A DNA stretch of 64,000 nucleotides from Sphaerochaetaceae bacterium (lineage in GTDB: Bacteria > Spirochaetota > Spirochaetia > Sphaerochaetales > Sphaerochaetaceae), in contig JAQQAR010000066.1 of NCBI GenBank assembly GCA_028532765.1, positions 1 to 64,000 on the forward strand, written 5' to 3'. The translations under genes and the position numbers were made by a program. Shown here piece after piece: positions 1 through 64,000 of the stretch. The notes beneath the pieces were generated by a model that saw nothing but the letters and a program-made list of their open reading frames with translations, had not been told where the DNA came from and did not search any database. The first letter of the stretch is position 1, and the number at the start of each line of letters is the position of its first letter.

Positions 1-249
1 GAGGAGGGCTTCCGGAAGAAAAAAATTGTTCCGATGTTTTCGATGGTTCAGAGGAGCAAGAAACTGCATGCGGAGTCGATGGAACGCATGCGGGTAAAGC
101 ATAAGCGTTTTCTGCAGCATACGATTCCGTTTTCGAGCGATATTGAAAAAATGGGCCTGCATCGTGCTCCGGCGCTTTCCTATGCAGGACAACGTTCGGC
201 GGCGTGGGCTTATGAAGCGGTCTGGGAAGAACTTGAAGATTTGATTTAG
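1..249 (+). CDS. ParA-family ATPase, C-terminal fragment (partial at window edge)
   Basis: The frame is open from base 1, leaving the last 82 residues and no start inside the window. The segment has the shape of the C-terminal end of chromosome- or plasmid-partitioning ParA/MinD-like ATPases: an FSMVQRSKKLH stretch, then IPFSSDIEKMG, then an arginine-proline step (HRAPALSY) and a final amphipathic helix. The Walker motifs would lie upstream and are not visible, so the call rests on the tail only. It is followed 9 bases later by a Nudix-type gene. Base composition and codon use, like those of the next two genes, differ from the spirochaete genes after about base 1600. Confidence 0.5.
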   Translation, partial: EEGFRKKKIVPMFSMVQRSKKLHAESMERMRVKHKRFLQHTIPFSSDIEKMGLHRAPALSYAGQRSAAWAYEAVWEELEDLI

Positions 250-258
250 GATGATGTG

Positions 259-657
259 ATGCGGAAGCAGTATGGCGCGATTCCTTTTCTGTATGAAAGG
301 GGACAACTCAAGGTGGTGATGATTACCAGTGCCCGCGGGTACTGGATTTTTCCGAAGGGCCGTTTCGAGGAAAAGCTCGGAAAGTGCGGAACAGCTGCGC
401 TGGAGGCGATGGAAGAGGCGGGCGTTGAAGGGTGTGTGGAAAAAAATCATGCTTTCCGTACCAAGGTGCTGATTAAGAGCGGAGAGCTGGTCCGGCTCAC
501 CTTGTTTGCACTGAAAGTAAACGTTGTGCACGATAAATGGGATGAGGACTATCGCCGAAAACGCCGCGTGGTTTCCATCCGGGAAGCCAAAGCGCTGATC
601 ACTTCGGATGGTTTGCGGGATTGTCTCGAACAGTTTGAAGCGGAATTTAGTGGGTGA
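259..657 (+). CDS. Nudix-domain protein with a degenerate Nudix box
   Basis: A 132-residue protein with the Nudix order: a beta strand ending YWIFPKGRF, then a Nudix-box-like helix. Aligned to GX5EX7REUXEEXGU, it keeps the first Gly, the REUXEE glutamate, the two metal-binding glutamates and the final Gly, but both the GX5E glutamate and the box arginine are leucine. Those two residues normally pair as a salt bridge, so the joint loss looks like co-variation rather than error. It may hydrolyse a nucleoside-diphosphate-linked substrate weakly or differently; the substrate cannot be told. I chose ATG 259 because AGGA ends 7 bases before it; GTG 256 is also open. Confidence 0.65.
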   Translation: MRKQYGAIPFLYERGQLKVVMITSARGYWIFPKGRFEEKLGKCGTAALEAMEEAGVEGCVEKNHAFRTKVLIKSGELVRLTLFALKVNVVHDKWDEDYRRKRRVVSIREAKALITSDGLRDCLEQFEAEFSG

Positions 658-706
658 CTGGTCTTATTCCTGCTTTAAATAACTGTTTTTGTAGAGAGAG
701 GTATTC

Positions 707-1390
707 ATGAAAATTCTGAGTGTGATTCTGGTGCTGGGTATGGCTGCAGGTGCTGTATTCGGAGAGGAAAATGTAGTTGAACTGACCGCATCAAAAGATG
801 GTTTTTTTCGCAGTAATCACCGAACTAAAAACAGCGGGGCGTCGAAGATCCTGCTGCTGAGTGCGATGCCGGGGGTGACTTCGCTGGTCGGGTTTGATCT
901 GAGTGACGTGACGAACGAGGTTGCATCTGCTGAATTTTCATTTCGTATTCAGGACGATTCGGAGACGCCGCTTTCTCTGACGGTTGCAACGATGGCTCTG
1001 AATGAAAACAACGGTCTCTGGATTGAAGGCGAGGGAGACCTTGGCCTGCAGGGCCGGAATGCCAGAGTCGGGGAATCGACATTTCAGTGGCGCAGCTTCC
1101 GCGATGAAGACTGGGTGGATGCAAAAGGCCGGTCGGCTAAGAATCTGATGGATTCCAGACTCTGGAATGAGGTGGAGCATCTTTCGGATGTGAAATGGAA
1201 GGCCGGGGAGACCATTCGTGTACCGCTTGATCCCGCTCTGCTTGAAAGTGTCCGGAGTATGGAAGTGCCGGTCATTACTTTCGGGCTGTGGGGTACAAAG
1301 GGTGATGCGGTTTATAAGATCGATTCCAAAGAATCGGGACATCCGGCCGTGTTGACGCTGACGATTGTTCCGCCGCAAATTTCGGAATAA
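707..1390 (+). CDS. Secreted DNRLRE-like beta-sandwich protein
   Basis: A 227-residue protein with an N-terminal signal peptide (MKILSVILVLGMAAGAVFG, probable cleavage before EE) preceded by AGAGAGG. The mature part resembles the DNRLRE-type extracellular beta-sandwich seen in Planctomycetes and Verrucomicrobia. It has a FDLSDV segment early, alternating hydrophobic strands with SAEFSF, a NGLWIEGEGD loop, and a C-terminal HPAVLTLTI strand. No catalytic motif is visible, and the role is probably structural or adhesive. It is not a typical spirochaete protein and belongs to the foreign left end. The family call is from pattern memory only. Confidence 0.5.
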   Translation: MKILSVILVLGMAAGAVFGEENVVELTASKDGFFRSNHRTKNSGASKILLLSAMPGVTSLVGFDLSDVTNEVASAEFSFRIQDDSETPLSLTVATMALNENNGLWIEGEGDLGLQGRNARVGESTFQWRSFRDEDWVDAKGRSAKNLMDSRLWNEVEHLSDVKWKAGETIRVPLDPALLESVRSMEVPVITFGLWGTKGDAVYKIDSKESGHPAVLTLTIVPPQISE

Positions 1391-1600
1391 AAAAACAGAG
1401 CGTTTCCGATGTTGGCATTTAATCTGCTTCAATTCTTCTATCATCAATGGGAGAAAAAAGATGACTGACAATGCTGCACCGATGGGAGAGGTGGAAAGCG
1501 GTTCTGAAGAGCTCGATTTCCACGAAATGCTGGACCGACAGATTCTCGAATACCGCAAGGTTGTAGGGTATCACCGCCTGCAAATGTCGATCGTTGAAGG
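1391..1600. other. Probable junction between two genomes
   Basis: Left of this interval the genes look verrucomicrobial; right of it every gene looks spirochaetal. The reading frame starting at ATG 1461 begins as an unrecognised N-terminus and, from roughly base 1575 (SIVEGARLDWVG), becomes the C-terminal part of RimO. The exact breakpoint cannot be placed: anything between the start codon and about base 1590 is possible. No insertion sequence, integrase, tRNA or direct repeat that could explain a natural insertion is visible here. Confidence 0.6.
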
Positions 1601-1988
1601 CGCTCGCCTCGATTGGGTTGGCTCCTTCTTGTACAGCCGTGAGGAAGGGACCAAGGCATATGCACTTCGAGGGGAAAAGGAGCATGCAAAAGCCTTGAAG
1701 CGTGCACAAGGATTCCAGAAGCAGCTTGAGGCGTTACAGGCTCCGATCACCAGTGAGAACCTGAAACGATTTATCGGTAAGGAGTATGATGTGCTTATTG
1801 AGGAACCGGTTGAAGGCGAAGACTTGGCAATCGGTCGTATGTATGCCCAGGCACCGGAGGTCGATGGACTTACCGTGGTAATGGGTCGTGACCTGAAGGC
1901 GGGAGAGGTGCTACGCTGCGGAATTAGCAGGGTCAATGGTCTTGACCTTGAGGCAATCCCCTTGAAAGGAGGCGTGTCTCATGGCTGA
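1461..1988 (+). pseudogene. rimO: Hybrid ORF: C-terminal third of RimO on a foreign N-terminus
   Basis: RimO methylthiolates Asp of ribosomal protein S12 using radical SAM chemistry. This 175-residue frame (ATG 1461, GGGAG upstream) contains only the end of such a protein: GARLDWVGSFLYSREEGT closes the radical-SAM barrel, then a helical linker and a TRAM domain with AQAPEVDG and a final NGLDLEAIP. The UPF0004 domain and the CxxxCxxC cluster motif, normally in the first 170 residues, are absent. The first ~38 residues (MTDNAAPMGEVESG and on) are not RimO. It overlaps the helicase start by 8 bases, a normal operon arrangement, so the RimO end is in its native place and the left part is foreign. 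Confidence 0.7.
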
Positions 1989-4263
1989 ACTGCAGCAACT
2001 TATGGATCAACTCAATGAAGCGCAGAGGGAAGCTGTTCTTGAAAACAGTCATCCTTTGCTCGTCCTTGCAGGTGCTGGTAGTGGCAAGACACGGGTTATC
2101 ACCACCAAGATTGCTTATGCCATCGAACAGCTTGGCATTCCCCCTTATAAGATTCTTGCGGTAACCTTCACCAACAAGGCAGCAAATGAGATGAAAGAGC
2201 GCGTAGGGCAGATGTTGGAAGGTCGCTCAGATGTAAATGATTGCAATATCCGAACCTTCCACTCATTTGGTGCTTGGTTTCTCAGGAGATTCGGCTCAGA
2301 GATTGGCCTTGACGCAAACTTCACCATCTACGATGACGATGACTCGTTGAGTTTGCTTGCCTCTTGTTTTCCGAACTACAAGAAACGGGAACTTGATCCC
2401 ATCATGAGAAAGATCAGCTATGCAAAGGATAGGGGTCTGACCTATACGGACAATTTACAGTCACTCAAGGTTGACTCCACCTTCAAGCGTATGTTTGAGG
2501 CATATGAGCGGAAGTTGCATCAGGTGGGAAATGTGGATTTTGCCGACCTGATCGGCCGAAGCATCGAGTTGCTCGAGACCAAACCTGAAATCCAACAGTG
2601 GGTTCACCGTCGCTTCAGTATGATCTTGGTGGATGAGTATCAGGATTCCAATGCTGCACAGTTCAAACTGCTGCATCGTTTGGTAGGGCCAGGTACCTTC
2701 ATTTGCGTCGTAGGTGATGACGATCAGTCCATCTACCGGTTCCGTGGGGCGGAGGTGCAGAATATTCTCAGCTTCCCCGATCAGTATCCGATGGCCAGGA
2801 CCGTTAAGCTTGAGCAGAACTATCGCTCAACACAGAATATCCTTGAAATTGCCAACAGTGTCATCAAGAACAACAAGGGAAGACACGAAAAACAGCTCTG
2901 GACAGCAAACAGAAAGGGTGGAAAGCCCCATCTCTTTTATGTGCAGGACGAACAGGATGAAGCGCTTCGTGTTGCTTCCATTGTCAAGAAAGACCGACGT
3001 TTTAACGAGAGTGCCATATTATACCGGACCAATGCTCAGTCGGTTGCCTTCGAGACAATGTTCAAGCGCTCGGGGATTCCCTACAAGGTGGTTGGTGCTT
3101 TGCAGTTCTATGAGCGTGAAGAGGTGAAAGATGCCTTGGCCTTGCTCTTCCTGCTTACCAATACAAAGGACGAAGTCAATTTCAAGCGTATGATCAATAA
3201 GCCTACCCGGGGAATCGGCCCGGGGAGTCAGGATACCATTCTTGCCTACAGCCCGGAGGCTGAGGGAGATTTGCTTGCTATGCTGCGTCTTGCCACCGAG
3301 AAGAGTGGGCTCTCAAACAAAGCAAGGGAAGGAGCAAAGCATTTTTTGCGGATGTACGAGCATGCCCAGAAGATGCTTCAGGAAGGGGAGTTGGTCGATT
3401 GTGCATATTTCCTCATCAGGGAATCAGGGCTGCTTGACCACTACCGGAAGCTGGACCAGCAAAATACCACCAGCAAGGTGGAGAATCTGGAAGCTTTGGT
3501 CAATGCTCTCTCTTCCTATGAGTCCTCCCTGGAAGGATTGTTGCTTTTCCTCGAGCAACTTTCACTCGATCCAACTACCCTTGGGCAGGAAGATCCCAGG
3601 GATAAGGATGGGGTTACCCTTATCACCATGCACAACACCAAAGGGTTGGAGTTTGACAGGGTGTTTGTAGCCGGCCTGGAAGACGAACTGTTCCCTGGTC
3701 GTTCAGCGGAGAGTGATGAGGATACTGAGGAAGAACGTCGAATATTCTATGTTGCAGTGACAAGGGCAAGAGAGGAGTTGTATCTGCTCAGTGCCCGCGC
3801 AAGGAAGATATGGGGTAAGACCAGTTACAATCATCCAAGCCGTTTTCTTGATGAGATTGACTCATCACTGCTTTCTGTGCAGGGGATTCGCCCTTATACC
3901 GAAGTGGGTGGATTTGGTTATCAGGGTCTCTCCAGTCTCCAGGAGAAGCGAAAAAGGCATGAATCCATGCCCTCTTCAAGATCTTCTTCTTCCTCATGGG
4001 GTGCAAGCGGAGCTCCCATCATACAAAAAGGATTTGGTAGTAATGCCAAAACCTTCACCATGAAAACGGTGCATGAAGCAAAGGAAGGTGAACCCCTGTT
4101 CCCTGTAGGACAACGCGTTTATAGTGACAGTTATGGGGAAGGGGAAGTAGTGACCCTTCGGATGAGTGGGGACCGTGAGGTCATAGAAGTCAGATTTTTC
4201 AATGGCAAGAAAACCACGTTCATCAGCAAGTTTGCCCAGCTGGAGAAAATTGGGGGTGAGTGA
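1981..4263 (+). CDS. UvrD/PcrA-type superfamily 1 DNA helicase
   Basis: A 760-residue 3'-5' DNA helicase of the UvrD/PcrA/Rep group, acting in repair and replication restart. Motifs appear in order: Q-motif LNEAQREAV, Walker A AGAGSGKT near residue 32, AVTFTNKAANEM (Ia), DEYQDSN (II), GDDDQSIYRFRGA (III), QNYRS (IV), TMHNTKGLEFD (V) and VAVTRAREELYL (VI). The last ~55 residues (YGEGEVV to VRFFNGKK) form the small C-terminal beta domain typical of PcrA/UvrD. The length is slightly above the usual 720-740. The start at ATG 1981 overlaps the RimO stop and is preceded by AAAGGAGG, a strong ribosome site. Confidence 0.93.
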   Translation: MAELQQLMDQLNEAQREAVLENSHPLLVLAGAGSGKTRVITTKIAYAIEQLGIPPYKILAVTFTNKAANEMKERVGQMLEGRSDVNDCNIRTFHSFGAWFLRRFGSEIGLDANFTIYDDDDSLSLLASCFPNYKKRELDPIMRKISYAKDRGLTYTDNLQSLKVDSTFKRMFEAYERKLHQVGNVDFADLIGRSIELLETKPEIQQWVHRRFSMILVDEYQDSNAAQFKLLHRLVGPGTFICVVGDDDQSIYRFRGAEVQNILSFPDQYPMARTVKLEQNYRSTQNILEIANSVIKNNKGRHEKQLWTANRKGGKPHLFYVQDEQDEALRVASIVKKDRRFNESAILYRTNAQSVAFETMFKRSGIPYKVVGALQFYEREEVKDALALLFLLTNTKDEVNFKRMINKPTRGIGPGSQDTILAYSPEAEGDLLAMLRLATEKSGLSNKAREGAKHFLRMYEHAQKMLQEGELVDCAYFLIRESGLLDHYRKLDQQNTTSKVENLEALVNALSSYESSLEGLLLFLEQLSLDPTTLGQEDPRDKDGVTLITMHNTKGLEFDRVFVAGLEDELFPGRSAESDEDTEEERRIFYVAVTRAREELYLLSARARKIWGKTSYNHPSRFLDEIDSSLLSVQGIRPYTEVGGFGYQGLSSLQEKRKRHESMPSSRSSSSSWGASGAPIIQKGFGSNAKTFTMKTVHEAKEGEPLFPVGQRVYSDSYGEGEVVTLRMSGDREVIEVRFFNGKKTTFISKFAQLEKIGGE

Positions 4264-4264
4264 G

Positions 4265-5104
4265 ATGGAGAGAAGTGGGAAAGCCACTAGACAAGATTGG
4301 CCGGAAGGTTATACAATGCCTACCGTTGTCCGCGCCCGTGACTTTTATCTATATGATCGCTACGGTGAGCGGTACACTGATTTTTTTCAGAATTATGGCA
4401 GAGCCATTCTTGGCCATCGACCAGAGAGGATCCATCAGGCTATCAAGTCTACGGTGAGTCGTGGTTTGATAGCAGAGTACCCATCGGTATTTACAGGAAG
4501 GCTCGAAAAGCTATTGGTGAACCTGTTTCCAAGCTTTCCGGTTGTCCGTATATATACAGACCCCCGGAAGGTCATGCAAGCAGTAAGCGCAGTTTCGAAT
4601 GATGCACTATTTGATCCTGCTCTCTCTGCTGAACATGCAAGCCGTACAGTGTCCTATTGGCGACCGTTCCTAGGTTTTGGCGGGGCAGAATCCGTGATGC
4701 TCCTCCCTATCCTACCTTTCCCAGGGAGTTTCGTACCTCAGGTCGTTTGCCTCAAGGAATCCTTCTGTACAGCACAGGTCCCGCCCTCAGACGTGGTATC
4801 CCCGTTGTTGCTTGATTTGCTCATCAAGACAACCGCGAGTTTGATCCAAGTACTGAAGTCGGAGGAAACAGTTGCAAAACGCATGGACAATCCACTCAGT
4901 GGTGTGTTCAAAACACGAGGACCGTACGGATTAACCGGTCTCAGTGAGGAGCGTTATGCGGCCTTTGCCAGGGAAGCACTCACAAAACACATGGTGTTTC
5001 CCCGGGCAGCGGATGTTCCGTTCATTATCCCGGGTTCCTATACCAAGGGTGATGTGGTTGGACTGGTGGAATTGGCTAGCCGATATGCCAATGCTGTAAC
5101 ATAG
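4265..5104 (+). CDS. Class III aminotransferase-like protein lacking the PLP lysine
   Basis: A 279-residue protein whose first ~110 residues match the N-terminal region of class III aminotransferases: RARDFYLYDRYGERYTDFFQNYG, then LGHRPERIHQAI, then GRLEKLLVNLFPSFPVVRIYTD. The remainder does not continue as an aminotransferase: I see no PLP-binding lysine segment and no DExxxGFxR-type cofactor motif, and the protein is about 150 residues short. It is probably a non-catalytic descendant, perhaps binding an aldehyde-like ligand; no function is assigned. ATG 4265 follows the helicase stop (TGAGATG), so the two are co-transcribed and probably translationally coupled. Confidence 0.55.
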   Translation: MERSGKATRQDWPEGYTMPTVVRARDFYLYDRYGERYTDFFQNYGRAILGHRPERIHQAIKSTVSRGLIAEYPSVFTGRLEKLLVNLFPSFPVVRIYTDPRKVMQAVSAVSNDALFDPALSAEHASRTVSYWRPFLGFGGAESVMLLPILPFPGSFVPQVVCLKESFCTAQVPPSDVVSPLLLDLLIKTTASLIQVLKSEETVAKRMDNPLSGVFKTRGPYGLTGLSEERYAAFAREALTKHMVFPRAADVPFIIPGSYTKGDVVGLVELASRYANAVT

Positions 5105-5172
5105 AAATGGCTGTAGAAATACGCCATGCACAAAACACACGCAAGAACAAACTTGCAGAACAGGATGAATAG

Positions 5173-5601
5173 ATGAAGACTATTTTTGTGAAACCGCTGA
5201 CGATTCAGAAGAAATGGTATCTGATTGATGCAGAGGGAAAGGAGCTTGGCAAGGTAGCAGTTGCCGCTGCACGCATCCTCCGCGGGAAGAACAAGCCCGA
5301 ATTTGTCCCACACCAGGACATGGGCGACTATGTGATTATCATCAATGCTGAGAAAGCTGCCCTTTCGGGCAACAAGTACCAGGATAAAATGTACTATCGC
5401 CACTCCAACTACCCCGGTGGGCTGAGACAGACCAGCTATGCTGATATGATCAAGCGCAACCCGGTATATCCGATGGAGCGCGCCGTTCGTGGTATGCTTC
5501 CCCGAGGTCCCCTCGGTCGCAAGCTGTACACCAACATGAAGGTCTATGCAGGTGATAAGCACCAGCATCAGGCACAGCAGCCCATCAAGGTCGAAATTTA
5601 A
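5173..5601 (+). CDS. rplM: 50S ribosomal protein L13
   Basis: A 142-residue L13, an early-assembling large-subunit protein that binds 23S rRNA. Family features are all present: W-Y-L-I-D-A near the N-terminus (KKWYLIDAEGKELGK), LRGKNKPEFVPHQDMGDYVIIINAEK, YRHSNYPGG and the PMERAVRGMLPRGPLGRK block. The length is standard. AGGATGA precedes ATG 5173. It is followed 14 bases later by rpsI, the conserved bacterial pair. Confidence 0.97.
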   Translation: MKTIFVKPLTIQKKWYLIDAEGKELGKVAVAAARILRGKNKPEFVPHQDMGDYVIIINAEKAALSGNKYQDKMYYRHSNYPGGLRQTSYADMIKRNPVYPMERAVRGMLPRGPLGRKLYTNMKVYAGDKHQHQAQQPIKVEI

Positions 5602-5615
5602 GGTAGGAGCGAAAA

Positions 5616-6029
5616 ATGGCAAAGAAAGAAGTAAAGAAAGTGGAAAATCTTGGTCATGGTGTTGGACGCCGTAAGACCGCCGTTGCTCGTGTCTACCTGA
5701 GGGAAGGCGAGGGCAAGATTGTCATCAATGGTAGGGACATCGATACCTACTTTGGTAACCCGATGCTCACCTATATCGTGAAGCAGCCGCTTGAAACCAC
5801 TGAGACAACCGGCAAGTATGACTTGCTCATCAACGTTGTTGGTGGTGGCCCTTCCGGTCAGGCAGGTGCTTGCCGCCATGGTATCGCACGTGCACTCTGT
5901 GCTCATGATGAGGATTACAGACCTGCACTACACTCTGCTGGATTCATGACTCGTGACTCCCGTATGGTTGAACGTAAAAAGTATGGTCAGCCGGGCGCAC
6001 GCCGCAAGTTCCAGTTCTCCAAGCGTTAA
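5616..6029 (+). CDS. rpsI: 30S ribosomal protein S9
   Basis: A 137-residue S9. It shows [26 protein letters not shown], the [19 protein letters not shown] block, and the basic C-terminal tail ending QFSKR, whose last residues contact P-site tRNA in the ribosome. It starts after TAGGAGCG and is paired with rplM. The recX frame begins with the very next base after its stop codon, and an intrinsic-terminator-like hairpin lies 20 bases after the stop. Confidence 0.97.
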
Positions 6030-6626
6030 GTGGCATTTGCTCGCATCGAAAAGGAACCCTCTCGTGGTGGCTTCAGAGCCGTACCGCAGGAGGGTTCTCC
6101 TTTTTCAATACCCAGTGAATTATTTGTCTCAAAGCAGCTTTTCATAGGGCAGGAGCTCTGTCAGGAGGAGTTCTTTCACCTCAAGGAACTTCAGGAGCAG
6201 CATCTTTGCAGAGTGCAAGCAATGACCTATCTGGCTCGTAGGGAGCATACCGCCTTTGAGCTGAAGATCAAATTGCAGAAGAAGTCTTTCTCCTCGAGGT
6301 GTATCCAGAATGTTTTGGATATCTTGAAAGAGGAGAACTTGCTTAGTGAGGTTCGCTATGCCCTGCAATTCATTGAATCCCGTCAACGCAAGAATCCTGA
6401 GGGAAGAGCCCTGATGGCACAGCGGCTTGCAGCCAAGGGTGTGGATCGTGAAGCTGCCGAGAGAGCGCTTGATGAGCTTTACAGTGAAGAGCAGATCATC
6501 GACTATGTGGAAAGAGCCTATGCGCTTGCTCTTCAGAAAGTAGGGGAGGATAAAGCAAGAATGGTACTCTCGAAGAAGGGTTTTTCTTCTTATGAGGTTC
6601 GTCTCGGTCTTGAGCGTCTCTTTTGA
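6030..6626 (+). CDS. recX: Regulatory protein RecX
   Basis: RecX binds RecA filaments and limits recombination. The 198-residue frame begins with GTG 6030 directly after the rpsI stop. It has a RecX-type N-terminal beta segment (EGSPFSIPSELFVSKQL) followed by the three-helix repeats with RREHTAFELKIKL, RYALQFIESR and KARMVLSKKGFSSYEV. The N-terminal segment matches the RecX family, so the GTG start is preferred even though the first ~75 bases contain a terminator-like hairpin. recA is not in the window. Translation may depend on coupling to rpsI. Confidence 0.85.
   Translation: MAFARIEKEPSRGGFRAVPQEGSPFSIPSELFVSKQLFIGQELCQEEFFHLKELQEQHLCRVQAMTYLARREHTAFELKIKLQKKSFSSRCIQNVLDILKEENLLSEVRYALQFIESRQRKNPEGRALMAQRLAAKGVDREAAERALDELYSEEQIIDYVERAYALALQKVGEDKARMVLSKKGFSSYEVRLGLERLF
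6049..6105 (+). terminator. Terminator-like hairpin inside the recX 5' coding region
   Basis: AAAAGGAACCCTC (6049-6061) pairs with GAGGGTTCTCCTTTT (6090-6104) across a ~28-base loop region, with one bulge, and is followed by a run of T. It has the form of a Rho-independent terminator for the ribosomal operon yet lies within recX. It may set the low recX level relative to rplM-rpsI. Confidence 0.6.
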
Positions 6627-6658
6627 TACCGATACACTTTCTGCTGATGGGGGATTTT

Positions 6659-7282
6659 ATGGGCAATAAACGTATTCTTGTGATGGTTCTTCTCCTTACT
6701 CTTTCAATTTCAGGACTCTACGCTCTGCATTTCGAGTATAACGAAGATCTTTCACTGGCAAGCGATGTCACCTTGGCTATGACAATGGCCTCCCCTGGAA
6801 TGCTCGTATTCGAATCCCCTGCCTCAGACTATCTGGCAATTGGTGGTAGCTATGGGATTACCATGGTAGGGGCCTATTTCGGTGTACGTACTCCGCTTAA
6901 GGCAATCATCGATCGTGAGCGTCCCTATGTTGGGGAGGTCTCCAGGCCGGATGATACCTCTGAAGATTATGACTCCTTTCCTTCAGGCCATGCATTGATG
7001 GCCTTTACCTCTGCCGCCTATACCCAGACCATTACCAGTCTGTGGTATCCAGACTCCCAGGTGATGAGAGCTGCAAGTATTGCAGCCTGGTCAATGGCTA
7101 CTGCCACGGCAATACTACGCGTGGTAAGTGGAAATCACTATCCAACAGATGTCCTTGCTGGGGCAGCAATCGGAAGTGCTTTGGGCTTTCTCGGCCCTTA
7201 CCTTACCAACAAACTCTTCCCCCATGATGATTCTGTGCAGATCCTGGCCGGTCCGGTGGTAGGGATGCGGTTAGCGTTCTAA
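6659..7282 (+). CDS. PAP2-family phosphatase, exported
   Basis: A 207-residue protein with an N-terminal signal sequence (MGNKRILVMVLLLTLSISGLYA) and the complete PAP2 acid-phosphatase signature: KAIIDRERP (KX6RP), FPSGHALM (PSGH) and RVVSGNHYPTD (RX5HX3D, the phosphohistidine nucleophile motif). Such enzymes dephosphorylate lipid phosphates such as phosphatidate or undecaprenyl diphosphate on the outer face of the membrane or in the periplasm. ATG 6659, preceded by GGGGG, is chosen over the upstream TTG 6623 because it gives a clean signal peptide. The substrate is unknown. Confidence 0.85.
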   Translation: MGNKRILVMVLLLTLSISGLYALHFEYNEDLSLASDVTLAMTMASPGMLVFESPASDYLAIGGSYGITMVGAYFGVRTPLKAIIDRERPYVGEVSRPDDTSEDYDSFPSGHALMAFTSAAYTQTITSLWYPDSQVMRAASIAAWSMATATAILRVVSGNHYPTDVLAGAAIGSALGFLGPYLTNKLFPHDDSVQILAGPVVGMRLAF

Positions 7283-7329
7283 AACGTATTCACTCTTTTC
7301 AAAATCCTTCATTTCTGTTCCTGTTACAG

Positions 7330-7354
7330 CCTCCGTTTACTATACGGAGGTTTT
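7330..7354 (+). terminator. Intrinsic terminator after the PAP2 gene
   Basis: CCTCCGT (7330-7336) and ACGGAGG (7344-7350) form a 7-bp stem with a 7-base loop, followed by TTTT. Confidence 0.75.
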
Positions 7355-7463
7355 GTCTGCTTATGTCGTGAAAATTGATAACTTAGTAACTATAACTATT
7401 ATATGTCTTTATACGAGCTATCACTGAGAGCGCTTTTTGTCTCGCTTAAAGCGTAGAACAAAA

Positions 7464-7508
7464 TTGTTCAACAAAAATGTTGACAACTGGTGTACCGCCG
7501 TTTACGAT
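7464..7508 (+). promoter_or_regulatory. Promoter and overlapping operator of the PDC operon
   Basis: TTGACA (7480-7485) is followed after 17 bases by TACGAT (7503-7508), a fair sigma-70 promoter 28 bases upstream of the TAXI-protein start. An inverted repeat, TTGTTCAACA (7464-7473) against TGTTGACAA (7478-7486), covers the -35 box. Its TTGT...ACAA form resembles operators of FCD-type GntR regulators, so it is a candidate site for the GntR protein encoded at 12133; this link is inference. A second imperfect repeat, CGCTTT...AAAGCG (about 7432-7452), lies just upstream. Confidence 0.55.
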
Positions 7509-7535
7509 TTATACATCTAGTAAAAGGAGTATGGT

Positions 7536-8507
7536 ATGAATCTAATGAAAAAGTGTTTGATGATTTCCTTGATTTCAATCATGGCTCTCTCCTTCGGTTT
7601 TGCGCAGGGAGAGAAAGAAGCAAGTGGGGCTGCAAGGCCTGCTTTTATCTCAATCGGAACTGCCTCTGCAGCAGGAGCCTATTATCCAATCGGGGTTGCT
7701 TTGGCTGATATCTGGAACAAGACACTTCCGGGTACCCGCTTCAGTTCCCAGGAGACAGGCGGAAGTGTTGCAAACCTCAATATGATCGCTAGTGGAGAAT
7801 TGGAAATGGGCATGTCCAATGAGAACGTTGCCTACACTGCAGGGCTTGGTCAAGATCCCTTCAAGAATCCAATTGATTTGAAAGGTGGTTGGATCCTGAA
7901 CAACAGTAATGCAATCATCGTGGCGATGGGAGATTCTGGGATAACCAACGTTTCACAGTTAAAGGGAAAGAAAGTGTCACTTGGCGCTCCTGGCTCCTCT
8001 GCAAACGTCTTTGGAGAACTCATTCTGGCTTCCGAGGGACTGGAGAAGGGCGACTATGAGCAGGTGTTCATGGGCTGGCAGGAATCGGCAGATGCAATGA
8101 ATGATGGATTTATTGATGCTGCACTGATGGTTGGTGGTCAACCATTCCCAGCAGTTACCTCTCTTTCGGTCAGATCTGATGTACAGGTGCTCACCTTCAA
8201 TACAAAGCGCTTCCGCGAGTTGAGTAGCTACCCATATGCTACCGATAAGATTCCTGCAGATATGTATGATATGAAACAGGATGGCGATTCAGTAATCATT
8301 CGTTCGGTTGTATATATCAGTCCAGACCTCTCTGATGAGATCGTATATGACATGGTTAAGCAGGTATTTGAGAATATCCCAACGCTTGTCTCTGCACACC
8401 CTTCCGCTTCTGGAACCCGTCTGTTCTCTGAAGAGGCTGCAAAGGATATTAGTCTTGAAATCCATCCTGGCGTAATCCGCTATGCAACAGAAGTAGGTGA
8501 ATGGTAA
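7536..8507 (+). CDS. TAXI-family TRAP transporter solute-binding protein
   Basis: A 323-residue exported receptor with a signal peptide ending near FGFAQ. The mature part begins FISIGTASAAGAYYPIGVALADIWNK, the hallmark of the TAXI family, and continues with the ETGGSVANLNMIASGELEMG motif and GAPGSS. TAXI receptors deliver small organic acids to a fused TRAP permease powered by an ion gradient. AAGGAG lies 6 bases before ATG 7536. It is the first gene of an operon whose other members degrade 2-pyrone-4,6-dicarboxylate, so I infer a tricarboxylate-like or dicarboxylate ligand such as PDC or 4-oxalomesaconate. Confidence 0.9.
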   Translation: MNLMKKCLMISLISIMALSFGFAQGEKEASGAARPAFISIGTASAAGAYYPIGVALADIWNKTLPGTRFSSQETGGSVANLNMIASGELEMGMSNENVAYTAGLGQDPFKNPIDLKGGWILNNSNAIIVAMGDSGITNVSQLKGKKVSLGAPGSSANVFGELILASEGLEKGDYEQVFMGWQESADAMNDGFIDAALMVGGQPFPAVTSLSVRSDVQVLTFNTKRFRELSSYPYATDKIPADMYDMKQDGDSVIIRSVVYISPDLSDEIVYDMVKQVFENIPTLVSAHPSASGTRLFSEEAAKDISLEIHPGVIRYATEVGEW

Positions 8508-10384
8508 TGACTAGATTTCGTGAAACAGTAGCAAAGGTATCATGGTTGCTGACCTTGGTGTTTATCACTTTTGTTCAGCCACTGTATCTCCTTCCGATAG
8601 AGCAACAGCTTCCAATTACCCTGATGCTCGTCATGATTGGCCTCTTTTATCATAGGCCGTTCATAAAGGTGAAGGAGGAGATGGGAAAGCAAGGTTCTAT
8701 CCCAATGCTGATCCTCGACTCAGTATTCGTCGTTGCAGCGATTGTGGTAGGTCTCTACATCACACTCAACTATCATGCCATCATCTACCGACAGGGAGCG
8801 TTCACTGGGATGGATGCAGTAATCTCTGTTATTGCAGTGGTACTGGTATTTGATGCAGTGAGAAGAGCTGTAGGTTGGCCACTGACCATTGTGTGTCTTG
8901 TTGCGCTTGCTTATGCACTTCTTGGGAGATTGATGCCGGGAGCTCTGTTTCACCGGGGGTATTCAGTAAATAGAATTTCCCTCCAGCTTGCCCTGAGTTA
9001 TTCCGGAATATACGGAATACCCCTGCAGATCATGGTTCGTTACGTGATTCTCTTCATCGTCTTCGGAGCATTGTTACAGGTAAGCGGGGCAGCTGATTTC
9101 TTGGTCAGATTTTCTACATCCTTCGCTGGAAGGTATACCGGTGGGCTTGGAAAGGTCGCTGTTGTTGCAAGTGGACTGGTTGGTAGTATCTCTGGAAGTG
9201 CTGCCGGCAATGTTGCTACAACGGGAAGTGTCACAATTCCTGCCATGAAAGGGTCCGGCTATGAACCTCACCTGGCTGCTTCGGTTGAGGCGGTTGCCTC
9301 AACCGGTGGGCAGATAATGCCACCGATCATGGGGGCAGCGGCATTCCTTATGGCCGATTACTTGGGTATTCCTTATATCCAGGTGGTGAAGGCTGCAGTC
9401 ATTCCTGCTTTCCTGTACTTTTTCAGCGCAGGGGCTGCGATTGACATCTATGCCAGGTCAAAAGGGATTGTAGGCTTGCCGAAGGACAAGATTCCTCCCT
9501 TCTGGAATGTGATTAAAACTGGATGGGTATTCCTTGCATTGATTCTATTGGTCTATGGAATGCTGATTGCAGGGGCCTCTCCGACCTTGGCAGCTTTTGC
9601 TGGTACCATGGCGGCAGCTCTGCTGATTGTCGTGAGACGAGTAGGGCTTAAGGCTCTTATCGACGCACTGTATGATGGGGCTCAATCTGCAGCCAAACTG
9701 TGTGCTGTGACAGCAGGAGCAGGTATTGTGGTGGGAATCATTCAGTTGACTGGACTAGGAGCCCAGCTCGCCAGCTTCATGGTTGAAGTATCGCAAGGGC
9801 ATGTATTTGTACTGCTCATCCTGGTGATGTTTGCATCAATCATCATGGGTATGGGTATGCCTACCACGGTAGTGTATGTCTTGCTCGCAGCCTTGGTTGC
9901 TCCGGCATTGGTTGCACTTGGTATTGATGTGGTTGGAGCACACTTTTTCTTCTTCTATTTTGGTGTTCTGGCTGCAATCACACCGCCGGTAGCACTTGCT
10001 TCCTATGCAGCTGCCTCAATCGCAAAGAGTGAATTTGACAAGACAGGCTGGACAGCGTTCAAGATGGCCCTTCCAGCGTTCATTGTTCCCTTCTTCTTTG
10101 TCATGAACCCGGCTCTTCTGATGAATGGCTCGGTGCTGGAAATTATCTATGCTGCCTTTACCTCTGCGATAGGGGTATGGATGATCTCGGTAGCAACCAT
10201 GAACTATTTCAGAGGAAAGCTTCCCCTGTGGGCAAGAGCTGTGATTATCCTCGGAGCGATATCGCTTATCGGTCATAGTTTGGTTACCGATATCGCAGGG
10301 TATTTGGTGCTTGCAGGTTTGATCTTCTTTGGAATGAGGAGAAAGCAAGTACCCCCAAAGCAATCTGAGCCTTTGAAAGCATAA
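8507..10384 (+). CDS. TRAP transporter fused permease (4TM/12TM)
   Basis: A 625-residue, highly hydrophobic protein with about 17-19 membrane segments, corresponding to fused small (DctQ-like) and large (DctM-like) TRAP subunits, as is usual for TAXI systems. Conserved DctM-like patches include SGSAAGNVATTGSVTIPAMK, EAVASTGGQIMPPIMGAAAFLMADY, GMGMPTTVVYVLLAALVAPAL and FFYFGVLAAITPPVALASYAA. ATG 8507 overlaps the receptor stop by one base (TAATG), indicating coupled translation; ATG 8501 is a less likely alternative. It imports the receptor ligand with Na+ or H+. Confidence 0.92.
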   Translation: MTRFRETVAKVSWLLTLVFITFVQPLYLLPIEQQLPITLMLVMIGLFYHRPFIKVKEEMGKQGSIPMLILDSVFVVAAIVVGLYITLNYHAIIYRQGAFTGMDAVISVIAVVLVFDAVRRAVGWPLTIVCLVALAYALLGRLMPGALFHRGYSVNRISLQLALSYSGIYGIPLQIMVRYVILFIVFGALLQVSGAADFLVRFSTSFAGRYTGGLGKVAVVASGLVGSISGSAAGNVATTGSVTIPAMKGSGYEPHLAASVEAVASTGGQIMPPIMGAAAFLMADYLGIPYIQVVKAAVIPAFLYFFSAGAAIDIYARSKGIVGLPKDKIPPFWNVIKTGWVFLALILLVYGMLIAGASPTLAAFAGTMAAALLIVVRRVGLKALIDALYDGAQSAAKLCAVTAGAGIVVGIIQLTGLGAQLASFMVEVSQGHVFVLLILVMFASIIMGMGMPTTVVYVLLAALVAPALVALGIDVVGAHFFFFYFGVLAAITPPVALASYAAASIAKSEFDKTGWTAFKMALPAFIVPFFFVMNPALLMNGSVLEIIYAAFTSAIGVWMISVATMNYFRGKLPLWARAVIILGAISLIGHSLVTDIAGYLVLAGLIFFGMRRKQVPPKQSEPLKA

Positions 10385-10447
10385 AGGAAAAAGAGTTTTC
10401 ATTGGAAATTACATGCATGGAAACCTATAAAACAAGGAGAGAGTACT

Positions 10448-11317
10448 ATGGTCTCACCAGGATATATTCCGTTTCACCCAAATCCAAGCAAGCCAGAGTT
10501 TACGCTACCGAAAGGTTCCGTTGATTCCCATTGCCATGTCTTTGGACCAGGCGATGTCTTCCCTTATGCTGCAACGAGCAGCTATGTACCGGTTGACGCA
10601 CCCAAGGAGTTGCTCTTCGATCGACATAAACACCTCGGAGTTGATCGTGCTGTCATTGTACAAGCCAGCTGCCATGGAACTGATAACCGAGCCATGATCG
10701 ATGCATTGAAAACAGCCGGAGAAACATACCGGGGGATTGCAATCGTCAATTCCGAGATAACCGAAGCTGAACTCAAGGCAATGGATGAAGTGGGGGTAAG
10801 AGGTGTCCGTTTCAATTTTGTAAAACGCTTGAAGGCCCGTCAGCCAATCGAGACTCGGATGAAGATCCTTGAGAAGATAAAACAACTTCCCTGGCATCTG
10901 GTAGTGTATTTTGAACCGGCAGATCTTGCAGAGATTAAGGATTTTCTTATGGAGGTACCTGTACCTGTGGTCATAGACCATATGGGGTGCATTCCTTCCG
11001 ACAAGGGAGCGCAGAGCAGGGAATTTGAGGAACTTGCAGCATTGTTGCGTGATGACCGGTTCTGGATAAAGGTAAGCTGTCCTGAGAGATTCAGCAAGCA
11101 AGGACCCCCATATCTTGATATGGATGAAGTAGCCTCAGAGTTGATCAGGATGATTCCCGACAGAGTCCTCTGGGGCACAGACTGGCCACATCCAAACATG
11201 AAGAGGGAAGCACCGGATGATGGGATACTGGTGGACAGGATTGCAAGGATTTGTCCTGATGAACAGCAGCAAAAGGCGCTGTTGATCGAGAACCCAACCC
11301 GTTTATATTGGGGTTGA
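10448..11317 (+). CDS. ligI: 2-pyrone-4,6-dicarboxylate lactonase (LigI-like amidohydrolase)
   Basis: A 289-residue TIM-barrel amidohydrolase close to LigI, which opens 2-pyrone-4,6-dicarboxylate (PDC) to 4-oxalomesaconate without a metal. Visible family features are SVDSHCHVFGPGDVFPY with H28 and H30, GVRGVRFNFVKRL carrying the carboxylate-binding arginines, VVIDHMG, and the RVLWGTDWPHPN end, whose Asp is the predicted general base. The length equals LigI (about 290). AAGGAGAG precedes ATG 10448. It sits between the importer and the GalB gene, giving the first catabolic step after uptake. Related pyrone or lactone substrates cannot be excluded. Confidence 0.82.
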   Translation: MVSPGYIPFHPNPSKPEFTLPKGSVDSHCHVFGPGDVFPYAATSSYVPVDAPKELLFDRHKHLGVDRAVIVQASCHGTDNRAMIDALKTAGETYRGIAIVNSEITEAELKAMDEVGVRGVRFNFVKRLKARQPIETRMKILEKIKQLPWHLVVYFEPADLAEIKDFLMEVPVPVVIDHMGCIPSDKGAQSREFEELAALLRDDRFWIKVSCPERFSKQGPPYLDMDEVASELIRMIPDRVLWGTDWPHPNMKREAPDDGILVDRIARICPDEQQQKALLIENPTRLYWG

Positions 11318-11343
11318 TGTATTGAATGATTGAGAGGAATAGT

Positions 11344-12078
11344 ATGAGTAACAATAAAAGCGCTCTAGTCATGAGTGCACATGCAGCAGATTTTGTTTGG
11401 AGAGCTGGTGGAGCGATTGCTCTGCACCAGAAGGCAGGCTATGATGTCACTGTTGTCTGTCTCAGTTATGGAGAACGAGGTGAAAGTGCCAAATATTGGA
11501 AGAAGGGAGATGTGACAATCGATCAGGTGAAGCTTGAGAGAAGGAAAGAGTCGGAGGCGGCAGCAAAGGCGCTGAATGTCCACGATATCCAATTCTTCGA
11601 CCTTGGTGACTACCCCCTTGAGATGGACAGGGAAGCGAAATACCGACTTGTTGATGTCATCAGGAAGGTACAGCCGGATTTCATGATGAGTCATTCCTTC
11701 TATGATCCGTACAACACGGACCATTCGTATGTAACCAAAGCACTTCTTGAGTGCAGGATGATTGCACAGGCTTGGGGGCATAATCCAGGAGAGAAGATCC
11801 TTGGGGCTCCTCAGGTGTATCTCTTTGAACCACACCAGACTGAGCAGATGCAGTGGAAGCCAGATGTTTTCCTTGATATCACAGAAGTGTGGGATCAGAA
11901 GCGGGCAGCAATTGAGTGCATGCAGGGCCAGGAGCATCTTTGGACCTACTACACCAATCTGGCGCAAAATAGGGCAAATCATTTCAGGCGGAATTCCGGG
12001 GGACAGGCTGGCGGAAAAGATGCCAAATATGCAGAGGGGTTCCAATCGGTATTCCCTCGAACAGTGTCCTCTTTGTAG
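11344..12078 (+). CDS. galB: 4-oxalomesaconate hydratase, GalB type (PIG-L fold)
   Basis: A 244-residue PIG-L/LmbE-fold protein. The N-terminus SALVMSAHAADFVWRAGGAIALHQKAG strongly resembles GalB of Pseudomonas, a zinc-dependent 4-oxalomesaconate hydratase in gallate degradation. The AHxxD metal motif appears as AHAAD, with further conserved patches SYGERGESAKYW, FFDLGDYPL, HSFYDPYNTDHSY and the C-terminal KRAAIECMQGQEHLW. It would hydrate 4-oxalomesaconate to 4-carboxy-4-hydroxy-2-oxoadipate. ATG 11344 is chosen because GAGAGGAA precedes it; the frame is open to 11326. A PIG-L deacetylase of other substrates is less likely given the neighbours. Confidence 0.82.
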   Translation: MSNNKSALVMSAHAADFVWRAGGAIALHQKAGYDVTVVCLSYGERGESAKYWKKGDVTIDQVKLERRKESEAAAKALNVHDIQFFDLGDYPLEMDREAKYRLVDVIRKVQPDFMMSHSFYDPYNTDHSYVTKALLECRMIAQAWGHNPGEKILGAPQVYLFEPHQTEQMQWKPDVFLDITEVWDQKRAAIECMQGQEHLWTYYTNLAQNRANHFRRNSGGQAGGKDAKYAEGFQSVFPRTVSSL

Positions 12079-12132
12079 AATAAGTAGGATGTTGGAATAG
12101 TTGTATAAACCAGTAGAATAAACGGAGAGTAT

Positions 12133-12780
12133 ATGAAAGGTAATGGTCCCTCAGCAGCAGTATATGAAAGTCTTAAGAAAAAGATTGAAGCAGGCTCATT
12201 GTCTCCAAGTGAAAATCTCCGGGAAGTGGAACTGGCAAATCAGTACAAGGTAAGTCGAAATACCATCAAGAAGGCACTCTTGATGTTGGAACGGGATACC
12301 CTGGTTACCATTGAGCAGAATAAGGGAGCGAAAGTTCGCTCCTACTCGCTTGACGAGGTACTGGATTTCCTGGAACTAAGGAGTGTGCTTGAAGGGTTTA
12401 TCATCCGGCTTGCCTGTGCTGTGTTGAGTGAGTCTGATATTGAGAATATGAAACGTATACTGGATACGATGAGAGTACTGAAGGAAAAGCAGGAACTGGT
12501 TTCCTACTCTCAACACAACCAGAAGTTTCATCAGGTAATCTATGATGCTTGTCCCAACAAGACTGCAACCAACCTGCTCATGAATCTCAAGAATCAGATG
12601 AAGAAGTACAATACCAAGACTATCCTGATTCCCAAGCGATCTGATCAGTCCTTCGGTGAACATGAGGCCATCTTTGAAGCAGTCAAGAATCATAACTGTC
12701 AGGAAGCAGAAGCCTTGATGATCACCCATATCATGAATGTTCGGAAGGTGTTTCAGGAAAACTATCAGCTCCTGTTATAG
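12133..12780 (+). CDS. GntR-family regulator with FCD ligand domain
   Basis: A 215-residue regulator: an N-terminal winged helix (residues ~8-70, with LREVELANQYKVSRNTIKKALLMLERD and the RSYSL turn), then an all-helical FCD domain (~75-205) with FLELRSVLEGFIIRLA, HNQKFHQVIYDAC and a GEHEAIFEAVKNHNCQEAEALMITHI end holding the metal- or ligand-binding histidines. FCD regulators usually sense organic acids. Embedded in the PDC operon between galB and galD, it most likely senses PDC or a later acid and acts on the operator at 7464-7486. CGGAGAG precedes ATG 12133. Confidence 0.88.
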   Translation: MKGNGPSAAVYESLKKKIEAGSLSPSENLREVELANQYKVSRNTIKKALLMLERDTLVTIEQNKGAKVRSYSLDEVLDFLELRSVLEGFIIRLACAVLSESDIENMKRILDTMRVLKEKQELVSYSQHNQKFHQVIYDACPNKTATNLLMNLKNQMKKYNTKTILIPKRSDQSFGEHEAIFEAVKNHNCQEAEALMITHIMNVRKVFQENYQLLL

Positions 12781-12794
12781 GAAAGGAAACAGTG

Positions 12795-13889
12795 ATGCAG
12801 AAAGCAATTCCCTATATGCAAATCCGGGGAGGGAGTTCCAAGGGGCTCTTCTTCAACGCCGGTGACCTTCCGCAGAATACGGAAGAGAAAGATCAAATCC
12901 TCATCGCCGCCATGTGCGGGAGAGGTCCAGCAGATGTGAGACAAATCGACGGTTTGGGTGGAGCAGACCCTCTTACAAGCAAGGTTGGTATCGTATCCCT
13001 CTCAAAGCGGGATGATGCAGACCTTGAGTATGAATTTGTCCAGATTGTTCTCGGTGAAGGGAAAGCCGACAGAACCCAGAATTGTGGCAACATTCTCTCC
13101 GGCGTTGTTCCCTTCGCACTGGAAACAGGCATGCTCCCTTCCCAGGATCCAATCACAGAATACCGAGTTTTTATGGTGAACAGCGAATCGCTTTGCAAGG
13201 TAAGAGTCTCAACGCCTGATGGGAAGATTACCTATGCCGGGGATGTAGCAATTGATGGAGTACCTGGAACATCCGCACCGATCAGTTGCTTGTATGAAGG
13301 CATAACAGGGGCAACCTGTGGAGCATTGCTGCCTACAGGGAATAAGATTGATATCATTGATGATATCCCTGTTACCTGTCTCGATAACGGGATGCCGGTT
13401 GTCCTTATTCGGGCAGAAGATCTTGGGAAAAGCGGCTATGAGTCTCCCGATGAACTTACTGATGACCTGGAACTCAAGCAGCGCCTTGAGAGCATCAGGC
13501 TGAAAGCAGGGCATTTGATGAATCTTGGAGATGTGACTGATAAGGTGGTGCCCAAGATGACACTCATAGCTCCCCCGCGAGCTGGAGGAATTGTGTCCAC
13601 AAGAAGTTTCATTCCCCATCGGGTCCATGCTGCAGTTGGTGTCCTTGCAGCGGTCACTGTAGCAACAGGTTGTCTCGTACCTGGAACCGTTGCAGAGAAG
13701 GTAGCAGTACTACCAGAACATTACAAAGAAGACTCATACCTTGTAGAGCACCCTTCGGGGAGCATTGGGGTAAGCCTTGAACTTGAGGCAGGGGCAGATA
13801 TCCCCATCGTCAAGAGTGCGGGAGTTATACGTACAGCCCGTGCACTCAGCCGTGGAGAACTATTACTACCAGAAGAGGATAATGTATGA
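12795..13889 (+). CDS. galD: 4-oxalomesaconate tautomerase, GalD/PrpF family
   Basis: A 364-residue protein of the PrpF/GalD isomerase family (DapF-like two-domain fold). It has [16 protein letters not shown] at the N-terminus, [19 protein letters not shown], the [17 protein letters not shown] motif carrying the catalytic-site cysteine, and [21 protein letters not shown] in the second half. GalD converts the keto and enol forms of 4-oxalomesaconate; PrpF isomerises aconitate. The neighbouring ligI, galB and galC genes favour GalD. AGGAAA lies 6 bases before ATG 12795; GTG 12792 is also possible. Its stop overlaps the galC start by 4 bases (ATGA). Confidence 0.85.
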
Positions 13890-14593
13890 AGACAGTAGCA
13901 GTTAAGAATATTGAACGTGCAAATAGTGAAACGATAGATGCCTTGGGCAAACTTGGAGTTGCCACAGTACATGAGGCACAGGGAAGGACGGGGTATCTGA
14001 AACCCTATATCAGGCCTGTTTATCCACATGCGCAGATAGCGGGAAGTGCTGTCACAGTCTTGTTGCAACCGGGTGATAACTGGATGATTCATGTGGCAAT
14101 GGAACTCTGTAAACCAGGAGATGTTCTCATTGCTGCCTGTACCTCTGACTCGGACAGTGGTTTCTTTGGTGATCTCTTGGCAGAGTCTGCAATGGCTCGG
14201 GGTGTCAGAGGGCTTGTCATAGAAGGTGGGGTGAGGGATACTGCATCCTTTCAGGATATGGGATTTCCCGTATGGTCCAAGGCAGTAAGTGCACAAGGTA
14301 CGGTCAAAGAGACCCTCGGTGCGGTCAATATTCCCATCGTCTGTGCAGGACAGGTGGTCAATCCCGGTGATGTGGTGGTAGCCGATGATGATGGTGTGGT
14401 CATCGTAGAGCGCTTAGATGCTGAAAAAGTGCTCAAGAAAGGATTGGAGCGTGAGAGGAAAGAAGCAGAGAAGCGAGCGATGTTCGCTGAAGGTACGCTC
14501 GGTATTGACATCTACAACATGCGTCCTCGTTTGCAGGAGAAGGGCCTTGTATACTTGGAGAACCTAGAGGAATATTATCGGTTGAAAAGCTGA
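13886..14593 (+). CDS. galC: 4-carboxy-4-hydroxy-2-oxoadipate aldolase (GalC/LigK, RraA-like)
   Basis: A 235-residue RraA-fold protein of the class II HMG/CHA aldolase group, which cleaves 4-carboxy-4-hydroxy-2-oxoadipate into pyruvate and oxaloacetate. Features are [48 protein letters not shown], the active-site [28 protein letters not shown] as [20 protein letters not shown] then EGGVRDT (the Arg and Asp used for catalysis and metal), and [15 protein letters not shown]. It overlaps galD by ATGA and is the last operon gene, ending the pathway in central metabolites. The length matches LigK (about 230). Confidence 0.88.
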
Positions 14594-14624
14594 CAACATC
14601 CTCCATGCATCATCAGGATAGTAT

Positions 14625-14655
14625 AAAGGTCGGCCTCATCGAGACCGACCTTTTG
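14625..14655. terminator. Bidirectional intrinsic terminator between galC and trpB
   Basis: AAAGGTCGG (14625-14633) pairs with CCGACCTTT (14645-14653), extended inward by CTC/GAG with a C-A mismatch and a 3-base loop. T residues follow on the plus strand, and the leading A residues give T on the minus strand. Confidence 0.8.
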
Positions 14656-14677
14656 TATAGATACCATCGATAAAATG

Positions 14678-15961
14678 TTACTGTTTCTTGATATGGGAGA
14701 GGAACTCCTCAAACCCATTCTCCTTGCCCGTTGGTTCATACTCAACCAAGGGGTAGTGTTCCAAGACATAGTCAATATCCTTGTCACCACGACCTGAGAG
14801 GTTTACCAAAATTATCTCATCCTTCTCCATGGTCTTTGCAAGCTTGATGGCGTGAGCAACAGCGTGGCTCGATTCCAGGGCTGGGATGATACCTTCCATC
14901 CTGCTCAGTCCGTAGAAAGCCTCAACGGCCTCATGGTCGGTTGCACTATCATAGTTGACTCTCCCGATGGTTTGCAGGTAACTGTGCTGTGGACCAACGC
15001 CAGGATAATCCAAGCCACTGGCAATGGAGTAGACAGGAAGTGGTTCCCCACTCTCATCCTGCAATAAGAGACTCTTGAATCCATGTAGGATGCCTACCTT
15101 GCCTTTGGTAATGGTTGCTGCATGGTCGGGGGTATCCAGCCCTTTCCCAGCTGGTTCAACTCCGTAGAGCGCAACCTCTGTGTCTTCAAGGAAGGCACTG
15201 AAGATGCCCATAGCATTCGATCCACCCCCTACACAAGCAACTACCGCTTCAGGGAGACGGCCGGCCAATTCTTGAATCTGTGACTTTGCCTCGATTCCCA
15301 CTACACTCTGGAAATCCCTAACCATCATGGGGAAGGGGTGGGGTCCCACCACAGAGCCTATGCAGTATATTTGGGTATCGGGGTCTTTCAGATATGCTTC
15401 AAAAGCTGCATCCACTGCATCCTTGAGTGTTTTTGTTCCTCTGGTAACCTCGATAACCTGGGCACCTAGAATCTTCATCCTACTTACATTGGGGGCTTCT
15501 TTCTTGATGTCTACCTCTCCCATGTAGATGTCACACTCAAGTCCAAGCAGAGCAGCTGCAGTTGCAAGGGCAACTCCGTGTTGTCCTGCTCCAGTTTCAG
15601 CGATGACCTTCTTCTTGCCCAGTTTCTTGGCAAGCAACACTTCTCCAATACAGTGGTTGATCTTGTGAGCACCAGTATGGTTCAGGTCTTCTCGTTTGAG
15701 ATAAATCTGTGCCCCACCAACCGCTTCGCTGAGGCGCTTTGCATGATAGACAGGACTGGGTCTTCCAACATAGTGTCGCTGGAGGTAGGAAAGTTCCTCG
15801 AGAAATGCAGGGTCCTGAACAATTTCTTCATAGGCTTGAGTAATCTCATCCATGACAGTTTGTAGCTGTGGAGGAATGTAGGACCCTCCGAATTCTCCGA
15901 AGCGACCTTCGGTATCGGGTAGATTGGTAGTATTGATCTCTTTGGTAAGCATGTTTTGCAT
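14678..15961 (-). CDS. trpB: Tryptophan synthase beta chain, stand-alone
   Basis: A 427-residue TrpB that joins indole and serine to make tryptophan using PLP. The cofactor lysine is K100 in [12 protein letters not shown]. Also present are [30 protein letters not shown] (phosphate-binding glycine loop), and a C-terminal [13 protein letters not shown]. It belongs to the ordinary TrpB1 type by length and by HTGAHK. AAGGAG sits 7 bases before the start. No trpA or other trp gene is nearby, so in this region it would act alone, most simply scavenging external indole; trpA could be elsewhere. Confidence 0.93.
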
Positions 15962-16064
15962 TGGATATCTCCTTGTATTGGGTGTGATGTTACTACAAAC
16001 AGAAACAAACTGTCAACACAAATTACCCAAGTTTCTCCAAAAAGAATCATGGGATGAAAAAATA

Positions 16065-16089
16065 ACCCACAGAGACATGCCCTGTGGGT
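16065..16089 (-). terminator. Intrinsic terminator of trxA
   Basis: ACCCACAG (16065-16072) and CTGTGGGT (16082-16089) form an 8-bp stem. On the minus strand it is followed by TATTTTTTC, a good U-tract. It lies 20 bases past the trxA stop. Confidence 0.85.
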
Positions 16090-16109
16090 CTGGGTTATAG
16101 GTTTTAGGT

Positions 16110-16421
16110 TTAGAGGCCGAGAGCCTTCTTCACAGCATTTGCGTCACGTACGCCAATTGCCTTGTCCGCAACTTTGCCGTCCTTGTAGAAAAGCAAGGTG
16201 GGAATGGACTGCACGCCAAAGGTCATGGCCAGTTCGCCTTCTTCATCAACATTCACTTTGACGACCTTCAATTTGCCATCCATTTCTTTGTCGAGCTGAT
16301 CAAGGATGGGGCCCTGCATTCGGCAAGGACCGCACCATGGTGCCCAGAAATCAACTACAACGGGAACATCACTTTTCAAAACTTCAGCTTCATATGTGCT
16401 CTTTGTTACATTCTTAACCAT
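16110..16421 (-). CDS. trxA: Thioredoxin
   Basis: A 103-residue thioredoxin with the redox motif WAPWCGPC (C30, C33), the cis-proline segment QSIPTLLFYKDGK and the KVNVDE strand. It reduces cytoplasmic disulfides. The start is supported by TAGGAG 8 bases upstream. No thioredoxin reductase is adjacent. It is read divergently from the M19 dipeptidase across ~105 bases that must hold both promoters. Confidence 0.97.
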   Translation of the reverse strand: MVKNVTKSTYEAEVLKSDVPVVVDFWAPWCGPCRMQGPILDQLDKEMDGKLKVVKVNVDEEGELAMTFGVQSIPTLLFYKDGKVADKAIGVRDANAVKKALGL

Positions 16422-16526
16422 CTTAAACTCCTATTCTGTACGTTTACTACGTTTTGTGTTTCTTGTATTGTATGATTAACATACTACAATTATTTGCTAT
16501 CGGCAACTACCCGGGAGAACTTTTTT

Positions 16527-17441
16527 ATGCATCCACTTATCGATTTACATTGTGACACCATCTATGCTCTCGAGGCTGGCGAGTCACATGGTTCTCTCAT
16601 CGAGAATGATGGGCACACTGATGTAAGGTGGATGGAGATGGCAGGGAACATCACTACGACTTTAGCCCTTTATGTGCCACTGGAACATGGTATTTCTCCA
16701 TGGCAGACGGTAGTACGGATGCATGACCGCTTCCTGGAGGAAATCTCCATTGCTGATAATCGGATTGTCCAAGTGCGGACTGCCGAGGAGATACGCAACA
16801 ATCCTGTTCAAGGTGCCTTGCTGAGCTGTGAGGAGTTCCAGATACTGGAAGGAGAGCTGCACCGGATTTCCACCCTTGCTTCCTGGGGTGTGAGGATAGC
16901 CACCCTGATTTGGAACAATGAAAATGATCTAGGGTATCCCAATGGAAAGACCGGTGGATTGAAACCCTTCGGGTATGAAGCAGTTGCAGAAATGGAAAGG
17001 AATGGCATTCTTGTTGATGTTTCTCATCTTAATGATGATGGGTTCTATGATGTAGCGAAGGTCGCTGGAAGACCTTTCATCGCGAGTCATTCCAACTGTA
17101 GGGCGATTACCAATCACAGCAGGAATCTCAGTGATGCGATGATTCGAAAGATTGCGGATGCTGGTGGTGTGGTTGGCCTGAATTTCTGTCCTTCCTTTCT
17201 TTCAGAAGACTGGGGACACAGCAGCTTGGAGGCAATGGTAAGACATGCATGTCATCTCAAACAAGTTGGAGGATCTCAGGTGATTGCTGTGGGGACTGAT
17301 TTTGATGGAATCTATGGGACATTGGAAATTGATCACTACAGTAAGATGGACAAACTTTGGGATGCACTTGACAAGAGAGGATTCTCACCCACCGACCTTG
17401 AAGGGATGTGGTCTGGGAATGCGCTCAGGGTGCTTGCCTGA
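16527..17441 (+). CDS. Membrane dipeptidase family (M19) metallopeptidase
   Basis: A 304-residue renal-dipeptidase-like enzyme, a dinuclear zinc TIM barrel that cleaves dipeptides, often with D-residues. Ligand motifs: HCD at residues 8-10 (PLIDLHCDTIY), the bridging glutamate in LLSCEEFQIL, histidines in DVSHLND and IASHSNCRA, and GTDFDG for the catalytic-site aspartate. I chose ATG 16527 because GGGAGA precedes it and the motif HxD normally lies at the very start; the frame extends to 16494. No signal peptide is visible, so it is probably cytoplasmic. It overlaps the convergent alkD-like gene by 17 bases. Confidence 0.9.
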   Translation: MHPLIDLHCDTIYALEAGESHGSLIENDGHTDVRWMEMAGNITTTLALYVPLEHGISPWQTVVRMHDRFLEEISIADNRIVQVRTAEEIRNNPVQGALLSCEEFQILEGELHRISTLASWGVRIATLIWNNENDLGYPNGKTGGLKPFGYEAVAEMERNGILVDVSHLNDDGFYDVAKVAGRPFIASHSNCRAITNHSRNLSDAMIRKIADAGGVVGLNFCPSFLSEDWGHSSLEAMVRHACHLKQVGGSQVIAVGTDFDGIYGTLEIDHYSKMDKLWDALDKRGFSPTDLEGMWSGNALRVLA

Positions 17442-18123
17442 GAGCCTTGAGTCGTGTTTTGTCCTCATCACTGACCAAGCGTGATTCAATACACTTCTGG
17501 ATGGCTTTTTTTCTTACCTTCTCAGCAAGAATCCCGGGTTGCAGGTAGGGAAGGGTTTTCTCCTTGTCCTTGCAGTATGCACTTGTATACGCCCAGGCAA
17601 GTGCCATCATAACGTAGTAGTGATCACTCTCAACATGAGAGAGTTTCTGTAAGACTGTTTCTATGGTGGCCGGTTCAAGGTAGAAGATCATCAGGGTGAC
17701 AACTCCAAGCCGCTTATCATAGGGGGCTTCGTGTGTTAGCAACTCATTGAAGTAGGGGAAGTAGAAATCCCTATTGCTCCGTATCCATTTCATCTCAGAT
17801 GCGAGGCAGTCATTGGTGGCCCAGCTATTGTTGTAGGGTAACAGTGCAGGCAAATAGGCAAGCCGCTCCTCTTGTGTGAGGGATATCAGACCAAAGAGCT
17901 TATAGAGGATGATGGTCTCTTCATAGGAGAGGGAATCACTGTGGAGCAGTTCTGTAAAAAGAGACATGCCCTGCGTTGAGGCAATGTGTTTTGCCAACTT
18001 CTGTAGTGCTGGTGCCCTGACTCCATACACCACTCCATTTGAGACTTGTAGTTTCAGCTGGAATGAGCGATAAGAAGGCTCAGCAAGTTCGCTGAGCCTC
18101 TCTATCAATGCTGTTCGGTTCAC
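17425..18123 (-). CDS. AlkD-like DNA alkylation-repair protein (HEAT-like repeats)
   Basis: A 232-residue all-helical protein of the DNA_alkylation (AlkC/AlkD) superfamily. It shows the VYGVRAPALQKLAKHI start, a helix pair around SYEETIILYKLFGLI, a WATNDCLASEMKWIRSN segment that corresponds to the AlkD catalytic-surface W..D region, and the KRLGVVTLMIFYL and YVMMALAWAYTSAYCKDK helices. Family members excise bulky or alkylated bases. It overlaps the glycerate kinase stop by 4 bases (ATGA), so the two form an operon, with no obvious functional link. Confidence 0.8.
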   Translation of the reverse strand: MNRTALIERLSELAEPSYRSFQLKLQVSNGVVYGVRAPALQKLAKHIASTQGMSLFTELLHSDSLSYEETIILYKLFGLISLTQEERLAYLPALLPYNNSWATNDCLASEMKWIRSNRDFYFPYFNELLTHEAPYDKRLGVVTLMIFYLEPATIETVLQKLSHVESDHYYVMMALAWAYTSAYCKDKEKTLPYLQPGILAEKVRKKAIQKCIESRLVSDEDKTRLKALRQAP

Positions 18124-19253
18124 AGTCCCATCTGCTTGGTGAATCGCATCAGGTTGTCGATGGTCTTCTCCATATCCTCTGGAGCCCGGCCCTTCGCCTT
18201 CTTGAACTCAACTGCGACTCTATTGATCGAGAAAATGCCGGTAACACCCTCGTCATAGGCACCTTCCACGTCATCCCCGATATCTCCTACGATAGCGAGT
18301 ACCGGTACCTTGGCTTTCTTGGCACGTCTGGATACTCCGATAACCACCTTGCCCCTGAGAGACTGGCCATCTATCTTGCCTTCACCGGTCAGGACCAGGT
18401 CTGCTTCCTTGAGCAGGGAGTCGAAGTTGACGGTATCCAATACGGTTTCGATTCCCATCTGCAGGGTAGAGGAGAAGAAGGCAGCCATGCCGCCACCCAT
18501 TCCACCTGCTGCTCCACTGCCGGGGATTGCCTGTACGTCAATACCCAGATCTTTCTTGATTACTCCAGCGAGACTTTTAAGGTTGGAATCCAGTACTTTT
18601 ACCATCTCAGGATCTGCGCCTTTCTGTGGTCCGAAAATATAGGCTGCACCATTGGTCCCATGGAATGGGTTGTCGATGTCACACATGGTGGTGATGGTTA
18701 CCTGCTTGAGAGCTGGATCGAGATCTGATGTGTCAATCGATACGACCTGATCCATCGTTCCTCCGGTAGGAACAAATGCATTGCCATCCTTATCCTTGAA
18801 CACAACACCGCAAGCAGCTGCAGCCCCGCAACCACCATCATTGGTGGAACTGCCTCCCAGACCGACAATGATGTGCTTGCATCCGTTTTTTGCAGCATCA
18901 AGCATCAGCTGTCCAACACCATAGGTTGTGGTCTTGTCCGGGCGGAGTTCATCTCCTACCAGGGGAAGCCCTGCGCAAGAAGCCATCTCGATGACAGCAG
19001 TATCGCCCTTGATAATTCCATAGAAACTTTCCATGAGTTGTCCAAAGGGGCCTTGCACAGTTACGATACGTTTCTCCCCACCGAGGGCTTGAAGAAAAGC
19101 ATCTACGCTCCCTTCTCCTCCGTCTGCGACCGGGATACTGGTGACTTTTGCATCGCTGTAGTGGCGCTTGATAGCTCTGTCCATGATGGAACAGATCTGT
19201 TCAGAACTCATGGTTCCCTTGAAGGAATCGGGGATCAAGAGGATGTTTTTCAT
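18120..19253 (-). CDS. glxK: Glycerate kinase (GlxK/GarK type)
   Basis: A 377-residue glycerate 2-kinase of the GckA/GlxK family, making 2- or 3-phosphoglycerate from glycerate. Family features: KNILLIPDSFKGTMSSEQIC at the start, PVADGGEGSVDAF, EMASCAGLPLV, GLGGSSTNDGGCGAAAACGV, GSGAAGGMGGGMAAFF and VLTGEGKIDGQSLRGKV. The frame extends 53 codons upstream, but AAGGAG lies just before the ATG ending at 19253 and the family begins there. It overlaps the alkD-like gene downstream. Confidence 0.93.
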   Translation of the reverse strand: MKNILLIPDSFKGTMSSEQICSIMDRAIKRHYSDAKVTSIPVADGGEGSVDAFLQALGGEKRIVTVQGPFGQLMESFYGIIKGDTAVIEMASCAGLPLVGDELRPDKTTTYGVGQLMLDAAKNGCKHIIVGLGGSSTNDGGCGAAAACGVVFKDKDGNAFVPTGGTMDQVVSIDTSDLDPALKQVTITTMCDIDNPFHGTNGAAYIFGPQKGADPEMVKVLDSNLKSLAGVIKKDLGIDVQAIPGSGAAGGMGGGMAAFFSSTLQMGIETVLDTVNFDSLLKEADLVLTGEGKIDGQSLRGKVVIGVSRRAKKAKVPVLAIVGDIGDDVEGAYDEGVTGIFSINRVAVEFKKAKGRAPEDMEKTIDNLMRFTKQMGL

Positions 19254-19359
19254 CTGAGGCTCCTTTCTCATATCGGGTGTACTGACCCGGTTTTTTGCCA
19301 TCTTACGGAATCTGTGGAAAAAAATCCACCCACATGTCAGACAAGCTATGGTTTTTCTA

Positions 19360-20817
19360 TCAACGCTTCCAGAAATGTTTTGAAAACAGGACAAAAACGG
19401 TAAACAATTCAAGACGCCCTACCAGCATCAGGAAGGCACACACCCATTTCAGAGCTGAGGGAAGAAATGCAAAATTGCCTGTGGGGCCGACCTCAGCAAA
19501 CCCAATCCCTATATTGCCAAGGCAGAGGAAAGATGCGGCGACACTGGAAAAGGGGTCAAGTCCACTCAAGGAGATCAGAACGGCTCCGATAACTCCTGTA
19601 AATATGTAGACACCAAAGAAGGTCGCAATGGAACGCATCAGTTCTTCTGGAACGGTAGTATGGCCGACCCTTACCTGGAAAATTCCTTTTGGGTGAATTC
19701 TCTGTTTGATGTGGGCTCTCCCCATCTTGAAGAGCGTGGCAATCCTGACCACCTTGACACCACCCCCGGCAGATCCTGCCGATCCTCCGATGAAGAAGAG
19801 CAGAAAGAAAAGCATCTGCGGAAAGGCAGGCCAGAGCACATAGTCAGTGGTAGCAAAACCTGTGGTGGTGAGAATGGATGCAGTGAGAAATGCACTGTAG
19901 CGGAAAGCCTCACCGAAGGAACCATAGGTATTTGAAAATGTGAGATGCCAAGCTGCAAGCAGTGCCACCAATGCCCAGATACCAAGATAGAAGCGAAGCT
20001 CACCATCCCTCAGAACGGATTTCAATTTTCCACTGATGGCCTTGTAGTAGAGTGCAAAGTTGGCTCCAGCAATAAGCATGAATATGGTGACCACAACATC
20101 GACATAGAGGCTTGAGAATGTCCCTATGGATGAATTCTTTACACAGAATCCGGCTGCGGCCATGGTCGAAAAAGTAACGGTAACTGCATCGTAGAGAGAT
20201 AGTCCGCCCAAGAGAAGCAAGATGGTTTCGAGTACAGAGAAACCGATATAGATTGACCAGAGTATAAGGGCAGTATTCTTGATCTTGGGAGTAAGCTTGT
20301 CTTTTGTTGGGCCAACCGTTTCAGCTCCAACGAGCAGTGCTCCACTGACACCAAGGGCTGGTAGCAGTGCTACGAAGAGTACCACGATTCCCATACCGCC
20401 CAACCAGTTGGTTTGTGAACGCCAGAACAGGATGGATTTGGGTAGACTCTCAATTTCCGGCAGTACCGTGGCTCCTGTGGTAGTGAAGCCACTCATGATC
20501 TCAAAGTAGGCGCTGGGATAGTCTACATAGGCTCCACTGGCTACCAAAGGGATGGCTGAGAATGCGGTTGCGATGACCCACGTCAGGGTTACCACGAGGT
20601 ATCCATCACGTGCGAGCATCTGCTTATTCTGTGACTTCCCGGTACTGATAAGGATGGTGGTGCAAAAAATTGCAATGGCAGCATATGCTACTAAAAATCC
20701 TTTGATGGCATCTGTTTCCTGATAATTGAAAGCCAGGGCAGTAGGGATGCCCATAAGCAGGCCAATAAAGAGCACAATAAATGATAACAGCCGAAGATCC
20801 AGTTTCCAGTTTATCAT
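19360..20817 (-). CDS. trkH: Trk-type potassium uptake channel subunit TrkH
   Basis: A 485-residue integral membrane protein with about 10-12 helices. The four pore repeats with their selectivity glycines are visible as MSGFTTTGATV, MAAAGFCVKNSS, LTTTGFATTDY and LGNIGIGFAEVGP. It forms the K+ pore controlled by TrkA. ATG 20817 is preferred since GTAGGA precedes it by 7 bases; a TTG at 20832 is possible. It lies just after trkA in the same operon. Confidence 0.94.
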   Translation of the reverse strand: MINWKLDLRLLSFIVLFIGLLMGIPTALAFNYQETDAIKGFLVAYAAIAIFCTTILISTGKSQNKQMLARDGYLVVTLTWVIATAFSAIPLVASGAYVDYPSAYFEIMSGFTTTGATVLPEIESLPKSILFWRSQTNWLGGMGIVVLFVALLPALGVSGALLVGAETVGPTKDKLTPKIKNTALILWSIYIGFSVLETILLLLGGLSLYDAVTVTFSTMAAAGFCVKNSSIGTFSSLYVDVVVTIFMLIAGANFALYYKAISGKLKSVLRDGELRFYLGIWALVALLAAWHLTFSNTYGSFGEAFRYSAFLTASILTTTGFATTDYVLWPAFPQMLFFLLFFIGGSAGSAGGGVKVVRIATLFKMGRAHIKQRIHPKGIFQVRVGHTTVPEELMRSIATFFGVYIFTGVIGAVLISLSGLDPFSSVAASFLCLGNIGIGFAEVGPTGNFAFLPSALKWVCAFLMLVGRLELFTVFVLFSKHFWKR

Positions 20818-20824
20818 GGTAATC

Positions 20825-22195
20825 CTACCCAAAGAGTTTTTGGATGAACTCAGTAGCTTGCCTGAGTGCTGCTACGACAACAGTATCCCCTTCATTGAGG
20901 GTGGAATACCCATTGGGAATGAAGCTCTTTCCTTCATTGTTGGTAATGCCTGCAACTATTGCCTTCTTTCTCATATTGATGTCTTTCAACTGCTTGCTGC
21001 ACACCTCACTGTCTGCGTGGATGATGAATTCATACACCTCAAGCTGTCCATTGAAGAGTGAGTGTACACTCGATACATTGCTCCCCCTGAGATAGCGAAG
21101 CAAGGACTCTACGGTGGTATCGGTGGTTGAGATGACCACATCGATTCCAAGGTAGGAAGCCATGCGTGAATAGTTGTTGTTTTGCTTGATGAGTGCCATG
21201 GATCGCATGATACCGATGCGTTTTGCGTAACTTGCCGTGATGATGTTCAACTCGTCATTGTCGGTAAGGGCGATAAGAAGATCGTAGCTTCCCAGCTGTT
21301 CCTCCGCCATGATGTCTTCGTCGGTGATATCGGCCTTGATAACCAGAATCTCACGAAAGCGCTCTGAAAATTCCTTACAAACCTCAGGATCTTGGTCGAC
21401 AATGGTGACCTTGGAACGCATTGCAGGGCTCATCCGGTTCAGTAGAGCTCTGGTGATTTTACTTGCGCCGACCAGCACCATGTTGTTGGGTCTTTTCTGG
21501 AGCTTCCCGACTGTTTTCAGGATGTCGGTGACTTCCTGCGATTCAGCTATGATACTCAGTGTATCCTCAGCCTGTATGGTGGTCTCTCCTGAAGGAACGA
21601 GGACCTGTCCCCTTCGTTTGATGGAAGCGATAACAAACTCAGCGTTGAGCTTACTGCGCATCTCACTGACGGTGGTCCCTACATAGGTACTGTTTTTTTC
21701 GATATAGAAATTATAGAGCAGTAGCTTGGAGTTACTGAATGCCAAGAGGTTTCCGTTAACCCCTTGTTCTATGATGGTAAAGATCGATCGTGCCGTTTCT
21801 GCATTGGGATTTACGATATAATCGATACCGAGCAATCCTTCCTTAAGGCCACCACTGCCGGTGTAGATCAAGGAACGTATTGCAGCAACGGTTTTGGTAT
21901 TTGGGAATGATGAGGAGACCAGCCCGCATGAGACCAAGTTTATTTCATCACTGTTGGTTACGGCAATAAAGGCTTCTGCTTGTTCGACTCCTGCTTCGGT
22001 AAGCTTGTCTATGTCAGTGCCGTTACCCAGCACACCAAGACAATCGAGTTTGGAAACAGCCATTTCGACTCTTTCAAACGAGTTGTCAAGGATTACTACA
22101 TCCTTACCATCTGTAATGAGTTGTTTTGCCATTCCCATGCCGCGTCTTCCCGCACCTAGGATAACCACTTTTTTACTCGTACCAGGCTCCTTCAC
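20825..22195 (-). CDS. trkA: Trk potassium uptake regulatory subunit TrkA
   Basis: A 456-residue cytoplasmic protein with two RCK units, each an NAD-binding Rossmann domain plus a TrkA_C domain. The first has VVILGAGRRGMGMAKQL and the acidic NAD-ribose end VVILDNS; the second (MVLVGASKITRALLNRM) has a degenerate glycine loop. It gates TrkH in response to nucleotides. The start read is GTG 22195; no clear ribosome site precedes it, and an AAGGAG lies just inside the frame, so the start is uncertain by a few codons. Confidence 0.93.
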   Translation of the reverse strand: MKEPGTSKKVVILGAGRRGMGMAKQLITDGKDVVILDNSFERVEMAVSKLDCLGVLGNGTDIDKLTEAGVEQAEAFIAVTNSDEINLVSCGLVSSSFPNTKTVAAIRSLIYTGSGGLKEGLLGIDYIVNPNAETARSIFTIIEQGVNGNLLAFSNSKLLLYNFYIEKNSTYVGTTVSEMRSKLNAEFVIASIKRRGQVLVPSGETTIQAEDTLSIIAESQEVTDILKTVGKLQKRPNNMVLVGASKITRALLNRMSPAMRSKVTIVDQDPEVCKEFSERFREILVIKADITDEDIMAEEQLGSYDLLIALTDNDELNIITASYAKRIGIMRSMALIKQNNNYSRMASYLGIDVVISTTDTTVESLLRYLRGSNVSSVHSLFNGQLEVYEFIIHADSEVCSKQLKDINMRKKAIVAGITNNEGKSFIPNGYSTLNEGDTVVVAALRQATEFIQKLFG

Positions 22196-22335
22196 GTTTC
22201 AATGGGAAACGTTGTGTATATAGTACCAGACATGCTGTAAAAGCATAAGGCTTTTATGCGTTGAAATACCATACCCAATAACTACAACCGTTGCAAGGTG
22301 TTAAATTATTTTTATAGCATTAATTACAATGCTGG

Positions 22336-22364
22336 TTGACAAGATTTTCCTTTTTCCGTATAGT
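22336..22364 (+). promoter_or_regulatory. Sigma-70 promoter of the initiator tRNA
   Basis: TTGACA (22336-22341) and TATAGT (22359-22364) are separated by 17 bases. The -10 ends 15 bases before the tRNA 5' end. The region 22196-22335 upstream is AT-rich and also serves the divergent trkA promoter. Confidence 0.85.
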
Positions 22365-22379
22365 ACAGAAGAAATTCGG

Positions 22380-22452
<73 letters not shown>

Positions 22453-22613
22453 AACAGTTGGTTTGAAGAATGGACTGCCGCACGTGCAAAGGCACACGGC
22501 AGGACGGTGATTCCTTATTCTACCAGACTACTAGGCAACTTGTTAGGCGACAATGGTCGTACAGCGGGTTGCCTTTCTTGCGTCTTGAGTCTGAGTTTGA
22601 CTCAAGAAAAACA
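22453..22613. other. Intergenic region with hairpins after tRNA-fMet
   Basis: AGGCAAC (22533-22539) can pair with GTTGCCT (22568-22574), followed by TTCTT, a weak terminator candidate for the tRNA. TCTTGAGTC (22583-22591) and GACTCAAGA (22599-22607) form a perfect 9-bp hairpin just past the convergent oxidoreductase stop. No gene is seen. Confidence 0.5.
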
Positions 22614-23573
22614 TCACATCGGCCCTGATTGGGAGGTCACTGTAATGACCACCTTGCCCTGGGCATGCCCTTCGCTCACATAACTCATTGCCTCTGCTGT
22701 TTGCTCCAGCGGATAGCACCGATCTATAACTGGGTGTATCTTGCCTGAGGCTACCAAGTCCAGAACGAATTCCAAGTCCTCTCTTTTGGGTTTCGCTGCC
22801 AGTGTACGAATCTTCTTGGGACCTACAGACATGAACGGCCCAAAGAGAAGTGAAGTGAATATCTGTTTCAGGGAGCCTCCCACCATAACGAATATTCCGT
22901 GAGGCGTGAGGAGATGCTTATACGCTGAAAGCCGGTGGTACCCATTTATAGCGATAATCCGGTCGAAGCGACGGTCGCTGGTGGTGATATCCTCCCTTGT
23001 GTAATCGATAACTTCGTTGGCTCCCAGGCTGCGTACAAGTGTTGTATTGCGGGTGCTGCAGACGGCAGTAACCTGAGCACCAAAATAGCTAGCTAGTTGA
23101 ACAGCAAAGGTACCGACGCCGCCTCCCGCCCCGTAGATGAGTAATTTCATGCCCGCTCTGATCTCTCCCTTGTCACGTAAAGCTTGCAAGGCAGTGACTG
23201 CTGCTACCGGAAGGGCGGCAGCGAGTTCGTCAGGAATCGCGGATGGCTTCAAGGCCAGCACCTTCTCATCTACAGCAACATATTCTGCAAAGCCTCCGCA
23301 TCCGTTTCCTGAGATATCGCCGACCACCATATCTCCTGGTTTAAAAGTGGTTACATCCCTACCCACTTCTTCCACCATTCCCACGATATCAGCTCCGAAT
23401 ATCCGGCTCTTCGGTATACCGAGACCCATCTGCATAGGACGGTAATCAAGCGCATTCACTGATGCAGCATGGATGCGTACCAATACTTCACGGGTGGCAG
23501 GAATTGGTTTTTTCACTTCACGGAGAACCAATGCCTTCGATGATTTCGCTTTCTCATAAACGATTGCTTTCAC
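22614..23573 (-). CDS. Zinc-independent medium-chain NADPH oxidoreductase (quinone-reductase type)
   Basis: A 319-residue MDR-family protein. The N-terminal GroES-like half carries VLVRIHAASVNALDYRP and the proline/glycine-rich GADIVGMVEEVGRDVTTFKPGDMV; the Rossmann half has LIYGAGGGVGTFAVQLA. No structural-zinc cysteine cluster is present, as in quinone or enone reductases. The substrate is unknown. GTG 23573 is the start, with GGAG 8 bases upstream. It is a single gene. Confidence 0.88.
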   Translation of the reverse strand: MKAIVYEKAKSSKALVLREVKKPIPATREVLVRIHAASVNALDYRPMQMGLGIPKSRIFGADIVGMVEEVGRDVTTFKPGDMVVGDISGNGCGGFAEYVAVDEKVLALKPSAIPDELAAALPVAAVTALQALRDKGEIRAGMKLLIYGAGGGVGTFAVQLASYFGAQVTAVCSTRNTTLVRSLGANEVIDYTREDITTSDRRFDRIIAINGYHRLSAYKHLLTPHGIFVMVGGSLKQIFTSLLFGPFMSVGPKKIRTLAAKPKREDLEFVLDLVASGKIHPVIDRCYPLEQTAEAMSYVSEGHAQGKVVITVTSQSGPM

Positions 23574-23629
23574 TTGTCATCTCCTAGGCAATCGTAGGTC
23601 TCTTTAAGTTGCCGGATAGTGTAAGCGGC

Positions 23630-23824
23630 CTACATGGATATATTCTTACCGACAAAGTCATAGTTCTCAAGTGTTCCTATAACCAATAGAAACAACAATC
23701 CCAGAAATGGAAACAGGGGAGGGAAAGCATGCGTTAGAGCATGTCTATGACGAGGCCCATGACGAGGCCCATGACGAGGCCCATGAGGAGGCCCATGAGG
23801 AGGCCCATGACACGATCCAACCAA
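23630..23824 (-). CDS. Possible small His/Pro-rich single-pass membrane protein
   Basis: A 64-residue frame with five HGP(P/R) units at the N-terminus encoded by the 12-bp tandem repeat, then a plausible membrane helix (FPPLFPFLGLLFLLVIG) and a polar tail. The combination of a metal-binding-like histidine repeat and a clean helix is suggestive, but the only start is TTG 23824 with a weak ribosome site. The opposite strand is open too (67 residues with acidic EAHDEAH repeats). I cannot decide which, if either, is translated. Confidence 0.25.
   Translation of the reverse strand: MVGSCHGPPHGPPHGPRHGPRHGPRHRHALTHAFPPLFPFLGLLFLLVIGTLENYDFVGKNISM
23749..23808. repeat. 12-bp tandem repeat, five units
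   Basis: Three copies of GACGAGGCCCAT (23749-23784) are followed directly by two of GAGGAGGCCCAT (23785-23808). The unit is a multiple of three and stays open on both strands. The 353-base interval 23574-23926 around it holds no other gene I can support apart from the low-confidence small frame listed separately. Confidence 0.95.
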
Positions 23825-23926
23825 CAGTAAGAAATTCTCTTTGTTTATTTTCCAACCCTATCCTTGCAAACTCCTTTGTATGGTCTATCATAGATAAGGT
23901 ACACCAGTGAGGAGGACCCATCTTTC

Positions 23927-26239
23927 ATGCAGGATTCACAGCGTTGCATCGGAATATTCACCGCAGGCTTGGACGATGAATATCAGTCGGCCATCTGGCA
24001 TGCCATTGAAAGGGAAGCAGCAAAGCGGCAGATGGGAACCATCTCCTTTATTGGCTCCCGCCTTGGATCCCCTATTGCCAGTGAAGCCTCATCCAACCTC
24101 GCATATCACCTTGCATCCGAGCAGACCATTGATGGCCTGATTATTGTTGCCTCTTCACTCGCATCATATTTCACCACCATGGACCTGAATAAGTTTTTTG
24201 CTCCATGGTCCTCACTGCCCAGGGTATCGATAGGTATGCACATGCAGGGCATGAGTGACATTACTGCAGAAGGGGAAGAGAGCATGCGTGCTTTGGTGGA
24301 CCACTTGGTGACAGTTCATCACAGACGCCGTTTCGCTATAATTACAGGGCCGAAGACCCATGAGGAGTCAGTCAAGAGACTTCAGGCATGTAGACAGGCA
24401 CTTGCAGATAATGATATCCCTATTGACGAGAAACTGGTTAGATCAGGAACTTTTACCAATGAATCAGGGAGTGAAGTAGTACGATACTTCATGGAAGCGG
24501 GGTGCTCTTTTGATGCCTTGATCTGCCTCAATGACCAAATGGCTTTTGGTGCCATGCAAGAACTCTTGAAATGGAATATCCGTGTACCAGATGATGTTTC
24601 TCTAATTGGGTTTGACGGGATTGATCTTTCTCGTTACAGCATCCCCCCACTGACGACTGTAGTGCAGCCGTTGCATGAGATGGGTGTCATTGCGATCGAT
24701 ATTCTTGATAGGATCATGGCCGGAGGAGAAGAAGAACATATCTCCCTGCCATGTTCACCGGTAATCAGGGAGTCCTGCGGTTGCAATCCGCATGTGCACT
24801 TCACTCCTGGGCTCCATGAGATGCCGAGTTATGCCACACCAGCTGAACGTTTGGCAGTGAAAGACCTGGTCCTCCTTGTCCAGAGAGGTGATTATCACCA
24901 GATGATTGCCCGCCTTAACCGTGCGCTGGATGACACAGCCTCAGAGAGTGGTTCTCCCCATAGGTGGAACGAGTATCTCTCGGTGGTGGAGTATAAATCG
25001 CGCAATCAGAGTACGCTCAGCTCCAAGACACTCACAATGCTCATGGGTGCATCTCGTGCGTTGACAGGTGATAAGATTGGACGATTTCAGGCAGCAAGAC
25101 GGGTGGCAGCAGAAAATTCATTTGAAACCCTTAGGAAGGTGAGTGCCATGCTCAGTGGTACCTTTGAGATGGGGGAGTTGATCACCAACTTGAAACATGG
25201 TTTGCAGCTCTTTGGTATCGACCGTGGATATTTGGTAAGGTTCCTGAACCACAACCGAAAAGCTCGGCTTATGATGACCGTCCAACAGGAAGTACTCCCA
25301 CTATCAGCGTTCTCAATGGACTTTCCTGCCCAGCAGATCCTGCCCCCCAGCCTAAGCCAAGAGTGGAGGGCCCAGCGCTGGGTTTTCTTACCCTTGGTCT
25401 ATCTTGATGAGCCTCTTGGCTATTTTCTGGTTCCTTTTGGCACGGTCCGCCCTGCACTCTATGATGTATTGCAAGAGCAGATCTCGAGCAACCTGAAAGG
25501 CTCCTTGCTTCTCCAGCAGATCAGGGAACATGAGAAAAACCTTGAGGAACAGGTCGCCTTGCGTACACGCGATCTCTCCCAGGAGATCAAGCGGAGAACT
25601 GAACTGGAACAGGAAGTCATGGAGATTTCCACGAGGACCATGGAGCGTATCGGGCAGGAGCTGCATGATGACCTATGCCAGTATCTTCTTGGCATCTCGC
25701 TGCTCGCCTCATCGGCACATCAACAACTCGGAAGCAACCAGGAAACCCAGAAGGAGAGTCTCAGGAAAATCAGTGAGCATCTCAGTGAGGCCATTGGGAA
25801 GATCAAGACCATCAGCCGTGGACTGATGCCCATGGAATTGGAACCCCACAGTTTCCTGGAACGCCTGGAGGCCTTGGTGGGTGATAATCTTCGGTTGGTG
25901 GCAATCGATATCGATGTAAATGTAGACCCAGCCTTTTCCATTCAGGACAAGAACAGGGAGCTGAATATCTTCAGGATCGTCCAAGAAGCATTGACCAATG
26001 CCATAAAACACTCAAAGGCAAAGCATATAGAAATATCCTCAGCAAGAAAGCTTGATACTGAGGGTTCCTGTATCCTCTTCCTGGAAGTTCGCGATGATGG
26101 GACAGGCCTCCCTCAGCATATACAGGGAGAAGGGCTTGGCTTGAGAATTATGCAAAACCGAGCTGCAATGGCCGATGCAAAGCTCACCCTTGAGAGTGAT
26201 GAAGAGGGGACCACCGTGCTGATTGAATTCAAGGAGTAG
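23927..26239 (+). CDS. Hybrid sensor: LacI-type ligand domain fused to NarX-like histidine kinase
   Basis: A 770-residue protein with no membrane segment. Residues ~1-285 are a LacI/GalR-type sugar-binding domain without its DNA-binding helix-turn-helix: GIFTAGLDDEYQ, TIDGLIIVASS, RRRFAIITGPKTHEES, LICLNDQMAFGAMQELLKWNIRVPDDVSLIGFDGIDL, PLTTVVQPLHEMG. Residues ~390-530 look GAF-like, then a coiled coil, a HisKA_3 dimerisation helix with phospho-acceptor H580 in GQELHDDLCQYL, and a HATPase with N691 in EALTNAIKHS and a GEGLGLRIM G-box. It probably senses a cytoplasmic sugar and phosphorylates the regulator encoded 3 bases downstream. GAGGAGG precedes ATG 23927. Confidence 0.9.
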   Translation: MQDSQRCIGIFTAGLDDEYQSAIWHAIEREAAKRQMGTISFIGSRLGSPIASEASSNLAYHLASEQTIDGLIIVASSLASYFTTMDLNKFFAPWSSLPRVSIGMHMQGMSDITAEGEESMRALVDHLVTVHHRRRFAIITGPKTHEESVKRLQACRQALADNDIPIDEKLVRSGTFTNESGSEVVRYFMEAGCSFDALICLNDQMAFGAMQELLKWNIRVPDDVSLIGFDGIDLSRYSIPPLTTVVQPLHEMGVIAIDILDRIMAGGEEEHISLPCSPVIRESCGCNPHVHFTPGLHEMPSYATPAERLAVKDLVLLVQRGDYHQMIARLNRALDDTASESGSPHRWNEYLSVVEYKSRNQSTLSSKTLTMLMGASRALTGDKIGRFQAARRVAAENSFETLRKVSAMLSGTFEMGELITNLKHGLQLFGIDRGYLVRFLNHNRKARLMMTVQQEVLPLSAFSMDFPAQQILPPSLSQEWRAQRWVFLPLVYLDEPLGYFLVPFGTVRPALYDVLQEQISSNLKGSLLLQQIREHEKNLEEQVALRTRDLSQEIKRRTELEQEVMEISTRTMERIGQELHDDLCQYLLGISLLASSAHQQLGSNQETQKESLRKISEHLSEAIGKIKTISRGLMPMELEPHSFLERLEALVGDNLRLVAIDIDVNVDPAFSIQDKNRELNIFRIVQEALTNAIKHSKAKHIEISSARKLDTEGSCILFLEVRDDGTGLPQHIQGEGLGLRIMQNRAAMADAKLTLESDEEGTTVLIEFKE

Positions 26240-26242
26240 TGA

Positions 26243-26899
26243 ATGCCCAATATTGTTCGATTTCTGATTGTAGATGACCACCCGCTCTTCCGACAAGGTT
26301 TGGTGAGCGTCATAGAGAACGTGAGAACCTACCAAGTACGAGCTCAGGCAACCACCATCACTGAAGCACTTACTCTGCTGGATACGATAGAGGTCGATGT
26401 TGCCCTTGTCGATATCTCACTCCAGCAAGAGAACGGATTGGAGTTGGTTAAAACTCTCAAGGCAAGCAAGCCAGAGGTGCTTTCCATTGTTGTCTCCATG
26501 TATGATGAACTTATCTATGCATCCAGTGCACTCAAGGCAGGTGCACGTGGATACGTGATGAAGCAGGAAGCTGCTTCCTCAATCCTCAAAGCAATCGAGA
26601 CGGTACTTAAGGGCAAGGTCTATCTCTCAAATGATATGCGGGAGCGATTGTTAGATACCATGCTCTTGCAGGAATCCTCGCAGGAGAGTGACCCGGTTGA
26701 GCTGCTCAGTCTCCGGGAAATGGAAGTGCTTCGCTTGCTTGGGCAAGGCTGTGGTGTTTCTGAGATCGGGAAAACCCTTAATCTCTCGGTCAAGACGATC
26801 AATGTCTACCGGGATAATATCCGTCATAAGCTCTCCATCAGTGACGCAGGAACACTGCGCAAGTTTGCCATCAAATGGGTGAAGAGCAACGAGTTGTAA
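26243..26899 (+). CDS. NarL/FixJ-family response regulator
   Basis: A 218-residue regulator with a receiver domain (acidic pair D11/D12, phospho-acceptor D57 in VDVALVDISL, and the conserved K in GYVMKQEA) and a LuxR-type helix-turn-helix (LSLREMEVLRLLGQG, VSEIGKTLNLSVKTINVYRDNIRHKL). It is the cognate partner of the LacI-kinase fusion immediately upstream. The ABC sugar importer directly downstream is the obvious target. A short palindromic hairpin (26905-26922) follows the stop region. Confidence 0.93.
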   Translation: MPNIVRFLIVDDHPLFRQGLVSVIENVRTYQVRAQATTITEALTLLDTIEVDVALVDISLQQENGLELVKTLKASKPEVLSIVVSMYDELIYASSALKAGARGYVMKQEAASSILKAIETVLKGKVYLSNDMRERLLDTMLLQESSQESDPVELLSLREMEVLRLLGQGCGVSEIGKTLNLSVKTINVYRDNIRHKLSISDAGTLRKFAIKWVKSNEL

Positions 26900-26904
26900 G
26901 TAGC

Positions 26905-26930
26905 ATAGGACATTTGTCCTATTCATTTTC
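26905..26930 (+). terminator. Weak terminator after the response regulator
   Basis: ATAGGACA (26905-26912) and TGTCCTAT (26915-26922) form a hairpin followed by TCATTTTC. The U-tract is poor, so read-through toward the ABC genes is possible. Confidence 0.45.
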
Positions 26931-27046
26931 AAGGCAAAAGCCCAGTGGCGTCCCCCAAAGTGTTCACATAGCATAGTGATTGTAGTGCTCCCTATTCAGT
27001 ACAGGCGTTGTACGAATACACGGGAAATCTATGCAAGTCTCATTTG

Positions 27047-27063
27047 TATGTCAGTTTGACATA
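27047..27063 (+). promoter_or_regulatory. Palindrome upstream of the sugar-binding protein
   Basis: TATGTCA (27047-27053) and TGACATA (27057-27063) form a perfect 7-bp inverted repeat with a 3-base centre, 24 bases before the start codon and just upstream of AAGGAGG. It is a candidate binding site for the NarL-type regulator, or an RNA hairpin in the leader; the sequence alone does not decide. Confidence 0.4.
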
Positions 27064-27086
27064 GAGTTAAGTAAGGAGGAATCTGT

Positions 27087-28436
27087 ATGAAACGGAACAT
27101 GCGTATTGTAGTCAGTCTGTTACTGATTTGTTGCATGAGTCTCTCACTGTTTGCAGCCGGCCAGGCAGAGGCAGCGAAACCTGCTCGTAAGGTGATCAAC
27201 CTGTGGAGCTTCACTGATGAAGTCCCCAAAATGTTGGAGAAGTACAAAGAACTGAATCCTGATTTCGATTATGAGATCAACACAACCATCATCGCTACCA
27301 CTGATGGTGCATATCAACCAGCACTTGACCAGGCATTGGCAAGTAGTGGTGAGAATGCTCCTGACATCTATTGTGCTGAGTCTGCATTTGTACTCAAGTA
27401 CACCCAGGGCGACGCAGCTCACTTTGCAGCTCCCTACAAGGATCTTGGAATTGATGTAAACGCCAAGCTTAAGGAAGCTGACATTGCCCAGTACACTGTT
27501 GATATCGGTACCAATCCTGATGGTGATCTGGTAGGCCTTGGTTACCAGGCTACCGGTGGTGCATTTATCTACCGCCGCTCTATTGCAAAGGACGTATGGG
27601 GTACTGACGATCCTGCTGTAATCACTTCAAAAGTCGGTCCCGGTTGGGACAAGTTCTTCAAGGCTGCAGAAGACCTGAAGAAGAAAGGATACGGAATCAT
27701 CAGTGGTGATGGAGACATCTGGCATGCCATCGAAGGCAGCAGCGATAAGGGCTGGATTGTAGACGGAAAACTCTACATCGATCCCGATCGTGAAGCATTC
27801 CTTGATGTTGCAAAGATGCTGATTGACAAGGGTTACCACAATGATACCCGTGACTGGACCGATGCATGGTTCGCTGACATGAAAGACGCCGGCGAAAAGC
27901 AGATCTTCGGTTTCTTCGGCCCAGCTTGGTTGATCAACTACGTCATGGCTGGTAACAGCGGCGGTTCAGCACCTGGTGAAGGCACCTATGGTGACTGGGC
28001 AGTTTGTGAACCTCCTGTTGGCTTCTTCTGGGGTGGTACCTGGGTACTTGCAAACGACAAGAGCCCTGTCAAGGACGCAGTTGGTGAGATCATCGAGTGG
28101 ATTACCCTCGACAGTTCCAACACCGGTCTGCAGTACTACTGGGCCAATGGTACACTCAATGGTCCTGGTGGAACCAAGGATACCGTTGCTTCCGGTACTG
28201 TCATGAGCAAGAGTGACGGAACCCTGGACTTCCTCGGTGGACAGGATATGTTCGACGTATTCGTTCCCGCTGGCAAGTTTGCTACCGGCACCAACAAGAC
28301 CCAGTATGATGAGACCATCAACATGTACTGGCGTGACCAGGTCCGCGAATACAGCTACGGAAACAAGACCCGCAGCCAGGCCATCGCAGACTTCAAGCAG
28401 CAGGTTGCTGACAACCTCGCAATTGACGTTGATTAA
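27087..28436 (+). CDS. ABC transporter sugar-binding protein (CUT1 family)
   Basis: A 449-residue family 1 extracellular solute-binding protein. The signal peptide is spirochaete-like (SLSLFAAGQAEAAKPA, no lipobox cysteine obvious). The mature chain starts VINLWSFTDEVPKMLEKYKELNP, has APDIYCAESAFVLKY and many aromatic residues typical of oligosaccharide sites, including WDKFFKAAEDLKKKGYG and GGTWVLANDKS. AAGGAGG precedes ATG 27087. It heads an operon with two CUT1 permeases and a GH3 glycosidase, so a beta-linked oligosaccharide is the likely ligand. Confidence 0.92.
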   Translation: MKRNMRIVVSLLLICCMSLSLFAAGQAEAAKPARKVINLWSFTDEVPKMLEKYKELNPDFDYEINTTIIATTDGAYQPALDQALASSGENAPDIYCAESAFVLKYTQGDAAHFAAPYKDLGIDVNAKLKEADIAQYTVDIGTNPDGDLVGLGYQATGGAFIYRRSIAKDVWGTDDPAVITSKVGPGWDKFFKAAEDLKKKGYGIISGDGDIWHAIEGSSDKGWIVDGKLYIDPDREAFLDVAKMLIDKGYHNDTRDWTDAWFADMKDAGEKQIFGFFGPAWLINYVMAGNSGGSAPGEGTYGDWAVCEPPVGFFWGGTWVLANDKSPVKDAVGEIIEWITLDSSNTGLQYYWANGTLNGPGGTKDTVASGTVMSKSDGTLDFLGGQDMFDVFVPAGKFATGTNKTQYDETINMYWRDQVREYSYGNKTRSQAIADFKQQVADNLAIDVD

Positions 28437-28449
28437 TGGATCAATGATT

Positions 28450-28478
28450 GCCAGGTGTAGGTGACCCCTGCACCTGGC
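28450..28478 (+). promoter_or_regulatory. Intercistronic hairpin between binding protein and permease
   Basis: GCCAGGTG (28450-28457) and CACCTGGC (28471-28478) form an 8-bp stem followed by TTGTTTTG. Such elements after binding-protein genes commonly stabilise the upstream mRNA or partly terminate, giving more receptor than permease. Confidence 0.7.
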
Positions 28479-28548
28479 TTGTTTTGCTCCAAGCATCGCA
28501 GGGAAGATATCGGTCGATGCACGGTGAATTTTTCTGGAGGACTTGCTC

Positions 28549-29514
28549 ATGCGCAAAAACAACATCAGCTATGCTAAGTACGGATATCTGTTTTCCATTC
28601 CTTTCGTGCTTGCCTTTCTTGTTTTTAATCTGTACCCGACGATATATACTGTTGTTATTGGGTTTACCGACCTCAGGGGACTGGGGCGAACTACCTTCAA
28701 GTTCTTGGAAGATCCGTTCCAGAATTACAAAAGTATCTTAAACAACGCGACCTTTTTACGGTCACTACAAACTACCTTTATTATTTGGATTTTCAATTTC
28801 ATTCCCCAGGTTCTCTTGGCACTGTTGTTGACCGCTTGGTTCACCAATAGAAGACTGAAGGTTAAGGCACAGGGCTTGTTCAAGGTATTAATTTATATGC
28901 CGAATATCATTACCGCTGCAACCATCGCAATCCTGTTCAACTCCCTTACCGGCTATCCCAAGGGACCGATCAATGACTTACTGATGAAAGTCGGCATCCT
29001 GGATGCACCATCGAACTTCCACCTGCAGAGTGGAACCGCCCGCGGTGTGGTATCGTTCATCCAGTTCTGGATGTGGTATGGCCACTCCATGATCATCCTG
29101 ATCGCTGGTGTGTTGGGTATCAATCCAACCTTGTTTGAGGCTGCTGAGGTAGATGGGGCAACACCTGCCCAGATTTTCTTCAGGATAACCTTACCCAGAC
29201 TGAAAACCATTTTGCTATATGTTCTGGTAACCGGCCTTATCGGCGGTATCCAGATGTTCGATATTCCCAGGCTCTTCCTTTGGGGAGGACCGGACAATGC
29301 AACACTTACCTCGAGTGTATTCATCTACAACCAAGCCTTCGCGGGAAGCTATCTCTACAACCGAGCATCGGCAGCAAGCATGATAGTCTTCATCATTATC
29401 CTGGTTCTCTCAGGCATCATGTTCTATTCCATGCGTGATAGGGCTGAGATCAAGCTCAGAAAATTTGAAAAGAACCGGCTGAAGGAAGAAAAGAGGATGG
29501 GGGGAGTACGATGA
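28549..29514 (+). CDS. ABC sugar permease, MalF/UgpA type
   Basis: A 321-residue inner membrane protein with six predicted helices. The cytoplasmic EAA loop that docks the ATPase reads EAAEVDGATPAQIFFRITLPRL. The N-terminus (KYGYLFSIPFVLAFLVFNLYPTIYTVVIGF) is typical of CUT1 permeases. ATG 28549 lies 8 bases after GGAGG; an in-frame TTG at 28543 is less likely. It overlaps the next permease by 4 bases (ATGA). Confidence 0.93.
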   Translation: MRKNNISYAKYGYLFSIPFVLAFLVFNLYPTIYTVVIGFTDLRGLGRTTFKFLEDPFQNYKSILNNATFLRSLQTTFIIWIFNFIPQVLLALLLTAWFTNRRLKVKAQGLFKVLIYMPNIITAATIAILFNSLTGYPKGPINDLLMKVGILDAPSNFHLQSGTARGVVSFIQFWMWYGHSMIILIAGVLGINPTLFEAAEVDGATPAQIFFRITLPRLKTILLYVLVTGLIGGIQMFDIPRLFLWGGPDNATLTSSVFIYNQAFAGSYLYNRASAASMIVFIIILVLSGIMFYSMRDRAEIKLRKFEKNRLKEEKRMGGVR

Positions 29515-30356
29515 GAGGAATGAGAGCAACTACCAACCTGAAAAAGACAGGAATCTATATTGTGTGCATTTTCTTGGCACTCTTGAGCATATTCCCTTTC
29601 TGGGTCATGTTCATGAACGCAACACGCAGTACCTATGAGATACAGCAGAGTTCCATTGGCCTGATTCCTTCCAAGTACTTGATGAGCAACTGGCAGATAC
29701 TCCAAGGAAAGACCTTCGACCCCATTGTAGGTTTTATAAACTCCATGATCATCAGCACAGGGGCAACCCTTTGCGCGGTGTACTTCTCATCGCTTACAGC
29801 GTACGCCCTTGTTGCCTACAGCTGGAAACTACGTCAGCCATTCTTTACCTTCATCATGGCCGTTATGATGATTCCAACCCAGGTAAGTGGTATAGGGTTT
29901 TACCAGTTCATGTACCGCATCGGATGGACCAACAGCCTTTGGCCCCTGATCATACCTGCCACAGCAACCCCTGCAATGGTATTTTTCATGCGGCAGTACC
30001 TGATGGCATCGCTCTCGTTGGATATTGTTGACTCTGCGAGAATAGACGGTTCCAGGGAGTTCAATACCTTCAACAGGATCATACTGCCTATCATGAAACC
30101 TGCTATGGCAACCCAGGCAATCTTCACCTTTGTATTCAACTGGAATCGTTTGTTTGAACCCTTGATTCTTCTTACCGATGGGGATAAGTATACCATGCCC
30201 ATCATGGTAAGCCTGCTCAGGGGAGATATCTACAAGACAGAGTACGGTGCAGTCTACCTGGGGTTGTCGATGACCGTTCTGCCCTTGTTCATCGTCTACT
30301 TCTCTCTCTCGAAGCATATCATTGCTGGAGTTGCACTTGGGGCACTGAAAGAGTAG
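29511..30356 (+). CDS. ABC sugar permease, MalG/UgpE type
   Basis: A 281-residue partner permease with six helices and the EAA loop DSARIDGSREFNTFNRIILPIMKPA. A long periplasmic loop follows the first helix, as in MalG homologues. It overlaps the upstream permease. No ATPase gene is present in the cluster; CUT1 systems often share an MsmK/UgpC-type ATPase encoded elsewhere, which is inferred here. Confidence 0.93.
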   Translation: MRGMRATTNLKKTGIYIVCIFLALLSIFPFWVMFMNATRSTYEIQQSSIGLIPSKYLMSNWQILQGKTFDPIVGFINSMIISTGATLCAVYFSSLTAYALVAYSWKLRQPFFTFIMAVMMIPTQVSGIGFYQFMYRIGWTNSLWPLIIPATATPAMVFFMRQYLMASLSLDIVDSARIDGSREFNTFNRIILPIMKPAMATQAIFTFVFNWNRLFEPLILLTDGDKYTMPIMVSLLRGDIYKTEYGAVYLGLSMTVLPLFIVYFSLSKHIIAGVALGALKE

Positions 30357-30402
30357 TCGGTCTTGAGGTACAAGGATACTGAAATAAGGAGTTGTTAACA
30401 CT

Positions 30403-32757
30403 ATGCAGCAGAATATGGAACGTGCCTTGGAACTGCTTAGGAAGATGAGTATCGAAGAGAAAGTCTCCCAGTTGGTTTCTGCATGGCTTGAGATAGGAAT
30501 AGATGGATCATTGCATGTACGCGAGTATGGGCAGGCTGAATTGCGTAGTGTAGATATCAAGGCTGATGTGCTGGGTAAAGGCATCGGCCAATTCACCCGT
30601 CCCTATGGAACGATGGCAAATGATCCAGTCCAGCAAGCTAAGGCGATCAATGAGCTGCAGCGGTATCTTATCAAGGAGACCCGCTTGGGTATTCCAGCTC
30701 TCCTGCATGAGGAGTGCCTGACCGGTGCCATGGTGAAGGGAGCAACGATTTTTCCCTCTGCATTGAATTATGGCAGTACCTGGGAACCTTCCTTGGTGGG
30801 CAACGTAGGAAAAGCAATCGGGGACGAACTCAGGAGTCTTGGGGTACATCAGGGGCTCGCTCCAGTCCTGGATGTTGCTCGTGATGCCCGTTGGGGGCGC
30901 TTAGAGGAGACCTACGGGGAAGACCCTTACCTGTGTGGAGTTATGGGAATCTCGTATGTACAAGGCCTGCAAGGAGAGAGGCGAAGTCCTCTTGCAACAC
31001 TGAAGCATTTTGTCGGGCACTCTGCCAGTGAGGGAGGGAGAAACCATGCGCCGGTGCATATCGGTCCCACAGAACTGCAGAATACCTTTGCACTTCCCTT
31101 CGAGATGGTTGTCCGTCATGCACACCCTGGTTCAGTGATGCCGGCCTATCATGACATTGATGGAGTTCCTTGTACCAGTAATCGCTCCTTGGTGACAGAC
31201 TTGCTTAAACAGAGATGGGGTTTTGATGGATTGGTTGTTGCTGACTATGAGGCAGTTGTGCAATTGTTCCACGACCATCGTGTTGCAGGAGATATGGCTG
31301 AAGCCGCCGCTTTGGCATTCAATGCTGGTATGGATATCGAATTACCTGGGTATACCGTATTCAAGGAAGGGTTGATCGAGGCCTTGTATCGTGGCTTGAT
31401 CAAGGGAGATGCACTTGATGAGGCAGTGCTCCGTGTATTGGAAGAGAAGTACAACCAAGGCGTTTTCGAGCATCCGTTCATCAAGGAAGAGGCGATCGAA
31501 CTGGGTACAGAGAAGAGCCATGCACTGGCAGTAGAGGTAGCAGAGAAGTCTCTTGTCCTACTCAAGAATGATGGGGTTCTTCCTTTGAAAAATGCAAGAT
31601 CAGTTGCCCTTATTGGGCCTCTTGCTGACCACCCATATGCAATGTTCGGAGGATACTCGACCCCGATTCATCTCCAGGGATCCCATGGCCCTGAAGAGAC
31701 AGTCCCTCCGCAGGCAAGGACCATTCGTAGTGCTCTCTCTGAGGCTCTGGGAGACATCCCCTTGACATTTGAACCAGGGTGTATGCTCTACGAGAGCAAG
31801 GTGGAGAAAGCCATCTTCTTCCCTGGCGATGTTCCAGACGATGGAGAGGGATCCCATGAGCTTAGCGGCGATACCCAAGGGATAGAGAAAGCGGTCAAGG
31901 CTGCGTCTTCTGCAGATGTAACGGTCATGGTTGTTGGTGATATCGCTGGGCTGTTCCGCCAAGGAACAGTCGGTGAAGGATCCGATGCCGATAGCCTTAA
32001 GCTCCCCGGGGTGCAAGAAGAACTCCTGGATGCTGTGCTGGCTACAGGAAAACCTGTGGTGGTTGTTCTGGTGAGTGGAAGACCATACACCATCCATGAA
32101 GCGGTTGATCATGCGAGTGCCATTCTTGCTGCTTGGCTCCCTGGTGAGGGGGGAGGCGAAGCTATCGCACGTACCTTGGTAGGATTGAACAATCCAGGTG
32201 GGAAAACGACACTCTCATTTCCCAAGTGTGCTGGTTCAATGCCGTACGCATACAACCACTTCAAGAAGGCAGGTGGGTTAAAGATCCAGCCACAGTTTGG
32301 AGCCTTGTATCCCTTTGGGCATGGACTGAGTTATACCACTTTCAGCTGGGATGATTTCCAGGTGGAAAACCCAATGATTCAGGGCGATGAAGAGTTCCGT
32401 TTCTCCCTTTCAGTGAGAAACGACGGGACCTGTAGTGGTGATGAAATCGTGCAGGTCTATGTGCAGGATAAGGTTGCCTCCATTGTTCGTCCTGTGAAAG
32501 AATTGAAAGCTTTCAGCCGTGTTTCATTGCAGCCGGGAGAGCAGAAACGTCTCTCCTTTACCCTGCCTGCGGATATACTCTCGTTTGTTGGTAGCGATGC
32601 AAGAAGAGTCCTGGAGAGCGGTGCTTTCTCTCTTCTTGTTGGCAAGAGTAGTGAAGATATAGTTTTCCGTGAAGAAATTGCAGTACTCGGGAAATCGAAA
32701 ATATTTCCCAAGGATTGGCGATATATCTCTTCTGTTTCTGTCTCTGATTGTAAGTAG
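30403..32757 (+). CDS. Glycoside hydrolase family 3 beta-glycosidase
   Basis: A 784-residue GH3 enzyme, most like beta-glucosidase/beta-xylosidase. The N-terminal barrel has the nucleophile aspartate D281 in GLVVADYEAV and the substrate-binding KHFVGHS. The alpha/beta sandwich follows with LLKNDGVLPL and GEGSDADSLKLP, and a C-terminal fibronectin III-like domain contains FSLSVRNDGTCSGDEIVQVYV. No signal peptide is visible, so it acts in the cytoplasm on sugars imported by the adjacent ABC system. AAGGAG precedes ATG 30403. The exact linkage is unknown. Confidence 0.93.
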   Translation: MQQNMERALELLRKMSIEEKVSQLVSAWLEIGIDGSLHVREYGQAELRSVDIKADVLGKGIGQFTRPYGTMANDPVQQAKAINELQRYLIKETRLGIPALLHEECLTGAMVKGATIFPSALNYGSTWEPSLVGNVGKAIGDELRSLGVHQGLAPVLDVARDARWGRLEETYGEDPYLCGVMGISYVQGLQGERRSPLATLKHFVGHSASEGGRNHAPVHIGPTELQNTFALPFEMVVRHAHPGSVMPAYHDIDGVPCTSNRSLVTDLLKQRWGFDGLVVADYEAVVQLFHDHRVAGDMAEAAALAFNAGMDIELPGYTVFKEGLIEALYRGLIKGDALDEAVLRVLEEKYNQGVFEHPFIKEEAIELGTEKSHALAVEVAEKSLVLLKNDGVLPLKNARSVALIGPLADHPYAMFGGYSTPIHLQGSHGPEETVPPQARTIRSALSEALGDIPLTFEPGCMLYESKVEKAIFFPGDVPDDGEGSHELSGDTQGIEKAVKAASSADVTVMVVGDIAGLFRQGTVGEGSDADSLKLPGVQEELLDAVLATGKPVVVVLVSGRPYTIHEAVDHASAILAAWLPGEGGGEAIARTLVGLNNPGGKTTLSFPKCAGSMPYAYNHFKKAGGLKIQPQFGALYPFGHGLSYTTFSWDDFQVENPMIQGDEEFRFSLSVRNDGTCSGDEIVQVYVQDKVASIVRPVKELKAFSRVSLQPGEQKRLSFTLPADILSFVGSDARRVLESGAFSLLVGKSSEDIVFREEIAVLGKSKIFPKDWRYISSVSVSDCK

Positions 32758-32777
32758 TTTCTTTTACCTCCACGTTT

Positions 32778-32820
32778 GGCAACGTACTTGGTCATCCCTG
32801 CGGCCGGGTACGTTGCCTCT
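32778..32820 (+). terminator. Intrinsic terminator of the sugar operon
   Basis: GGCAACGTAC (32778-32787) and GTACGTTGCC (32808-32817) form a perfect 10-bp stem with a 20-base loop region, followed by TCTTTACTTTT. Confidence 0.8.
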
Positions 32821-32890
32821 TTACTTTTCCTTGTGGATGTAACCTTGCAATTCTTTCACAGTGGACTATCATTATATACGAGGTGCCACG

Positions 32891-33745
32891 ATGAATATGT
32901 TGAGAGATGCTCAATATGCGGGTTCCTGGTATCCAAAGGATCCAGAGCTATTGCGACTCTTGGTAACAGAGTCGATAGACGAGAGCAAGAAGCGAAAAAC
33001 CTATCAGAGAGGCCCCTATAGGTTCGCTGTTCTCCCTCACGCAGGGTTGTTCTACTCAAGCAGTGGAATTGCCCCTTTTTTCACCGCCGGACTTGGTTCA
33101 ATCGAGCGTATCCTGGTGATCAGCCCGAGCCACTATGCAACTCTCCCTCCCGATACCATCGTCAGTGCACCACTGTGTGGAATGAGGACTCCCCTCGGTG
33201 ATGTTCAGGCTTTCAATCTTGCGAGTGCACAGAGAGAGTGGTTCTCTGCAATACAGAGTGAACATGCCCTGGAGATGGTCCTGCCATACATAGCAGCACA
33301 AGCGAGTCCTGTAAAGGTTGCCCTTGCCATGATATCCCGCTTCACTGAGGCAGAAGCAATCGAAAAGCTTGCTGGTCAGTTGGTACAGGAGCTTGGAAGA
33401 GAGGACCTTGAGATGGGAAGAACGGTAATTATTGCAAGTAGTGACTTTACCCACTATGGGCCCCGGTTCGCCTACACACCCTACGGAAGCAGGGCAGAGG
33501 GCAGGGTAAAGGAAGATGATTTAAGCTTGGCTTATCTACTCAGTGAGGGAAGGGTCTCAGAAGCACTTGCCTTCTGTACCGCAAAGCAATCAACTGTATG
33601 CGGCTACGCCGCTGCCTTGTTGGTCTCATCCATCGCCGGGCGGATGCAATGCAAGGGGTGGGTAGCAGACTATTACACATCAAGCGATGTGTCTTCGTCT
33701 CATGACGCGAATTTTGTCGCCTATTCAACGATTCTTTGGAGGTAG
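32891..33745 (+). CDS. amrB: AmmeMemoRadiSam system protein B (MEMO1 family)
   Basis: A 284-residue MEMO-family protein, a dioxygenase-like fold whose bacterial role is not settled. Family features are YAGSWYP near the start, AVLPHAGLFYSSSGIA, ISPSHYA, ASSDFTHYGPRF and CGYAAALLV. GAGGTG lies upstream of ATG 32891; the frame is open ten codons further. It leads a three-gene cluster with AMMECR1 and radical SAM proteins, the exact composition of the conserved AmmeMemoRadiSam system. Confidence 0.9.
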   Translation: MNMLRDAQYAGSWYPKDPELLRLLVTESIDESKKRKTYQRGPYRFAVLPHAGLFYSSSGIAPFFTAGLGSIERILVISPSHYATLPPDTIVSAPLCGMRTPLGDVQAFNLASAQREWFSAIQSEHALEMVLPYIAAQASPVKVALAMISRFTEAEAIEKLAGQLVQELGREDLEMGRTVIIASSDFTHYGPRFAYTPYGSRAEGRVKEDDLSLAYLLSEGRVSEALAFCTAKQSTVCGYAAALLVSSIAGRMQCKGWVADYYTSSDVSSSHDANFVAYSTILWR

Positions 33746-33748
33746 GGA

Positions 33749-34309
33749 ATGAACCGTGTTGACCAACAGACTCTCTTGATGCTGGCTAGGGAAGCCATAA
33801 CAAGTACACTTACCCACTCTGATACGCCGATCTATGATCGACTGAAGAGGGAAGATAGACCTCCTTTTTCTCATGAGGCAGGGTGTTTTGTCACGATTCA
33901 TACCACCGAAGGGGCCTTACGTGGCTGTATCGGCAACCTTTGGGGAAGGGGCCCTCTCTGGCAGGAGGTACCCAAACTGGCAAGGGAGTCTGCTTTCAGT
34001 GACCCCCGTTTTCACCCTCTCAAGCAAGAGGAACTAGAACAGGTAGTGCTCGAAATCTCCCTGCTTTCCAAGATGCAAGTCATTGATAGTTGGAAACAAA
34101 TACGACTAGGAGTGGATGGGGTGCTGCTGAGTCATGGATACCATCGTGCAGTTTTCCTCCCTCAGGTGGCAACAGAGCAGGGATGGGATCTACAGACCAT
34201 GCTCAGTCAGCTTTCAAGGAAGGCTGGCCTTGAAAGCGATGCCTATACAGACATGGCTTGTCGTTTTGAAGTGTTCCAAGCCGAAGTGTATGTAGAGGAC
34301 TTGTCGTGA
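33749..34309 (+). CDS. amrA: AmmeMemoRadiSam system protein A (AMMECR1 domain)
   Basis: A 186-residue AMMECR1-domain protein. It has the LRGCIGNLWG motif that defines the family (usually LRGCIG), DPRFHPL and GVLLSHGYHRAVFLPQVATEQGWD. It lies 3 bases after the MEMO gene, with GGAGG overlapping that gene's end. The biochemical function is unknown; its constant pairing with the other two proteins suggests a shared modification pathway. Confidence 0.92.
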   Translation: MNRVDQQTLLMLAREAITSTLTHSDTPIYDRLKREDRPPFSHEAGCFVTIHTTEGALRGCIGNLWGRGPLWQEVPKLARESAFSDPRFHPLKQEELEQVVLEISLLSKMQVIDSWKQIRLGVDGVLLSHGYHRAVFLPQVATEQGWDLQTMLSQLSRKAGLESDAYTDMACRFEVFQAEVYVEDLS

Positions 34310-35268
34310 GTACAGCAGCGTATCTTGTTTGTGATTTCTGTTACCGTCACTGCAGACTGAAGGATGGAGAAATTGGTTTTTGTGGGGTTCGGGAACGTTC
34401 TGGAGATACCATTTTTACCCATAATTATGGAGGGTTGGTCTCAAGTGCGATAGATCCTGTTGAGAAGAAGCCTCTCTACCACTTCCTGCCGGGGACCAAT
34501 ACACTCTCCATTGCAATGTTTGGATGCAACCTGACTTGCACCTTCTGCCAGAACTATGCGATCAGCCAGAGAGCGTGGGAGGCTGGAGCCCAGCGAACCT
34601 ATTACACTGCCAGGGAAGTGGTTCAGCTTGCTCGGGATAACCGGTGTCCTTCCATCAGTTTTACCTATAGCGAGCCCTTGGTTTGGCAGGACTATATGGT
34701 AGAGGTGGCAACCTTTGCAAAACAAGAAGGACTTAAAACCATCATGGTTACCAATGGTAGCTTCAGCGAAGAAGCTTTGAACCGGATCAGTCCATTCATC
34801 GATGCATTCAATATTGACATCAAGGGGGATGAGACATTCTACCGGGACTACTGTGGGGGAAGCTCTCGTCCGGTGTGGAAGGCCATTGAACACATCGCTC
34901 CAAGCAAAGCTCATCTGGAGATAACCACCATGGTTATGGAAGGGGGACATACGAAACAAATGATATCCTCCATTGGAGGGCGCCTTTACTCAGCAGGTGT
35001 ACAGGTCTGGCATCTGAGTCGATACTTTCCTCGCTACAAGGAACAGAAGAGGGAGACCAGCGAGCATTTCTTGCAAGAGATGGTCAAGGTAGCCAAAGAT
35101 TCCCAGATCCCTTTTATCTACCCAGGAAACTCTTCCTTGGACCAGAATACCTACTGCCCACATTGCAAGACCTCTTTGGTGCGCCGCTCCTGGGTATTCC
35201 GTGAGAGTATTATTGACCACTCACACTGTCCTGAATGTGGGCGTCATATCTACGGTACCTGGTCATAA
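34306..35268 (+). CDS. amrS: AmmeMemoRadiSam system radical SAM enzyme (AmrS)
   Basis: A 320-residue radical SAM protein with GCNLTCTFCQNY holding the CxxxCxxC cluster ligands. An N-terminal zinc-ribbon-like CDFCYRHCRLKDGEIGFCGVR and a C-terminal CPHCKTSLVRR...CPECGRHIYG ribbon frame the barrel. DPVEKKPLYHFLPGT is also a signature of this family. The start GTG 34306 overlaps the AMMECR1 stop by 4 bases (GTGA). It is a relative of pyruvate-formate-lyase activases, but the substrate is undetermined. Confidence 0.93.
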   Translation: MSTAAYLVCDFCYRHCRLKDGEIGFCGVRERSGDTIFTHNYGGLVSSAIDPVEKKPLYHFLPGTNTLSIAMFGCNLTCTFCQNYAISQRAWEAGAQRTYYTAREVVQLARDNRCPSISFTYSEPLVWQDYMVEVATFAKQEGLKTIMVTNGSFSEEALNRISPFIDAFNIDIKGDETFYRDYCGGSSRPVWKAIEHIAPSKAHLEITTMVMEGGHTKQMISSIGGRLYSAGVQVWHLSRYFPRYKEQKRETSEHFLQEMVKVAKDSQIPFIYPGNSSLDQNTYCPHCKTSLVRRSWVFRESIIDHSHCPECGRHIYGTWS

Positions 35269-35272
35269 CTTC

Positions 35273-35301
35273 TTGCAATCGGAAACGTAGAACGATACTA
35301 T
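35273..35301 (+). promoter_or_regulatory. Promoter placing the transcript start at the ATG of the C_GCAxxG gene
   Basis: TTGCAA (35273-35278), 17 bases, TACTAT (35296-35301). Only 7 bases separate the -10 from ATG 35309 and no Shine-Dalgarno sequence is present, which predicts a leaderless mRNA. Confidence 0.6.
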
Positions 35302-35308
35302 TACCCCT

Positions 35309-35743
35309 ATGGAAACAACAACTACAACGCAATATGTAAAGCGTGCCTACGCTTTCAGGGAGAAGGGTTACAACTGTGCACAGGCGGTTGCCTGCAGCTT
35401 TGCCGATGTCGTGGGAATCGACGAGAAGAACCTATTCATCATGAGCGAAGCCTTCGGCGGGGGTATGGGCGGCCATAAGGCAACTTGCGGAGCTGTCAGC
35501 GGAGCAGTGCTGATCATCAGCTTGCTTACCAGTGGTGGTAGTGTAGAAGCTGCAACAAAGCAGACTTCCTATAACTATGCTGGGGAGATTGTGGACGGTT
35601 TCCTTGAGCAGAACGGCACACTTGTATGCAGTGAACTCAGGGGTGATGAGAGTGGTATTGTGTTGCGAACTTGTGACCTGTGTGTTGAGGATGCTGTTGT
35701 TTTGTTGCATAAACTGTTGCAAAAGAATGAAAAACTCTTTTGA
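35309..35743 (+). CDS. C_GCAxxG_C_C family protein
   Basis: A 144-residue protein matching the small family named for its spaced cysteines: GYNCAQAV, then FGGGMGGHKATCGAVSGAVLIISLL, then C-x-EL and a terminal RTCDLCVEDAV. The cysteine set suggests a redox or metal/iron-sulfur function, but none is established. It follows the AmmeMemoRadiSam operon by 40 bases with its own promoter. Confidence 0.88.
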   Translation: METTTTTQYVKRAYAFREKGYNCAQAVACSFADVVGIDEKNLFIMSEAFGGGMGGHKATCGAVSGAVLIISLLTSGGSVEAATKQTSYNYAGEIVDGFLEQNGTLVCSELRGDESGIVLRTCDLCVEDAVVLLHKLLQKNEKLF

Positions 35744-35810
35744 TATTAGTACAATACGCCTAAGACATAAGACACATTAACATATCTGTATATATTTTGT
35801 TGCATGGGTA

Positions 35811-35839
35811 TTGCATAACCGCAACATTTTCGCTATGGT
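35811..35839 (+). promoter_or_regulatory. Promoter of the purine operon, leaderless architecture
   Basis: TTGCAT (35811-35816), 17 bases, TATGGT (35834-35839), then 6 bases to ATG 35846. No ribosome-binding sequence is visible (preceding bases ACGCCT). A second -10-like TATATT around 35790 could give a ~50-base leader instead. Confidence 0.5.
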
Positions 35840-35845
35840 ACGCCT

Positions 35846-36358
35846 ATGCAAACAACCCAGAAAAACCGTGTGGCTGTGCTGCTTGGCAGCGAACATGATG
35901 CACCGTTGGTCGAAGGGGCCTTTACGGTCTTGCAAGAGTTGGATATTCCCTTTGAGGCACATATTCTCTCAGCACACAGAAGTAGTGAAGCTACCATCCA
36001 ATTCGCTGAGAATGCAGCTGGAGAGGGTTATGCCGTGCTTATTGCAGCGGCAGGGAAAGCTGCTCACCTTGCAGGGGTACTGGCAAGTAGAAGCTTGCTT
36101 CCCGTCATAGGAATCCCCCTTTCAGCCTCACTCGATGGTATGGATGCCTTGCTTTCAACCGTACAGATGCCCACTGGCTATCCTGTGGCAACAGTTGCCA
36201 TTGATGGGGCGGCCAATGCAGCACTGCTTGCTGCCCAGATTCTGGCCCTTGGCGATGAAGCGCTCGCTTTCCGCATACAAGAGCGCAGAAGAGAGATGGC
36301 CGAAAAGGTTGCCCAAGCTGATGAGCGTTTCCATAGGAGCTTTACCCCTAGCCGGTAA
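35846..36358 (+). CDS. purE: N5-carboxyaminoimidazole ribonucleotide mutase
   Basis: A 170-residue PurE. It shows the phosphate loop LLGSEHDAP, the active-site ILSAHRSSE, AAAGKAAHLAGVLAS and the MDALLSTVQMPTGYPVATVAIDGAANAALLAAQIL block, which is the class I form that uses N5-CAIR from PurK. purK is not in this window. The consensus GAGG before AAHL is AGK here. It opens the eight-gene purine operon and has no Shine-Dalgarno. Confidence 0.93.
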   Translation: MQTTQKNRVAVLLGSEHDAPLVEGAFTVLQELDIPFEAHILSAHRSSEATIQFAENAAGEGYAVLIAAAGKAAHLAGVLASRSLLPVIGIPLSASLDGMDALLSTVQMPTGYPVATVAIDGAANAALLAAQILALGDEALAFRIQERRREMAEKVAQADERFHRSFTPSR

Positions 36359-36389
36359 GGCTCTTTTTAATTGACAAGAGAGGATACAG

Positions 36390-37103
36390 ATGCAAAAGCG
36401 AACCATGCTCTACGAAGGGAAGGCTAAGCGGGTGTATGAGACTGATGACAAGGATTTGTACATTGTCTCCTACAAGGATGATGCCACGGCATTCAATGGA
36501 AAGAAGCGAGGCTCGATACTTGGCAAGGGGGCGATCAACAACAAGGTCACCAATCATATGATGCAACTCTTGGAAGGGAAGGGTATCCCGACTCACTTTG
36601 TCGAGCAACTCAGCGACACCGATACCTTGGTAAAGGCGGTGAAGATCATACCTCTGGAGGTGATCGTCCGTAATATTGCTGCCGGTTCTCTCTCGGCTCG
36701 TCTCGGTTTGGATGAGGGAGTACATCTTTCTACCCCTGTCTTGGAATTCTGTTACAAGCGTGATGATCTGGATGATCCCATGGTGAATAACTATCACATA
36801 CAGGCACTCTCGCTGGCAACAGATGAACAGGTTCAGCTTATCACCGACTATGCACTACGTATCAATGAGATACTCTGTTCCTACCTTGAGGACCTGGGCA
36901 TTACCTTGGTCGATTTCAAGTTGGAGTTTGGGATGACCTCTAGTGGACAGCTTCTCCTCAGCGATGAGATATCCCCCGATACCTGCAGGTTCTGGGATAC
37001 AAAAACCAACAGAAAGTTGGACAAGGACCGCTTCAGAAGGGACCTTGGGGATGTGGAAGCAGCGTATCAGGAAATATTGTCACGACTGATGGGAGATGCC
37101 TGA
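36390..37103 (+). CDS. purC: SAICAR synthetase
   Basis: A 237-residue PurC joining CAIR and aspartate with ATP. Visible blocks are LYEGKAKRVYETDD, SYKDDATAFNGKKRGSILGKGAINN, IPTHFVEQLSDTDTLVKAVKIIPLEVIVRNIAAGSL, LVDFKLEFGM and LSDEISPDTCRFWD. The length is standard for bacteria. GAGAGGA precedes ATG 36390. Its stop overlaps the purF start by one base (TGATG). Confidence 0.97.
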   Translation: MQKRTMLYEGKAKRVYETDDKDLYIVSYKDDATAFNGKKRGSILGKGAINNKVTNHMMQLLEGKGIPTHFVEQLSDTDTLVKAVKIIPLEVIVRNIAAGSLSARLGLDEGVHLSTPVLEFCYKRDDLDDPMVNNYHIQALSLATDEQVQLITDYALRINEILCSYLEDLGITLVDFKLEFGMTSSGQLLLSDEISPDTCRFWDTKTNRKLDKDRFRRDLGDVEAAYQEILSRLMGDA

Positions 37104-38488
37104 TGAGTTCCCTCAATGAGGCTTGTGGTGTTTTTGGCATCTACAGTCCCTCCAAGGTGGCTGTCAACCAAGCTTGTTTCAAGGGTCTGTATGCGTTGCA
37201 GCATCGGGGGCAGGAAGGGTGCGGGATAGCCTTCAACTGCGATGGTATGTTGAGCGTCACCAAGGATGTGGGCTTGGTTGCCGATGTTTTTGAACATCCC
37301 CCAGAGCTTCCATTCGGCTCCTCTAGGATGGCTATCGCCCATAACCGCTACGGGACAAGCGGGGAGAGAAGCCCAGAGAATGTCCAGCCAATGATTTTCC
37401 ATCATATGCTGGGCAGTCTTGCCCTGGCTCACAACGGGAATCTGGTCAATGACCAGGAACTTCGTAGTACCTTGGAGTTGAAAGGTTCGCTTTTTCACTC
37501 CTCGAGCGATACAGAGGTGTTTGCCCATATTCTCACCAGTCATAGGTTGGAATCCCAAAGCCTGGAAGAGGCTCTCTCCAGGACCATGGATGAGGTGAAG
37601 GGGGCTTACTCCCTTCTGGTGATGAGTGAAGATTCGCTTATTGCTGTACGGGATCCCCATGGGTTCCGCCCACTCTGTCTGGGCAAAGTGGAAGATGGGT
37701 ATGTATTTGCCAGTGAAAGTTGTGCGCTCGATGCTGTTGGGGCTCAGTTCCTTCGGGATATTGAACCTGGGGAGATCTGCATCATTGACGGCAAGGATGG
37801 GACGATTCATTCCAACAAAGATCATTGCAAGAGCGTAAGTTCCAGCCTCTGCGTCTTTGAACTCATCTATTTTGCACGTCCCGACAGCGTCATAGACACC
37901 ATCAGTGTCCATGACGCAAGAATCCGCAGTGGGGCATTCCTTGCCCTGGAGCACCCTTCTCAGGCAGATGTGGTCATAGGAGTGCCTGACAGTGGGATTG
38001 ATGCTGCAATCGGGTATTCCAGGCAGTCAGGGATCCCCTATGGGATTGGGTTTATCAAGAACAAGTACATTGGCAGGACATTCATCCAACCGAAGCAGGG
38101 TGAGCGGGAGAGTACGGTACGTATCAAACTCAATCCGATCAGCTCTACGGTTAGAGGGAAACGAGTAGTCCTGATTGATGACTCCATCGTAAGGGGAACC
38201 ACAAGCAAGCGTATTGTTCGCCTGCTTAGGGAAGCAGGAGCTAAAGAAGTTCATTTGCGCTCATCGGCTCCTCCCTTTCTGTTCCCCTGTTATTACGGTA
38301 CAGATATTGATTCAAAGAAAGATCTCTTTGCCTGTAATCATGACCATAAGGCCATGGAGGCAATCCTTGGTGTCGACTCACTTGGCTTCCTTACTACTGA
38401 CCAAGTGATAAAGCTTTCAGATCATCCGGGTATTGGGTTCTGCCGAGCATGTTTTACCGGTGAGTATCCCTGTCCCAAAGCGTTATAG
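37103..38488 (+). CDS. purF: Amidophosphoribosyltransferase
   Basis: A 461-residue PurF, the committed step of purine synthesis. The N-terminal nucleophile glutaminase starts at C8 (EACGVFGIY), so a 7-residue propeptide is probably removed. AHNRYGTSG and LAHNGNLVN belong to the glutaminase. The phosphoribosyltransferase loop is VLIDDSIVRGTTSKRIV, and C-terminal cysteines (CRACFTGEYPC) resemble the Fe-S ligand set of Bacillus-type PurF. Confidence 0.96.
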   Translation: MSSLNEACGVFGIYSPSKVAVNQACFKGLYALQHRGQEGCGIAFNCDGMLSVTKDVGLVADVFEHPPELPFGSSRMAIAHNRYGTSGERSPENVQPMIFHHMLGSLALAHNGNLVNDQELRSTLELKGSLFHSSSDTEVFAHILTSHRLESQSLEEALSRTMDEVKGAYSLLVMSEDSLIAVRDPHGFRPLCLGKVEDGYVFASESCALDAVGAQFLRDIEPGEICIIDGKDGTIHSNKDHCKSVSSSLCVFELIYFARPDSVIDTISVHDARIRSGAFLALEHPSQADVVIGVPDSGIDAAIGYSRQSGIPYGIGFIKNKYIGRTFIQPKQGERESTVRIKLNPISSTVRGKRVVLIDDSIVRGTTSKRIVRLLREAGAKEVHLRSSAPPFLFPCYYGTDIDSKKDLFACNHDHKAMEAILGVDSLGFLTTDQVIKLSDHPGIGFCRACFTGEYPCPKAL

Positions 38489-38497
38489 GAGCTGGTT

Positions 38498-39517
38498 ATG
38501 CAAGCACAAAGATATGCAGATGCTGGGGTTGATGTGAGGCGGGGCTATAAAGCCGTTGAGTTGATGAAGAAGCATGTGGCCTCCACCATGATTGACGGGG
38601 TCCGCTCCGATCTCGGAGGTTTCTCCGGTCTCTTTGAACTCGATCTGGAAGACACCCCCCACCCCGTTCTGGTATGTGGTACTGATGGGGTAGGTACCAA
38701 GCTGAAGATAGCATTTGCCCTTGATCGTCATGATTCAGTAGGCATCGACTGTGTCGCCATGTGCGTCAACGATGTCATCTGCTGCGGTGCAAAGCCACGT
38801 CTGTTCCTCGATTACATTGCCTTGGGTCTGCTTGCCCCACTGAAAGTGGAACAGATTGTCAAAGGGATTTCCAAGGGGTGCCTGCAGGCAGGATGTGCCC
38901 TTATCGGGGGCGAGACGGCAGAGATGCCGGGTTTCTACCAGAGGGGAGAGTATGACCTTGCAGGATTCTGTGTAGCTGTGGCTGAAAAGGAAAGAATTTT
39001 CGACCCATCCACCATGAAGCGTGGAGACTGCCTCCTGGCTCTCCCTTCAAGCGGGGTGCACTCAAATGGATTCTCTCTCGTCAGGCAGGTCTTTGATCTG
39101 GATAGTGACCCTTCCTTGCTTTTTCATTGGTATGAGGAACTTGGCTGTACCCTGGGCGAAGAGTTGCTTACACCAACAAGAATCTATGTTTCCCAGGTGT
39201 TGGAGCTTGCCGAAAAGATTTCCATAAAGGGGGCAAGCCACATTACCGGAGGGGGATTCTATGAGAATATCCCCAGGATGCTTCCCCCTGGTCTTGGAGC
39301 TGTTATCAATAGGGATTCGATCAAGCAGAAACCAATCTTTGGTCTCATCCAACAAACAGGATCAATTCCTGACGAGGACATGTATGCAACATTCAACATG
39401 GGAGTAGGAATGGTAATTGCCATCAAGGGAGAGGATGCTGAGCTTGCTCTCTCCCTTATTCCTGATGCTTGGGTCCTTGGGGAAGTGACAGAATCAGAAG
39501 GGGTGGTGATCACATGA
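38498..39517 (+). CDS. purM: Phosphoribosylformylglycinamidine cyclo-ligase (AIR synthetase)
   Basis: A 339-residue PurM, ATP-dependent ring closure to AIR. Motifs include YADAGVDVRRGYKAVELMKKHV, the GTDGVGTKLKIAF loop, DCVAMCVNDVICCGAKPRLFLDYIA, GGETAEMPGFY and HITGGGFYENIPRML. AGGAG lies before ATG 38498. It overlaps the next gene by 4 bases (ATGA). Confidence 0.97.
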   Translation: MQAQRYADAGVDVRRGYKAVELMKKHVASTMIDGVRSDLGGFSGLFELDLEDTPHPVLVCGTDGVGTKLKIAFALDRHDSVGIDCVAMCVNDVICCGAKPRLFLDYIALGLLAPLKVEQIVKGISKGCLQAGCALIGGETAEMPGFYQRGEYDLAGFCVAVAEKERIFDPSTMKRGDCLLALPSSGVHSNGFSLVRQVFDLDSDPSLLFHWYEELGCTLGEELLTPTRIYVSQVLELAEKISIKGASHITGGGFYENIPRMLPPGLGAVINRDSIKQKPIFGLIQQTGSIPDEDMYATFNMGVGMVIAIKGEDAELALSLIPDAWVLGEVTESEGVVIT

Positions 39518-40803
39518 TCCGTATCGCTGTATTGGCAAGCGGAAGCGGGACCAACCTTCAAGCTATGCTTGATGCTGCTGATGCTCTCCTGCTCAATCAT
39601 GGTTCGGTTGTCCTGGTAGTCAGCGACAGAAGTGATGCACAAGCCCTGGATCGTGCAAAGCTGAAGGGAATTCCTGCTGTTGCCCTTGACAAAAAACAAC
39701 TCAAGAGGGCACGGTTTGAAACAGAACTCTTGGCTTTGCTTGGAACCTACCGTATAGATTTGGTGGTATTGGCTGGTTTTTTGACCATTCTCAGTGGCAA
39801 TGTTGTGAGGCAGTACCCTGAGAGGATTCTCAATATCCACCCCTCCCTGATACCCAGCTTCTGTGGAAAAGGGTATTATGGCAGGCGGGTGCATGAGGCT
39901 GCCTTGGAACGTGGGGTTAAACTCAGCGGGGCAACCGTGCACATCGTCAGTGAGGAAGCGGATGCCGGTCCGATCCTCGCACAGCGCTCGCTCGAGGTGC
40001 TTGATGGCGATACGCCGGAGAGTCTGGCAAAGCGGATTCTGGAAACAGTCGAGTGGAAATTGCTTCCTGAAACCGTGGAGCACTATTGTCAATTATTGGA
40101 GTATGGAATGGATTTGAACAAAGCACTGCAGGCACAACGATATCCTGGAAGGGGTATTGTGTGTGGATTGAACGAAGAAGGAAAGAGTATTGTCGCCTAC
40201 TTCATAACCGCACGAAGCGAGCACAGCAAAAACCGTCGATTGGTTGCAGATGCCGGGACTGTCAGGACTGAGGCAATTGATGAGCGCTTGGTTGAGGACC
40301 CTTCCCTGATCATCTACCGTGCTATGGATACGTATGAAACCAAGCTTGTGGTCTCCAATGGCGACCAGAGCGACACCATCCTCTCCTCGCTTGCTGAAGG
40401 CAAGGGAATGGCAGAAGCACTTGAGGGCCGTACCTATGAACCCGATGCCCCGAACTATACCAGCCGTATCAGTGGATTGGTTGATTTCTCTGATGGCGGA
40501 GCGTACTCCCTCTCGATTCTGAGAAGGAAGAAGGAAGCGTGTGAGAGAGCCCTCTTTCCCTACCCGCATCCAAGGAGAGGGGAGGGTCATCTCATCCATA
40601 CCTATGAAGGGGATGGTAATCCTCTTCCCCCCTTTACCGGCAAACCGATACAAGTGTCCTTGAAGGGGTCTGGGGGTGAGATTGCAAACCAGATATGGAA
40701 GAGTCTCGATGAATCGTACCGGGTGGCACTCTGTGTCCGGGAGACCGATCTTTCGGTCGGTTCCTTTGAGTTGTTTTTGATCAATGCAGAGAGTGGGAGG
40801 TAG
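39514..40803 (+). CDS. Fusion of GAR transformylase (PurN) and PurO-type IMP cyclohydrolase
   Basis: A 429-residue two-domain protein. Residues 1-~195 are PurN, formylating GAR with 10-formyl-THF: IAVLASGSGTNLQAML, LNIHPSLIPSF with the catalytic Asn and His, and SEEADAGPIL with the catalytic Asp. Residues ~200-429 match the archaeal-type IMP cyclohydrolase family (PurO): RYPGRGIVCGLNEEGKSIVAYFITARSEHSKNR, DPSLIIYRAMD, VVSNGDQSDTI and a YTSRISG patch. These two steps are not consecutive. No stop intervenes, but ATG 40108 (residue 199) has GGAG 6 bases upstream, so a free PurO may also be made. The frame is open upstream to 39469; the ATGA overlap with purM sets the start. Confidence 0.88.
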   Translation: MIRIAVLASGSGTNLQAMLDAADALLLNHGSVVLVVSDRSDAQALDRAKLKGIPAVALDKKQLKRARFETELLALLGTYRIDLVVLAGFLTILSGNVVRQYPERILNIHPSLIPSFCGKGYYGRRVHEAALERGVKLSGATVHIVSEEADAGPILAQRSLEVLDGDTPESLAKRILETVEWKLLPETVEHYCQLLEYGMDLNKALQAQRYPGRGIVCGLNEEGKSIVAYFITARSEHSKNRRLVADAGTVRTEAIDERLVEDPSLIIYRAMDTYETKLVVSNGDQSDTILSSLAEGKGMAEALEGRTYEPDAPNYTSRISGLVDFSDGGAYSLSILRRKKEACERALFPYPHPRRGEGHLIHTYEGDGNPLPPFTGKPIQVSLKGSGGEIANQIWKSLDESYRVALCVRETDLSVGSFELFLINAESGR

Positions 40804-40806
40804 TAG

Positions 40807-41964
40807 GTGGATCATTTGGATTTGAAGTATGGATGCAATCCCAACCAAGGACATGCACGTATAAGCATGGAAGTGGGGGATCTTCCCCTGCAGGTGTTGT
40901 GCGGAAGCCCTGGATATATCAATTTGCTGGATGCGCTGAACGGATGGCAACTGGTCAGCCAACTCGCAGAGGCTACCGGACTCAGTGCAGCCGCCTCGTT
41001 CAAGCATGTCAGCCCGGCAGGAGCTGCGGTTTCGCTTGCATTGAATGAGACAGAGCGCAGGATGTACTTCATTGGGGAGCATGAGGAACTTTCTCCGCTT
41101 GCCACTGCCTATGTACGAGCCCGAGGGGCGGACCGTATGTCTTCCTTCGGGGATTTCATCAGTCTCAGTGAACGTTGTGATCTGCAAACAGCGCGAATCA
41201 TCAAGCGGGAAGTATCTGACGGGGTTATCGCACCCTCCTACGAACCTGAGGCGCTTGCCTTGTTGCAGAAGAAGAAAGGCGGCAAGTATGTCGTACTGCA
41301 GATTGATCCCAGCTATGAACCACCTATGCTGGAGACGAGAAGTGTCTATGGAATTACCTTTACCCAAGAGCGTAATACTGCAGTACTGGATGCATCTGTC
41401 CTTCAGCCGATCGTCACACAGAACAAGGATTTGACTGAGGAGGCCCGTCTTGACTTGCTCGTTGCACTCAATGCACTGAAGTATACGCAATCGAATTCTG
41501 TATGTTTCGCGAAGCGTGGGCAGACCATCGGGGTGGGGGCAGGACAGCAATCCAGAATCCATTGCACCCGTCTTGCAGGTGAAAAGGCCGATGCCTGGCA
41601 CCTGCGTCAGTCCAGGCAGGTTCTTGACCTTCCCTTCCTTCCCTCCTTGAGCAGGAATGAGAAGGATAATGCAGTGGAAGCGTATCTGCGATCAGAGATC
41701 AAGGACCCTGGGCTCTATTTCAGTGAAGATGTGCCACCGCTCACAGATCAGGAAAAGCGGGATATCCTAGCCTCAATTACCGGAGTAAGCCTTGCCAGTG
41801 ATGCATTCTTCCCCTTCAGGGACAATATCGACCGTGCAGCCCAGAGTGGTGTTTCCTATATAGTGCAGAGTGGAGGTTCCTTGCGTGACGATGCAGTGAT
41901 CAAGGCATGTGATGAACATGGCATCCTGATGGTTTGCAATGCGATCCGTCTCTTCCATCACTAG
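40807..41964 (+). CDS. AICAR transformylase, stand-alone (no IMP cyclohydrolase domain)
   Basis: A 385-residue protein equal to the C-terminal AICAR formyltransferase half of PurH. It begins with LKYGCNPNQGHARI, carries the catalytic Lys-His in SFKHVSPAGAAVSL, a SFGDFISLSE segment, ALKYTQSNSVCFAKRGQTIGVGAGQQSR and a final DAFFPFRDNID...VSYIVQSGGSLRDD. The N-terminal MGS-like IMP cyclohydrolase domain of ordinary PurH is missing; that activity is supplied by the PurO part of the preceding gene. GTG 40807 has GGGAGG upstream. Confidence 0.92.
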   Translation: MDHLDLKYGCNPNQGHARISMEVGDLPLQVLCGSPGYINLLDALNGWQLVSQLAEATGLSAAASFKHVSPAGAAVSLALNETERRMYFIGEHEELSPLATAYVRARGADRMSSFGDFISLSERCDLQTARIIKREVSDGVIAPSYEPEALALLQKKKGGKYVVLQIDPSYEPPMLETRSVYGITFTQERNTAVLDASVLQPIVTQNKDLTEEARLDLLVALNALKYTQSNSVCFAKRGQTIGVGAGQQSRIHCTRLAGEKADAWHLRQSRQVLDLPFLPSLSRNEKDNAVEAYLRSEIKDPGLYFSEDVPPLTDQEKRDILASITGVSLASDAFFPFRDNIDRAAQSGVSYIVQSGGSLRDDAVIKACDEHGILMVCNAIRLFHH

Positions 41965-41967
41965 ACG

Positions 41968-43272
41968 ATGCGTATCCTCATCATCGGTTCAGGCGGCCGT
42001 GAACACGCCTTGGCAGCAGTAATTGCAAACAGTAAGAAGGCAACTGAGCTGTTCTGTATCGGACATAATGCAGGAATTGCATCCCTTGCAACCATGGTCT
42101 CCATCCCGCTTGGTGACCACAATGGGATTGCTGAATTTGCAGTGCAGCATGCAATTGAGTTTGCAGTAATAGGACCCGATGAAGCACTGGTCGGCGGGCT
42201 TGCAGATGTGTTGGAGGCACAGGGGATTCCCTGTTTTGGTCCAACCAAGGTGGCAAGCCAGCTTGAGGGGAGTAAATCCTATGCCAAGGCCTTTATGGTA
42301 CGGAATCATATTCCCACTCCTTCTTATCAGGTATTTACCGATATTGTCACCGCACGTGAGCACCTATCAAGAAGCTCTTTTCCTGTGGTGGTCAAGGCTG
42401 ATGGGCTTGCCCTCGGTAAAGGGGTAGTCATCGCAGAGACGCTTGAGGAGGCTGAAGAGGCTCTGCAGGCAATGATGGTACAGAAAATCTTTGCCTCCAG
42501 TGGTCAGACAGTGGTGATCGAAGAGTTTGTCAGTGGTCCTGAGGTGTCCCTCCTTGTCCTGAGTGATGGAACGCATGTGAAGCCTCTGGTCAGTTGCATG
42601 GATCATAAGCGTGCCTTCGATGGGGACCAGGGACCTAATACCGGAGGTATGGGAGTTATAGCCCCAAATCCTTTCTATAGTGAGCAGGTGGCAGGTGAGT
42701 GTATGGAAAGCATCGTGCTTCCTACCATTGCCGCACTAAAGAGAGAAGGCAGTCCGTTTGTGGGCTGTCTCTTTTTTGGTCTCATGCTCACCTCTGGGGG
42801 CCCGGTGGTCATTGAATACAATTGTCGCTTTGGGGACCCTGAGGCCGAGGTTGCACTCACCCTTTTGGAAGGTGATGCATTGGAAATCCTGTTGGCTTGC
42901 AGGAATGGTACCCTCAATCGTATCCCGGTGGTGAGCAGAAAGGAATCTGCATGTTCTGTGACACTTGCCAGTGGTGGCTACCCAGTCAGCTATGAGAAGG
43001 GAAAAGCTATCACCATCAGCAACCTTCCCCAGAATACTAGGCTTTATCATGGTGGAACTACTTATGATGAACAGGGGGATTTGGTGACTGATGGGGGAAG
43101 GGTCCTCCATGTGGTGGGGACCGGTGAAACATTGGATAAAGCGATACGTGTGGCGTATAAGGCAGTGGATGCTGTTACCTATGAGGGAAAGCAGTATCGA
43201 AGGGATATTGGCAAGAGAGCGTTGCAGGAGGAAGAGCATGGTTCGTCGTGTATACATAACCCGGGGGAGTAA
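41968..43272 (+). CDS. purD: Phosphoribosylamine-glycine ligase (GAR synthetase)
   Basis: A 434-residue ATP-grasp enzyme. It starts MRILIIGSGGREHALA, has GPDEALVGGLADVL, KADGLALGKGVVIAET, the ATP-grasp VIEEFVSGPEVSLL, DHKRAFDGDQGPNTGGMGV and IEYNCRFGDPEAEV. No ribosome site is clear, but it starts 3 bases after the previous stop and is probably coupled. It overlaps purL by 35 bases. Confidence 0.97.
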   Translation: MRILIIGSGGREHALAAVIANSKKATELFCIGHNAGIASLATMVSIPLGDHNGIAEFAVQHAIEFAVIGPDEALVGGLADVLEAQGIPCFGPTKVASQLEGSKSYAKAFMVRNHIPTPSYQVFTDIVTAREHLSRSSFPVVVKADGLALGKGVVIAETLEEAEEALQAMMVQKIFASSGQTVVIEEFVSGPEVSLLVLSDGTHVKPLVSCMDHKRAFDGDQGPNTGGMGVIAPNPFYSEQVAGECMESIVLPTIAALKREGSPFVGCLFFGLMLTSGGPVVIEYNCRFGDPEAEVALTLLEGDALEILLACRNGTLNRIPVVSRKESACSVTLASGGYPVSYEKGKAITISNLPQNTRLYHGGTTYDEQGDLVTDGGRVLHVVGTGETLDKAIRVAYKAVDAVTYEGKQYRRDIGKRALQEEEHGSSCIHNPGE

Positions 43273-46200
43273 GTTTCGATCAAGGGAGCAGGCACTGGCA
43301 ACCGAACTCCGTCAGTTCCTCGGCATAGGAGACCTGAGAGGGCTTCGTATATACTATCGCTATGATGTTGAGCATCTCGAGGAAGAGGACTTCAGGTCAC
43401 TCTGCAACCGTATTTTGATGTTGCCCGGAAGGGATGAGATACTCCAGGAAGTGCCTCCCTCCGATTGGCATCTTGCAATGCAGATGCATGAAGGACAATT
43501 TGACCAGAGAGCAGCAGCTGTACAGCTTTCCTTGCGATTACTCCTGGAGAATGAGAGAGAAGCAACTATCAGATGCGCCACCATCTATGGTTTTGATGGA
43601 ACGTTTACGGAAGAAGAGAAAGATAAGATTAGAACCTATCTCATCAATCCTGTTGAGGCAAGGGAGGTATCGTTCCTCCTTCCTGAGCAGTTGACAGCAG
43701 AAATTGAGCCCCCCGCTTTTCCTCCTGTGCTCAATGATTTTCGTTTTTCCACAGATCATGAGAAGACGAAATCAGCCTACCAATTGGCAATGGATGCAGC
43801 GGACCTTGCCGTGGTACAGAACCACTTCCGTGAAATAGGGAGGGACCCCACCTATACGGAGCTGAGGGTCATCGACACCTATTGGTCGGACCATTGTCGG
43901 CATACCACATTCTTGACCCATTTGGATAAGGTAACCATTGAAGAGCCAGAGATTGCAGCGACCTATGCGTCCTACCTGGATGATAGGAGGCAACTGGGCA
44001 GAGATAACCCAGTAAGCCTGATGGATCTGGCAACCATAGCTGCGAAGGTACTCAAGGCGAAAGGGAAGTTGGAAAACCTGGACCTCTCTGAGGAGATCAA
44101 TGCATGTTCGGTGAGGATTACGGTGGATACCCCCGATGGTTTGGAGCCATACCTGCTGCAGTTCAAGAATGAGACACACAATCATCCAACCGAGATTGAA
44201 CCCTTTGGTGGAGCGGCTACCTGTATAGGCGGGGCAATTAGGGACCCCCTTTCGGGGAGGGCCTATGTCTACCAGGCTATGAGAATCTCCGGTAGTGCAG
44301 ATCCGCGTATCCCGCTCTCCCAGACCATGGAAGGAAAACTCCCCCAGCGGACGATTGCCCTGCGCTCCAGCCAGGGATACAGCTCCTACGGTAATCAGAT
44401 AGGCTTGGCAACCAGCCTGGTTGATGAAGTATATCATCCAAATTTCATGGCCAAACATATGGAGCTTGGCTTTGTCCTTGGTTGTGTACCCCAACGCTAT
44501 GTCAGGCGAGAGCGACCTGCTCCTGGTGATGTGGTAGTGTTGGTGGGAGGACGTACGGGAAGAGATGGGTGTGGAGGAGCCACAGGTTCCTCAAAAGAAC
44601 ACGATTCACAATCCCTCGAATCATGCGGGGCTGAAGTACAGAAAGGGAATGCGCCAGAGGAGCGTAAGCTGCAGAGGTTGATGCGTAATCCAGAGGCCAT
44701 CGGTATGATCAAGCGATGTAATGACTTTGGTGCTGGTGGGGTGAGTGTTGCGATCGGTGAGCTTGCTGACGGGCTTATTATTGACCTGGACAAGATCCCG
44801 GTTAAATATGCAGGTTTGGATGGGACCGAACGAGCCATCAGTGAGAGTCAGGAACGTATGGCGATGGTGGTGGAAGAGAGCGATGCTGAAGCGTTCATCC
44901 GCCTGGCTGAAGGGGAAAACCTTGAGGCAACCGTGGTGGCAACCGTGACAGAGTCTCCTCATTTGATCATGCTCTACCAGGGAAGGAAGCTTGTTGATTT
45001 GGACCGAAGACTGCTGGACAGTAATGGGGCAGCAAAGCACTCAACCGTTTCGATTCCCCTCATAACCAAAAAAGAGGAAACCCCTGCTCCGCCATTTGAT
45101 AAATCAGCATTCAGGAGACTCTTGGAAGATTTGAATGTGGCAAGCAAGCAACCCTTGGCTCAACGATTTGACAGTACCATCGGGTCCAATACTCTGCACT
45201 ATCCCTTTGGTGGGAAGTACCAGAGGACACCAGAGCAGTGTGTTGCATCCACAATTCCCCTCAGAGGAGGGGAGTCCAAGACTGCAACATTGGCTTCCTG
45301 GGGATATGATCCCTACATGATGAGTGAGAATCCCTATCAAGGGGCATTTGCCTCTGTGGTGCATTCTCTTGCAAAAGTGGTGGCTTGTGGAGGTGACCTC
45401 GAAGAGACATACCTCTCCTTTCAGGAATATTTTGGTAGGGTTGGTACCGACCCTGGGCGCTGGGGTATTCCACTGGCTGCACTTCTTGGTGCCTACAAGG
45501 CACAGAAGTTGTTCTCCGTGGCTGCCATTGGGGGCAAGGATTCCATGAGCGGCACGTTTCAGGATATTGATGTTCCTCCTACCTTGGTAAGTTTTGCAGT
45601 ATCGAAGACTAACACCCATAGCTTGGTTTCCCAGGAGTTCAAACGGATTGGCTCAACGCTGGTATTGCTCTCTTGTGACAAGGAGGAGGACCTGCCTGCA
45701 CTGTTTGCAGAAGTGAACAAGGTGAAAGCGCTCAGTGCCTATGCCCTTGGCTATGGGGGTATAGCCGAAGCAGTGGCAAAGATGGCACTAGGAAACCGAA
45801 TCGGCTGTGAGCTTACCACAAAGGAAGATCTGCAGAAAAAGCGCTATGGTGCCTTTCTGCTGGAATTGGATCCAATGAGTCGACACATAGGGGTCCCCAT
45901 CGGGCGTACCATCGAGGCTGAACAACTCTGCTTCCCTGGTTTCTCAGTGGACCTTGCCACGGTGGAACGGTGGCTGATCTCTCCGCTCTCATCTGTCTAC
46001 GGATCGGTCAATCCAGAAAGGGATGAACAACACATTCCCTCTCTGGAGTACAGCAATCGATTGGAATCACACTCCCGGTATCCAAAGAAGAAGCCAAGGA
46101 TTCTGCTTCCGGTTTTCGAGGGAACCAACTGTGAATATGATGTGGAACGTGCTTGGAGATATTGTGGAGGGGAACCGGAGATTTTTGTGATCAAATCGAT

Positions 46201-46873
46201 GAGTCCTGACCGAATTGCCTCAAGTATCAAGCAATTCACACAGCTTCTCTCAGAGTCCCAGATTCTCTTCCTCAGTGGAGGTTTTTCCGCCAGTGATGAA
46301 CCTGATGGTTCGGGCAAATTGATTGCTACCTTCTTACGTAATGAGCTGGTCAAGAAAGAGATCCATGCACTCCTGAATGAGCGCGATGGATTGGTAGGGG
46401 GTATCTGCAATGGGTTCCAGGCCTTGCTTCAAGTTGGCTTGTTGCCGCATGGAGCAGTCACAGAGCCCCAAACGGGTGACCCATTACTGATTGAGAACAT
46501 CCAAGGGCACCATATCTCCTCGCTGGTCCATTGCCGGGTCTCTTCTGTGCTCTCCCCGTGGATGGGAGCCTACCAGGTAGGAGATACCCAGCTGATCCCC
46601 ATCAGCCATGGGGAAGGAAATTTCTTCGCACCGATTGAGACACTGAAAAGACTCGAGATACATGGACAGATTGCAACGCAGTATGTCGATGAGAGAGGCA
46701 AGCCCCTTGCACCCAATGGATCTTTGTGGGCTATTGAAGGGATAAGCAGCCAGGATGGTAAGGTCTTTGGACGGATGGCTCACAGCGAAAGGATTGTAAG
46801 CCGGCTCTACACAAATACTTCTTCAGTTCCTGATGCTGGGTTGTTTTGGGGTGCTGTGCGCTATTTTTCCTAA
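43238..46873 (+). CDS. purL: Phosphoribosylformylglycinamidine synthase, large single-chain type
   Basis: A 1211-residue FGAM synthase of the long clostridial-like form, with N-terminal PurS-like, two AIRS-type catalytic halves and a C-terminal class I glutaminase. Features are DTYWSDHCRHTTF, FKNETHNHPTEIEPFGGAATCIGGAIRDPLSGRAYVYQAMR, CNDFGAGGVSVAIGELADG, SLQEYFGR-like FQEYFGRVGTD, AAIGGKDSMSGTF, and the glutaminase ILLPVFEGTNCEYDVERA, GLVGGICNGFQALLQVG (nucleophile Cys) and SHGEGNFFAP (His, Glu). ATG 43238, after CAGGAGGAAG, is chosen; the frame is open 49 codons upstream within purD. Confidence 0.95.
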   Translation: MVRRVYITRGSKFRSREQALATELRQFLGIGDLRGLRIYYRYDVEHLEEEDFRSLCNRILMLPGRDEILQEVPPSDWHLAMQMHEGQFDQRAAAVQLSLRLLLENEREATIRCATIYGFDGTFTEEEKDKIRTYLINPVEAREVSFLLPEQLTAEIEPPAFPPVLNDFRFSTDHEKTKSAYQLAMDAADLAVVQNHFREIGRDPTYTELRVIDTYWSDHCRHTTFLTHLDKVTIEEPEIAATYASYLDDRRQLGRDNPVSLMDLATIAAKVLKAKGKLENLDLSEEINACSVRITVDTPDGLEPYLLQFKNETHNHPTEIEPFGGAATCIGGAIRDPLSGRAYVYQAMRISGSADPRIPLSQTMEGKLPQRTIALRSSQGYSSYGNQIGLATSLVDEVYHPNFMAKHMELGFVLGCVPQRYVRRERPAPGDVVVLVGGRTGRDGCGGATGSSKEHDSQSLESCGAEVQKGNAPEERKLQRLMRNPEAIGMIKRCNDFGAGGVSVAIGELADGLIIDLDKIPVKYAGLDGTERAISESQERMAMVVEESDAEAFIRLAEGENLEATVVATVTESPHLIMLYQGRKLVDLDRRLLDSNGAAKHSTVSIPLITKKEETPAPPFDKSAFRRLLEDLNVASKQPLAQRFDSTIGSNTLHYPFGGKYQRTPEQCVASTIPLRGGESKTATLASWGYDPYMMSENPYQGAFASVVHSLAKVVACGGDLEETYLSFQEYFGRVGTDPGRWGIPLAALLGAYKAQKLFSVAAIGGKDSMSGTFQDIDVPPTLVSFAVSKTNTHSLVSQEFKRIGSTLVLLSCDKEEDLPALFAEVNKVKALSAYALGYGGIAEAVAKMALGNRIGCELTTKEDLQKKRYGAFLLELDPMSRHIGVPIGRTIEAEQLCFPGFSVDLATVERWLISPLSSVYGSVNPERDEQHIPSLEYSNRLESHSRYPKKKPRILLPVFEGTNCEYDVERAWRYCGGEPEIFVIKSMSPDRIASSIKQFTQLLSESQILFLSGGFSASDEPDGSGKLIATFLRNELVKKEIHALLNERDGLVGGICNGFQALLQVGLLPHGAVTEPQTGDPLLIENIQGHHISSLVHCRVSSVLSPWMGAYQVGDTQLIPISHGEGNFFAPIETLKRLEIHGQIATQYVDERGKPLAPNGSLWAIEGISSQDGKVFGRMAHSERIVSRLYTNTSSVPDAGLFWGAVRYFS

Positions 46874-46896
46874 GGATTGTGTCAGATGGTGACAAT

Positions 46897-46919
46897 AAGA
46901 GGGCCTTTTCGACCCTTTT
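46897..46919 (+). terminator. Terminator of the purine operon
   Basis: AAGAGGG (46897-46903) pairs with CCCTTTT (46913-46919, one G-U) over a 9-base loop, followed by TG; it lies 24 bases after the purL stop. The strength is moderate. Confidence 0.55.
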
Positions 46920-47067
46920 GTGTCAATATGACTCAATGTAAGTAAAAGTAGTCGATTATGGGAGCATCTATGATAGACATTGCAGATTTGAAAAAAATTT
47001 AATAAATAAATACAATATAAGGAATTATAAATTTATTATATGAAAATATGTGAATGAATTAAAAAGT

Positions 47068-47083
47068 TGGCACGTTGATTGCA
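47068..47083 (+). promoter_or_regulatory. Sigma-54 promoter of hsp20
   Basis: TGGCAC-GTTGA-TTGCA matches the sigma-54 consensus (TGGCACN5TTGCW) at every defined position, with GG (47069-47070) and GC (47081-47082) 10 bases apart. The start site should lie near 47094, leaving a ~40-base leader with GGAGG before ATG 47135. The upstream 100 bases (46950-47067) are very AT-rich, suiting an enhancer/looping region. No sigma-70 -35 box fits the TATACT at 47085. Confidence 0.8.
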
Positions 47084-47134
47084 TTATACTTTGTGTAACA
47101 AAATGAAACACAATGACCACATGGAGGTGTCAAC

Positions 47135-47560
47135 ATGAAATATTATGTAACGTACAATAACAGCAACCCTGTTTCGGAATTCGATTCCTTATTCAATGAC
47201 CTTTGGGCTGACTGGGGCACCAATCGAAGCAAAATTCCCCCAGTAGATATCTATGAAACCGTGAAAGCATATGTGATCGAGGCTGAGCTTGCTGGGTATA
47301 AACAGGAAGAGGTCAGGGTCAATATCGAGAAACATGTCCTGAAGATCAGCAGTGACAAGCAGAGCCTGAAGAGTGCTGATGAAAAGCAGAAGAACCTGGT
47401 TCGTGAGCGATACTTCAAGAAGTTTGAGCGTTCCTTCAGTCTTCCCGAGGATATTGATGAAGGAAATATTGAAGGCGAGTTTGCCGACGGTGTCTTGACC
47501 ATCACCCTTCCAAAGAAGAAGGAAGTACTTCCCAAGACCATTGAAGTGAAGATCAAGTAA
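47135..47560 (+). CDS. Hsp20/alpha-crystallin family small heat-shock protein
   Basis: A 141-residue holdase chaperone. A short N-terminal arm precedes the alpha-crystallin domain (PPVDIYETVKAYVIEAELAGYKQEEVRVNIEKHVLKISS), ending with the GEFADGVLTITLPKK signature, then the C-terminal extension PKTIEVKIK with an I-x-V-type anchoring motif. The length is standard. Its sigma-54 promoter is unusual for a heat-shock gene; a hairpin terminator follows at 47604. Confidence 0.96.
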   Translation: MKYYVTYNNSNPVSEFDSLFNDLWADWGTNRSKIPPVDIYETVKAYVIEAELAGYKQEEVRVNIEKHVLKISSDKQSLKSADEKQKNLVRERYFKKFERSFSLPEDIDEGNIEGEFADGVLTITLPKKKEVLPKTIEVKIK

Positions 47561-47603
47561 GGACGTACTCCGTATAGTAGCAGTATCCACCCCTTTGCAT
47601 AGA

Positions 47604-47629
47604 ACAGCCTGCAGATTTCTGCAGGCTGT
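47604..47629. terminator. Bidirectional hairpin between hsp20 and the cupin gene
   Basis: ACAGCCTGCAG (47604-47614) and CTGCAGGCTGT (47619-47629) form a perfect 11-bp stem with an ATTT loop between convergent genes. The plus-strand tail is CTTATT. Confidence 0.75.
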
Positions 47630-47650
47630 CTTATTAGGTATGTAAGTATG

Positions 47651-47995
47651 TCAGTCGAGAATGATCAGTGCCAGGAAGGTCAGTGGTTCTGCTTCCTCAT
47701 TCCTGATTGCGTGACTTGCACCGCCGCCGGTGATGACCAAGTCTCCTTTTTCCACGACCTTGTCACCATCGACTTCAGTAACAATGCCTTTCCCTGAGGT
47801 TATCCAGTAATACTCAGTTTCGTTTACATGGTTGTGTTCCCCGATGCTGCAGCCTTTCTCCAGACGAATCTCGGAGAAGAGTCTGCAATGGGCTACACTG
47901 CCTTCATCAGCAAGGGCTTTCAGGACGACCTGTCCTGTTCCTTCTCTCATTTTCTCTTTAATGGTTTCTTGCATGGTTGTTGCTTTTTTAATCAT
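47651..47995 (-). CDS. Small cupin-domain protein
   Basis: A 114-residue single-domain cupin: motif 1 as GCSIGEHNHVNETEYYWITSGKG and motif 2 as GDLVITGGGASHAIRNE, giving a plausible metal site of three His and one Glu. The N-terminus has a GTGQVVLKALADEG segment common in sugar-isomerase-like cupins. The substrate is unknown. AGGAGAGG precedes the start at 47995. It is divergent from nfnA across ~200 bases. Confidence 0.9.
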   Translation of the reverse strand: MIKKATTMQETIKEKMREGTGQVVLKALADEGSVAHCRLFSEIRLEKGCSIGEHNHVNETEYYWITSGKGIVTEVDGDKVVEKGDLVITGGGASHAIRNEEAEPLTFLALIILD

Positions 47996-48196
47996 GGTTA
48001 CCTCTCCTATGGGTAGTGTGCCAGCTCATTGGGAGATGGGCAAGACATACTTGACACTTCAGAGTGATAAAAGAATACTAAATACAACGTAGTAAGACAG
48101 CATTAGCGATATTTTCCACGCGCAGTTTGCATGATCCCGATCTGCATCCTTGTCGGAAGGTTTCGGTATGTCAAGATATCATGCTGAGGAGAAGAC

Positions 48197-49045
48197 ATGA
48201 ACAAAATTCTGGCTAAAGAACGGTTATCGAAGGAAGTGTTCCGCATGGAGATCGAAGCCCCTGAGATCGCAGAGGCAAGAAAACCCGGTCAATTCATCAT
48301 CCTGCAGATGGGTGGGGAATTTGGCGAACGTATTCCTTTGACCATAGCCAATGCAGATCCTGTAAAAGGTTCCATTACCTTGATCTTCCAGGCAGTGGGA
48401 GAGACAACCCACCGTCTTGCGCTACTCGAGATCGGGGATACCATTGAAAACCTGTTAGGTCCTTTGGGCAAGCCAACCGATATCAAGAAGTATGGAAAGG
48501 TTGTCTGTGTTGGGGGAGGCATAGGTGTTGCCCCTCTCTTCCCTATTGTGGAAGGCATGAAGAAAGCCGGCAATGAGGTTACGGTGATCATGGGCGCACG
48601 AACAAAAGAACTCCTGATCATGGAAGAGGAAATGCGGGAAACCGCTGATGAGGTGATTGTTGTCACTGATGATGGTTCCTATGGAAGAAAAGCCTTGGTG
48701 ACTGTCCCCTTGAAGGAGATTTGTGAAGAGGACAAACCCGATTGTGTGGTCATTATCGGGCCTCCTGTCATGATGAAGTTTGCAGCACTCACCACCAAGC
48801 CCTATGGCATCCATACCATTGTATCCCTGAACACCATCATGATCGATGGCACAGGTATGTGCGGCGGTTGTCGTGTCACTATCGGCGGAGAGACAAAGTT
48901 TGTCTGTGTCGATGGTCCTGAATTTGATGGTCATCTGGTTGACTGGGATAATATGTTGCTTCGTCTCGGTACCTACAAGAGTGAGGAAGCAGAGGCACAC
49001 CACCGCTGCCATATTGGACTGAATATCAACGAAGGAGAGGCTTAG
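48197..49045 (+). CDS. nfnA: Electron-bifurcating ferredoxin:NADP+ transhydrogenase, small subunit NfnA
   Basis: A 282-residue FAD and [2Fe-2S] protein of the dihydroorotate-dehydrogenase-electron-transfer type. It has GERIPLTIAN for FAD, VGGGIGVAPLFPIVEGMK for NAD(H), and GTGMCGGCRVTIGG...FVCVDGPEFDGHLVD with the four cluster cysteines region. With NfnB it couples NADH, NADPH and ferredoxin pools, a typical feature of fermentative anaerobes. AGGAGA precedes ATG 48197. Confidence 0.93.
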   Translation: MNKILAKERLSKEVFRMEIEAPEIAEARKPGQFIILQMGGEFGERIPLTIANADPVKGSITLIFQAVGETTHRLALLEIGDTIENLLGPLGKPTDIKKYGKVVCVGGGIGVAPLFPIVEGMKKAGNEVTVIMGARTKELLIMEEEMRETADEVIVVTDDGSYGRKALVTVPLKEICEEDKPDCVVIIGPPVMMKFAALTTKPYGIHTIVSLNTIMIDGTGMCGGCRVTIGGETKFVCVDGPEFDGHLVDWDNMLLRLGTYKSEEAEAHHRCHIGLNINEGEA

Positions 49046-49049
49046 GCAT

Positions 49050-50540
49050 ATGCATATAACGAAAGAAACACTTGACGCCCAAGCAAAAGAGTTGCTCGAG
49101 CAACTGAAAGATAAGACACTCAGCCCTAGGGATAGGGCACAGATTCCCCTCCAGGAGATGCCAAGTCAGGCTCCAGAGGTCCGTGTATGCAATATGGAAG
49201 AGGTTGCCCTCGGTTATACGGACAATCAGGTCCGTGTTGAGGCCATGCGCTGTCTCCAGTGCAAGAATGAACCCTGTATTGCCGGATGCCCTGTTTCCAT
49301 TGATATCCCTGCTTTCATCGCAGAGGCTGCAAAGGGTAACTATGGCAAGTCCGTGGAGATCATCAAGGAGAGCAGCCTGCTCCCATCCATCTGTGGTCGT
49401 GTCTGCCCTCAGGAAGCACAATGCCAGAAGTTCTGTACCGTAGGAAAGATGCACAAGGATGTCGAGCAGTCGGTTTCCATTGGTCGCATTGAACGCTATG
49501 TTGCTGACTATGCAAGAGAGCATGATCTTGAGAAGGTTCCCCACATCAAGAGCGATAGTGGGCGCAAGGTTGCCGTTGTAGGGTCTGGTCCTGCAAGTAT
49601 CTCAGCTGCTGCAGATCTGCGCAGGGAAGGCCACTCAGTTGTGATGTTCGAGGCCTTGCACAAGGCTGGGGGAGTATTGGTCTATGGTATTCCTGAGTTC
49701 CGTCTTCCCAAGAAGATTGTGGAACATGAATTGCAGAATCTCAAGGAAATGGGCGTTGAGATCAGACCCAACTATCTGGTAGGAAAGACACGAAAAATTA
49801 CCGACCTGATGGAGAGAGATGGCTTTGATGCCGTTTTTGTCGGATCGGGAGCAGGACTTCCCAAGTTCCTCGGCATTGAGGGCGAGAACTATGTAGGGGT
49901 ATTCTCAGCAAATGAGTACCTGACCCGGAGCAACCTGATGAAGGCATATGCTGTGGGGAAGTCACGCACCCCTCTCTATCAATCCAAGAAGGTTGCTGTC
50001 TTCGGTGGTGGCAACGTTGCAATGGATGCTGCAAGGACTGCAAAGCGTCTTGGTGCAGAGGAAGTATTCATCGTCTATCGACGTACAGAGTTGGAAATGC
50101 CTGCCCGTCGCGAGGAAGTGAATCACGCAAAGGAAGAGGGAGTCAAATTCCTGTTCCTCCACTCGCCCCTGAAGATTACCGCTGATGAGAAGGGAAGGGT
50201 AAACGGTGTTGAGTTGATCACCTGCGAGTTGGGAGAGCCTGACGCTTCTGGTCGTCGTCGTCCGGTAGAGATCCCAGGCAGTGAGAAAATCTTTGACTTC
50301 GATACAGCCATTATTGCCATTGGGAATGACAGCAATCCTCTCATCAAGGCAACAACTGATGGTATAGAGGTTAATCGAAGGGGTAACTTCATTGTCAATG
50401 AGGAGACCTGTGAGACCACGCTTAGGGGAGTCTACGCAGGTGGTGATATCGTCCTTGGTGCTGCAACGGTTATCCTTGCCATGGGGCAGGGAAGAAAGGC
50501 CGCAAAGGCAATGAATGCCTATCTAGAGGATTTGGCATAA
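49050..50540 (+). CDS. nfnB: Electron-bifurcating transhydrogenase, large subunit NfnB (GltD-like)
   Basis: A 496-residue GltD-type flavoprotein with two N-terminal [4Fe-4S] sites (RCLQCKNEPCIAGCPVSIDIP and GRVCPQEAQCQKFCTVG), the FAD Rossmann KVAVVGSGPASISAAADLRR, NADPH Rossmann VAVFGGGNVAMDAARTAKRL and C-terminal YAGGDIVLGAATVILAMGQGRKAAKAM. The 4-base gap to nfnA and the pairing distinguish it from glutamate synthase small subunit. Confidence 0.94.
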   Translation: MHITKETLDAQAKELLEQLKDKTLSPRDRAQIPLQEMPSQAPEVRVCNMEEVALGYTDNQVRVEAMRCLQCKNEPCIAGCPVSIDIPAFIAEAAKGNYGKSVEIIKESSLLPSICGRVCPQEAQCQKFCTVGKMHKDVEQSVSIGRIERYVADYAREHDLEKVPHIKSDSGRKVAVVGSGPASISAAADLRREGHSVVMFEALHKAGGVLVYGIPEFRLPKKIVEHELQNLKEMGVEIRPNYLVGKTRKITDLMERDGFDAVFVGSGAGLPKFLGIEGENYVGVFSANEYLTRSNLMKAYAVGKSRTPLYQSKKVAVFGGGNVAMDAARTAKRLGAEEVFIVYRRTELEMPARREEVNHAKEEGVKFLFLHSPLKITADEKGRVNGVELITCELGEPDASGRRRPVEIPGSEKIFDFDTAIIAIGNDSNPLIKATTDGIEVNRRGNFIVNEETCETTLRGVYAGGDIVLGAATVILAMGQGRKAAKAMNAYLEDLA

Positions 50541-50548
50541 GGTAGACT

Positions 50549-50580
50549 GGGGGCGGATCTGGTTTTCCAGTTTCGCTCCC
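50549..50580 (+). terminator. Hairpin terminator after nfnB
   Basis: A 14-base stem (50549-50562 with 50567-50580, two G-U pairs and one mismatch) with a TTTT loop. The U-tract is weak, and the next promoter begins immediately at 50581. Confidence 0.55.
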
Positions 50581-50609
50581 TTGATACACTTACTTCCTTT
50601 GTGTATAGT
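50581..50609 (+). promoter_or_regulatory. Promoter of the EIIA-like gene, leaderless architecture
   Basis: TTGATA (50581-50586), 17 bases, TATAGT (50604-50609), then 6 bases to GTG 50616. An upstream GTG at 50601 would lie inside the promoter, which argues for 50616. There is no Shine-Dalgarno. Confidence 0.65.
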
Positions 50610-50615
50610 TACCCA

Positions 50616-51128
50616 GTGGATATTCTCAATGATTGCCAATCGGTGATCTGTCAGCTTACGTCGAAAGATAAGACCCAGGCCATCCTGGAAGTGATAGATT
50701 CCTGTTCAGTGTTCACGTCTCTCCCTGACCTCGAGCGTTTCAAGCGCGGGGTGCTTCGTCGTGAGCATATACAGTCAACGGGTATTGGACATGGGGTTGC
50801 TATTGCCCATGGAAAGATTCTCGGTATCAATGAAGTCCACATTGCATTGGGTATCAGCAAAGAGGGCATAGAGTACGGTAGCAGTGATGGGATGCCTGTC
50901 CATCTCCTGTTTGTGATTGCCTCTTCCCCGTCCATCCAGATGGAGTACCTAGGTGCCTTGAGTTCCATTCTGAGAGGAGTGCGTACCGAGCAGATGAGAG
51001 AACACCTCCTGAATCTGCACCAAAGCAAGAGTGACGAGGCTTGCCGGCGGTTCCTTTCCATGATGGCTAAGCAGGAGTTTGTCTGGTTCTGCCAGCGGCC
51101 CAGTTTAGTAGAAGGCTCCTCCACATAA
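50616..51128 (+). CDS. PTS EIIA type-2 (fructose/nitrogen) domain protein
   Basis: A 170-residue EIIA(Fru/Ntr)-like protein. The family core is ILNDCQSVICQLTSKDKTQAILEVI, RREHIQSTGIGHGVAIAHGKI with the phospho-acceptor histidine in AIAHGK (usually AIPHAR/G), VHIALGISKEGIEYGSSDGMPVHLLFVIASS and LGALSSILRG. It may be a PtsN-like regulator rather than a sugar transporter component, since no EIIB or EIIC is near. It overlaps the convergent cyclo-ligase gene by 24 bases. Confidence 0.82.
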   Translation: MDILNDCQSVICQLTSKDKTQAILEVIDSCSVFTSLPDLERFKRGVLRREHIQSTGIGHGVAIAHGKILGINEVHIALGISKEGIEYGSSDGMPVHLLFVIASSPSIQMEYLGALSSILRGVRTEQMREHLLNLHQSKSDEACRRFLSMMAKQEFVWFCQRPSLVEGSST

Positions 51129-51653
51129 TAGTCCATTGACCCCAATGTCCCACTGATCAGTTGGGATGCTCTTAAGAAGTTGATGTTTCCGGCAGATGCC
51201 GAGCGTGTATGATTCTCTATACAAATGTAGAAACCGATCGTAGTAGCCTTTGCCTCTTCCAAGGCGTGCTTTCTGGTGGGTAAAGGCAAGTCCCGGAACC
51301 AGGATAAGGGTGTCGTTGGAAGGCATTACAGCGCTCCCCTCTAGAGGCTCAGTAATTCCCAGACTTCCTGTATGTAAATGATCCAGGCTCAACACTTCTT
51401 GGAAGCTCATGGTTCCATCAGGCTTGCAAAGTGGTAAGGCAAGATGCTTGTGTGCTATTGCATCAAGCAGAACGACTCTGATATCAACCTCGGATGGAAG
51501 GGGGAAGAAGCCAAAGATCCAAGAGGCATCTTTGTAAAGTGCACTAGAGAGCAATGCAGAGCAACTCAAACGGTCTTCTTCGGTGAAATCAGTTCCTCGT
51601 AATGCTCTCTCTTGGGATAGCAGCTGTGCCCTTAAACTCTCTTTGTCTTGCAT
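51105..51653 (-). CDS. 5-formyltetrahydrofolate cyclo-ligase
   Basis: A 182-residue enzyme making 5,10-methenyl-THF from 5-formyl-THF with ATP. It has the basic N-terminal helix with RAQLLSQERAL, IFGFFPLPSEVDIR, LALPLCKPDG and the diagnostic LGRGKGYYDRFL. No ribosome site precedes the ATG; a TATAAT lies 6 bases upstream, predicting a leaderless transcript. The gene body is adjacent to but separately transcribed from the ECF genes. Confidence 0.92.
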   Translation of the reverse strand: MQDKESLRAQLLSQERALRGTDFTEEDRLSCSALLSSALYKDASWIFGFFPLPSEVDIRVVLLDAIAHKHLALPLCKPDGTMSFQEVLSLDHLHTGSLGITEPLEGSAVMPSNDTLILVPGLAFTHQKARLGRGKGYYDRFLHLYRESYTLGICRKHQLLKSIPTDQWDIGVNGLLCGGAFY

Positions 51654-51659
51654 GGGATC

Positions 51660-51668
51660 ATTATACCA
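51660..51668 (-). promoter_or_regulatory. Extended -10 promoter of the cyclo-ligase gene
   Basis: On the minus strand TGGTATAAT is an extended -10 with consensus hexamer; 6 bases then lead to the ATG at 51653. It overlaps the last codons and stop of the EcfT gene. Confidence 0.6.
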
Positions 51669-52368
51669 CGAAACTGGCAGCAGTGATCAGCATAACCAAT
51701 AGACAGAGCAGTGCGTCATTTCTCCCATAACGAAGGCGGGTGCGCGGCATGTCCGGTTCGTAGTTTCTAGCTTCAAGGGCAAGTGAAAGGTCCTCTGCCT
51801 TATCCAGCAACAAGAGAAAGATACTGGTGGAGAGTCCTATGATGGTTCTGTAAGGATTCCTTCTGATTTCCAGTCTTGCTTTTCTCGCGGTATTCGCTTC
51901 AAGGGAGGCATCGAATATCATGGGTAGGAGTGAGAGCGTGAGTTCAATACTGCTTGCTATTCTCCATCCATTGATGAAGGGGACCTTGTCCAATAGACTC
52001 CCCAGTGACCTGGCTAGGTCATCTGGGGCGGTACTGTCTGCAATAAGGATGCCTGAGAGTATGATGGTGCTGAACCGGAAGAATGCAGAGGCTGTGCGTT
52101 GCCAGTCGTTGCTGGAAACATACTCCATGATGGTGATCAGGGCCAGAAGGACCAAGAAGAACCTGAGCCCTCTCTGGTACTGCCTAAGCGGCAAGCATTG
52201 GGAAATGCCAGCGATCAGCAAGGCAGAGAAAATAATCAGAATGCCCCACAGTGAGATATAGATCAGGGCAAGGCAGAGGACAATGACAGAGAGAAACTTG
52301 GTCATCGGGTTGCAGTGGTTGAGAAATCTCTCTTGTTTCCGGTAGTGGAAGATCAGTGCTTCAGCCAT
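51661..52368 (-). CDS. ECF transporter T component (EcfT/CbiQ family)
   Basis: A 235-residue membrane protein with about five helices and two A-R-x coupling motifs (NTARKARLE and ALEARNYEPD) that dock the ATPases. It is translated from a start inside the last 16 bases of the ATPase gene. T components join an S component for a vitamin or metal; none is visible here. The one-ATPase arrangement resembles BioMN, but biotin as substrate is only a guess. Confidence 0.88.
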   Translation of the reverse strand: MAEALIFHYRKQERFLNHCNPMTKFLSVIVLCLALIYISLWGILIIFSALLIAGISQCLPLRQYQRGLRFFLVLLALITIMEYVSSNDWQRTASAFFRFSTIILSGILIADSTAPDDLARSLGSLLDKVPFINGWRIASSIELTLSLLPMIFDASLEANTARKARLEIRRNPYRTIIGLSTSIFLLLLDKAEDLSLALEARNYEPDMPRTRLRYGRNDALLCLLVMLITAASFVV

Positions 52369-53114
52369 GTCAGGTCCTCAACATTGCTTGTTTTCGGAAC
52401 ATACATGCCATGGTCTTCGAGGTGTTCAAACACAGAGTGTTTTGTCCCTTGTACAGCGACCAGTCCTGCTTCCAGAACAAGTACCTGGTCAGCATGTGCA
52501 AGGACCTTGTCGATTTCATGGCTGACGATGATGATCGTATGTCCACTTTGCTGCAATGCAAGCAGTGTTTCCAATACACTTACTGCAGAGCGGTAGTCGA
52601 GGTTCGCAAACGGTTCATCAAGAATGATCAGTTTAGGGTCCATGACCAAAATACCAGCTATCGAGAGTTTTCTTTTCTCCCCTCCACTGAGCGTACGAGG
52701 ACGCTGGTCTCTCTGGTTCTGGAGGTTCATCAGGGCAAGCACTTCATCCAGTCTTTTCTGTTGTTCGGTTTCATCCACAGAGAGGTTTTCCATACCGAAA
52801 CGGATGTCCTTCTCCACCGTCTGCCCTACTATCTGGGTATCAGCATCCTGAAACACCAAACCTATGGAGTGAAGTCTTTTTTTCGGATTCTTTGTTACAT
52901 CCTCTCCCGAGAGGTAGATTGATCCACCGCTAGGTTTCAGTAAACCCTTGAGACAACGCAGGAGGATGCTTTTACCAGCACCATTTGGCCCACTGATAAG
53001 TGTGAAGCTTCCTTGGCTGACTGAGAAGCTTATGTCCCCAAGAATTTGCTTGTCCTTGGAAAAGGAGAAGCTCAAATGTTCGACTGAAAGCAGTACCGGT
53101 TGTGTGGTGTTCAT
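52353..53114 (-). CDS. ECF/cobalt-type transporter ATPase (EcfA)
   Basis: A 253-residue ABC ATPase: Walker A SGPNGAGKS, Q-loop VFQDADTQIVG (the DxxxQ form typical of ECF ATPases), signature LSGGEKRKLSIAG, Walker B LIILDEPFANLD and H-loop VSHEID. It energises the EcfT protein encoded next. Its promoter predicts a leader of only 2-3 bases and no Shine-Dalgarno is seen. Confidence 0.9.
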   Translation of the reverse strand: MNTTQPVLLSVEHLSFSFSKDKQILGDISFSVSQGSFTLISGPNGAGKSILLRCLKGLLKPSGGSIYLSGEDVTKNPKKRLHSIGLVFQDADTQIVGQTVEKDIRFGMENLSVDETEQQKRLDEVLALMNLQNQRDQRPRTLSGGEKRKLSIAGILVMDPKLIILDEPFANLDYRSAVSVLETLLALQQSGHTIIIVSHEIDKVLAHADQVLVLEAGLVAVQGTKHSVFEHLEDHGMYVPKTSNVEDLTWLKH

Positions 53115-53123
53115 GACAACCAG

Positions 53124-53152
53124 ACTGTAACAGATGGGGGTTGTTTGGGCAA
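53124..53152 (-). promoter_or_regulatory. Promoter of ecfA, near-leaderless
   Basis: Minus strand TTGCCC (53147-53152), 17 bases, TACAGT (53124-53129), then 9 bases to the start codon at 53114. Confidence 0.5.
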
Positions 53153-53178
53153 GATTCCCCTGTTTTTCCCAAAAGGTG

Positions 53179-53208
53179 TTGACAAGTGTGAGAAAATTAG
53201 GGTATACA
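53179..53208 (+). promoter_or_regulatory. Promoter of tRNA-Phe
   Basis: TTGACA (53179-53184), 18 bases, TATACA (53203-53208), 13 bases before the tRNA. Confidence 0.8.
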
Positions 53209-53221
53209 AGATGACGTTGAC

Positions 53222-53294
53222 GCCGCTTTAGCTCAGTTGGTAGAGCAAAGGACTGAAAATCCTTGTGTCCTCAGTTCAATTCTGAGAGGCGGCA
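53222..53294 (+). tRNA. tRNA-Phe (GAA)
   Basis: The cloverleaf is complete: acceptor GCCGCTT/AGGCGGC, D arm GCTCAGTTGGTAGAGC, anticodon arm AGGACTGAAAATCCT with GAA anticodon, and T arm CTCAG-TTCAATT-CTGAG. The discriminator is A73; CCA is not encoded. Confidence 0.95.
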
Positions 53295-53304
53295 AAACAG
53301 AGAG

Positions 53305-53339
53305 CTCCCTGTCCTATACGGATGGGGAGTTTTGCTTTT
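53305..53339 (+). terminator. Intrinsic terminator of tRNA-Phe
   Basis: CTCCCTGTCC (53305-53314) pairs with GGATGGGGAG (53320-53329), two G-U pairs, loop TATAC, followed by TTTTGCTTTT. Confidence 0.85.
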
Positions 53340-53851
53340 AGAGGAAACCATTCGCTCAATGTAGCGCTAACGTAATAATCTTGAATGGGCTTACGGAATT
53401 TAGGGTTCCTGCAGGAGCAACTGAACAGATGAAGAGAGGAATCCCCGACCACTTGCCAGTAGCGCTCAGATGCTCAGCCGGTTAGCTCCCTCTCTTCACT
53501 TACAAGTATGCTCATAATGTTGTAGAGAGACAACCAGCATTACAAATAGAAAATAATTTAAGTAATTACAATACAATATTATATTAAGTGCATATCATGA
53601 TAGGAAAACACATTTCTTCACAGAGCATGCCAACAGATACAAATGAACCAGCATTGCTAATCCTTCTGTAGTCTGGTATAAAAAGATAGAAGTACTACAA
53701 ATCATGGAGCGCCTTACAGCAATGAAGAACTAATCGAATCACACAAGTAGAACACTCACAACACAAATGAGGGGTTCGGTGTATTCGATTGGTATAGTTA
53801 TGTTAGCTCCACCGGAAATATGCCCGTACCCCGATAAGGGAGACCAAAATC
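53340..53851 (+). other. 512-base gene-free, structured region upstream of the ABC-F gene
   Basis: No open frame of note. It contains TGAAGAGAGG (53430-53439) perfectly complementary to CCTCTCTTCA (53489-53498), enclosing ~50 bases with a GCTCAG/TGCTCAG repeat. An AT-rich block (53535-53585) follows. An extended -10, TGGTATAGT (53790-53798), would start an mRNA ~45-50 bases before ATG 53852, near a GGGAG ribosome site. The 53340-53520 part could be an unrecognised RNA or a decayed gene; I match it to no known RNA family. Confidence 0.45.
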
Positions 53852-55399
53852 ATGGGCAAGACAACGATTCATGTATCATCATTGCGATTTCAATATCCAC
53901 AAGCAACACTGCCTCTTTTTGAGTACATCGATCTGACCTTTGCTGTTGGCTGGACCGCGATTCTTGGAGCAAATGGGGCCGGTAAAAGTACCCTGCTGCA
54001 ACTTGCAAGCGGAATTCTGAAACCAGAGAAAGGAACAGTTATCCGTCCAGACCATACTACCTATGTTGCACAGAGGACCGATGACCCTCCTCCAAACTTC
54101 GAGACCTTTGCTGGAGCCTATGACAGGGAAGCCTGCAGGCTCCATGGTCTGTTGCAGATTGATCGAGACTGGTTCTATCGCTGGGAAACGCTGAGCCATG
54201 GAGAGAGAAAACGTGCCCAGATCGGCTGTGCCCTCTACGAGGAGCCTCAAGCCATTACCATTGATGAGCCAACCAACCATCTGGACGAGGATGCGATCAG
54301 GATGGTCGGTGATGCTCTGGAAAGCTTTAAGGGCATCGGGATTCTGGTCAGTCATGACCGCGCTCTCTCAGACAGGCTCTGCACCAATACGGTCATTGTC
54401 CATGCTCCCTATGTCAGGGTACTGCACTGTAGACCCTCAGTGGCATTACAGGAGTCAAGCAGGATTTCTGAATCCTCACAACAAACACTCCAAAACGCGC
54501 GGAAGCAGGTATCACGAATCACTACAGAGCTGAAGCGAAGAAGCCAGATAGCCAGCGTTCAGGACCGCAGAAAGTCAAAACGGAATATCGATGCCAAGGA
54601 TCATGATGCCAAAGCAAAGATTGATGGGGCTCGGCTCTCTGGTGCAGACGGGAGAGCAGGTAGGCTGAAAGCTCAGATGGAAACAAGGGCAGTGCACCTA
54701 CACTCCTCGATGCAGGAAATCCAAGGCGGTCTAGCCGAGGCCAACAAGTTGGATCTGCAAGGACCCGTCTCGGGCATTACCATCGGGAGTAATCCCCTGA
54801 AGCGAGACCTGATCGTCCGTATTCCTACGGGCAGTTTACCCTTGGGCCCTGAGAGAAAGCTCTTCTTTGATTTGCTAGAGATTGGTCCTTTGGACCGTGT
54901 TGCCATCACGGGGAAGAATGGAAGTGGCAAGTCCACTTTTATGCAGTATCTACGCTCCTTGATTTCAGCACAGGGAATACAGGTAGCCTATGTTCCTCAA
55001 GAGCAAGAACTCTCTGCATGCGAACAAGCCTTGCTGGATCTACATTCCATGGATCCTGTAACCAAGGGACGTGTTCTCTCCAGCCTTACAAGACTTGGAA
55101 GTGACCCTGCTCTCATTCGCTCCTCGGTCCTGGCAAGCCCCGGAGAGGCGAAGAAACTTCTGCTCAGCCTACTCTTCGAGGAACCTATCTCAGTGCTTTT
55201 ACTTGATGAACCGACAAACCACCTTGACCTTCCATCCCGCCTAGCCTTACAGAAGGCTCTCTGTGATTGGGAAGGATCATTGGTATGTATCAGTCATGAT
55301 GCGGCATTCCTGCACGCAGTATGCAGTGAGCGGTGGCATATAGAAGCAGAGAGTGAAGACATTCTCAGGCTACAGGCTTCATCGTCTTATGGAGTCTGA
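53852..55399 (+). CDS. ABC-F family ATPase
   Basis: A 515-residue soluble protein with two ABC domains and no membrane part. Domain 1 has Walker A GANGAGKST, signature LSHGERKR and TIDEPTNHLDEDA; domain 2 has GKNGSGKST, a weakened signature (LASPGEAKK) and LLLDEPTNHLDLP. Between them is a ~100-residue charged linker (DRRKSKRNIDAKDHDAKAKIDGARLSG) that in ABC-F proteins reaches the ribosomal peptidyl-transferase centre. It could give ribosome protection against an antibiotic or act in translation quality; the subtype is not assignable by eye. GGGAG lies 10-14 bases before ATG 53852. Confidence 0.9.
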   Translation: MGKTTIHVSSLRFQYPQATLPLFEYIDLTFAVGWTAILGANGAGKSTLLQLASGILKPEKGTVIRPDHTTYVAQRTDDPPPNFETFAGAYDREACRLHGLLQIDRDWFYRWETLSHGERKRAQIGCALYEEPQAITIDEPTNHLDEDAIRMVGDALESFKGIGILVSHDRALSDRLCTNTVIVHAPYVRVLHCRPSVALQESSRISESSQQTLQNARKQVSRITTELKRRSQIASVQDRRKSKRNIDAKDHDAKAKIDGARLSGADGRAGRLKAQMETRAVHLHSSMQEIQGGLAEANKLDLQGPVSGITIGSNPLKRDLIVRIPTGSLPLGPERKLFFDLLEIGPLDRVAITGKNGSGKSTFMQYLRSLISAQGIQVAYVPQEQELSACEQALLDLHSMDPVTKGRVLSSLTRLGSDPALIRSSVLASPGEAKKLLLSLLFEEPISVLLLDEPTNHLDLPSRLALQKALCDWEGSLVCISHDAAFLHAVCSERWHIEAESEDILRLQASSSYGV

Positions 55400-55549
55400 G
55401 ATGAAGGGTTAATGCAAAATACTGATGCTGTAGATATTGAATTACAGAAAAACCATGGAATGACGTTTGGTCTCAAATATTTCATACTCTCTTATTCGTT
55501 TTGCTTTTTAGCCCAACCTTCAGTATCATAGGGGTAGGAGGAACAACAC

Positions 55550-55900
55550 ATGGATGATTTACAGGCAAGCTATGAAAGCTTGGGACCGGATGCAAGTGAA
55601 GCCCAGATTGAAAAGACCGCACAGGACTTGGAACGTCGGAATTACATGCCCCCCTTGATCTTGGATGTACAGGATTTTTACCATCTGACCAAGAAGAGGA
55701 TGGTTGAGGAGTATAATCGGGTGATGGCCCTCCCTTCCCAGAGCGCAGAATTGAAGGCTGTGGTGGGAATTGAAGATCCCGAAGAAGTCAAAAAGAAGCA
55801 CCTTACGGTATTGCTTCATCAATATGAACTGCTGAGGGGACTGCGTTTAGGTGATGGAGACGCCTGGGCTACCGTCAACGAACTGTACGAGGACGACTAA
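55550..55900 (+). CDS. Conserved-looking hypothetical protein
   Basis: A 116-residue, acidic, mostly helical protein that I do not recognise. No cysteine, signal peptide or membrane helix is present. It carries helices around SEAQIEKTAQDLERRNY, DFYHLTKKRMVEEYNRVMAL and EVKKKHLTVLLHQYELLRGL. GTAGGAGGA precedes ATG 55550. Its stop is 3 bases before the Fnr-like regulator start, so the two are co-transcribed, suggesting a role in the same stress response. Confidence 0.7.
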   Translation: MDDLQASYESLGPDASEAQIEKTAQDLERRNYMPPLILDVQDFYHLTKKRMVEEYNRVMALPSQSAELKAVVGIEDPEEVKKKHLTVLLHQYELLRGLRLGDGDAWATVNELYEDD

Positions 55901-55903
55901 ATC

Positions 55904-56605
55904 TTGGAAACAACACACCAGTGCAGCTTTTGTGCAAACGGGAGTGAACCATGTTTGCATCATATACCCATTTTCCAGAATCTGGAGAATGAGCAAATCC
56001 AGGAAGTGCAACGCTTGATCCGACAGATTGAGCTTGCCCCTGGATCTGTCCTCTTTCGTGAAGGTGATAGGGCAGATAGCCTCTACCTAGTCAGGAAGGG
56101 ATCCCTAAAATTGGTTCGCTATGGCAGTGATGGTTCAGAGTATATTCTTGACACGCTCTTTCCTGGGGATTTTTATGGAGGTGATCAGCTCTTTCTTTCC
56201 AGTGTCGCCAGGGAGACGGGAGTAGCAGCAGAACCCCTCGGGATCTGTATGATCAAGGCGGAAGAGCTTCAGCATCTGATCCTTCAGAAACCTGAAATCG
56301 CCCTGAAATCCATGACCTACCTGAATGCCAAACTTGACCAGTATCGCCTGCAAGTTGAGATGCTCTCCACCTCTGATATACAGAAACGTATCTGCATGTA
56401 TTTGTTTGAACGGTATCGGAAAACCGCTAGTACCACACTCCATCTCACCCAGGATGACATTGGCAGTGCACTCCATCTGACCAAGGAGACCGTGAACCGG
56501 AAACTTTCTTCCTTGAAGGATGAAGGGATTCTCCGTGTGGAGGGGAAGGGGAAACTCCAGATTCTTGATATGGCTAAATTGGAAGCAATTTCCTTTGAAA
56601 GTTGA
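55904..56605 (+). CDS. Crp/Fnr-family regulator with a probable Fe-S cluster
   Basis: A 233-residue regulator. Four cysteines, C7, C10, C17 (CSFCANGSEPC) and C115 (PLGICMIK), are spaced much like the [4Fe-4S] ligands of Fnr (C20, C23, C29, C122). The cyclic-nucleotide-like beta barrel has PGSVLFREGDRADSLYLVRKGSLKL; the dimer helix and Crp-type helix-turn-helix (LTQDDIGSALHLTKETVNRKLSSLKDEGIL) follow. The start is TTG 55904, supported by the immediate position of the cysteine motif and an ACGAGGACG upstream. It likely senses O2 or NO and controls the RIC-flavodiiron genes downstream. Confidence 0.87.
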   Translation: METTHQCSFCANGSEPCLHHIPIFQNLENEQIQEVQRLIRQIELAPGSVLFREGDRADSLYLVRKGSLKLVRYGSDGSEYILDTLFPGDFYGGDQLFLSSVARETGVAAEPLGICMIKAEELQHLILQKPEIALKSMTYLNAKLDQYRLQVEMLSTSDIQKRICMYLFERYRKTASTTLHLTQDDIGSALHLTKETVNRKLSSLKDEGILRVEGKGKLQILDMAKLEAISFES

Positions 56606-56629
56606 TTCCCCAACGGAGCGAGAGGAAAG

Positions 56630-56740
56630 GAACCATCATGATGGTTCTTCTCCCGAGCGAGTGCAGGGAAAGCAAGGTGAGATACCCCGTCCCTTGGGCG
56701 GAAAAGGAGGCAATGCCTCTTGGATTCAGGGCTTGCCCTG
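56630..56740 (+). other. Cluster of short hairpins after the Fnr-like gene
   Basis: GAACCATCATGATGGTTC (56630-56647) is a perfect palindrome followed by TTCTTCTC, a likely terminator. It is followed by CCGTCCC/GGGCGG (about 56688-56701), GAGGCAATGCCTC (56707-56719) and CAGGGCTTGCCCTG (56727-56740). Four hairpins in 110 bases without an open gene is unusual here; they could be terminators in tandem or a small structured RNA. Confidence 0.6.
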
Positions 56741-56761
56741 AGGTATTGATACCTTTCATTT

Positions 56762-56788
56762 GAATCATAGTTGAGTGCTCAATGATTC
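56762..56788 (+). promoter_or_regulatory. Palindromic operator candidate upstream of RIC-fprA
   Basis: GAATCA (56762) - TTGAG (56771) - TG - CTCAA (56778) - TGATTC (56783) makes nested inverted repeats. The core TTGA-N4-TCAA resembles Crp/Fnr-type half-sites but is two bases shorter than the Fnr consensus TTGAT-N4-ATCAA. It lies 41 bases before the RIC start and is a natural target for the regulator at 55904. Confidence 0.5.
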
Positions 56789-56828
56789 TGTACACTGTGA
56801 CTGAAACCAAGAAACAAGGAGTCACAAA

Positions 56829-57515
56829 ATGCAGAACATCAAACTTTCAGAACTGGTTAAACATAATCCCTCTACTACTATTTTCCTGAATGAACATCAT
56901 ATCGACTACTGTTGTGGAGGTGACCACTTGCTGTACGAATCACTCGAGGAGCAAGGGTATGAAATCAAGTCCACGCTCAAGAAGTTGGAATCCTTTATTG
57001 CAGAGCAAGATGAAAAACACAACAAGGTGATTGCTGGGGATATATATACAATGGGATTGAGTGAACTCATCTCTCACCTCTTGGCAACACACCATAAGGA
57101 TGAGAGAGCATTGCTCTCATCCATCGATGGGAATCTCCTTACCTTGCTCTCAGCCCATTATCCAAGACACAAGGATGAACTGCGAGAAGTTTATACCCTC
57201 TTCAGTAGCCTTCGTACTGAACTCATGCTACACTTTGTGCAAGAGGAAGAGGAAGTGTTCCCCCTGATGCAGAGTGAGGCTACAAAAGAAGCCTATGATA
57301 AGGTTGTCGCTCTGGAATCGGAGCATGAGGCAGCTGGTGATTTGATCAAGAGCTTGATCAAGGCAACAAATGATTTTACCGCTCCCTCTGATGGTTGTGC
57401 AACCTATCGGGCCACCTACGCACTGCTTAAGCAGTTGGTGGAGGATATCTTCTTGCACATCTATAAAGAGAACAGCATCCTATTTCCAAAGTATGCAGAA
57501 GGAGTTGATGCATGA
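56829..57515 (+). CDS. RIC/ScdA/YtfE-type di-iron protein for iron-sulfur cluster repair
   Basis: A 228-residue protein. The N-terminal ScdA domain carries DYCCGG; the C-terminal hemerythrin-like four-helix bundle supplies di-iron ligands in HLLATHHKDER, MLHFVQEEEEVFPLM, ESEHEAAGDL and HIYKENSILFPKY. RIC proteins restore Fe-S clusters damaged by NO or peroxide. AAGGAG precedes ATG 56829. It overlaps the flavodiiron gene by 4 bases (ATGA). Confidence 0.93.
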   Translation: MQNIKLSELVKHNPSTTIFLNEHHIDYCCGGDHLLYESLEEQGYEIKSTLKKLESFIAEQDEKHNKVIAGDIYTMGLSELISHLLATHHKDERALLSSIDGNLLTLLSAHYPRHKDELREVYTLFSSLRTELMLHFVQEEEEVFPLMQSEATKEAYDKVVALESEHEAAGDLIKSLIKATNDFTAPSDGCATYRATYALLKQLVEDIFLHIYKENSILFPKYAEGVDA

Positions 57516-58699
57516 AGCGACTGGTAAAGAACAATGTCTCTTGGATTGGTAAGATTGATTGGGAGTTGCAGAAATTCCATGGTGATGATTATTCCGTAAA
57601 TCATGGATCCAGCCAGAACGCATACCTCATTGAAGAGGAGAAGACCGTTCTCATCGATACCATCTGGAAACCCTATGATAAACAGTTCCGGGAGAATCTT
57701 GAAAAGGAGATCAACCTGGAGAAGCTTGATTTCATTGTTGTCAATCATGGGGAAGTCGATCATAGTGGAGCGCTTCCGTACCTCATGGAAAAAGTGCCCA
57801 ACCTCCCGATTTACTGTACGGCCAATGCAGTCAAGTCCCTTGTCGGGCAGTACCACCACCCTGAGTGGAATTATCAAGTGGTAAAAACTGGTGACAGCCT
57901 GGATATCGGTAACGGAAAGCAGTTGGTATTTGTTGAGATGAGGATGTTGCATTGGCCTGACAGCATGGCAACCTATTTGTCCGGTGATAATATTCTCTTC
58001 TCGAATGACGCCTTCGGGCAGCATTATGCGGTTGAGGAACTCTTCAATGATAAGGCTGACCAATGTTTGCTCTGGACTGAAGCAATGAAGTATTATGCGA
58101 ATATCCTCAATCCATTCTCGCCTCTGGTAAAACGAAAGATTGAAGAGATTGTGGCTCTGAACCTCCCAATCGATATCATCGCACCAAGCCATGGCGCCAT
58201 CTGGCGCGATGACCCAATGCAAATTGTCAATGCATATGCTGCTTGGGCTGACTCCTATCAGGAGAATCAGATCACTATTGTCTATGACACCATGTGGGAC
58301 GGCACGAAACAGCTTGCACATGCCTTGGCTGGAGAGATTCAAGCTCTGGATGGGGATACCGTAGTGAAAGTGTTCAGTATCAGTCAAACAGACAAGAATG
58401 ATATCATGACTGAGGTGTTTAAATCGAAGGCAATAGCCTTGGGTTCTCCCACTGTCGGTAAGTCGATACTCTCTTCAGTCGGTGGCTGGCTCCACTTCCT
58501 CTCTGAGCTGCAGTTCAAGAAAAAGAAGGCTGCGGTGTTTGGTTGTTATGGCTGGAGCGGAGAAGGGGTAGGTATCCTACGCGAGGAACTTTCAAAGTCA
58601 GGCTTCTCTGTTGTGGAACCTGAGATGAAGGTCAATTGGAATCCGACTGAAGAACACCTTTCAGGGATGAGGGATATCGCTGAAGCTCTCTGTAGGTAA
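57512..58699 (+). CDS. Flavodiiron protein (FprA-type NO/O2 reductase)
   Basis: A 395-residue protein with a metallo-beta-lactamase-like di-iron domain (NHGEVDHSGALP ligands, FSNDAFGQH, APSHGAIWR) and a C-terminal flavodoxin domain binding FMN (YDTMWDGTKQLAHALA, GSPTVGKSILSSVGGWL). Such enzymes reduce O2 to water or NO to N2O in anaerobes. It overlaps RIC, so detoxification and repair are produced together. AAGGAG lies upstream of the start. Confidence 0.95.
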   Translation: MKRLVKNNVSWIGKIDWELQKFHGDDYSVNHGSSQNAYLIEEEKTVLIDTIWKPYDKQFRENLEKEINLEKLDFIVVNHGEVDHSGALPYLMEKVPNLPIYCTANAVKSLVGQYHHPEWNYQVVKTGDSLDIGNGKQLVFVEMRMLHWPDSMATYLSGDNILFSNDAFGQHYAVEELFNDKADQCLLWTEAMKYYANILNPFSPLVKRKIEEIVALNLPIDIIAPSHGAIWRDDPMQIVNAYAAWADSYQENQITIVYDTMWDGTKQLAHALAGEIQALDGDTVVKVFSISQTDKNDIMTEVFKSKAIALGSPTVGKSILSSVGGWLHFLSELQFKKKKAAVFGCYGWSGEGVGILREELSKSGFSVVEPEMKVNWNPTEEHLSGMRDIAEALCR

Positions 58700-58717
58700 A
58701 GCCAGTTTTTCGCTCGA

Positions 58718-58746
58718 TTGCCCAAACAGGACAACAGTGGTAGAGT
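58718..58746 (+). promoter_or_regulatory. Promoter of dprA, leaderless architecture
   Basis: TTGCCC (58718-58723), 17 bases, TAGAGT (58741-58746), then 6 bases to ATG 58753. No ribosome-binding sequence precedes the ATG (CAAGGC). Confidence 0.5.
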
Positions 58747-58752
58747 CAAGGC

Positions 58753-59703
58753 ATGGATGCAACAGCAGTCAAGGCCCTGCATTATGAAACACTCGTTAGA
58801 GCATGCGGTGGAGCAGAATCAAAAGCAGGGGAAGCCTTTTCATTGGCTTCCTCTCGCATTGATGTGACCGATCCACTCCCTTTGCATATCAAAGAGTATG
58901 CTTCCTTCATGGCAACGGAAGAGAACAAAATCAGTGAAGCCTACTATCATTGTCGACCATTCTTTGAGGAGATGGGTGATAAAGTATTGGTTATTGATGA
59001 ACACAGTCCCTTCTGGCCATCCCAGGTGAACACTTTTGCCTATGCTCCGCGTTTTCTCTATGTACAGGGAAATGTATCCCTGTTGAAGGCTCCTTCGGTT
59101 TCTGTCATCGGAACTCGATCGCCCTCTCTTGAAGGGAAAAAATTGGCTTTACAGACATCTCATGCACTTGCTAAAGCCGGGTATGTGGTTGCAAGTGGAC
59201 TTGCCCTTGGTATTGACGGGGTGGCCCACAAGGGAGCGTTAACCTCTGGTGCTCCTACCATGGCGGTCATCGGTACCCCGCTCTGTCAGTGTTATCCAAA
59301 GGAGCACACAGAACTACAAGGTGAAATTGCCAAGAGTGGAGTGGTAGTCAGTCGATTTGCTCCTTCAACCACTACCCAGAAATGGCATTTCCTGCTTCGT
59401 AATCGCCTGATGAGTGCCTTGAGTCTTGCTTCTGTGGTGGTAGAGGACCGTGACGGGGGAGGGGCTGTACGGCAGGCTTCCTTTGCCTTGGAACAGAAAA
59501 AGTATCTCTTCATCTACCAAAGCAGCATAGAGAACCGAAGTATTCTTTGGCCCAGAAAGTTTGCAGGCCAAAGCAGGGTCTTTGTGATCAGGAAGAGTGA
59601 AGACCTTCCCCGTATTCTGAAGAAGGCGATGGAGACAAAACGAACTGTTGGAAGACCCAAGGATACTGCAATACAGCTCGATCTATTTGCTTTGGAGGAG
59701 TAA
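58753..59703 (+). CDS. dprA: DNA-processing protein DprA/Smf
   Basis: A 316-residue DprA, which binds single-stranded DNA and loads RecA in natural transformation or acts in general recombination. The Rossmann-like core has VSVIGTRSPSLEGKKLA, VVASGLALGIDGVAHKGAL, MAVIGTPLCQCYP and HFLLRNRLMSALSLASVVVED. An N-terminal helical region precedes it; the C-terminus ends AIQLDLFALEE. RNRLMSALS corresponds to the usual RNRIIAGLS. No other competence genes are in the window. Confidence 0.9.
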   Translation: MDATAVKALHYETLVRACGGAESKAGEAFSLASSRIDVTDPLPLHIKEYASFMATEENKISEAYYHCRPFFEEMGDKVLVIDEHSPFWPSQVNTFAYAPRFLYVQGNVSLLKAPSVSVIGTRSPSLEGKKLALQTSHALAKAGYVVASGLALGIDGVAHKGALTSGAPTMAVIGTPLCQCYPKEHTELQGEIAKSGVVVSRFAPSTTTQKWHFLLRNRLMSALSLASVVVEDRDGGGAVRQASFALEQKKYLFIYQSSIENRSILWPRKFAGQSRVFVIRKSEDLPRILKKAMETKRTVGRPKDTAIQLDLFALEE

Positions 59704-59727
59704 GAGTCCTTTCACAGCACCAGTATC

Positions 59728-59766
59728 TTGTTATATTTCTATAATGCACTATAATTAGTGCGTTAT
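59728..59766 (+). promoter_or_regulatory. Promoter and operator of the AbiE-type module
   Basis: TTGTTA (59728-59733), 16 bases, TATAAT (59750-59755), 9 bases to ATG 59765. A palindrome GCACTA-TAAT-TAGTGC (59746-59761), extended by ATAA/TTAT with one mismatch to 59741-59766, covers both the -10 box and the start codon. It is the expected site for autorepression by the AbiEi antitoxin. Confidence 0.65.
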
Positions 59767-60397
59767 GGAAATAAAAGAGCGTGCTTCCTATCTGGAATTC
59801 AAGGAACTCTTTTCACCGATAGGTTGTTTTACCCTTCAGCAAGTAGCGTCAGGTGCACGGTTCTCGGTGAGCCGGAATACTATTGGACGCTGGGTGAAGG
59901 AACATAAACTTATTCGTTTGAAACAAAATGTATATACATTTCCAGAATATCTTCGCTCTGGCGATGCTCAATTGTATTTTGCAAACAAGATGTATCAACC
60001 CTCATACATCAGCATACATAGTGCTCTTGCCTTTTGGGGTATGATTCCAGAGGCTGTGGTACAGGTCACGAGTGTTTCTAGTAGAAAAACAGCGTATTTT
60101 ACCAATGAATTTGGCCAGTTTACCTATCACACGATTCGTAGTTCTTCATTTTTTGGCTATACCATAGAATCTTCTGCGTTTCACCCGTCTTGGGGAGTGC
60201 ATATAGCATATCCGGAAAAAGCAATTTTGGATCTTCTGTATCTTTATCCACAGTACCATACAGTAGAAGATATGTTGGGACTAAGGTTGGATCTTGACAT
60301 CCTAAAGATTGATCGTCTTACCAACTATACCGAACAGTATGGCGTTGAGTCACTCAAACGGAGGGTGGAGAAATTACGAGAGGCGTATAGATTATGA
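59765..60397 (+). CDS. AbiEi-type antitoxin (winged-helix transcriptional repressor)
   Basis: A 210-residue protein with an N-terminal winged helix (FTLQQVASGARFSVSRNTIGRWVKEHKLIRLKQNVYTF) and the AbiEi_4-like C-terminal domain (YISIHSALAFWGMIPE, SSRKTAYFTNEFGQFTYHTI, GVHIAYPEKAILDLLYLYP). In AbiE systems this protein represses its own operon and neutralises the nucleotidyltransferase toxin. It overlaps the toxin gene by 4 bases (ATGA). Codons are more A/T-rich than in flanking housekeeping genes, which fits acquisition by transfer. Confidence 0.85.
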   Translation: MEIKERASYLEFKELFSPIGCFTLQQVASGARFSVSRNTIGRWVKEHKLIRLKQNVYTFPEYLRSGDAQLYFANKMYQPSYISIHSALAFWGMIPEAVVQVTSVSSRKTAYFTNEFGQFTYHTIRSSSFFGYTIESSAFHPSWGVHIAYPEKAILDLLYLYPQYHTVEDMLGLRLDLDILKIDRLTNYTEQYGVESLKRRVEKLREAYRL

Positions 60398-61191
60398 TCG
60401 ATAAGAGTGTATTGCTACAGTACTTTCCTGCATATTTACGAGACTTGAATGAACTGCAACCGTATCTGCTTAAAGAATACATTCAATGCCAGATATTGGA
60501 ATTTTTGTCACAAACAAAGTATATCGAACATATGGTGTTCATTGGAGGTACCAATCTTCGCCTTATTAAGCATATAGATCGTTTTAGTGAAGATCTTGAT
60601 TTTGACTGCGTAGATATGACACAGACTGAATTCATGCATATGACTGATAGCATTCTGGTATATTTGCGGCGTCTAGGGTATCAGGTAATACCGAAAGAGA
60701 AAGAGCACGAAGGGCTGCAGGCTTTTAGAAGGAGTCTCTATTTCCCTGAACTGCTCTACACACTTCAATTTAGCGGTTATAGGAATGCAAGATTTCTCAT
60801 AAAAATTGAAGCTCAGGATCAAGGCTACACCTATCCGGTTACGAGCGCTTTTATCCAAAGCTGTGGTTTTTTCTTTCCTGTTCCTGTTCCGCCAGATGCA
60901 ACGCTGTGTTCAATGAAACTCTCAGCTCTTCTGCAAAGATCAAAAGGTAGAGATTTTTATGATGCACAATTTCTACTTTCCCAAACAGCGCCCGACTATG
61001 CGTATCTCACTTCAAAACATAATATTGAGAATCTTGCCATGTTGAAAGAAGCTCTCAAAGAACGAATTTCGCGTGTTGATCTTAAAGTGAAACAACGTGA
61101 TTTCGAACACCTCCTCTTTCAGAAAGAGAAAAGCAATATGATTCTCAATTTTCCTGCTTTCATTGAACACTACACGCATAGTGGGGGCTGA
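60394..61191 (+). CDS. AbiEii-type nucleotidyltransferase toxin
   Basis: A 265-residue protein of the AbiEii/AbiGii family (DNA-polymerase-beta fold). Motifs: VFIGGTNLRLIKHIDRFSEDLDFDC (GG-x-LR and the metal-binding SEDLDFD), then KIEAQDQG, and KLSALLQRSKGRDFYDAQFLL. Such toxins add nucleotides to tRNA or otherwise modify it and give phage abortive infection or dormancy. It is paired with the antitoxin gene upstream. It lies between dprA and alaS as a compact accessory insertion. Confidence 0.88.
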   Translation: MIDKSVLLQYFPAYLRDLNELQPYLLKEYIQCQILEFLSQTKYIEHMVFIGGTNLRLIKHIDRFSEDLDFDCVDMTQTEFMHMTDSILVYLRRLGYQVIPKEKEHEGLQAFRRSLYFPELLYTLQFSGYRNARFLIKIEAQDQGYTYPVTSAFIQSCGFFFPVPVPPDATLCSMKLSALLQRSKGRDFYDAQFLLSQTAPDYAYLTSKHNIENLAMLKEALKERISRVDLKVKQRDFEHLLFQKEKSNMILNFPAFIEHYTHSGG

Positions 61192-61197
61192 ACATCC

Positions 61198-61227
61198 TTG
61201 ACATGAAAACGTCGGGGAGACTACTAT
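61198..61227 (+). promoter_or_regulatory. Promoter of alaS, leaderless architecture
   Basis: TTGACA (61198-61203), 18 bases, TACTAT (61222-61227), then 8 bases to ATG 61236. A GGGGAGA lies upstream of the -10 (61213-61219), too far to serve the ATG. Confidence 0.6.
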
Positions 61228-61235
61228 CAACTATT

Positions 61236-63029
61236 ATGAAAAACCAGCTCACCGCCAACGAATTACGGCAAAAATTCATTGATTTCTTCGTATCCAAGGA
61301 TCATGCCCAGATCAGTGGTGCTTCCTTGATTCCCGAGAACGACCCAACGGTCCTGTTTACCACCGCCGGTATGCACCCCTTGGTACCCTATATCATGGGA
61401 AGCGAACACCCAGCAGGCACCCGCCTTACCGATTACCAGAAGTGTATCCGAACCGGAGATATTGAAGCGGTAGGGGACCCACACCATCTCACTTTCTTTG
61501 AGATGCTGGGTAACTGGTCCCTTGGGGATTACTTCAAGAAGGAAGCAATAGCCTTCAGTTATGAGTTCCTTACAGAGGTCCTTGGCATTGACCCTTCCCT
61601 CTTGTCTGTGACTGTTTTTGCAGGAGATGATGAGGTTCCCCGTGATGAGGATGCTGCATCTGCATGGGAAGGATATGGAATTCCACCAGAACGTATCTAT
61701 TATCTCGGAAGAGAGGATAACTGGTGGGGACCAGCAGGAGAAACCGGTCCTTGTGGTCCAGACAGCGAGATGTTCATCGATACCGGAAGACCGACGTGTG
61801 GCCCTGATTGCCGCCCCGGGTGTTCCTGTGGGAAATATTTTGAGATCTGGAATGATGTCTTCATGGGGTACAAGAAGAACAGTGACGGTACCTATAGTGA
61901 GATGGAGAGAAAGTGCGTCGATACCGGTATGGGAATCGAACGTACTATTGCAATCCTTCAGGGTAAGAAATCTGTCTATGAGACAGAGGTATTCACCCCA
62001 ATCATTGCAGGAATCGAGAAACTGTCTGGAAAACAATATGGTAATGATGAGGAGACTGACACCTCAGTACGTATTGTAGCAGACCATATTCGTACCAGTG
62101 TATTCATCCTTGGAGACCAGAGAGGGGTGGCTCCCTCCAACGTAGGTCAGGGCTACATCCTGCGCCGTCTGATCAGAAGGGCAGTGAGGCATGCTCATAA
62201 GTTGGGAATTGAAGGTTCCTTCCTCGGAGAGCTTGCACTTATCGTTCTTGAACTCTATAAGAAGCCCTACCCTGAGATTCTGGATAACAAGGATTTCATC
62301 CTGAAGGAGCTGGCTCAGGAAGAGGCAAAGTTCTCCGAGACCCTGGCAAAGGGTGAGCGGGAGTTTGAGAAAATGCTTCCCAACCTGCTCAAGGGAAAAA
62401 ACCGGGAGATCAGCGGAAGAACCGCCTTCAAGCTCTACGATACCTATGGTTATCCCATCGAGCTTACCAAGGAGTTGGCTGCAGAGCATGGGTTCACCGT
62501 TGATGAGGCTGGCTTCAATGCTGCATTTGAGAAGCACCAGGAGATCAGCCGAAGTGGTGCAGACAAGCAGTTCAAGGGTGGTCTTGCCGATCATAGCGAG
62601 AAAACCACTGCGCTGCATACAGCAACCCACCTGTTGCATAAGGCATTGAGAACGGTGCTTGGCGAGCATGTTGGTCAGAAGGGCTCCAACATTACAACCG
62701 AGCGACTCCGCTTTGACTTCACGCATCCCTCTGCCATGAGCAAGGAAGAGATACAACAGGTCGAGGATATGGTCAACGAGCAGATCAAGCGCAATCTACC
62801 GGTAACCTTTGAGACCATGACCGTAGAGGAAGCAAAAGCACAAGGTGCGATCGCATTCTTTGACAGCAAGTACGGGGAGCAGGTGAAAGTCTACTCAGTC
62901 GGGGATTTCTCCAAGGAGGTCTGTGGAGGCCCCCATGTGGAGAGTACCGGGAGTATGGGTCACTTCAAGATTCTCAAAGAGCAATCCTCCTCGGCAGGAG
63001 TGAGAAGGATCAAGGCTGTTCTGCAGTAA
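61236..63029 (+). CDS. alaS: Alanyl-tRNA synthetase, short form
   Basis: A 597-residue AlaRS, against ~870 in most bacteria. Present: the aminoacylation core (RQKFIDFFVSKDHAQISGASLIPENDPTVLFTTAGMHPLVP, FFEMLGNWSLGDYFKKEA, GPCGPDSEMF), the tRNA-recognition domain, and the editing domain with HTATHLLHKAL and CGGPHVESTG. It stops right after the editing domain, so the C-Ala/DHHA1 part used for dimerisation and tRNA elbow contact is absent. This is known in some spirochaetes and is not a local truncation, since the end is followed by an intact terminator. ATG 61236 is chosen over 61203, which lies in the promoter. Confidence 0.93.
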   Translation: MKNQLTANELRQKFIDFFVSKDHAQISGASLIPENDPTVLFTTAGMHPLVPYIMGSEHPAGTRLTDYQKCIRTGDIEAVGDPHHLTFFEMLGNWSLGDYFKKEAIAFSYEFLTEVLGIDPSLLSVTVFAGDDEVPRDEDAASAWEGYGIPPERIYYLGREDNWWGPAGETGPCGPDSEMFIDTGRPTCGPDCRPGCSCGKYFEIWNDVFMGYKKNSDGTYSEMERKCVDTGMGIERTIAILQGKKSVYETEVFTPIIAGIEKLSGKQYGNDEETDTSVRIVADHIRTSVFILGDQRGVAPSNVGQGYILRRLIRRAVRHAHKLGIEGSFLGELALIVLELYKKPYPEILDNKDFILKELAQEEAKFSETLAKGEREFEKMLPNLLKGKNREISGRTAFKLYDTYGYPIELTKELAAEHGFTVDEAGFNAAFEKHQEISRSGADKQFKGGLADHSEKTTALHTATHLLHKALRTVLGEHVGQKGSNITTERLRFDFTHPSAMSKEEIQQVEDMVNEQIKRNLPVTFETMTVEEAKAQGAIAFFDSKYGEQVKVYSVGDFSKEVCGGPHVESTGSMGHFKILKEQSSSAGVRRIKAVLQ

Positions 63030-63060
63030 CATGACTCTTGCTTAATAACGGTACATAAAA

Positions 63061-63084
63061 GAAGCCCTGCCTTTGCAGGGCTTC
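63061..63084. terminator. Bidirectional intrinsic terminator between alaS and rlmN
   Basis: GAAGCCCTGC (63061-63070), loop CTTT, GCAGGGCTTC (63075-63084) gives a perfect 10-bp stem. TTATCATTTT follows on the plus strand and the preceding AAAA serves the minus strand. Confidence 0.9.
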
Positions 63085-63108
63085 TTATCATTTTCAGCAT
63101 TGTGGTAA

Positions 63109-64000
63109 CTATTCGTCATCCTCATCATCGATCATCAACTCGTAGTCGAGACCTTTGTTGATGGGCACCGCCAGCTGTCCGCATGCCCCGTTGATCTCTC
63201 TGCCCCGTGATAGTCGCCTGGTATAATTGACTCGGTATCGGTCAAGTTCACGGCAGAAGGTATCGATCTCATCTTCGCTTGGGGTCTCATACGGGAGTTC
63301 CTCAGCGGGGTTCCAGGGGATGAGATTCACCACTACATTCATGCCTGCTACATAGGTAGCAAGCTTCTTGGCGCCGAACTCATCGGTATTTACACCACGC
63401 AACATGCAGTACTCGATGGTAAAACGTTTTCCTCCAACATGTTGGTACACCATCAATGCTTTCTTCAGAGCCATGATATCCCACTTCTCATTTACCGGCA
63501 TAATCTTCGAGCGGAGGCGATTGTCCGCACTTACCAAGGAGACAGCGAGCCTTACTGGGAGTTTTTGTTCTGCAAGTCGCAAGATACCAGGGACCACTCC
63601 ACAGGTGGAGATGGTTATCCTTCTCAGGCTGATGTTGAAGCTCTCTTTTGCATGTAGGTAGTGGATCGATTGGATTACCGGATTGATGTTTGCCAAGGGC
63701 TCTCCCATTCCCATATACACGATATGGGTGATGGGCTGGTCACTTACCGCTAGGAGGTGAATGTATTGTTCGATGATCTCATCGGCAGTAAGGTTCCTCA
63801 GCAAGCCCATGGTGCCTGTTCTGCAAAATGTGCATCCCATTGCACAACCAACTTGACTGGAAAGACATGCTGTATGCCGGCCACGCTTGTCTATAAGCAG
63901 GACACACTCGACGACTCTACCATCGTGGAGACGGATGCCCATCTTTGTGGCTCCACTTTCATCGGTCTCACTGGTTTCAACTGTTGATGAGACAGCACTC
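63109..64000 (-). CDS. rlmN: 23S rRNA (adenine-C2)-methyltransferase RlmN, N-terminus beyond window
   Basis: A radical SAM enzyme that methylates C2 of A2503 in 23S rRNA and A37 in some tRNAs. The visible 296 residues include the cluster motif GCAMGCTFCRTGTMGLLRNL, YMGMGEPLANINPV, RRITISTCGVVPGI, LAVSLVSADNRLR and the methyl-carrying cysteine in NGACGQL. The frame stays open through base 64000, so the ~60-residue N-terminal helical domain is cut off by the window edge rather than missing. The tail is acidic (IDDEDDE). Confidence 0.95.
   Translation of the reverse strand, partial: SAVSSTVETSETDESGATKMGIRLHDGRVVECVLLIDKRGRHTACLSSQVGCAMGCTFCRTGTMGLLRNLTADEIIEQYIHLLAVSDQPITHIVYMGMGEPLANINPVIQSIHYLHAKESFNISLRRITISTCGVVPGILRLAEQKLPVRLAVSLVSADNRLRSKIMPVNEKWDIMALKKALMVYQHVGGKRFTIEYCMLRGVNTDEFGAKKLATYVAGMNVVVNLIPWNPAEELPYETPSEDEIDTFCRELDRYRVNYTRRLSRGREINGACGQLAVPINKGLDYELMIDDEDDE

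Follow-up and report, generated by a model that had tools for sequence, protein, structure and literature searches.

We analyzed a 64,000-nucleotide stretch of DNA (the window) from a Sphaerochaeta-like genome of 3.16 Mb (G000). A complete gene on its forward strand (23927..26239, +) encodes a histidine kinase of 770 residues with a LacI-type sensor, and the gene of a NarL/FixJ-type response regulator (26243..26899, +; 218 aa; Pfam Response_reg and GerE) begins 3 bases past it. The regulator has its receiver aspartate at D57, a LuxR-type helix-turn-helix (HTH), and the retained residues D11, D12, D57, and K107. A 12-bp tandem repeat (23747-23811; 5.4 copies of ATGACGAGGCCC) precedes the kinase gene by about 115 bases; it is present in two close relatives and nearly or wholly missing in others.

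The sensor position of the kinase is occupied by a LacI/GalR-type ligand-binding domain (residues 6-286; 23942..24784, +). Pfam places Peripla_BP_3 on residues 124-284 (E 3e-29), and residues 6-292 align with LacI-family structures in the PDB (best E 2e-30), which amounts to the entire ligand domain. Its sugar pocket keeps R151, N202, and D230 without exception across 15 kinase homologs, and R151 aligns with Arg197 of LacI. An N-terminal LacI HTH has no Pfam match in the protein, and the frame holds only 11 more open codons upstream of the ATG (781 vs 770). The catalytic end consists of HisKA_3 (residues 573-637, E 8e-10) and HATPase_c (residues 678-769, E 3e-12), and its motifs are intact, as H580, N691, and D723 are invariant in the same 15 homologs. 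We looked for both a membrane segment and an external placement of the sensor and found neither: the highest 19-residue Kyte-Doolittle mean in the kinase is 1.33, versus 2.56 in the adjacent permease. The protein also scores far under the NarX/NarQ cut-offs and, with no membrane segment, lacks the transmembrane nitrate sensor of those kinases. An earlier, sequence-only reading of this DNA had proposed an HTH-free LacI/GalR ligand domain at the sensor position of a NarX-like kinase without membrane helices, followed after 3 bases by a NarL-type regulator and then by sugar ABC genes and a GH3 enzyme, and each of these assignments is borne out by the family and structure matches.

Between the sensor and the catalytic domains, residues 290-560 (24794..25606, +) form a linker, possibly with a coiled coil, that is kept among orthologs. 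The same reading had called this region “GAF-like,” a label that our searches did not support: we found no Pfam match to GAF or any other family, and no PDB match, with the single sequence or with a profile of nine orthologs. An AlphaFold model of the full kinase, built on an alignment with four close sequences, had a mean pLDDT of 41.5 and was not used for a fold search. The sensor domain ends in the motif R-E-S-C-G-C (residues 281-286; 24767..24784, +). The general form, RxSCGC, occurs in 42 of 46 LacI sensors fused to other outputs versus 0 of 15 HTH-LacI proteins, counts that come from related rather than independent sequences, so that their p-value overstates the contrast.

Downstream of the regulator are the genes of a sugar importer and a glycosidase, all on the + strand. 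The first encodes a sugar-binding lipoprotein (SBP; 27087..28436), recognized by a weak PDB match to a cellobiose-binding protein (8bfy, E 1.5e-9), a hydrophobic signal, and its orthologs; two ABC permeases follow (28543..29514 and 29511..30356; both BPD_transp_1), and then a GH3 glycosidase (30403..32757), probably beta-xylosidase/alpha-L-arabinosidase-like. GH3 enzymes vary in specificity. The nearest relatives of this one are beta-xylosidases, its PDB match is to beta-xylosidase 7zb3 (E 4e-194), and its top-scoring NCBIfam family is NF052329 (beta-xylosidase/alpha-L-arabinosidase), at 802 bits under a cut-off of 1050. No signal peptide was seen in it. A terminator-like hairpin (32778..32817, +; a 16-pair stem, then a T-rich tail) closes the operon. 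A second strong terminator-like hairpin (28450-28478) lies past the SBP gene and ahead of the first permease gene, where it probably lowers permease expression relative to that of the binding protein. The cluster has no ATPase gene; sharing of an ATPase is common for such importers, and we assume that this one uses a shared ATPase. Past the operon, genes for Memo-like, AMMECR1, radical SAM, and C_GCAxxG_C_C proteins stand in a row (32861-35743), a set that is widespread and little understood.

The arrangement is conserved. Among 100 genomes of the family, kinase orthologs at 50-100% identity occur in three genera, and the order kinase-regulator-SBP-permease-permease-GH3 is kept wherever the contig reaches, in each of these genera and at kinase identities as low as 50%. 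As orthologs this distant retain both the fusion and the gene order, the joining of a LacI domain to a kinase is not a chance event of one genome.

Seven bases past the end of the regulator gene begins a 16-bp palindrome, TAGGACATTTGTCCTA (26906..26921, +), which we propose as the operator of the regulator from the alignment of loci and from genome counts. In the aligned DNA between regulator and SBP, CTAGGACAAATGTCCTAG and variants of it stand at or just past the regulator stop codon of all 13 loci, and the flanking DNA around them has mostly diverged; information content is 1.77 bits per column in the palindrome versus 0.91 in the downstream flank. Of the 14 genomes that bear orthologs, 13 have a single copy of the pattern TAGGAY-N4-RTCCTA and the remaining one (G086) has two; the pattern is absent from both genomes that carry only paralogs. 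Its reversed control pattern has 0-3 occurrences per genome. Within the window, the palindrome is the sole match to the site pattern with fewer than two mismatches. A partly conserved block at a fixed distance from it (26930..26945, +) is tentatively a second, degenerate copy. No site of this type lies upstream of the kinase-regulator pair, and the pair is thus probably not under the same control. At four loci (L054, L058, L059, and L062), the stop codon of the regulator gene, TAG, also supplies the opening TAG of the TAGG half-site.

Beyond the palindrome is a weak promoter-like pair, TGGCGT-17-TAGCAT (26946..26974, +), at near-fixed spacing from it. The first T, the A, and the last T of the -10-like hexamer are invariant in 10 representatives; a promoter consensus search gave no match at this element. 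The near-fixed distance of TAGCAT puts the center of the palindrome at about -68 from the inferred transcription start, with the possible weaker copy near -44.

Elsewhere in the family and the class, diverged LacI-kinases about 32% identical to the window protein lie in clusters of other composition. In one (L140, genome G345), LacI-kinase, regulator, and GH3 gene are found together around a different type of ABC importer, and the GH3 enzyme belongs to the same subfamily as that of the window, at 50% identity. In four others (L061, L062, L141, and L142), kinase and regulator precede a gene for GH52, a family known for beta-xylosidase activity, with an extra GH3 beside it in L061 and an extra GH43 in L062. 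An exact TAGG-N8-CCTA stands beside the regulator in L140, L061, and L062, and a copy with one mismatch does so in L141 and L142; L141 has an additional exact site before its SBP gene. About 0.005 exact sites would be expected per region. The erosion of two further copies provides natural controls: the regulator of L063 is cut after the receiver domain, and L064 has a stop within the kinase frame. Neither copy has a site next to the regulator, and neither is near any gene related to the transporter or GH3 genes of the window. From the glycosidase genes and sites of the diverged clusters, together with these eroded copies that lack a site, it follows that TAGG-N8-CCTA is likely the target of this regulator family and that a xyloside, or a xylose-containing plant sugar, is the probable ligand of the sensor. 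The tie between the sensor system and the GH3 and ABC genes, which the sequence-only reading had drawn from one locus, is now a strong one, supported by the conserved operon order, the dedicated palindrome, and the diverged clusters with other xylosidases.

We therefore read the locus, with fairly good confidence though from sequence comparison, as a soluble two-component system that would sense an imported plant sugar and whose regulator would activate the SBP-permease-permease-GH3 operon at the palindrome. The importer would take in a xylo-oligosaccharide, which the cytoplasmic GH3 enzyme would break down; either the oligosaccharide or the sugar released from it would bind and close the LacI domain. 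Closure would reach the dimeric kinase by way of the RxSCGC junction and then the helical linker, shifting its kinase or phosphatase activity and so setting the phosphorylation of the regulator. The phosphorylated regulator would then bind TAGGAC-N4-GTCCTA at about -68, and perhaps the weaker copy at about -44, and activate the weak promoter of the operon.

The sign of control is the part of this scheme with the most serious competitor. The regulator could instead be a repressor that blocks the operon promoter until sugar comes, and the possible second site close to the -35-like element would suit such a role; we nevertheless think repression unlikely, since activators commonly bind where the strong site lies, some 68 bases ahead of the inferred start, and the operon promoter is weak and has no consensus match. 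The position of the palindrome thus suggests an activator, a preference for activation over repression that follows the position of a predicted promoter. A different ligand is less probable again: the LacI domain might respond to a protein (the way CcpA responds to HPr) or to a phosphorylated metabolite, in which case the system would signal carbon status and not the presence of one particular sugar. CcpA structures are indeed among the PDB relatives of the sensor, and the RxSCGC junction might also transmit a redox signal, but R151, N202, and D230 of the pocket are invariant in the kinase set, and a system bound to one sugar operon through one genomic site is poorly suited to be a global carbon regulator. 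The least probable alternative, that the palindrome is an RNA hairpin (a terminator or processing site) rather than a DNA operator, draws on its weak terminator-like score (a stem of 7 pairs) and its start 7 bases after the regulator gene, and we set it aside because TAGGA and TCCTA show an invariant sequence and no compensating changes, several loci (e.g., TAGGACAAACATCCTA) have C/T and G/A changes in the arms that weaken or abolish pairing, the spacing to the TAGCAT element is near-fixed, and the diverged clusters retain TAGG-N8-CCTA with unpaired middles.

The kinase belongs to a wider set of proteins. Searching 296 genomes of the phylum Spirochaetota with the middle region of the kinase, we found the same LacI domain on HisKA_3 kinases, on HisKA hybrid kinases with receivers (L075, L077, L082), on methyl-accepting chemotaxis (MCP) signalling domains (L072, L073, L086, L093), on GGDEF domains (L078, L090), on a LuxR-type HTH with or without PAS (L076, L095, L096), and on an AraC HTH (L080, L083, L089, and L065 in the window's own genome). 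The MCP fusions are apparently cytoplasmic sugar chemoreceptors. Outside the phylum, a Chloroflexota protein (L041) combines LacI, GAF, and HisKA domains; a search of that one genome turned up a single LacI-linker-kinase protein alongside numerous LacI proteins and kinases of the ordinary sort. In a tree of 61 LacI domains, a single branch splits the 46 fused domains from the 15 HTH-LacI proteins (support 97/64, with the branch in 97% of bootstrap trees and a low SH-aLRT value); the 15 repressors all come from one genome, several on long branches, and the fusions were found using the window kinase.

Two further proteins of the same genome drew our attention. At L065:6304-9495 (contig C93), a gene upstream of two paired ABC permease genes encodes an RxSCGC LacI-type sensor, a long middle region, and an AraC HTH at the C-terminus; by eye, the middle region has a kinase-like stretch without the phospho-acceptor histidine, and frames of about 1050-1100 aa that resemble it occur in many genomes of the family. 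By its predicted architecture, this is a one-protein relative of the kinase system. At L120:190-2466 (contig C60), a LacI repressor with HTH and ligand domain carries a C-terminal SBP_bac_1/SBP_bac_8 solute-binding domain, apparently a transport-type binding protein within a transcription factor.

We lean, by a modest degree, toward regarding the HTH-free LacI-type domains as a single clade whose members act as plug-in sugar sensors in the cytoplasm and carry the RxSCGC junction as a hallmark. In Spirochaetota, the domain would have been re-attached to at least six outputs (NarX-like kinase, hybrid kinase, chemoreceptor, GGDEF, LuxR, and AraC), with the clade reaching a Chloroflexota kinase, so that all of the main signalling routes would carry information on intracellular sugars; among these, the kinase branch would act via TAGG-N8-CCTA. 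Seen this way, the earlier description of a one-component switch turned into a two-component one stands in outline and is too narrow, since the sensor clade is already split from the HTH repressors and has many outputs.

Each half of the kinase has familiar counterparts. With the LacI/GalR repressors (LacI, PurR, CcpA, RbsR) it shares the fold of the ligand domain, the pocket positions, and the cytoplasmic location, but it has no HTH and its output is a histidine kinase; the RxSCGC junction is likewise absent from the HTH-LacI proteins of its own genome. With kinases of the NarX/NarQ/UhpB type and their NarL/FixJ regulators, it has in common HisKA_3, HATPase_c, and a LuxR-type regulator partner, yet it lacks their transmembrane or periplasmic sensor. 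Periplasmic-binding-protein (PBP) folds also drive histidine kinases in the PBP-domain hybrid two-component systems of Bacteroides, in XylFII-LytS, and in LuxPQ; those kinases sense outside the membrane, whereas the window kinase would sense inside. Domains of the Periplas_BP type occur in cyclic-di-GMP proteins as well, where according to a review they may bind sugars, without tested function (PMC8846402). There too a LacI-like domain sits on a signalling output, which in that case is a cyclase, and the GGDEF fusions in our tree belong to the same sensor clade as the window kinase. We found no description of a LacI-histidine kinase fusion in the open-access literature.

Sugar-sensing histidine kinases are usually seen as watching the cell exterior, and LacI domains as repressors. 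At this locus, the two are joined in the cytoplasm, and the conserved single-site regulon makes ligand, kinase, and DNA target jointly testable. The wider clade suggests that in spirochaetes a single type of sensor supplies input to kinases, chemotaxis, cyclic-di-GMP, and transcription, and it amounts to a naturally occurring collection of soluble sugar sensors whose outputs are interchangeable.
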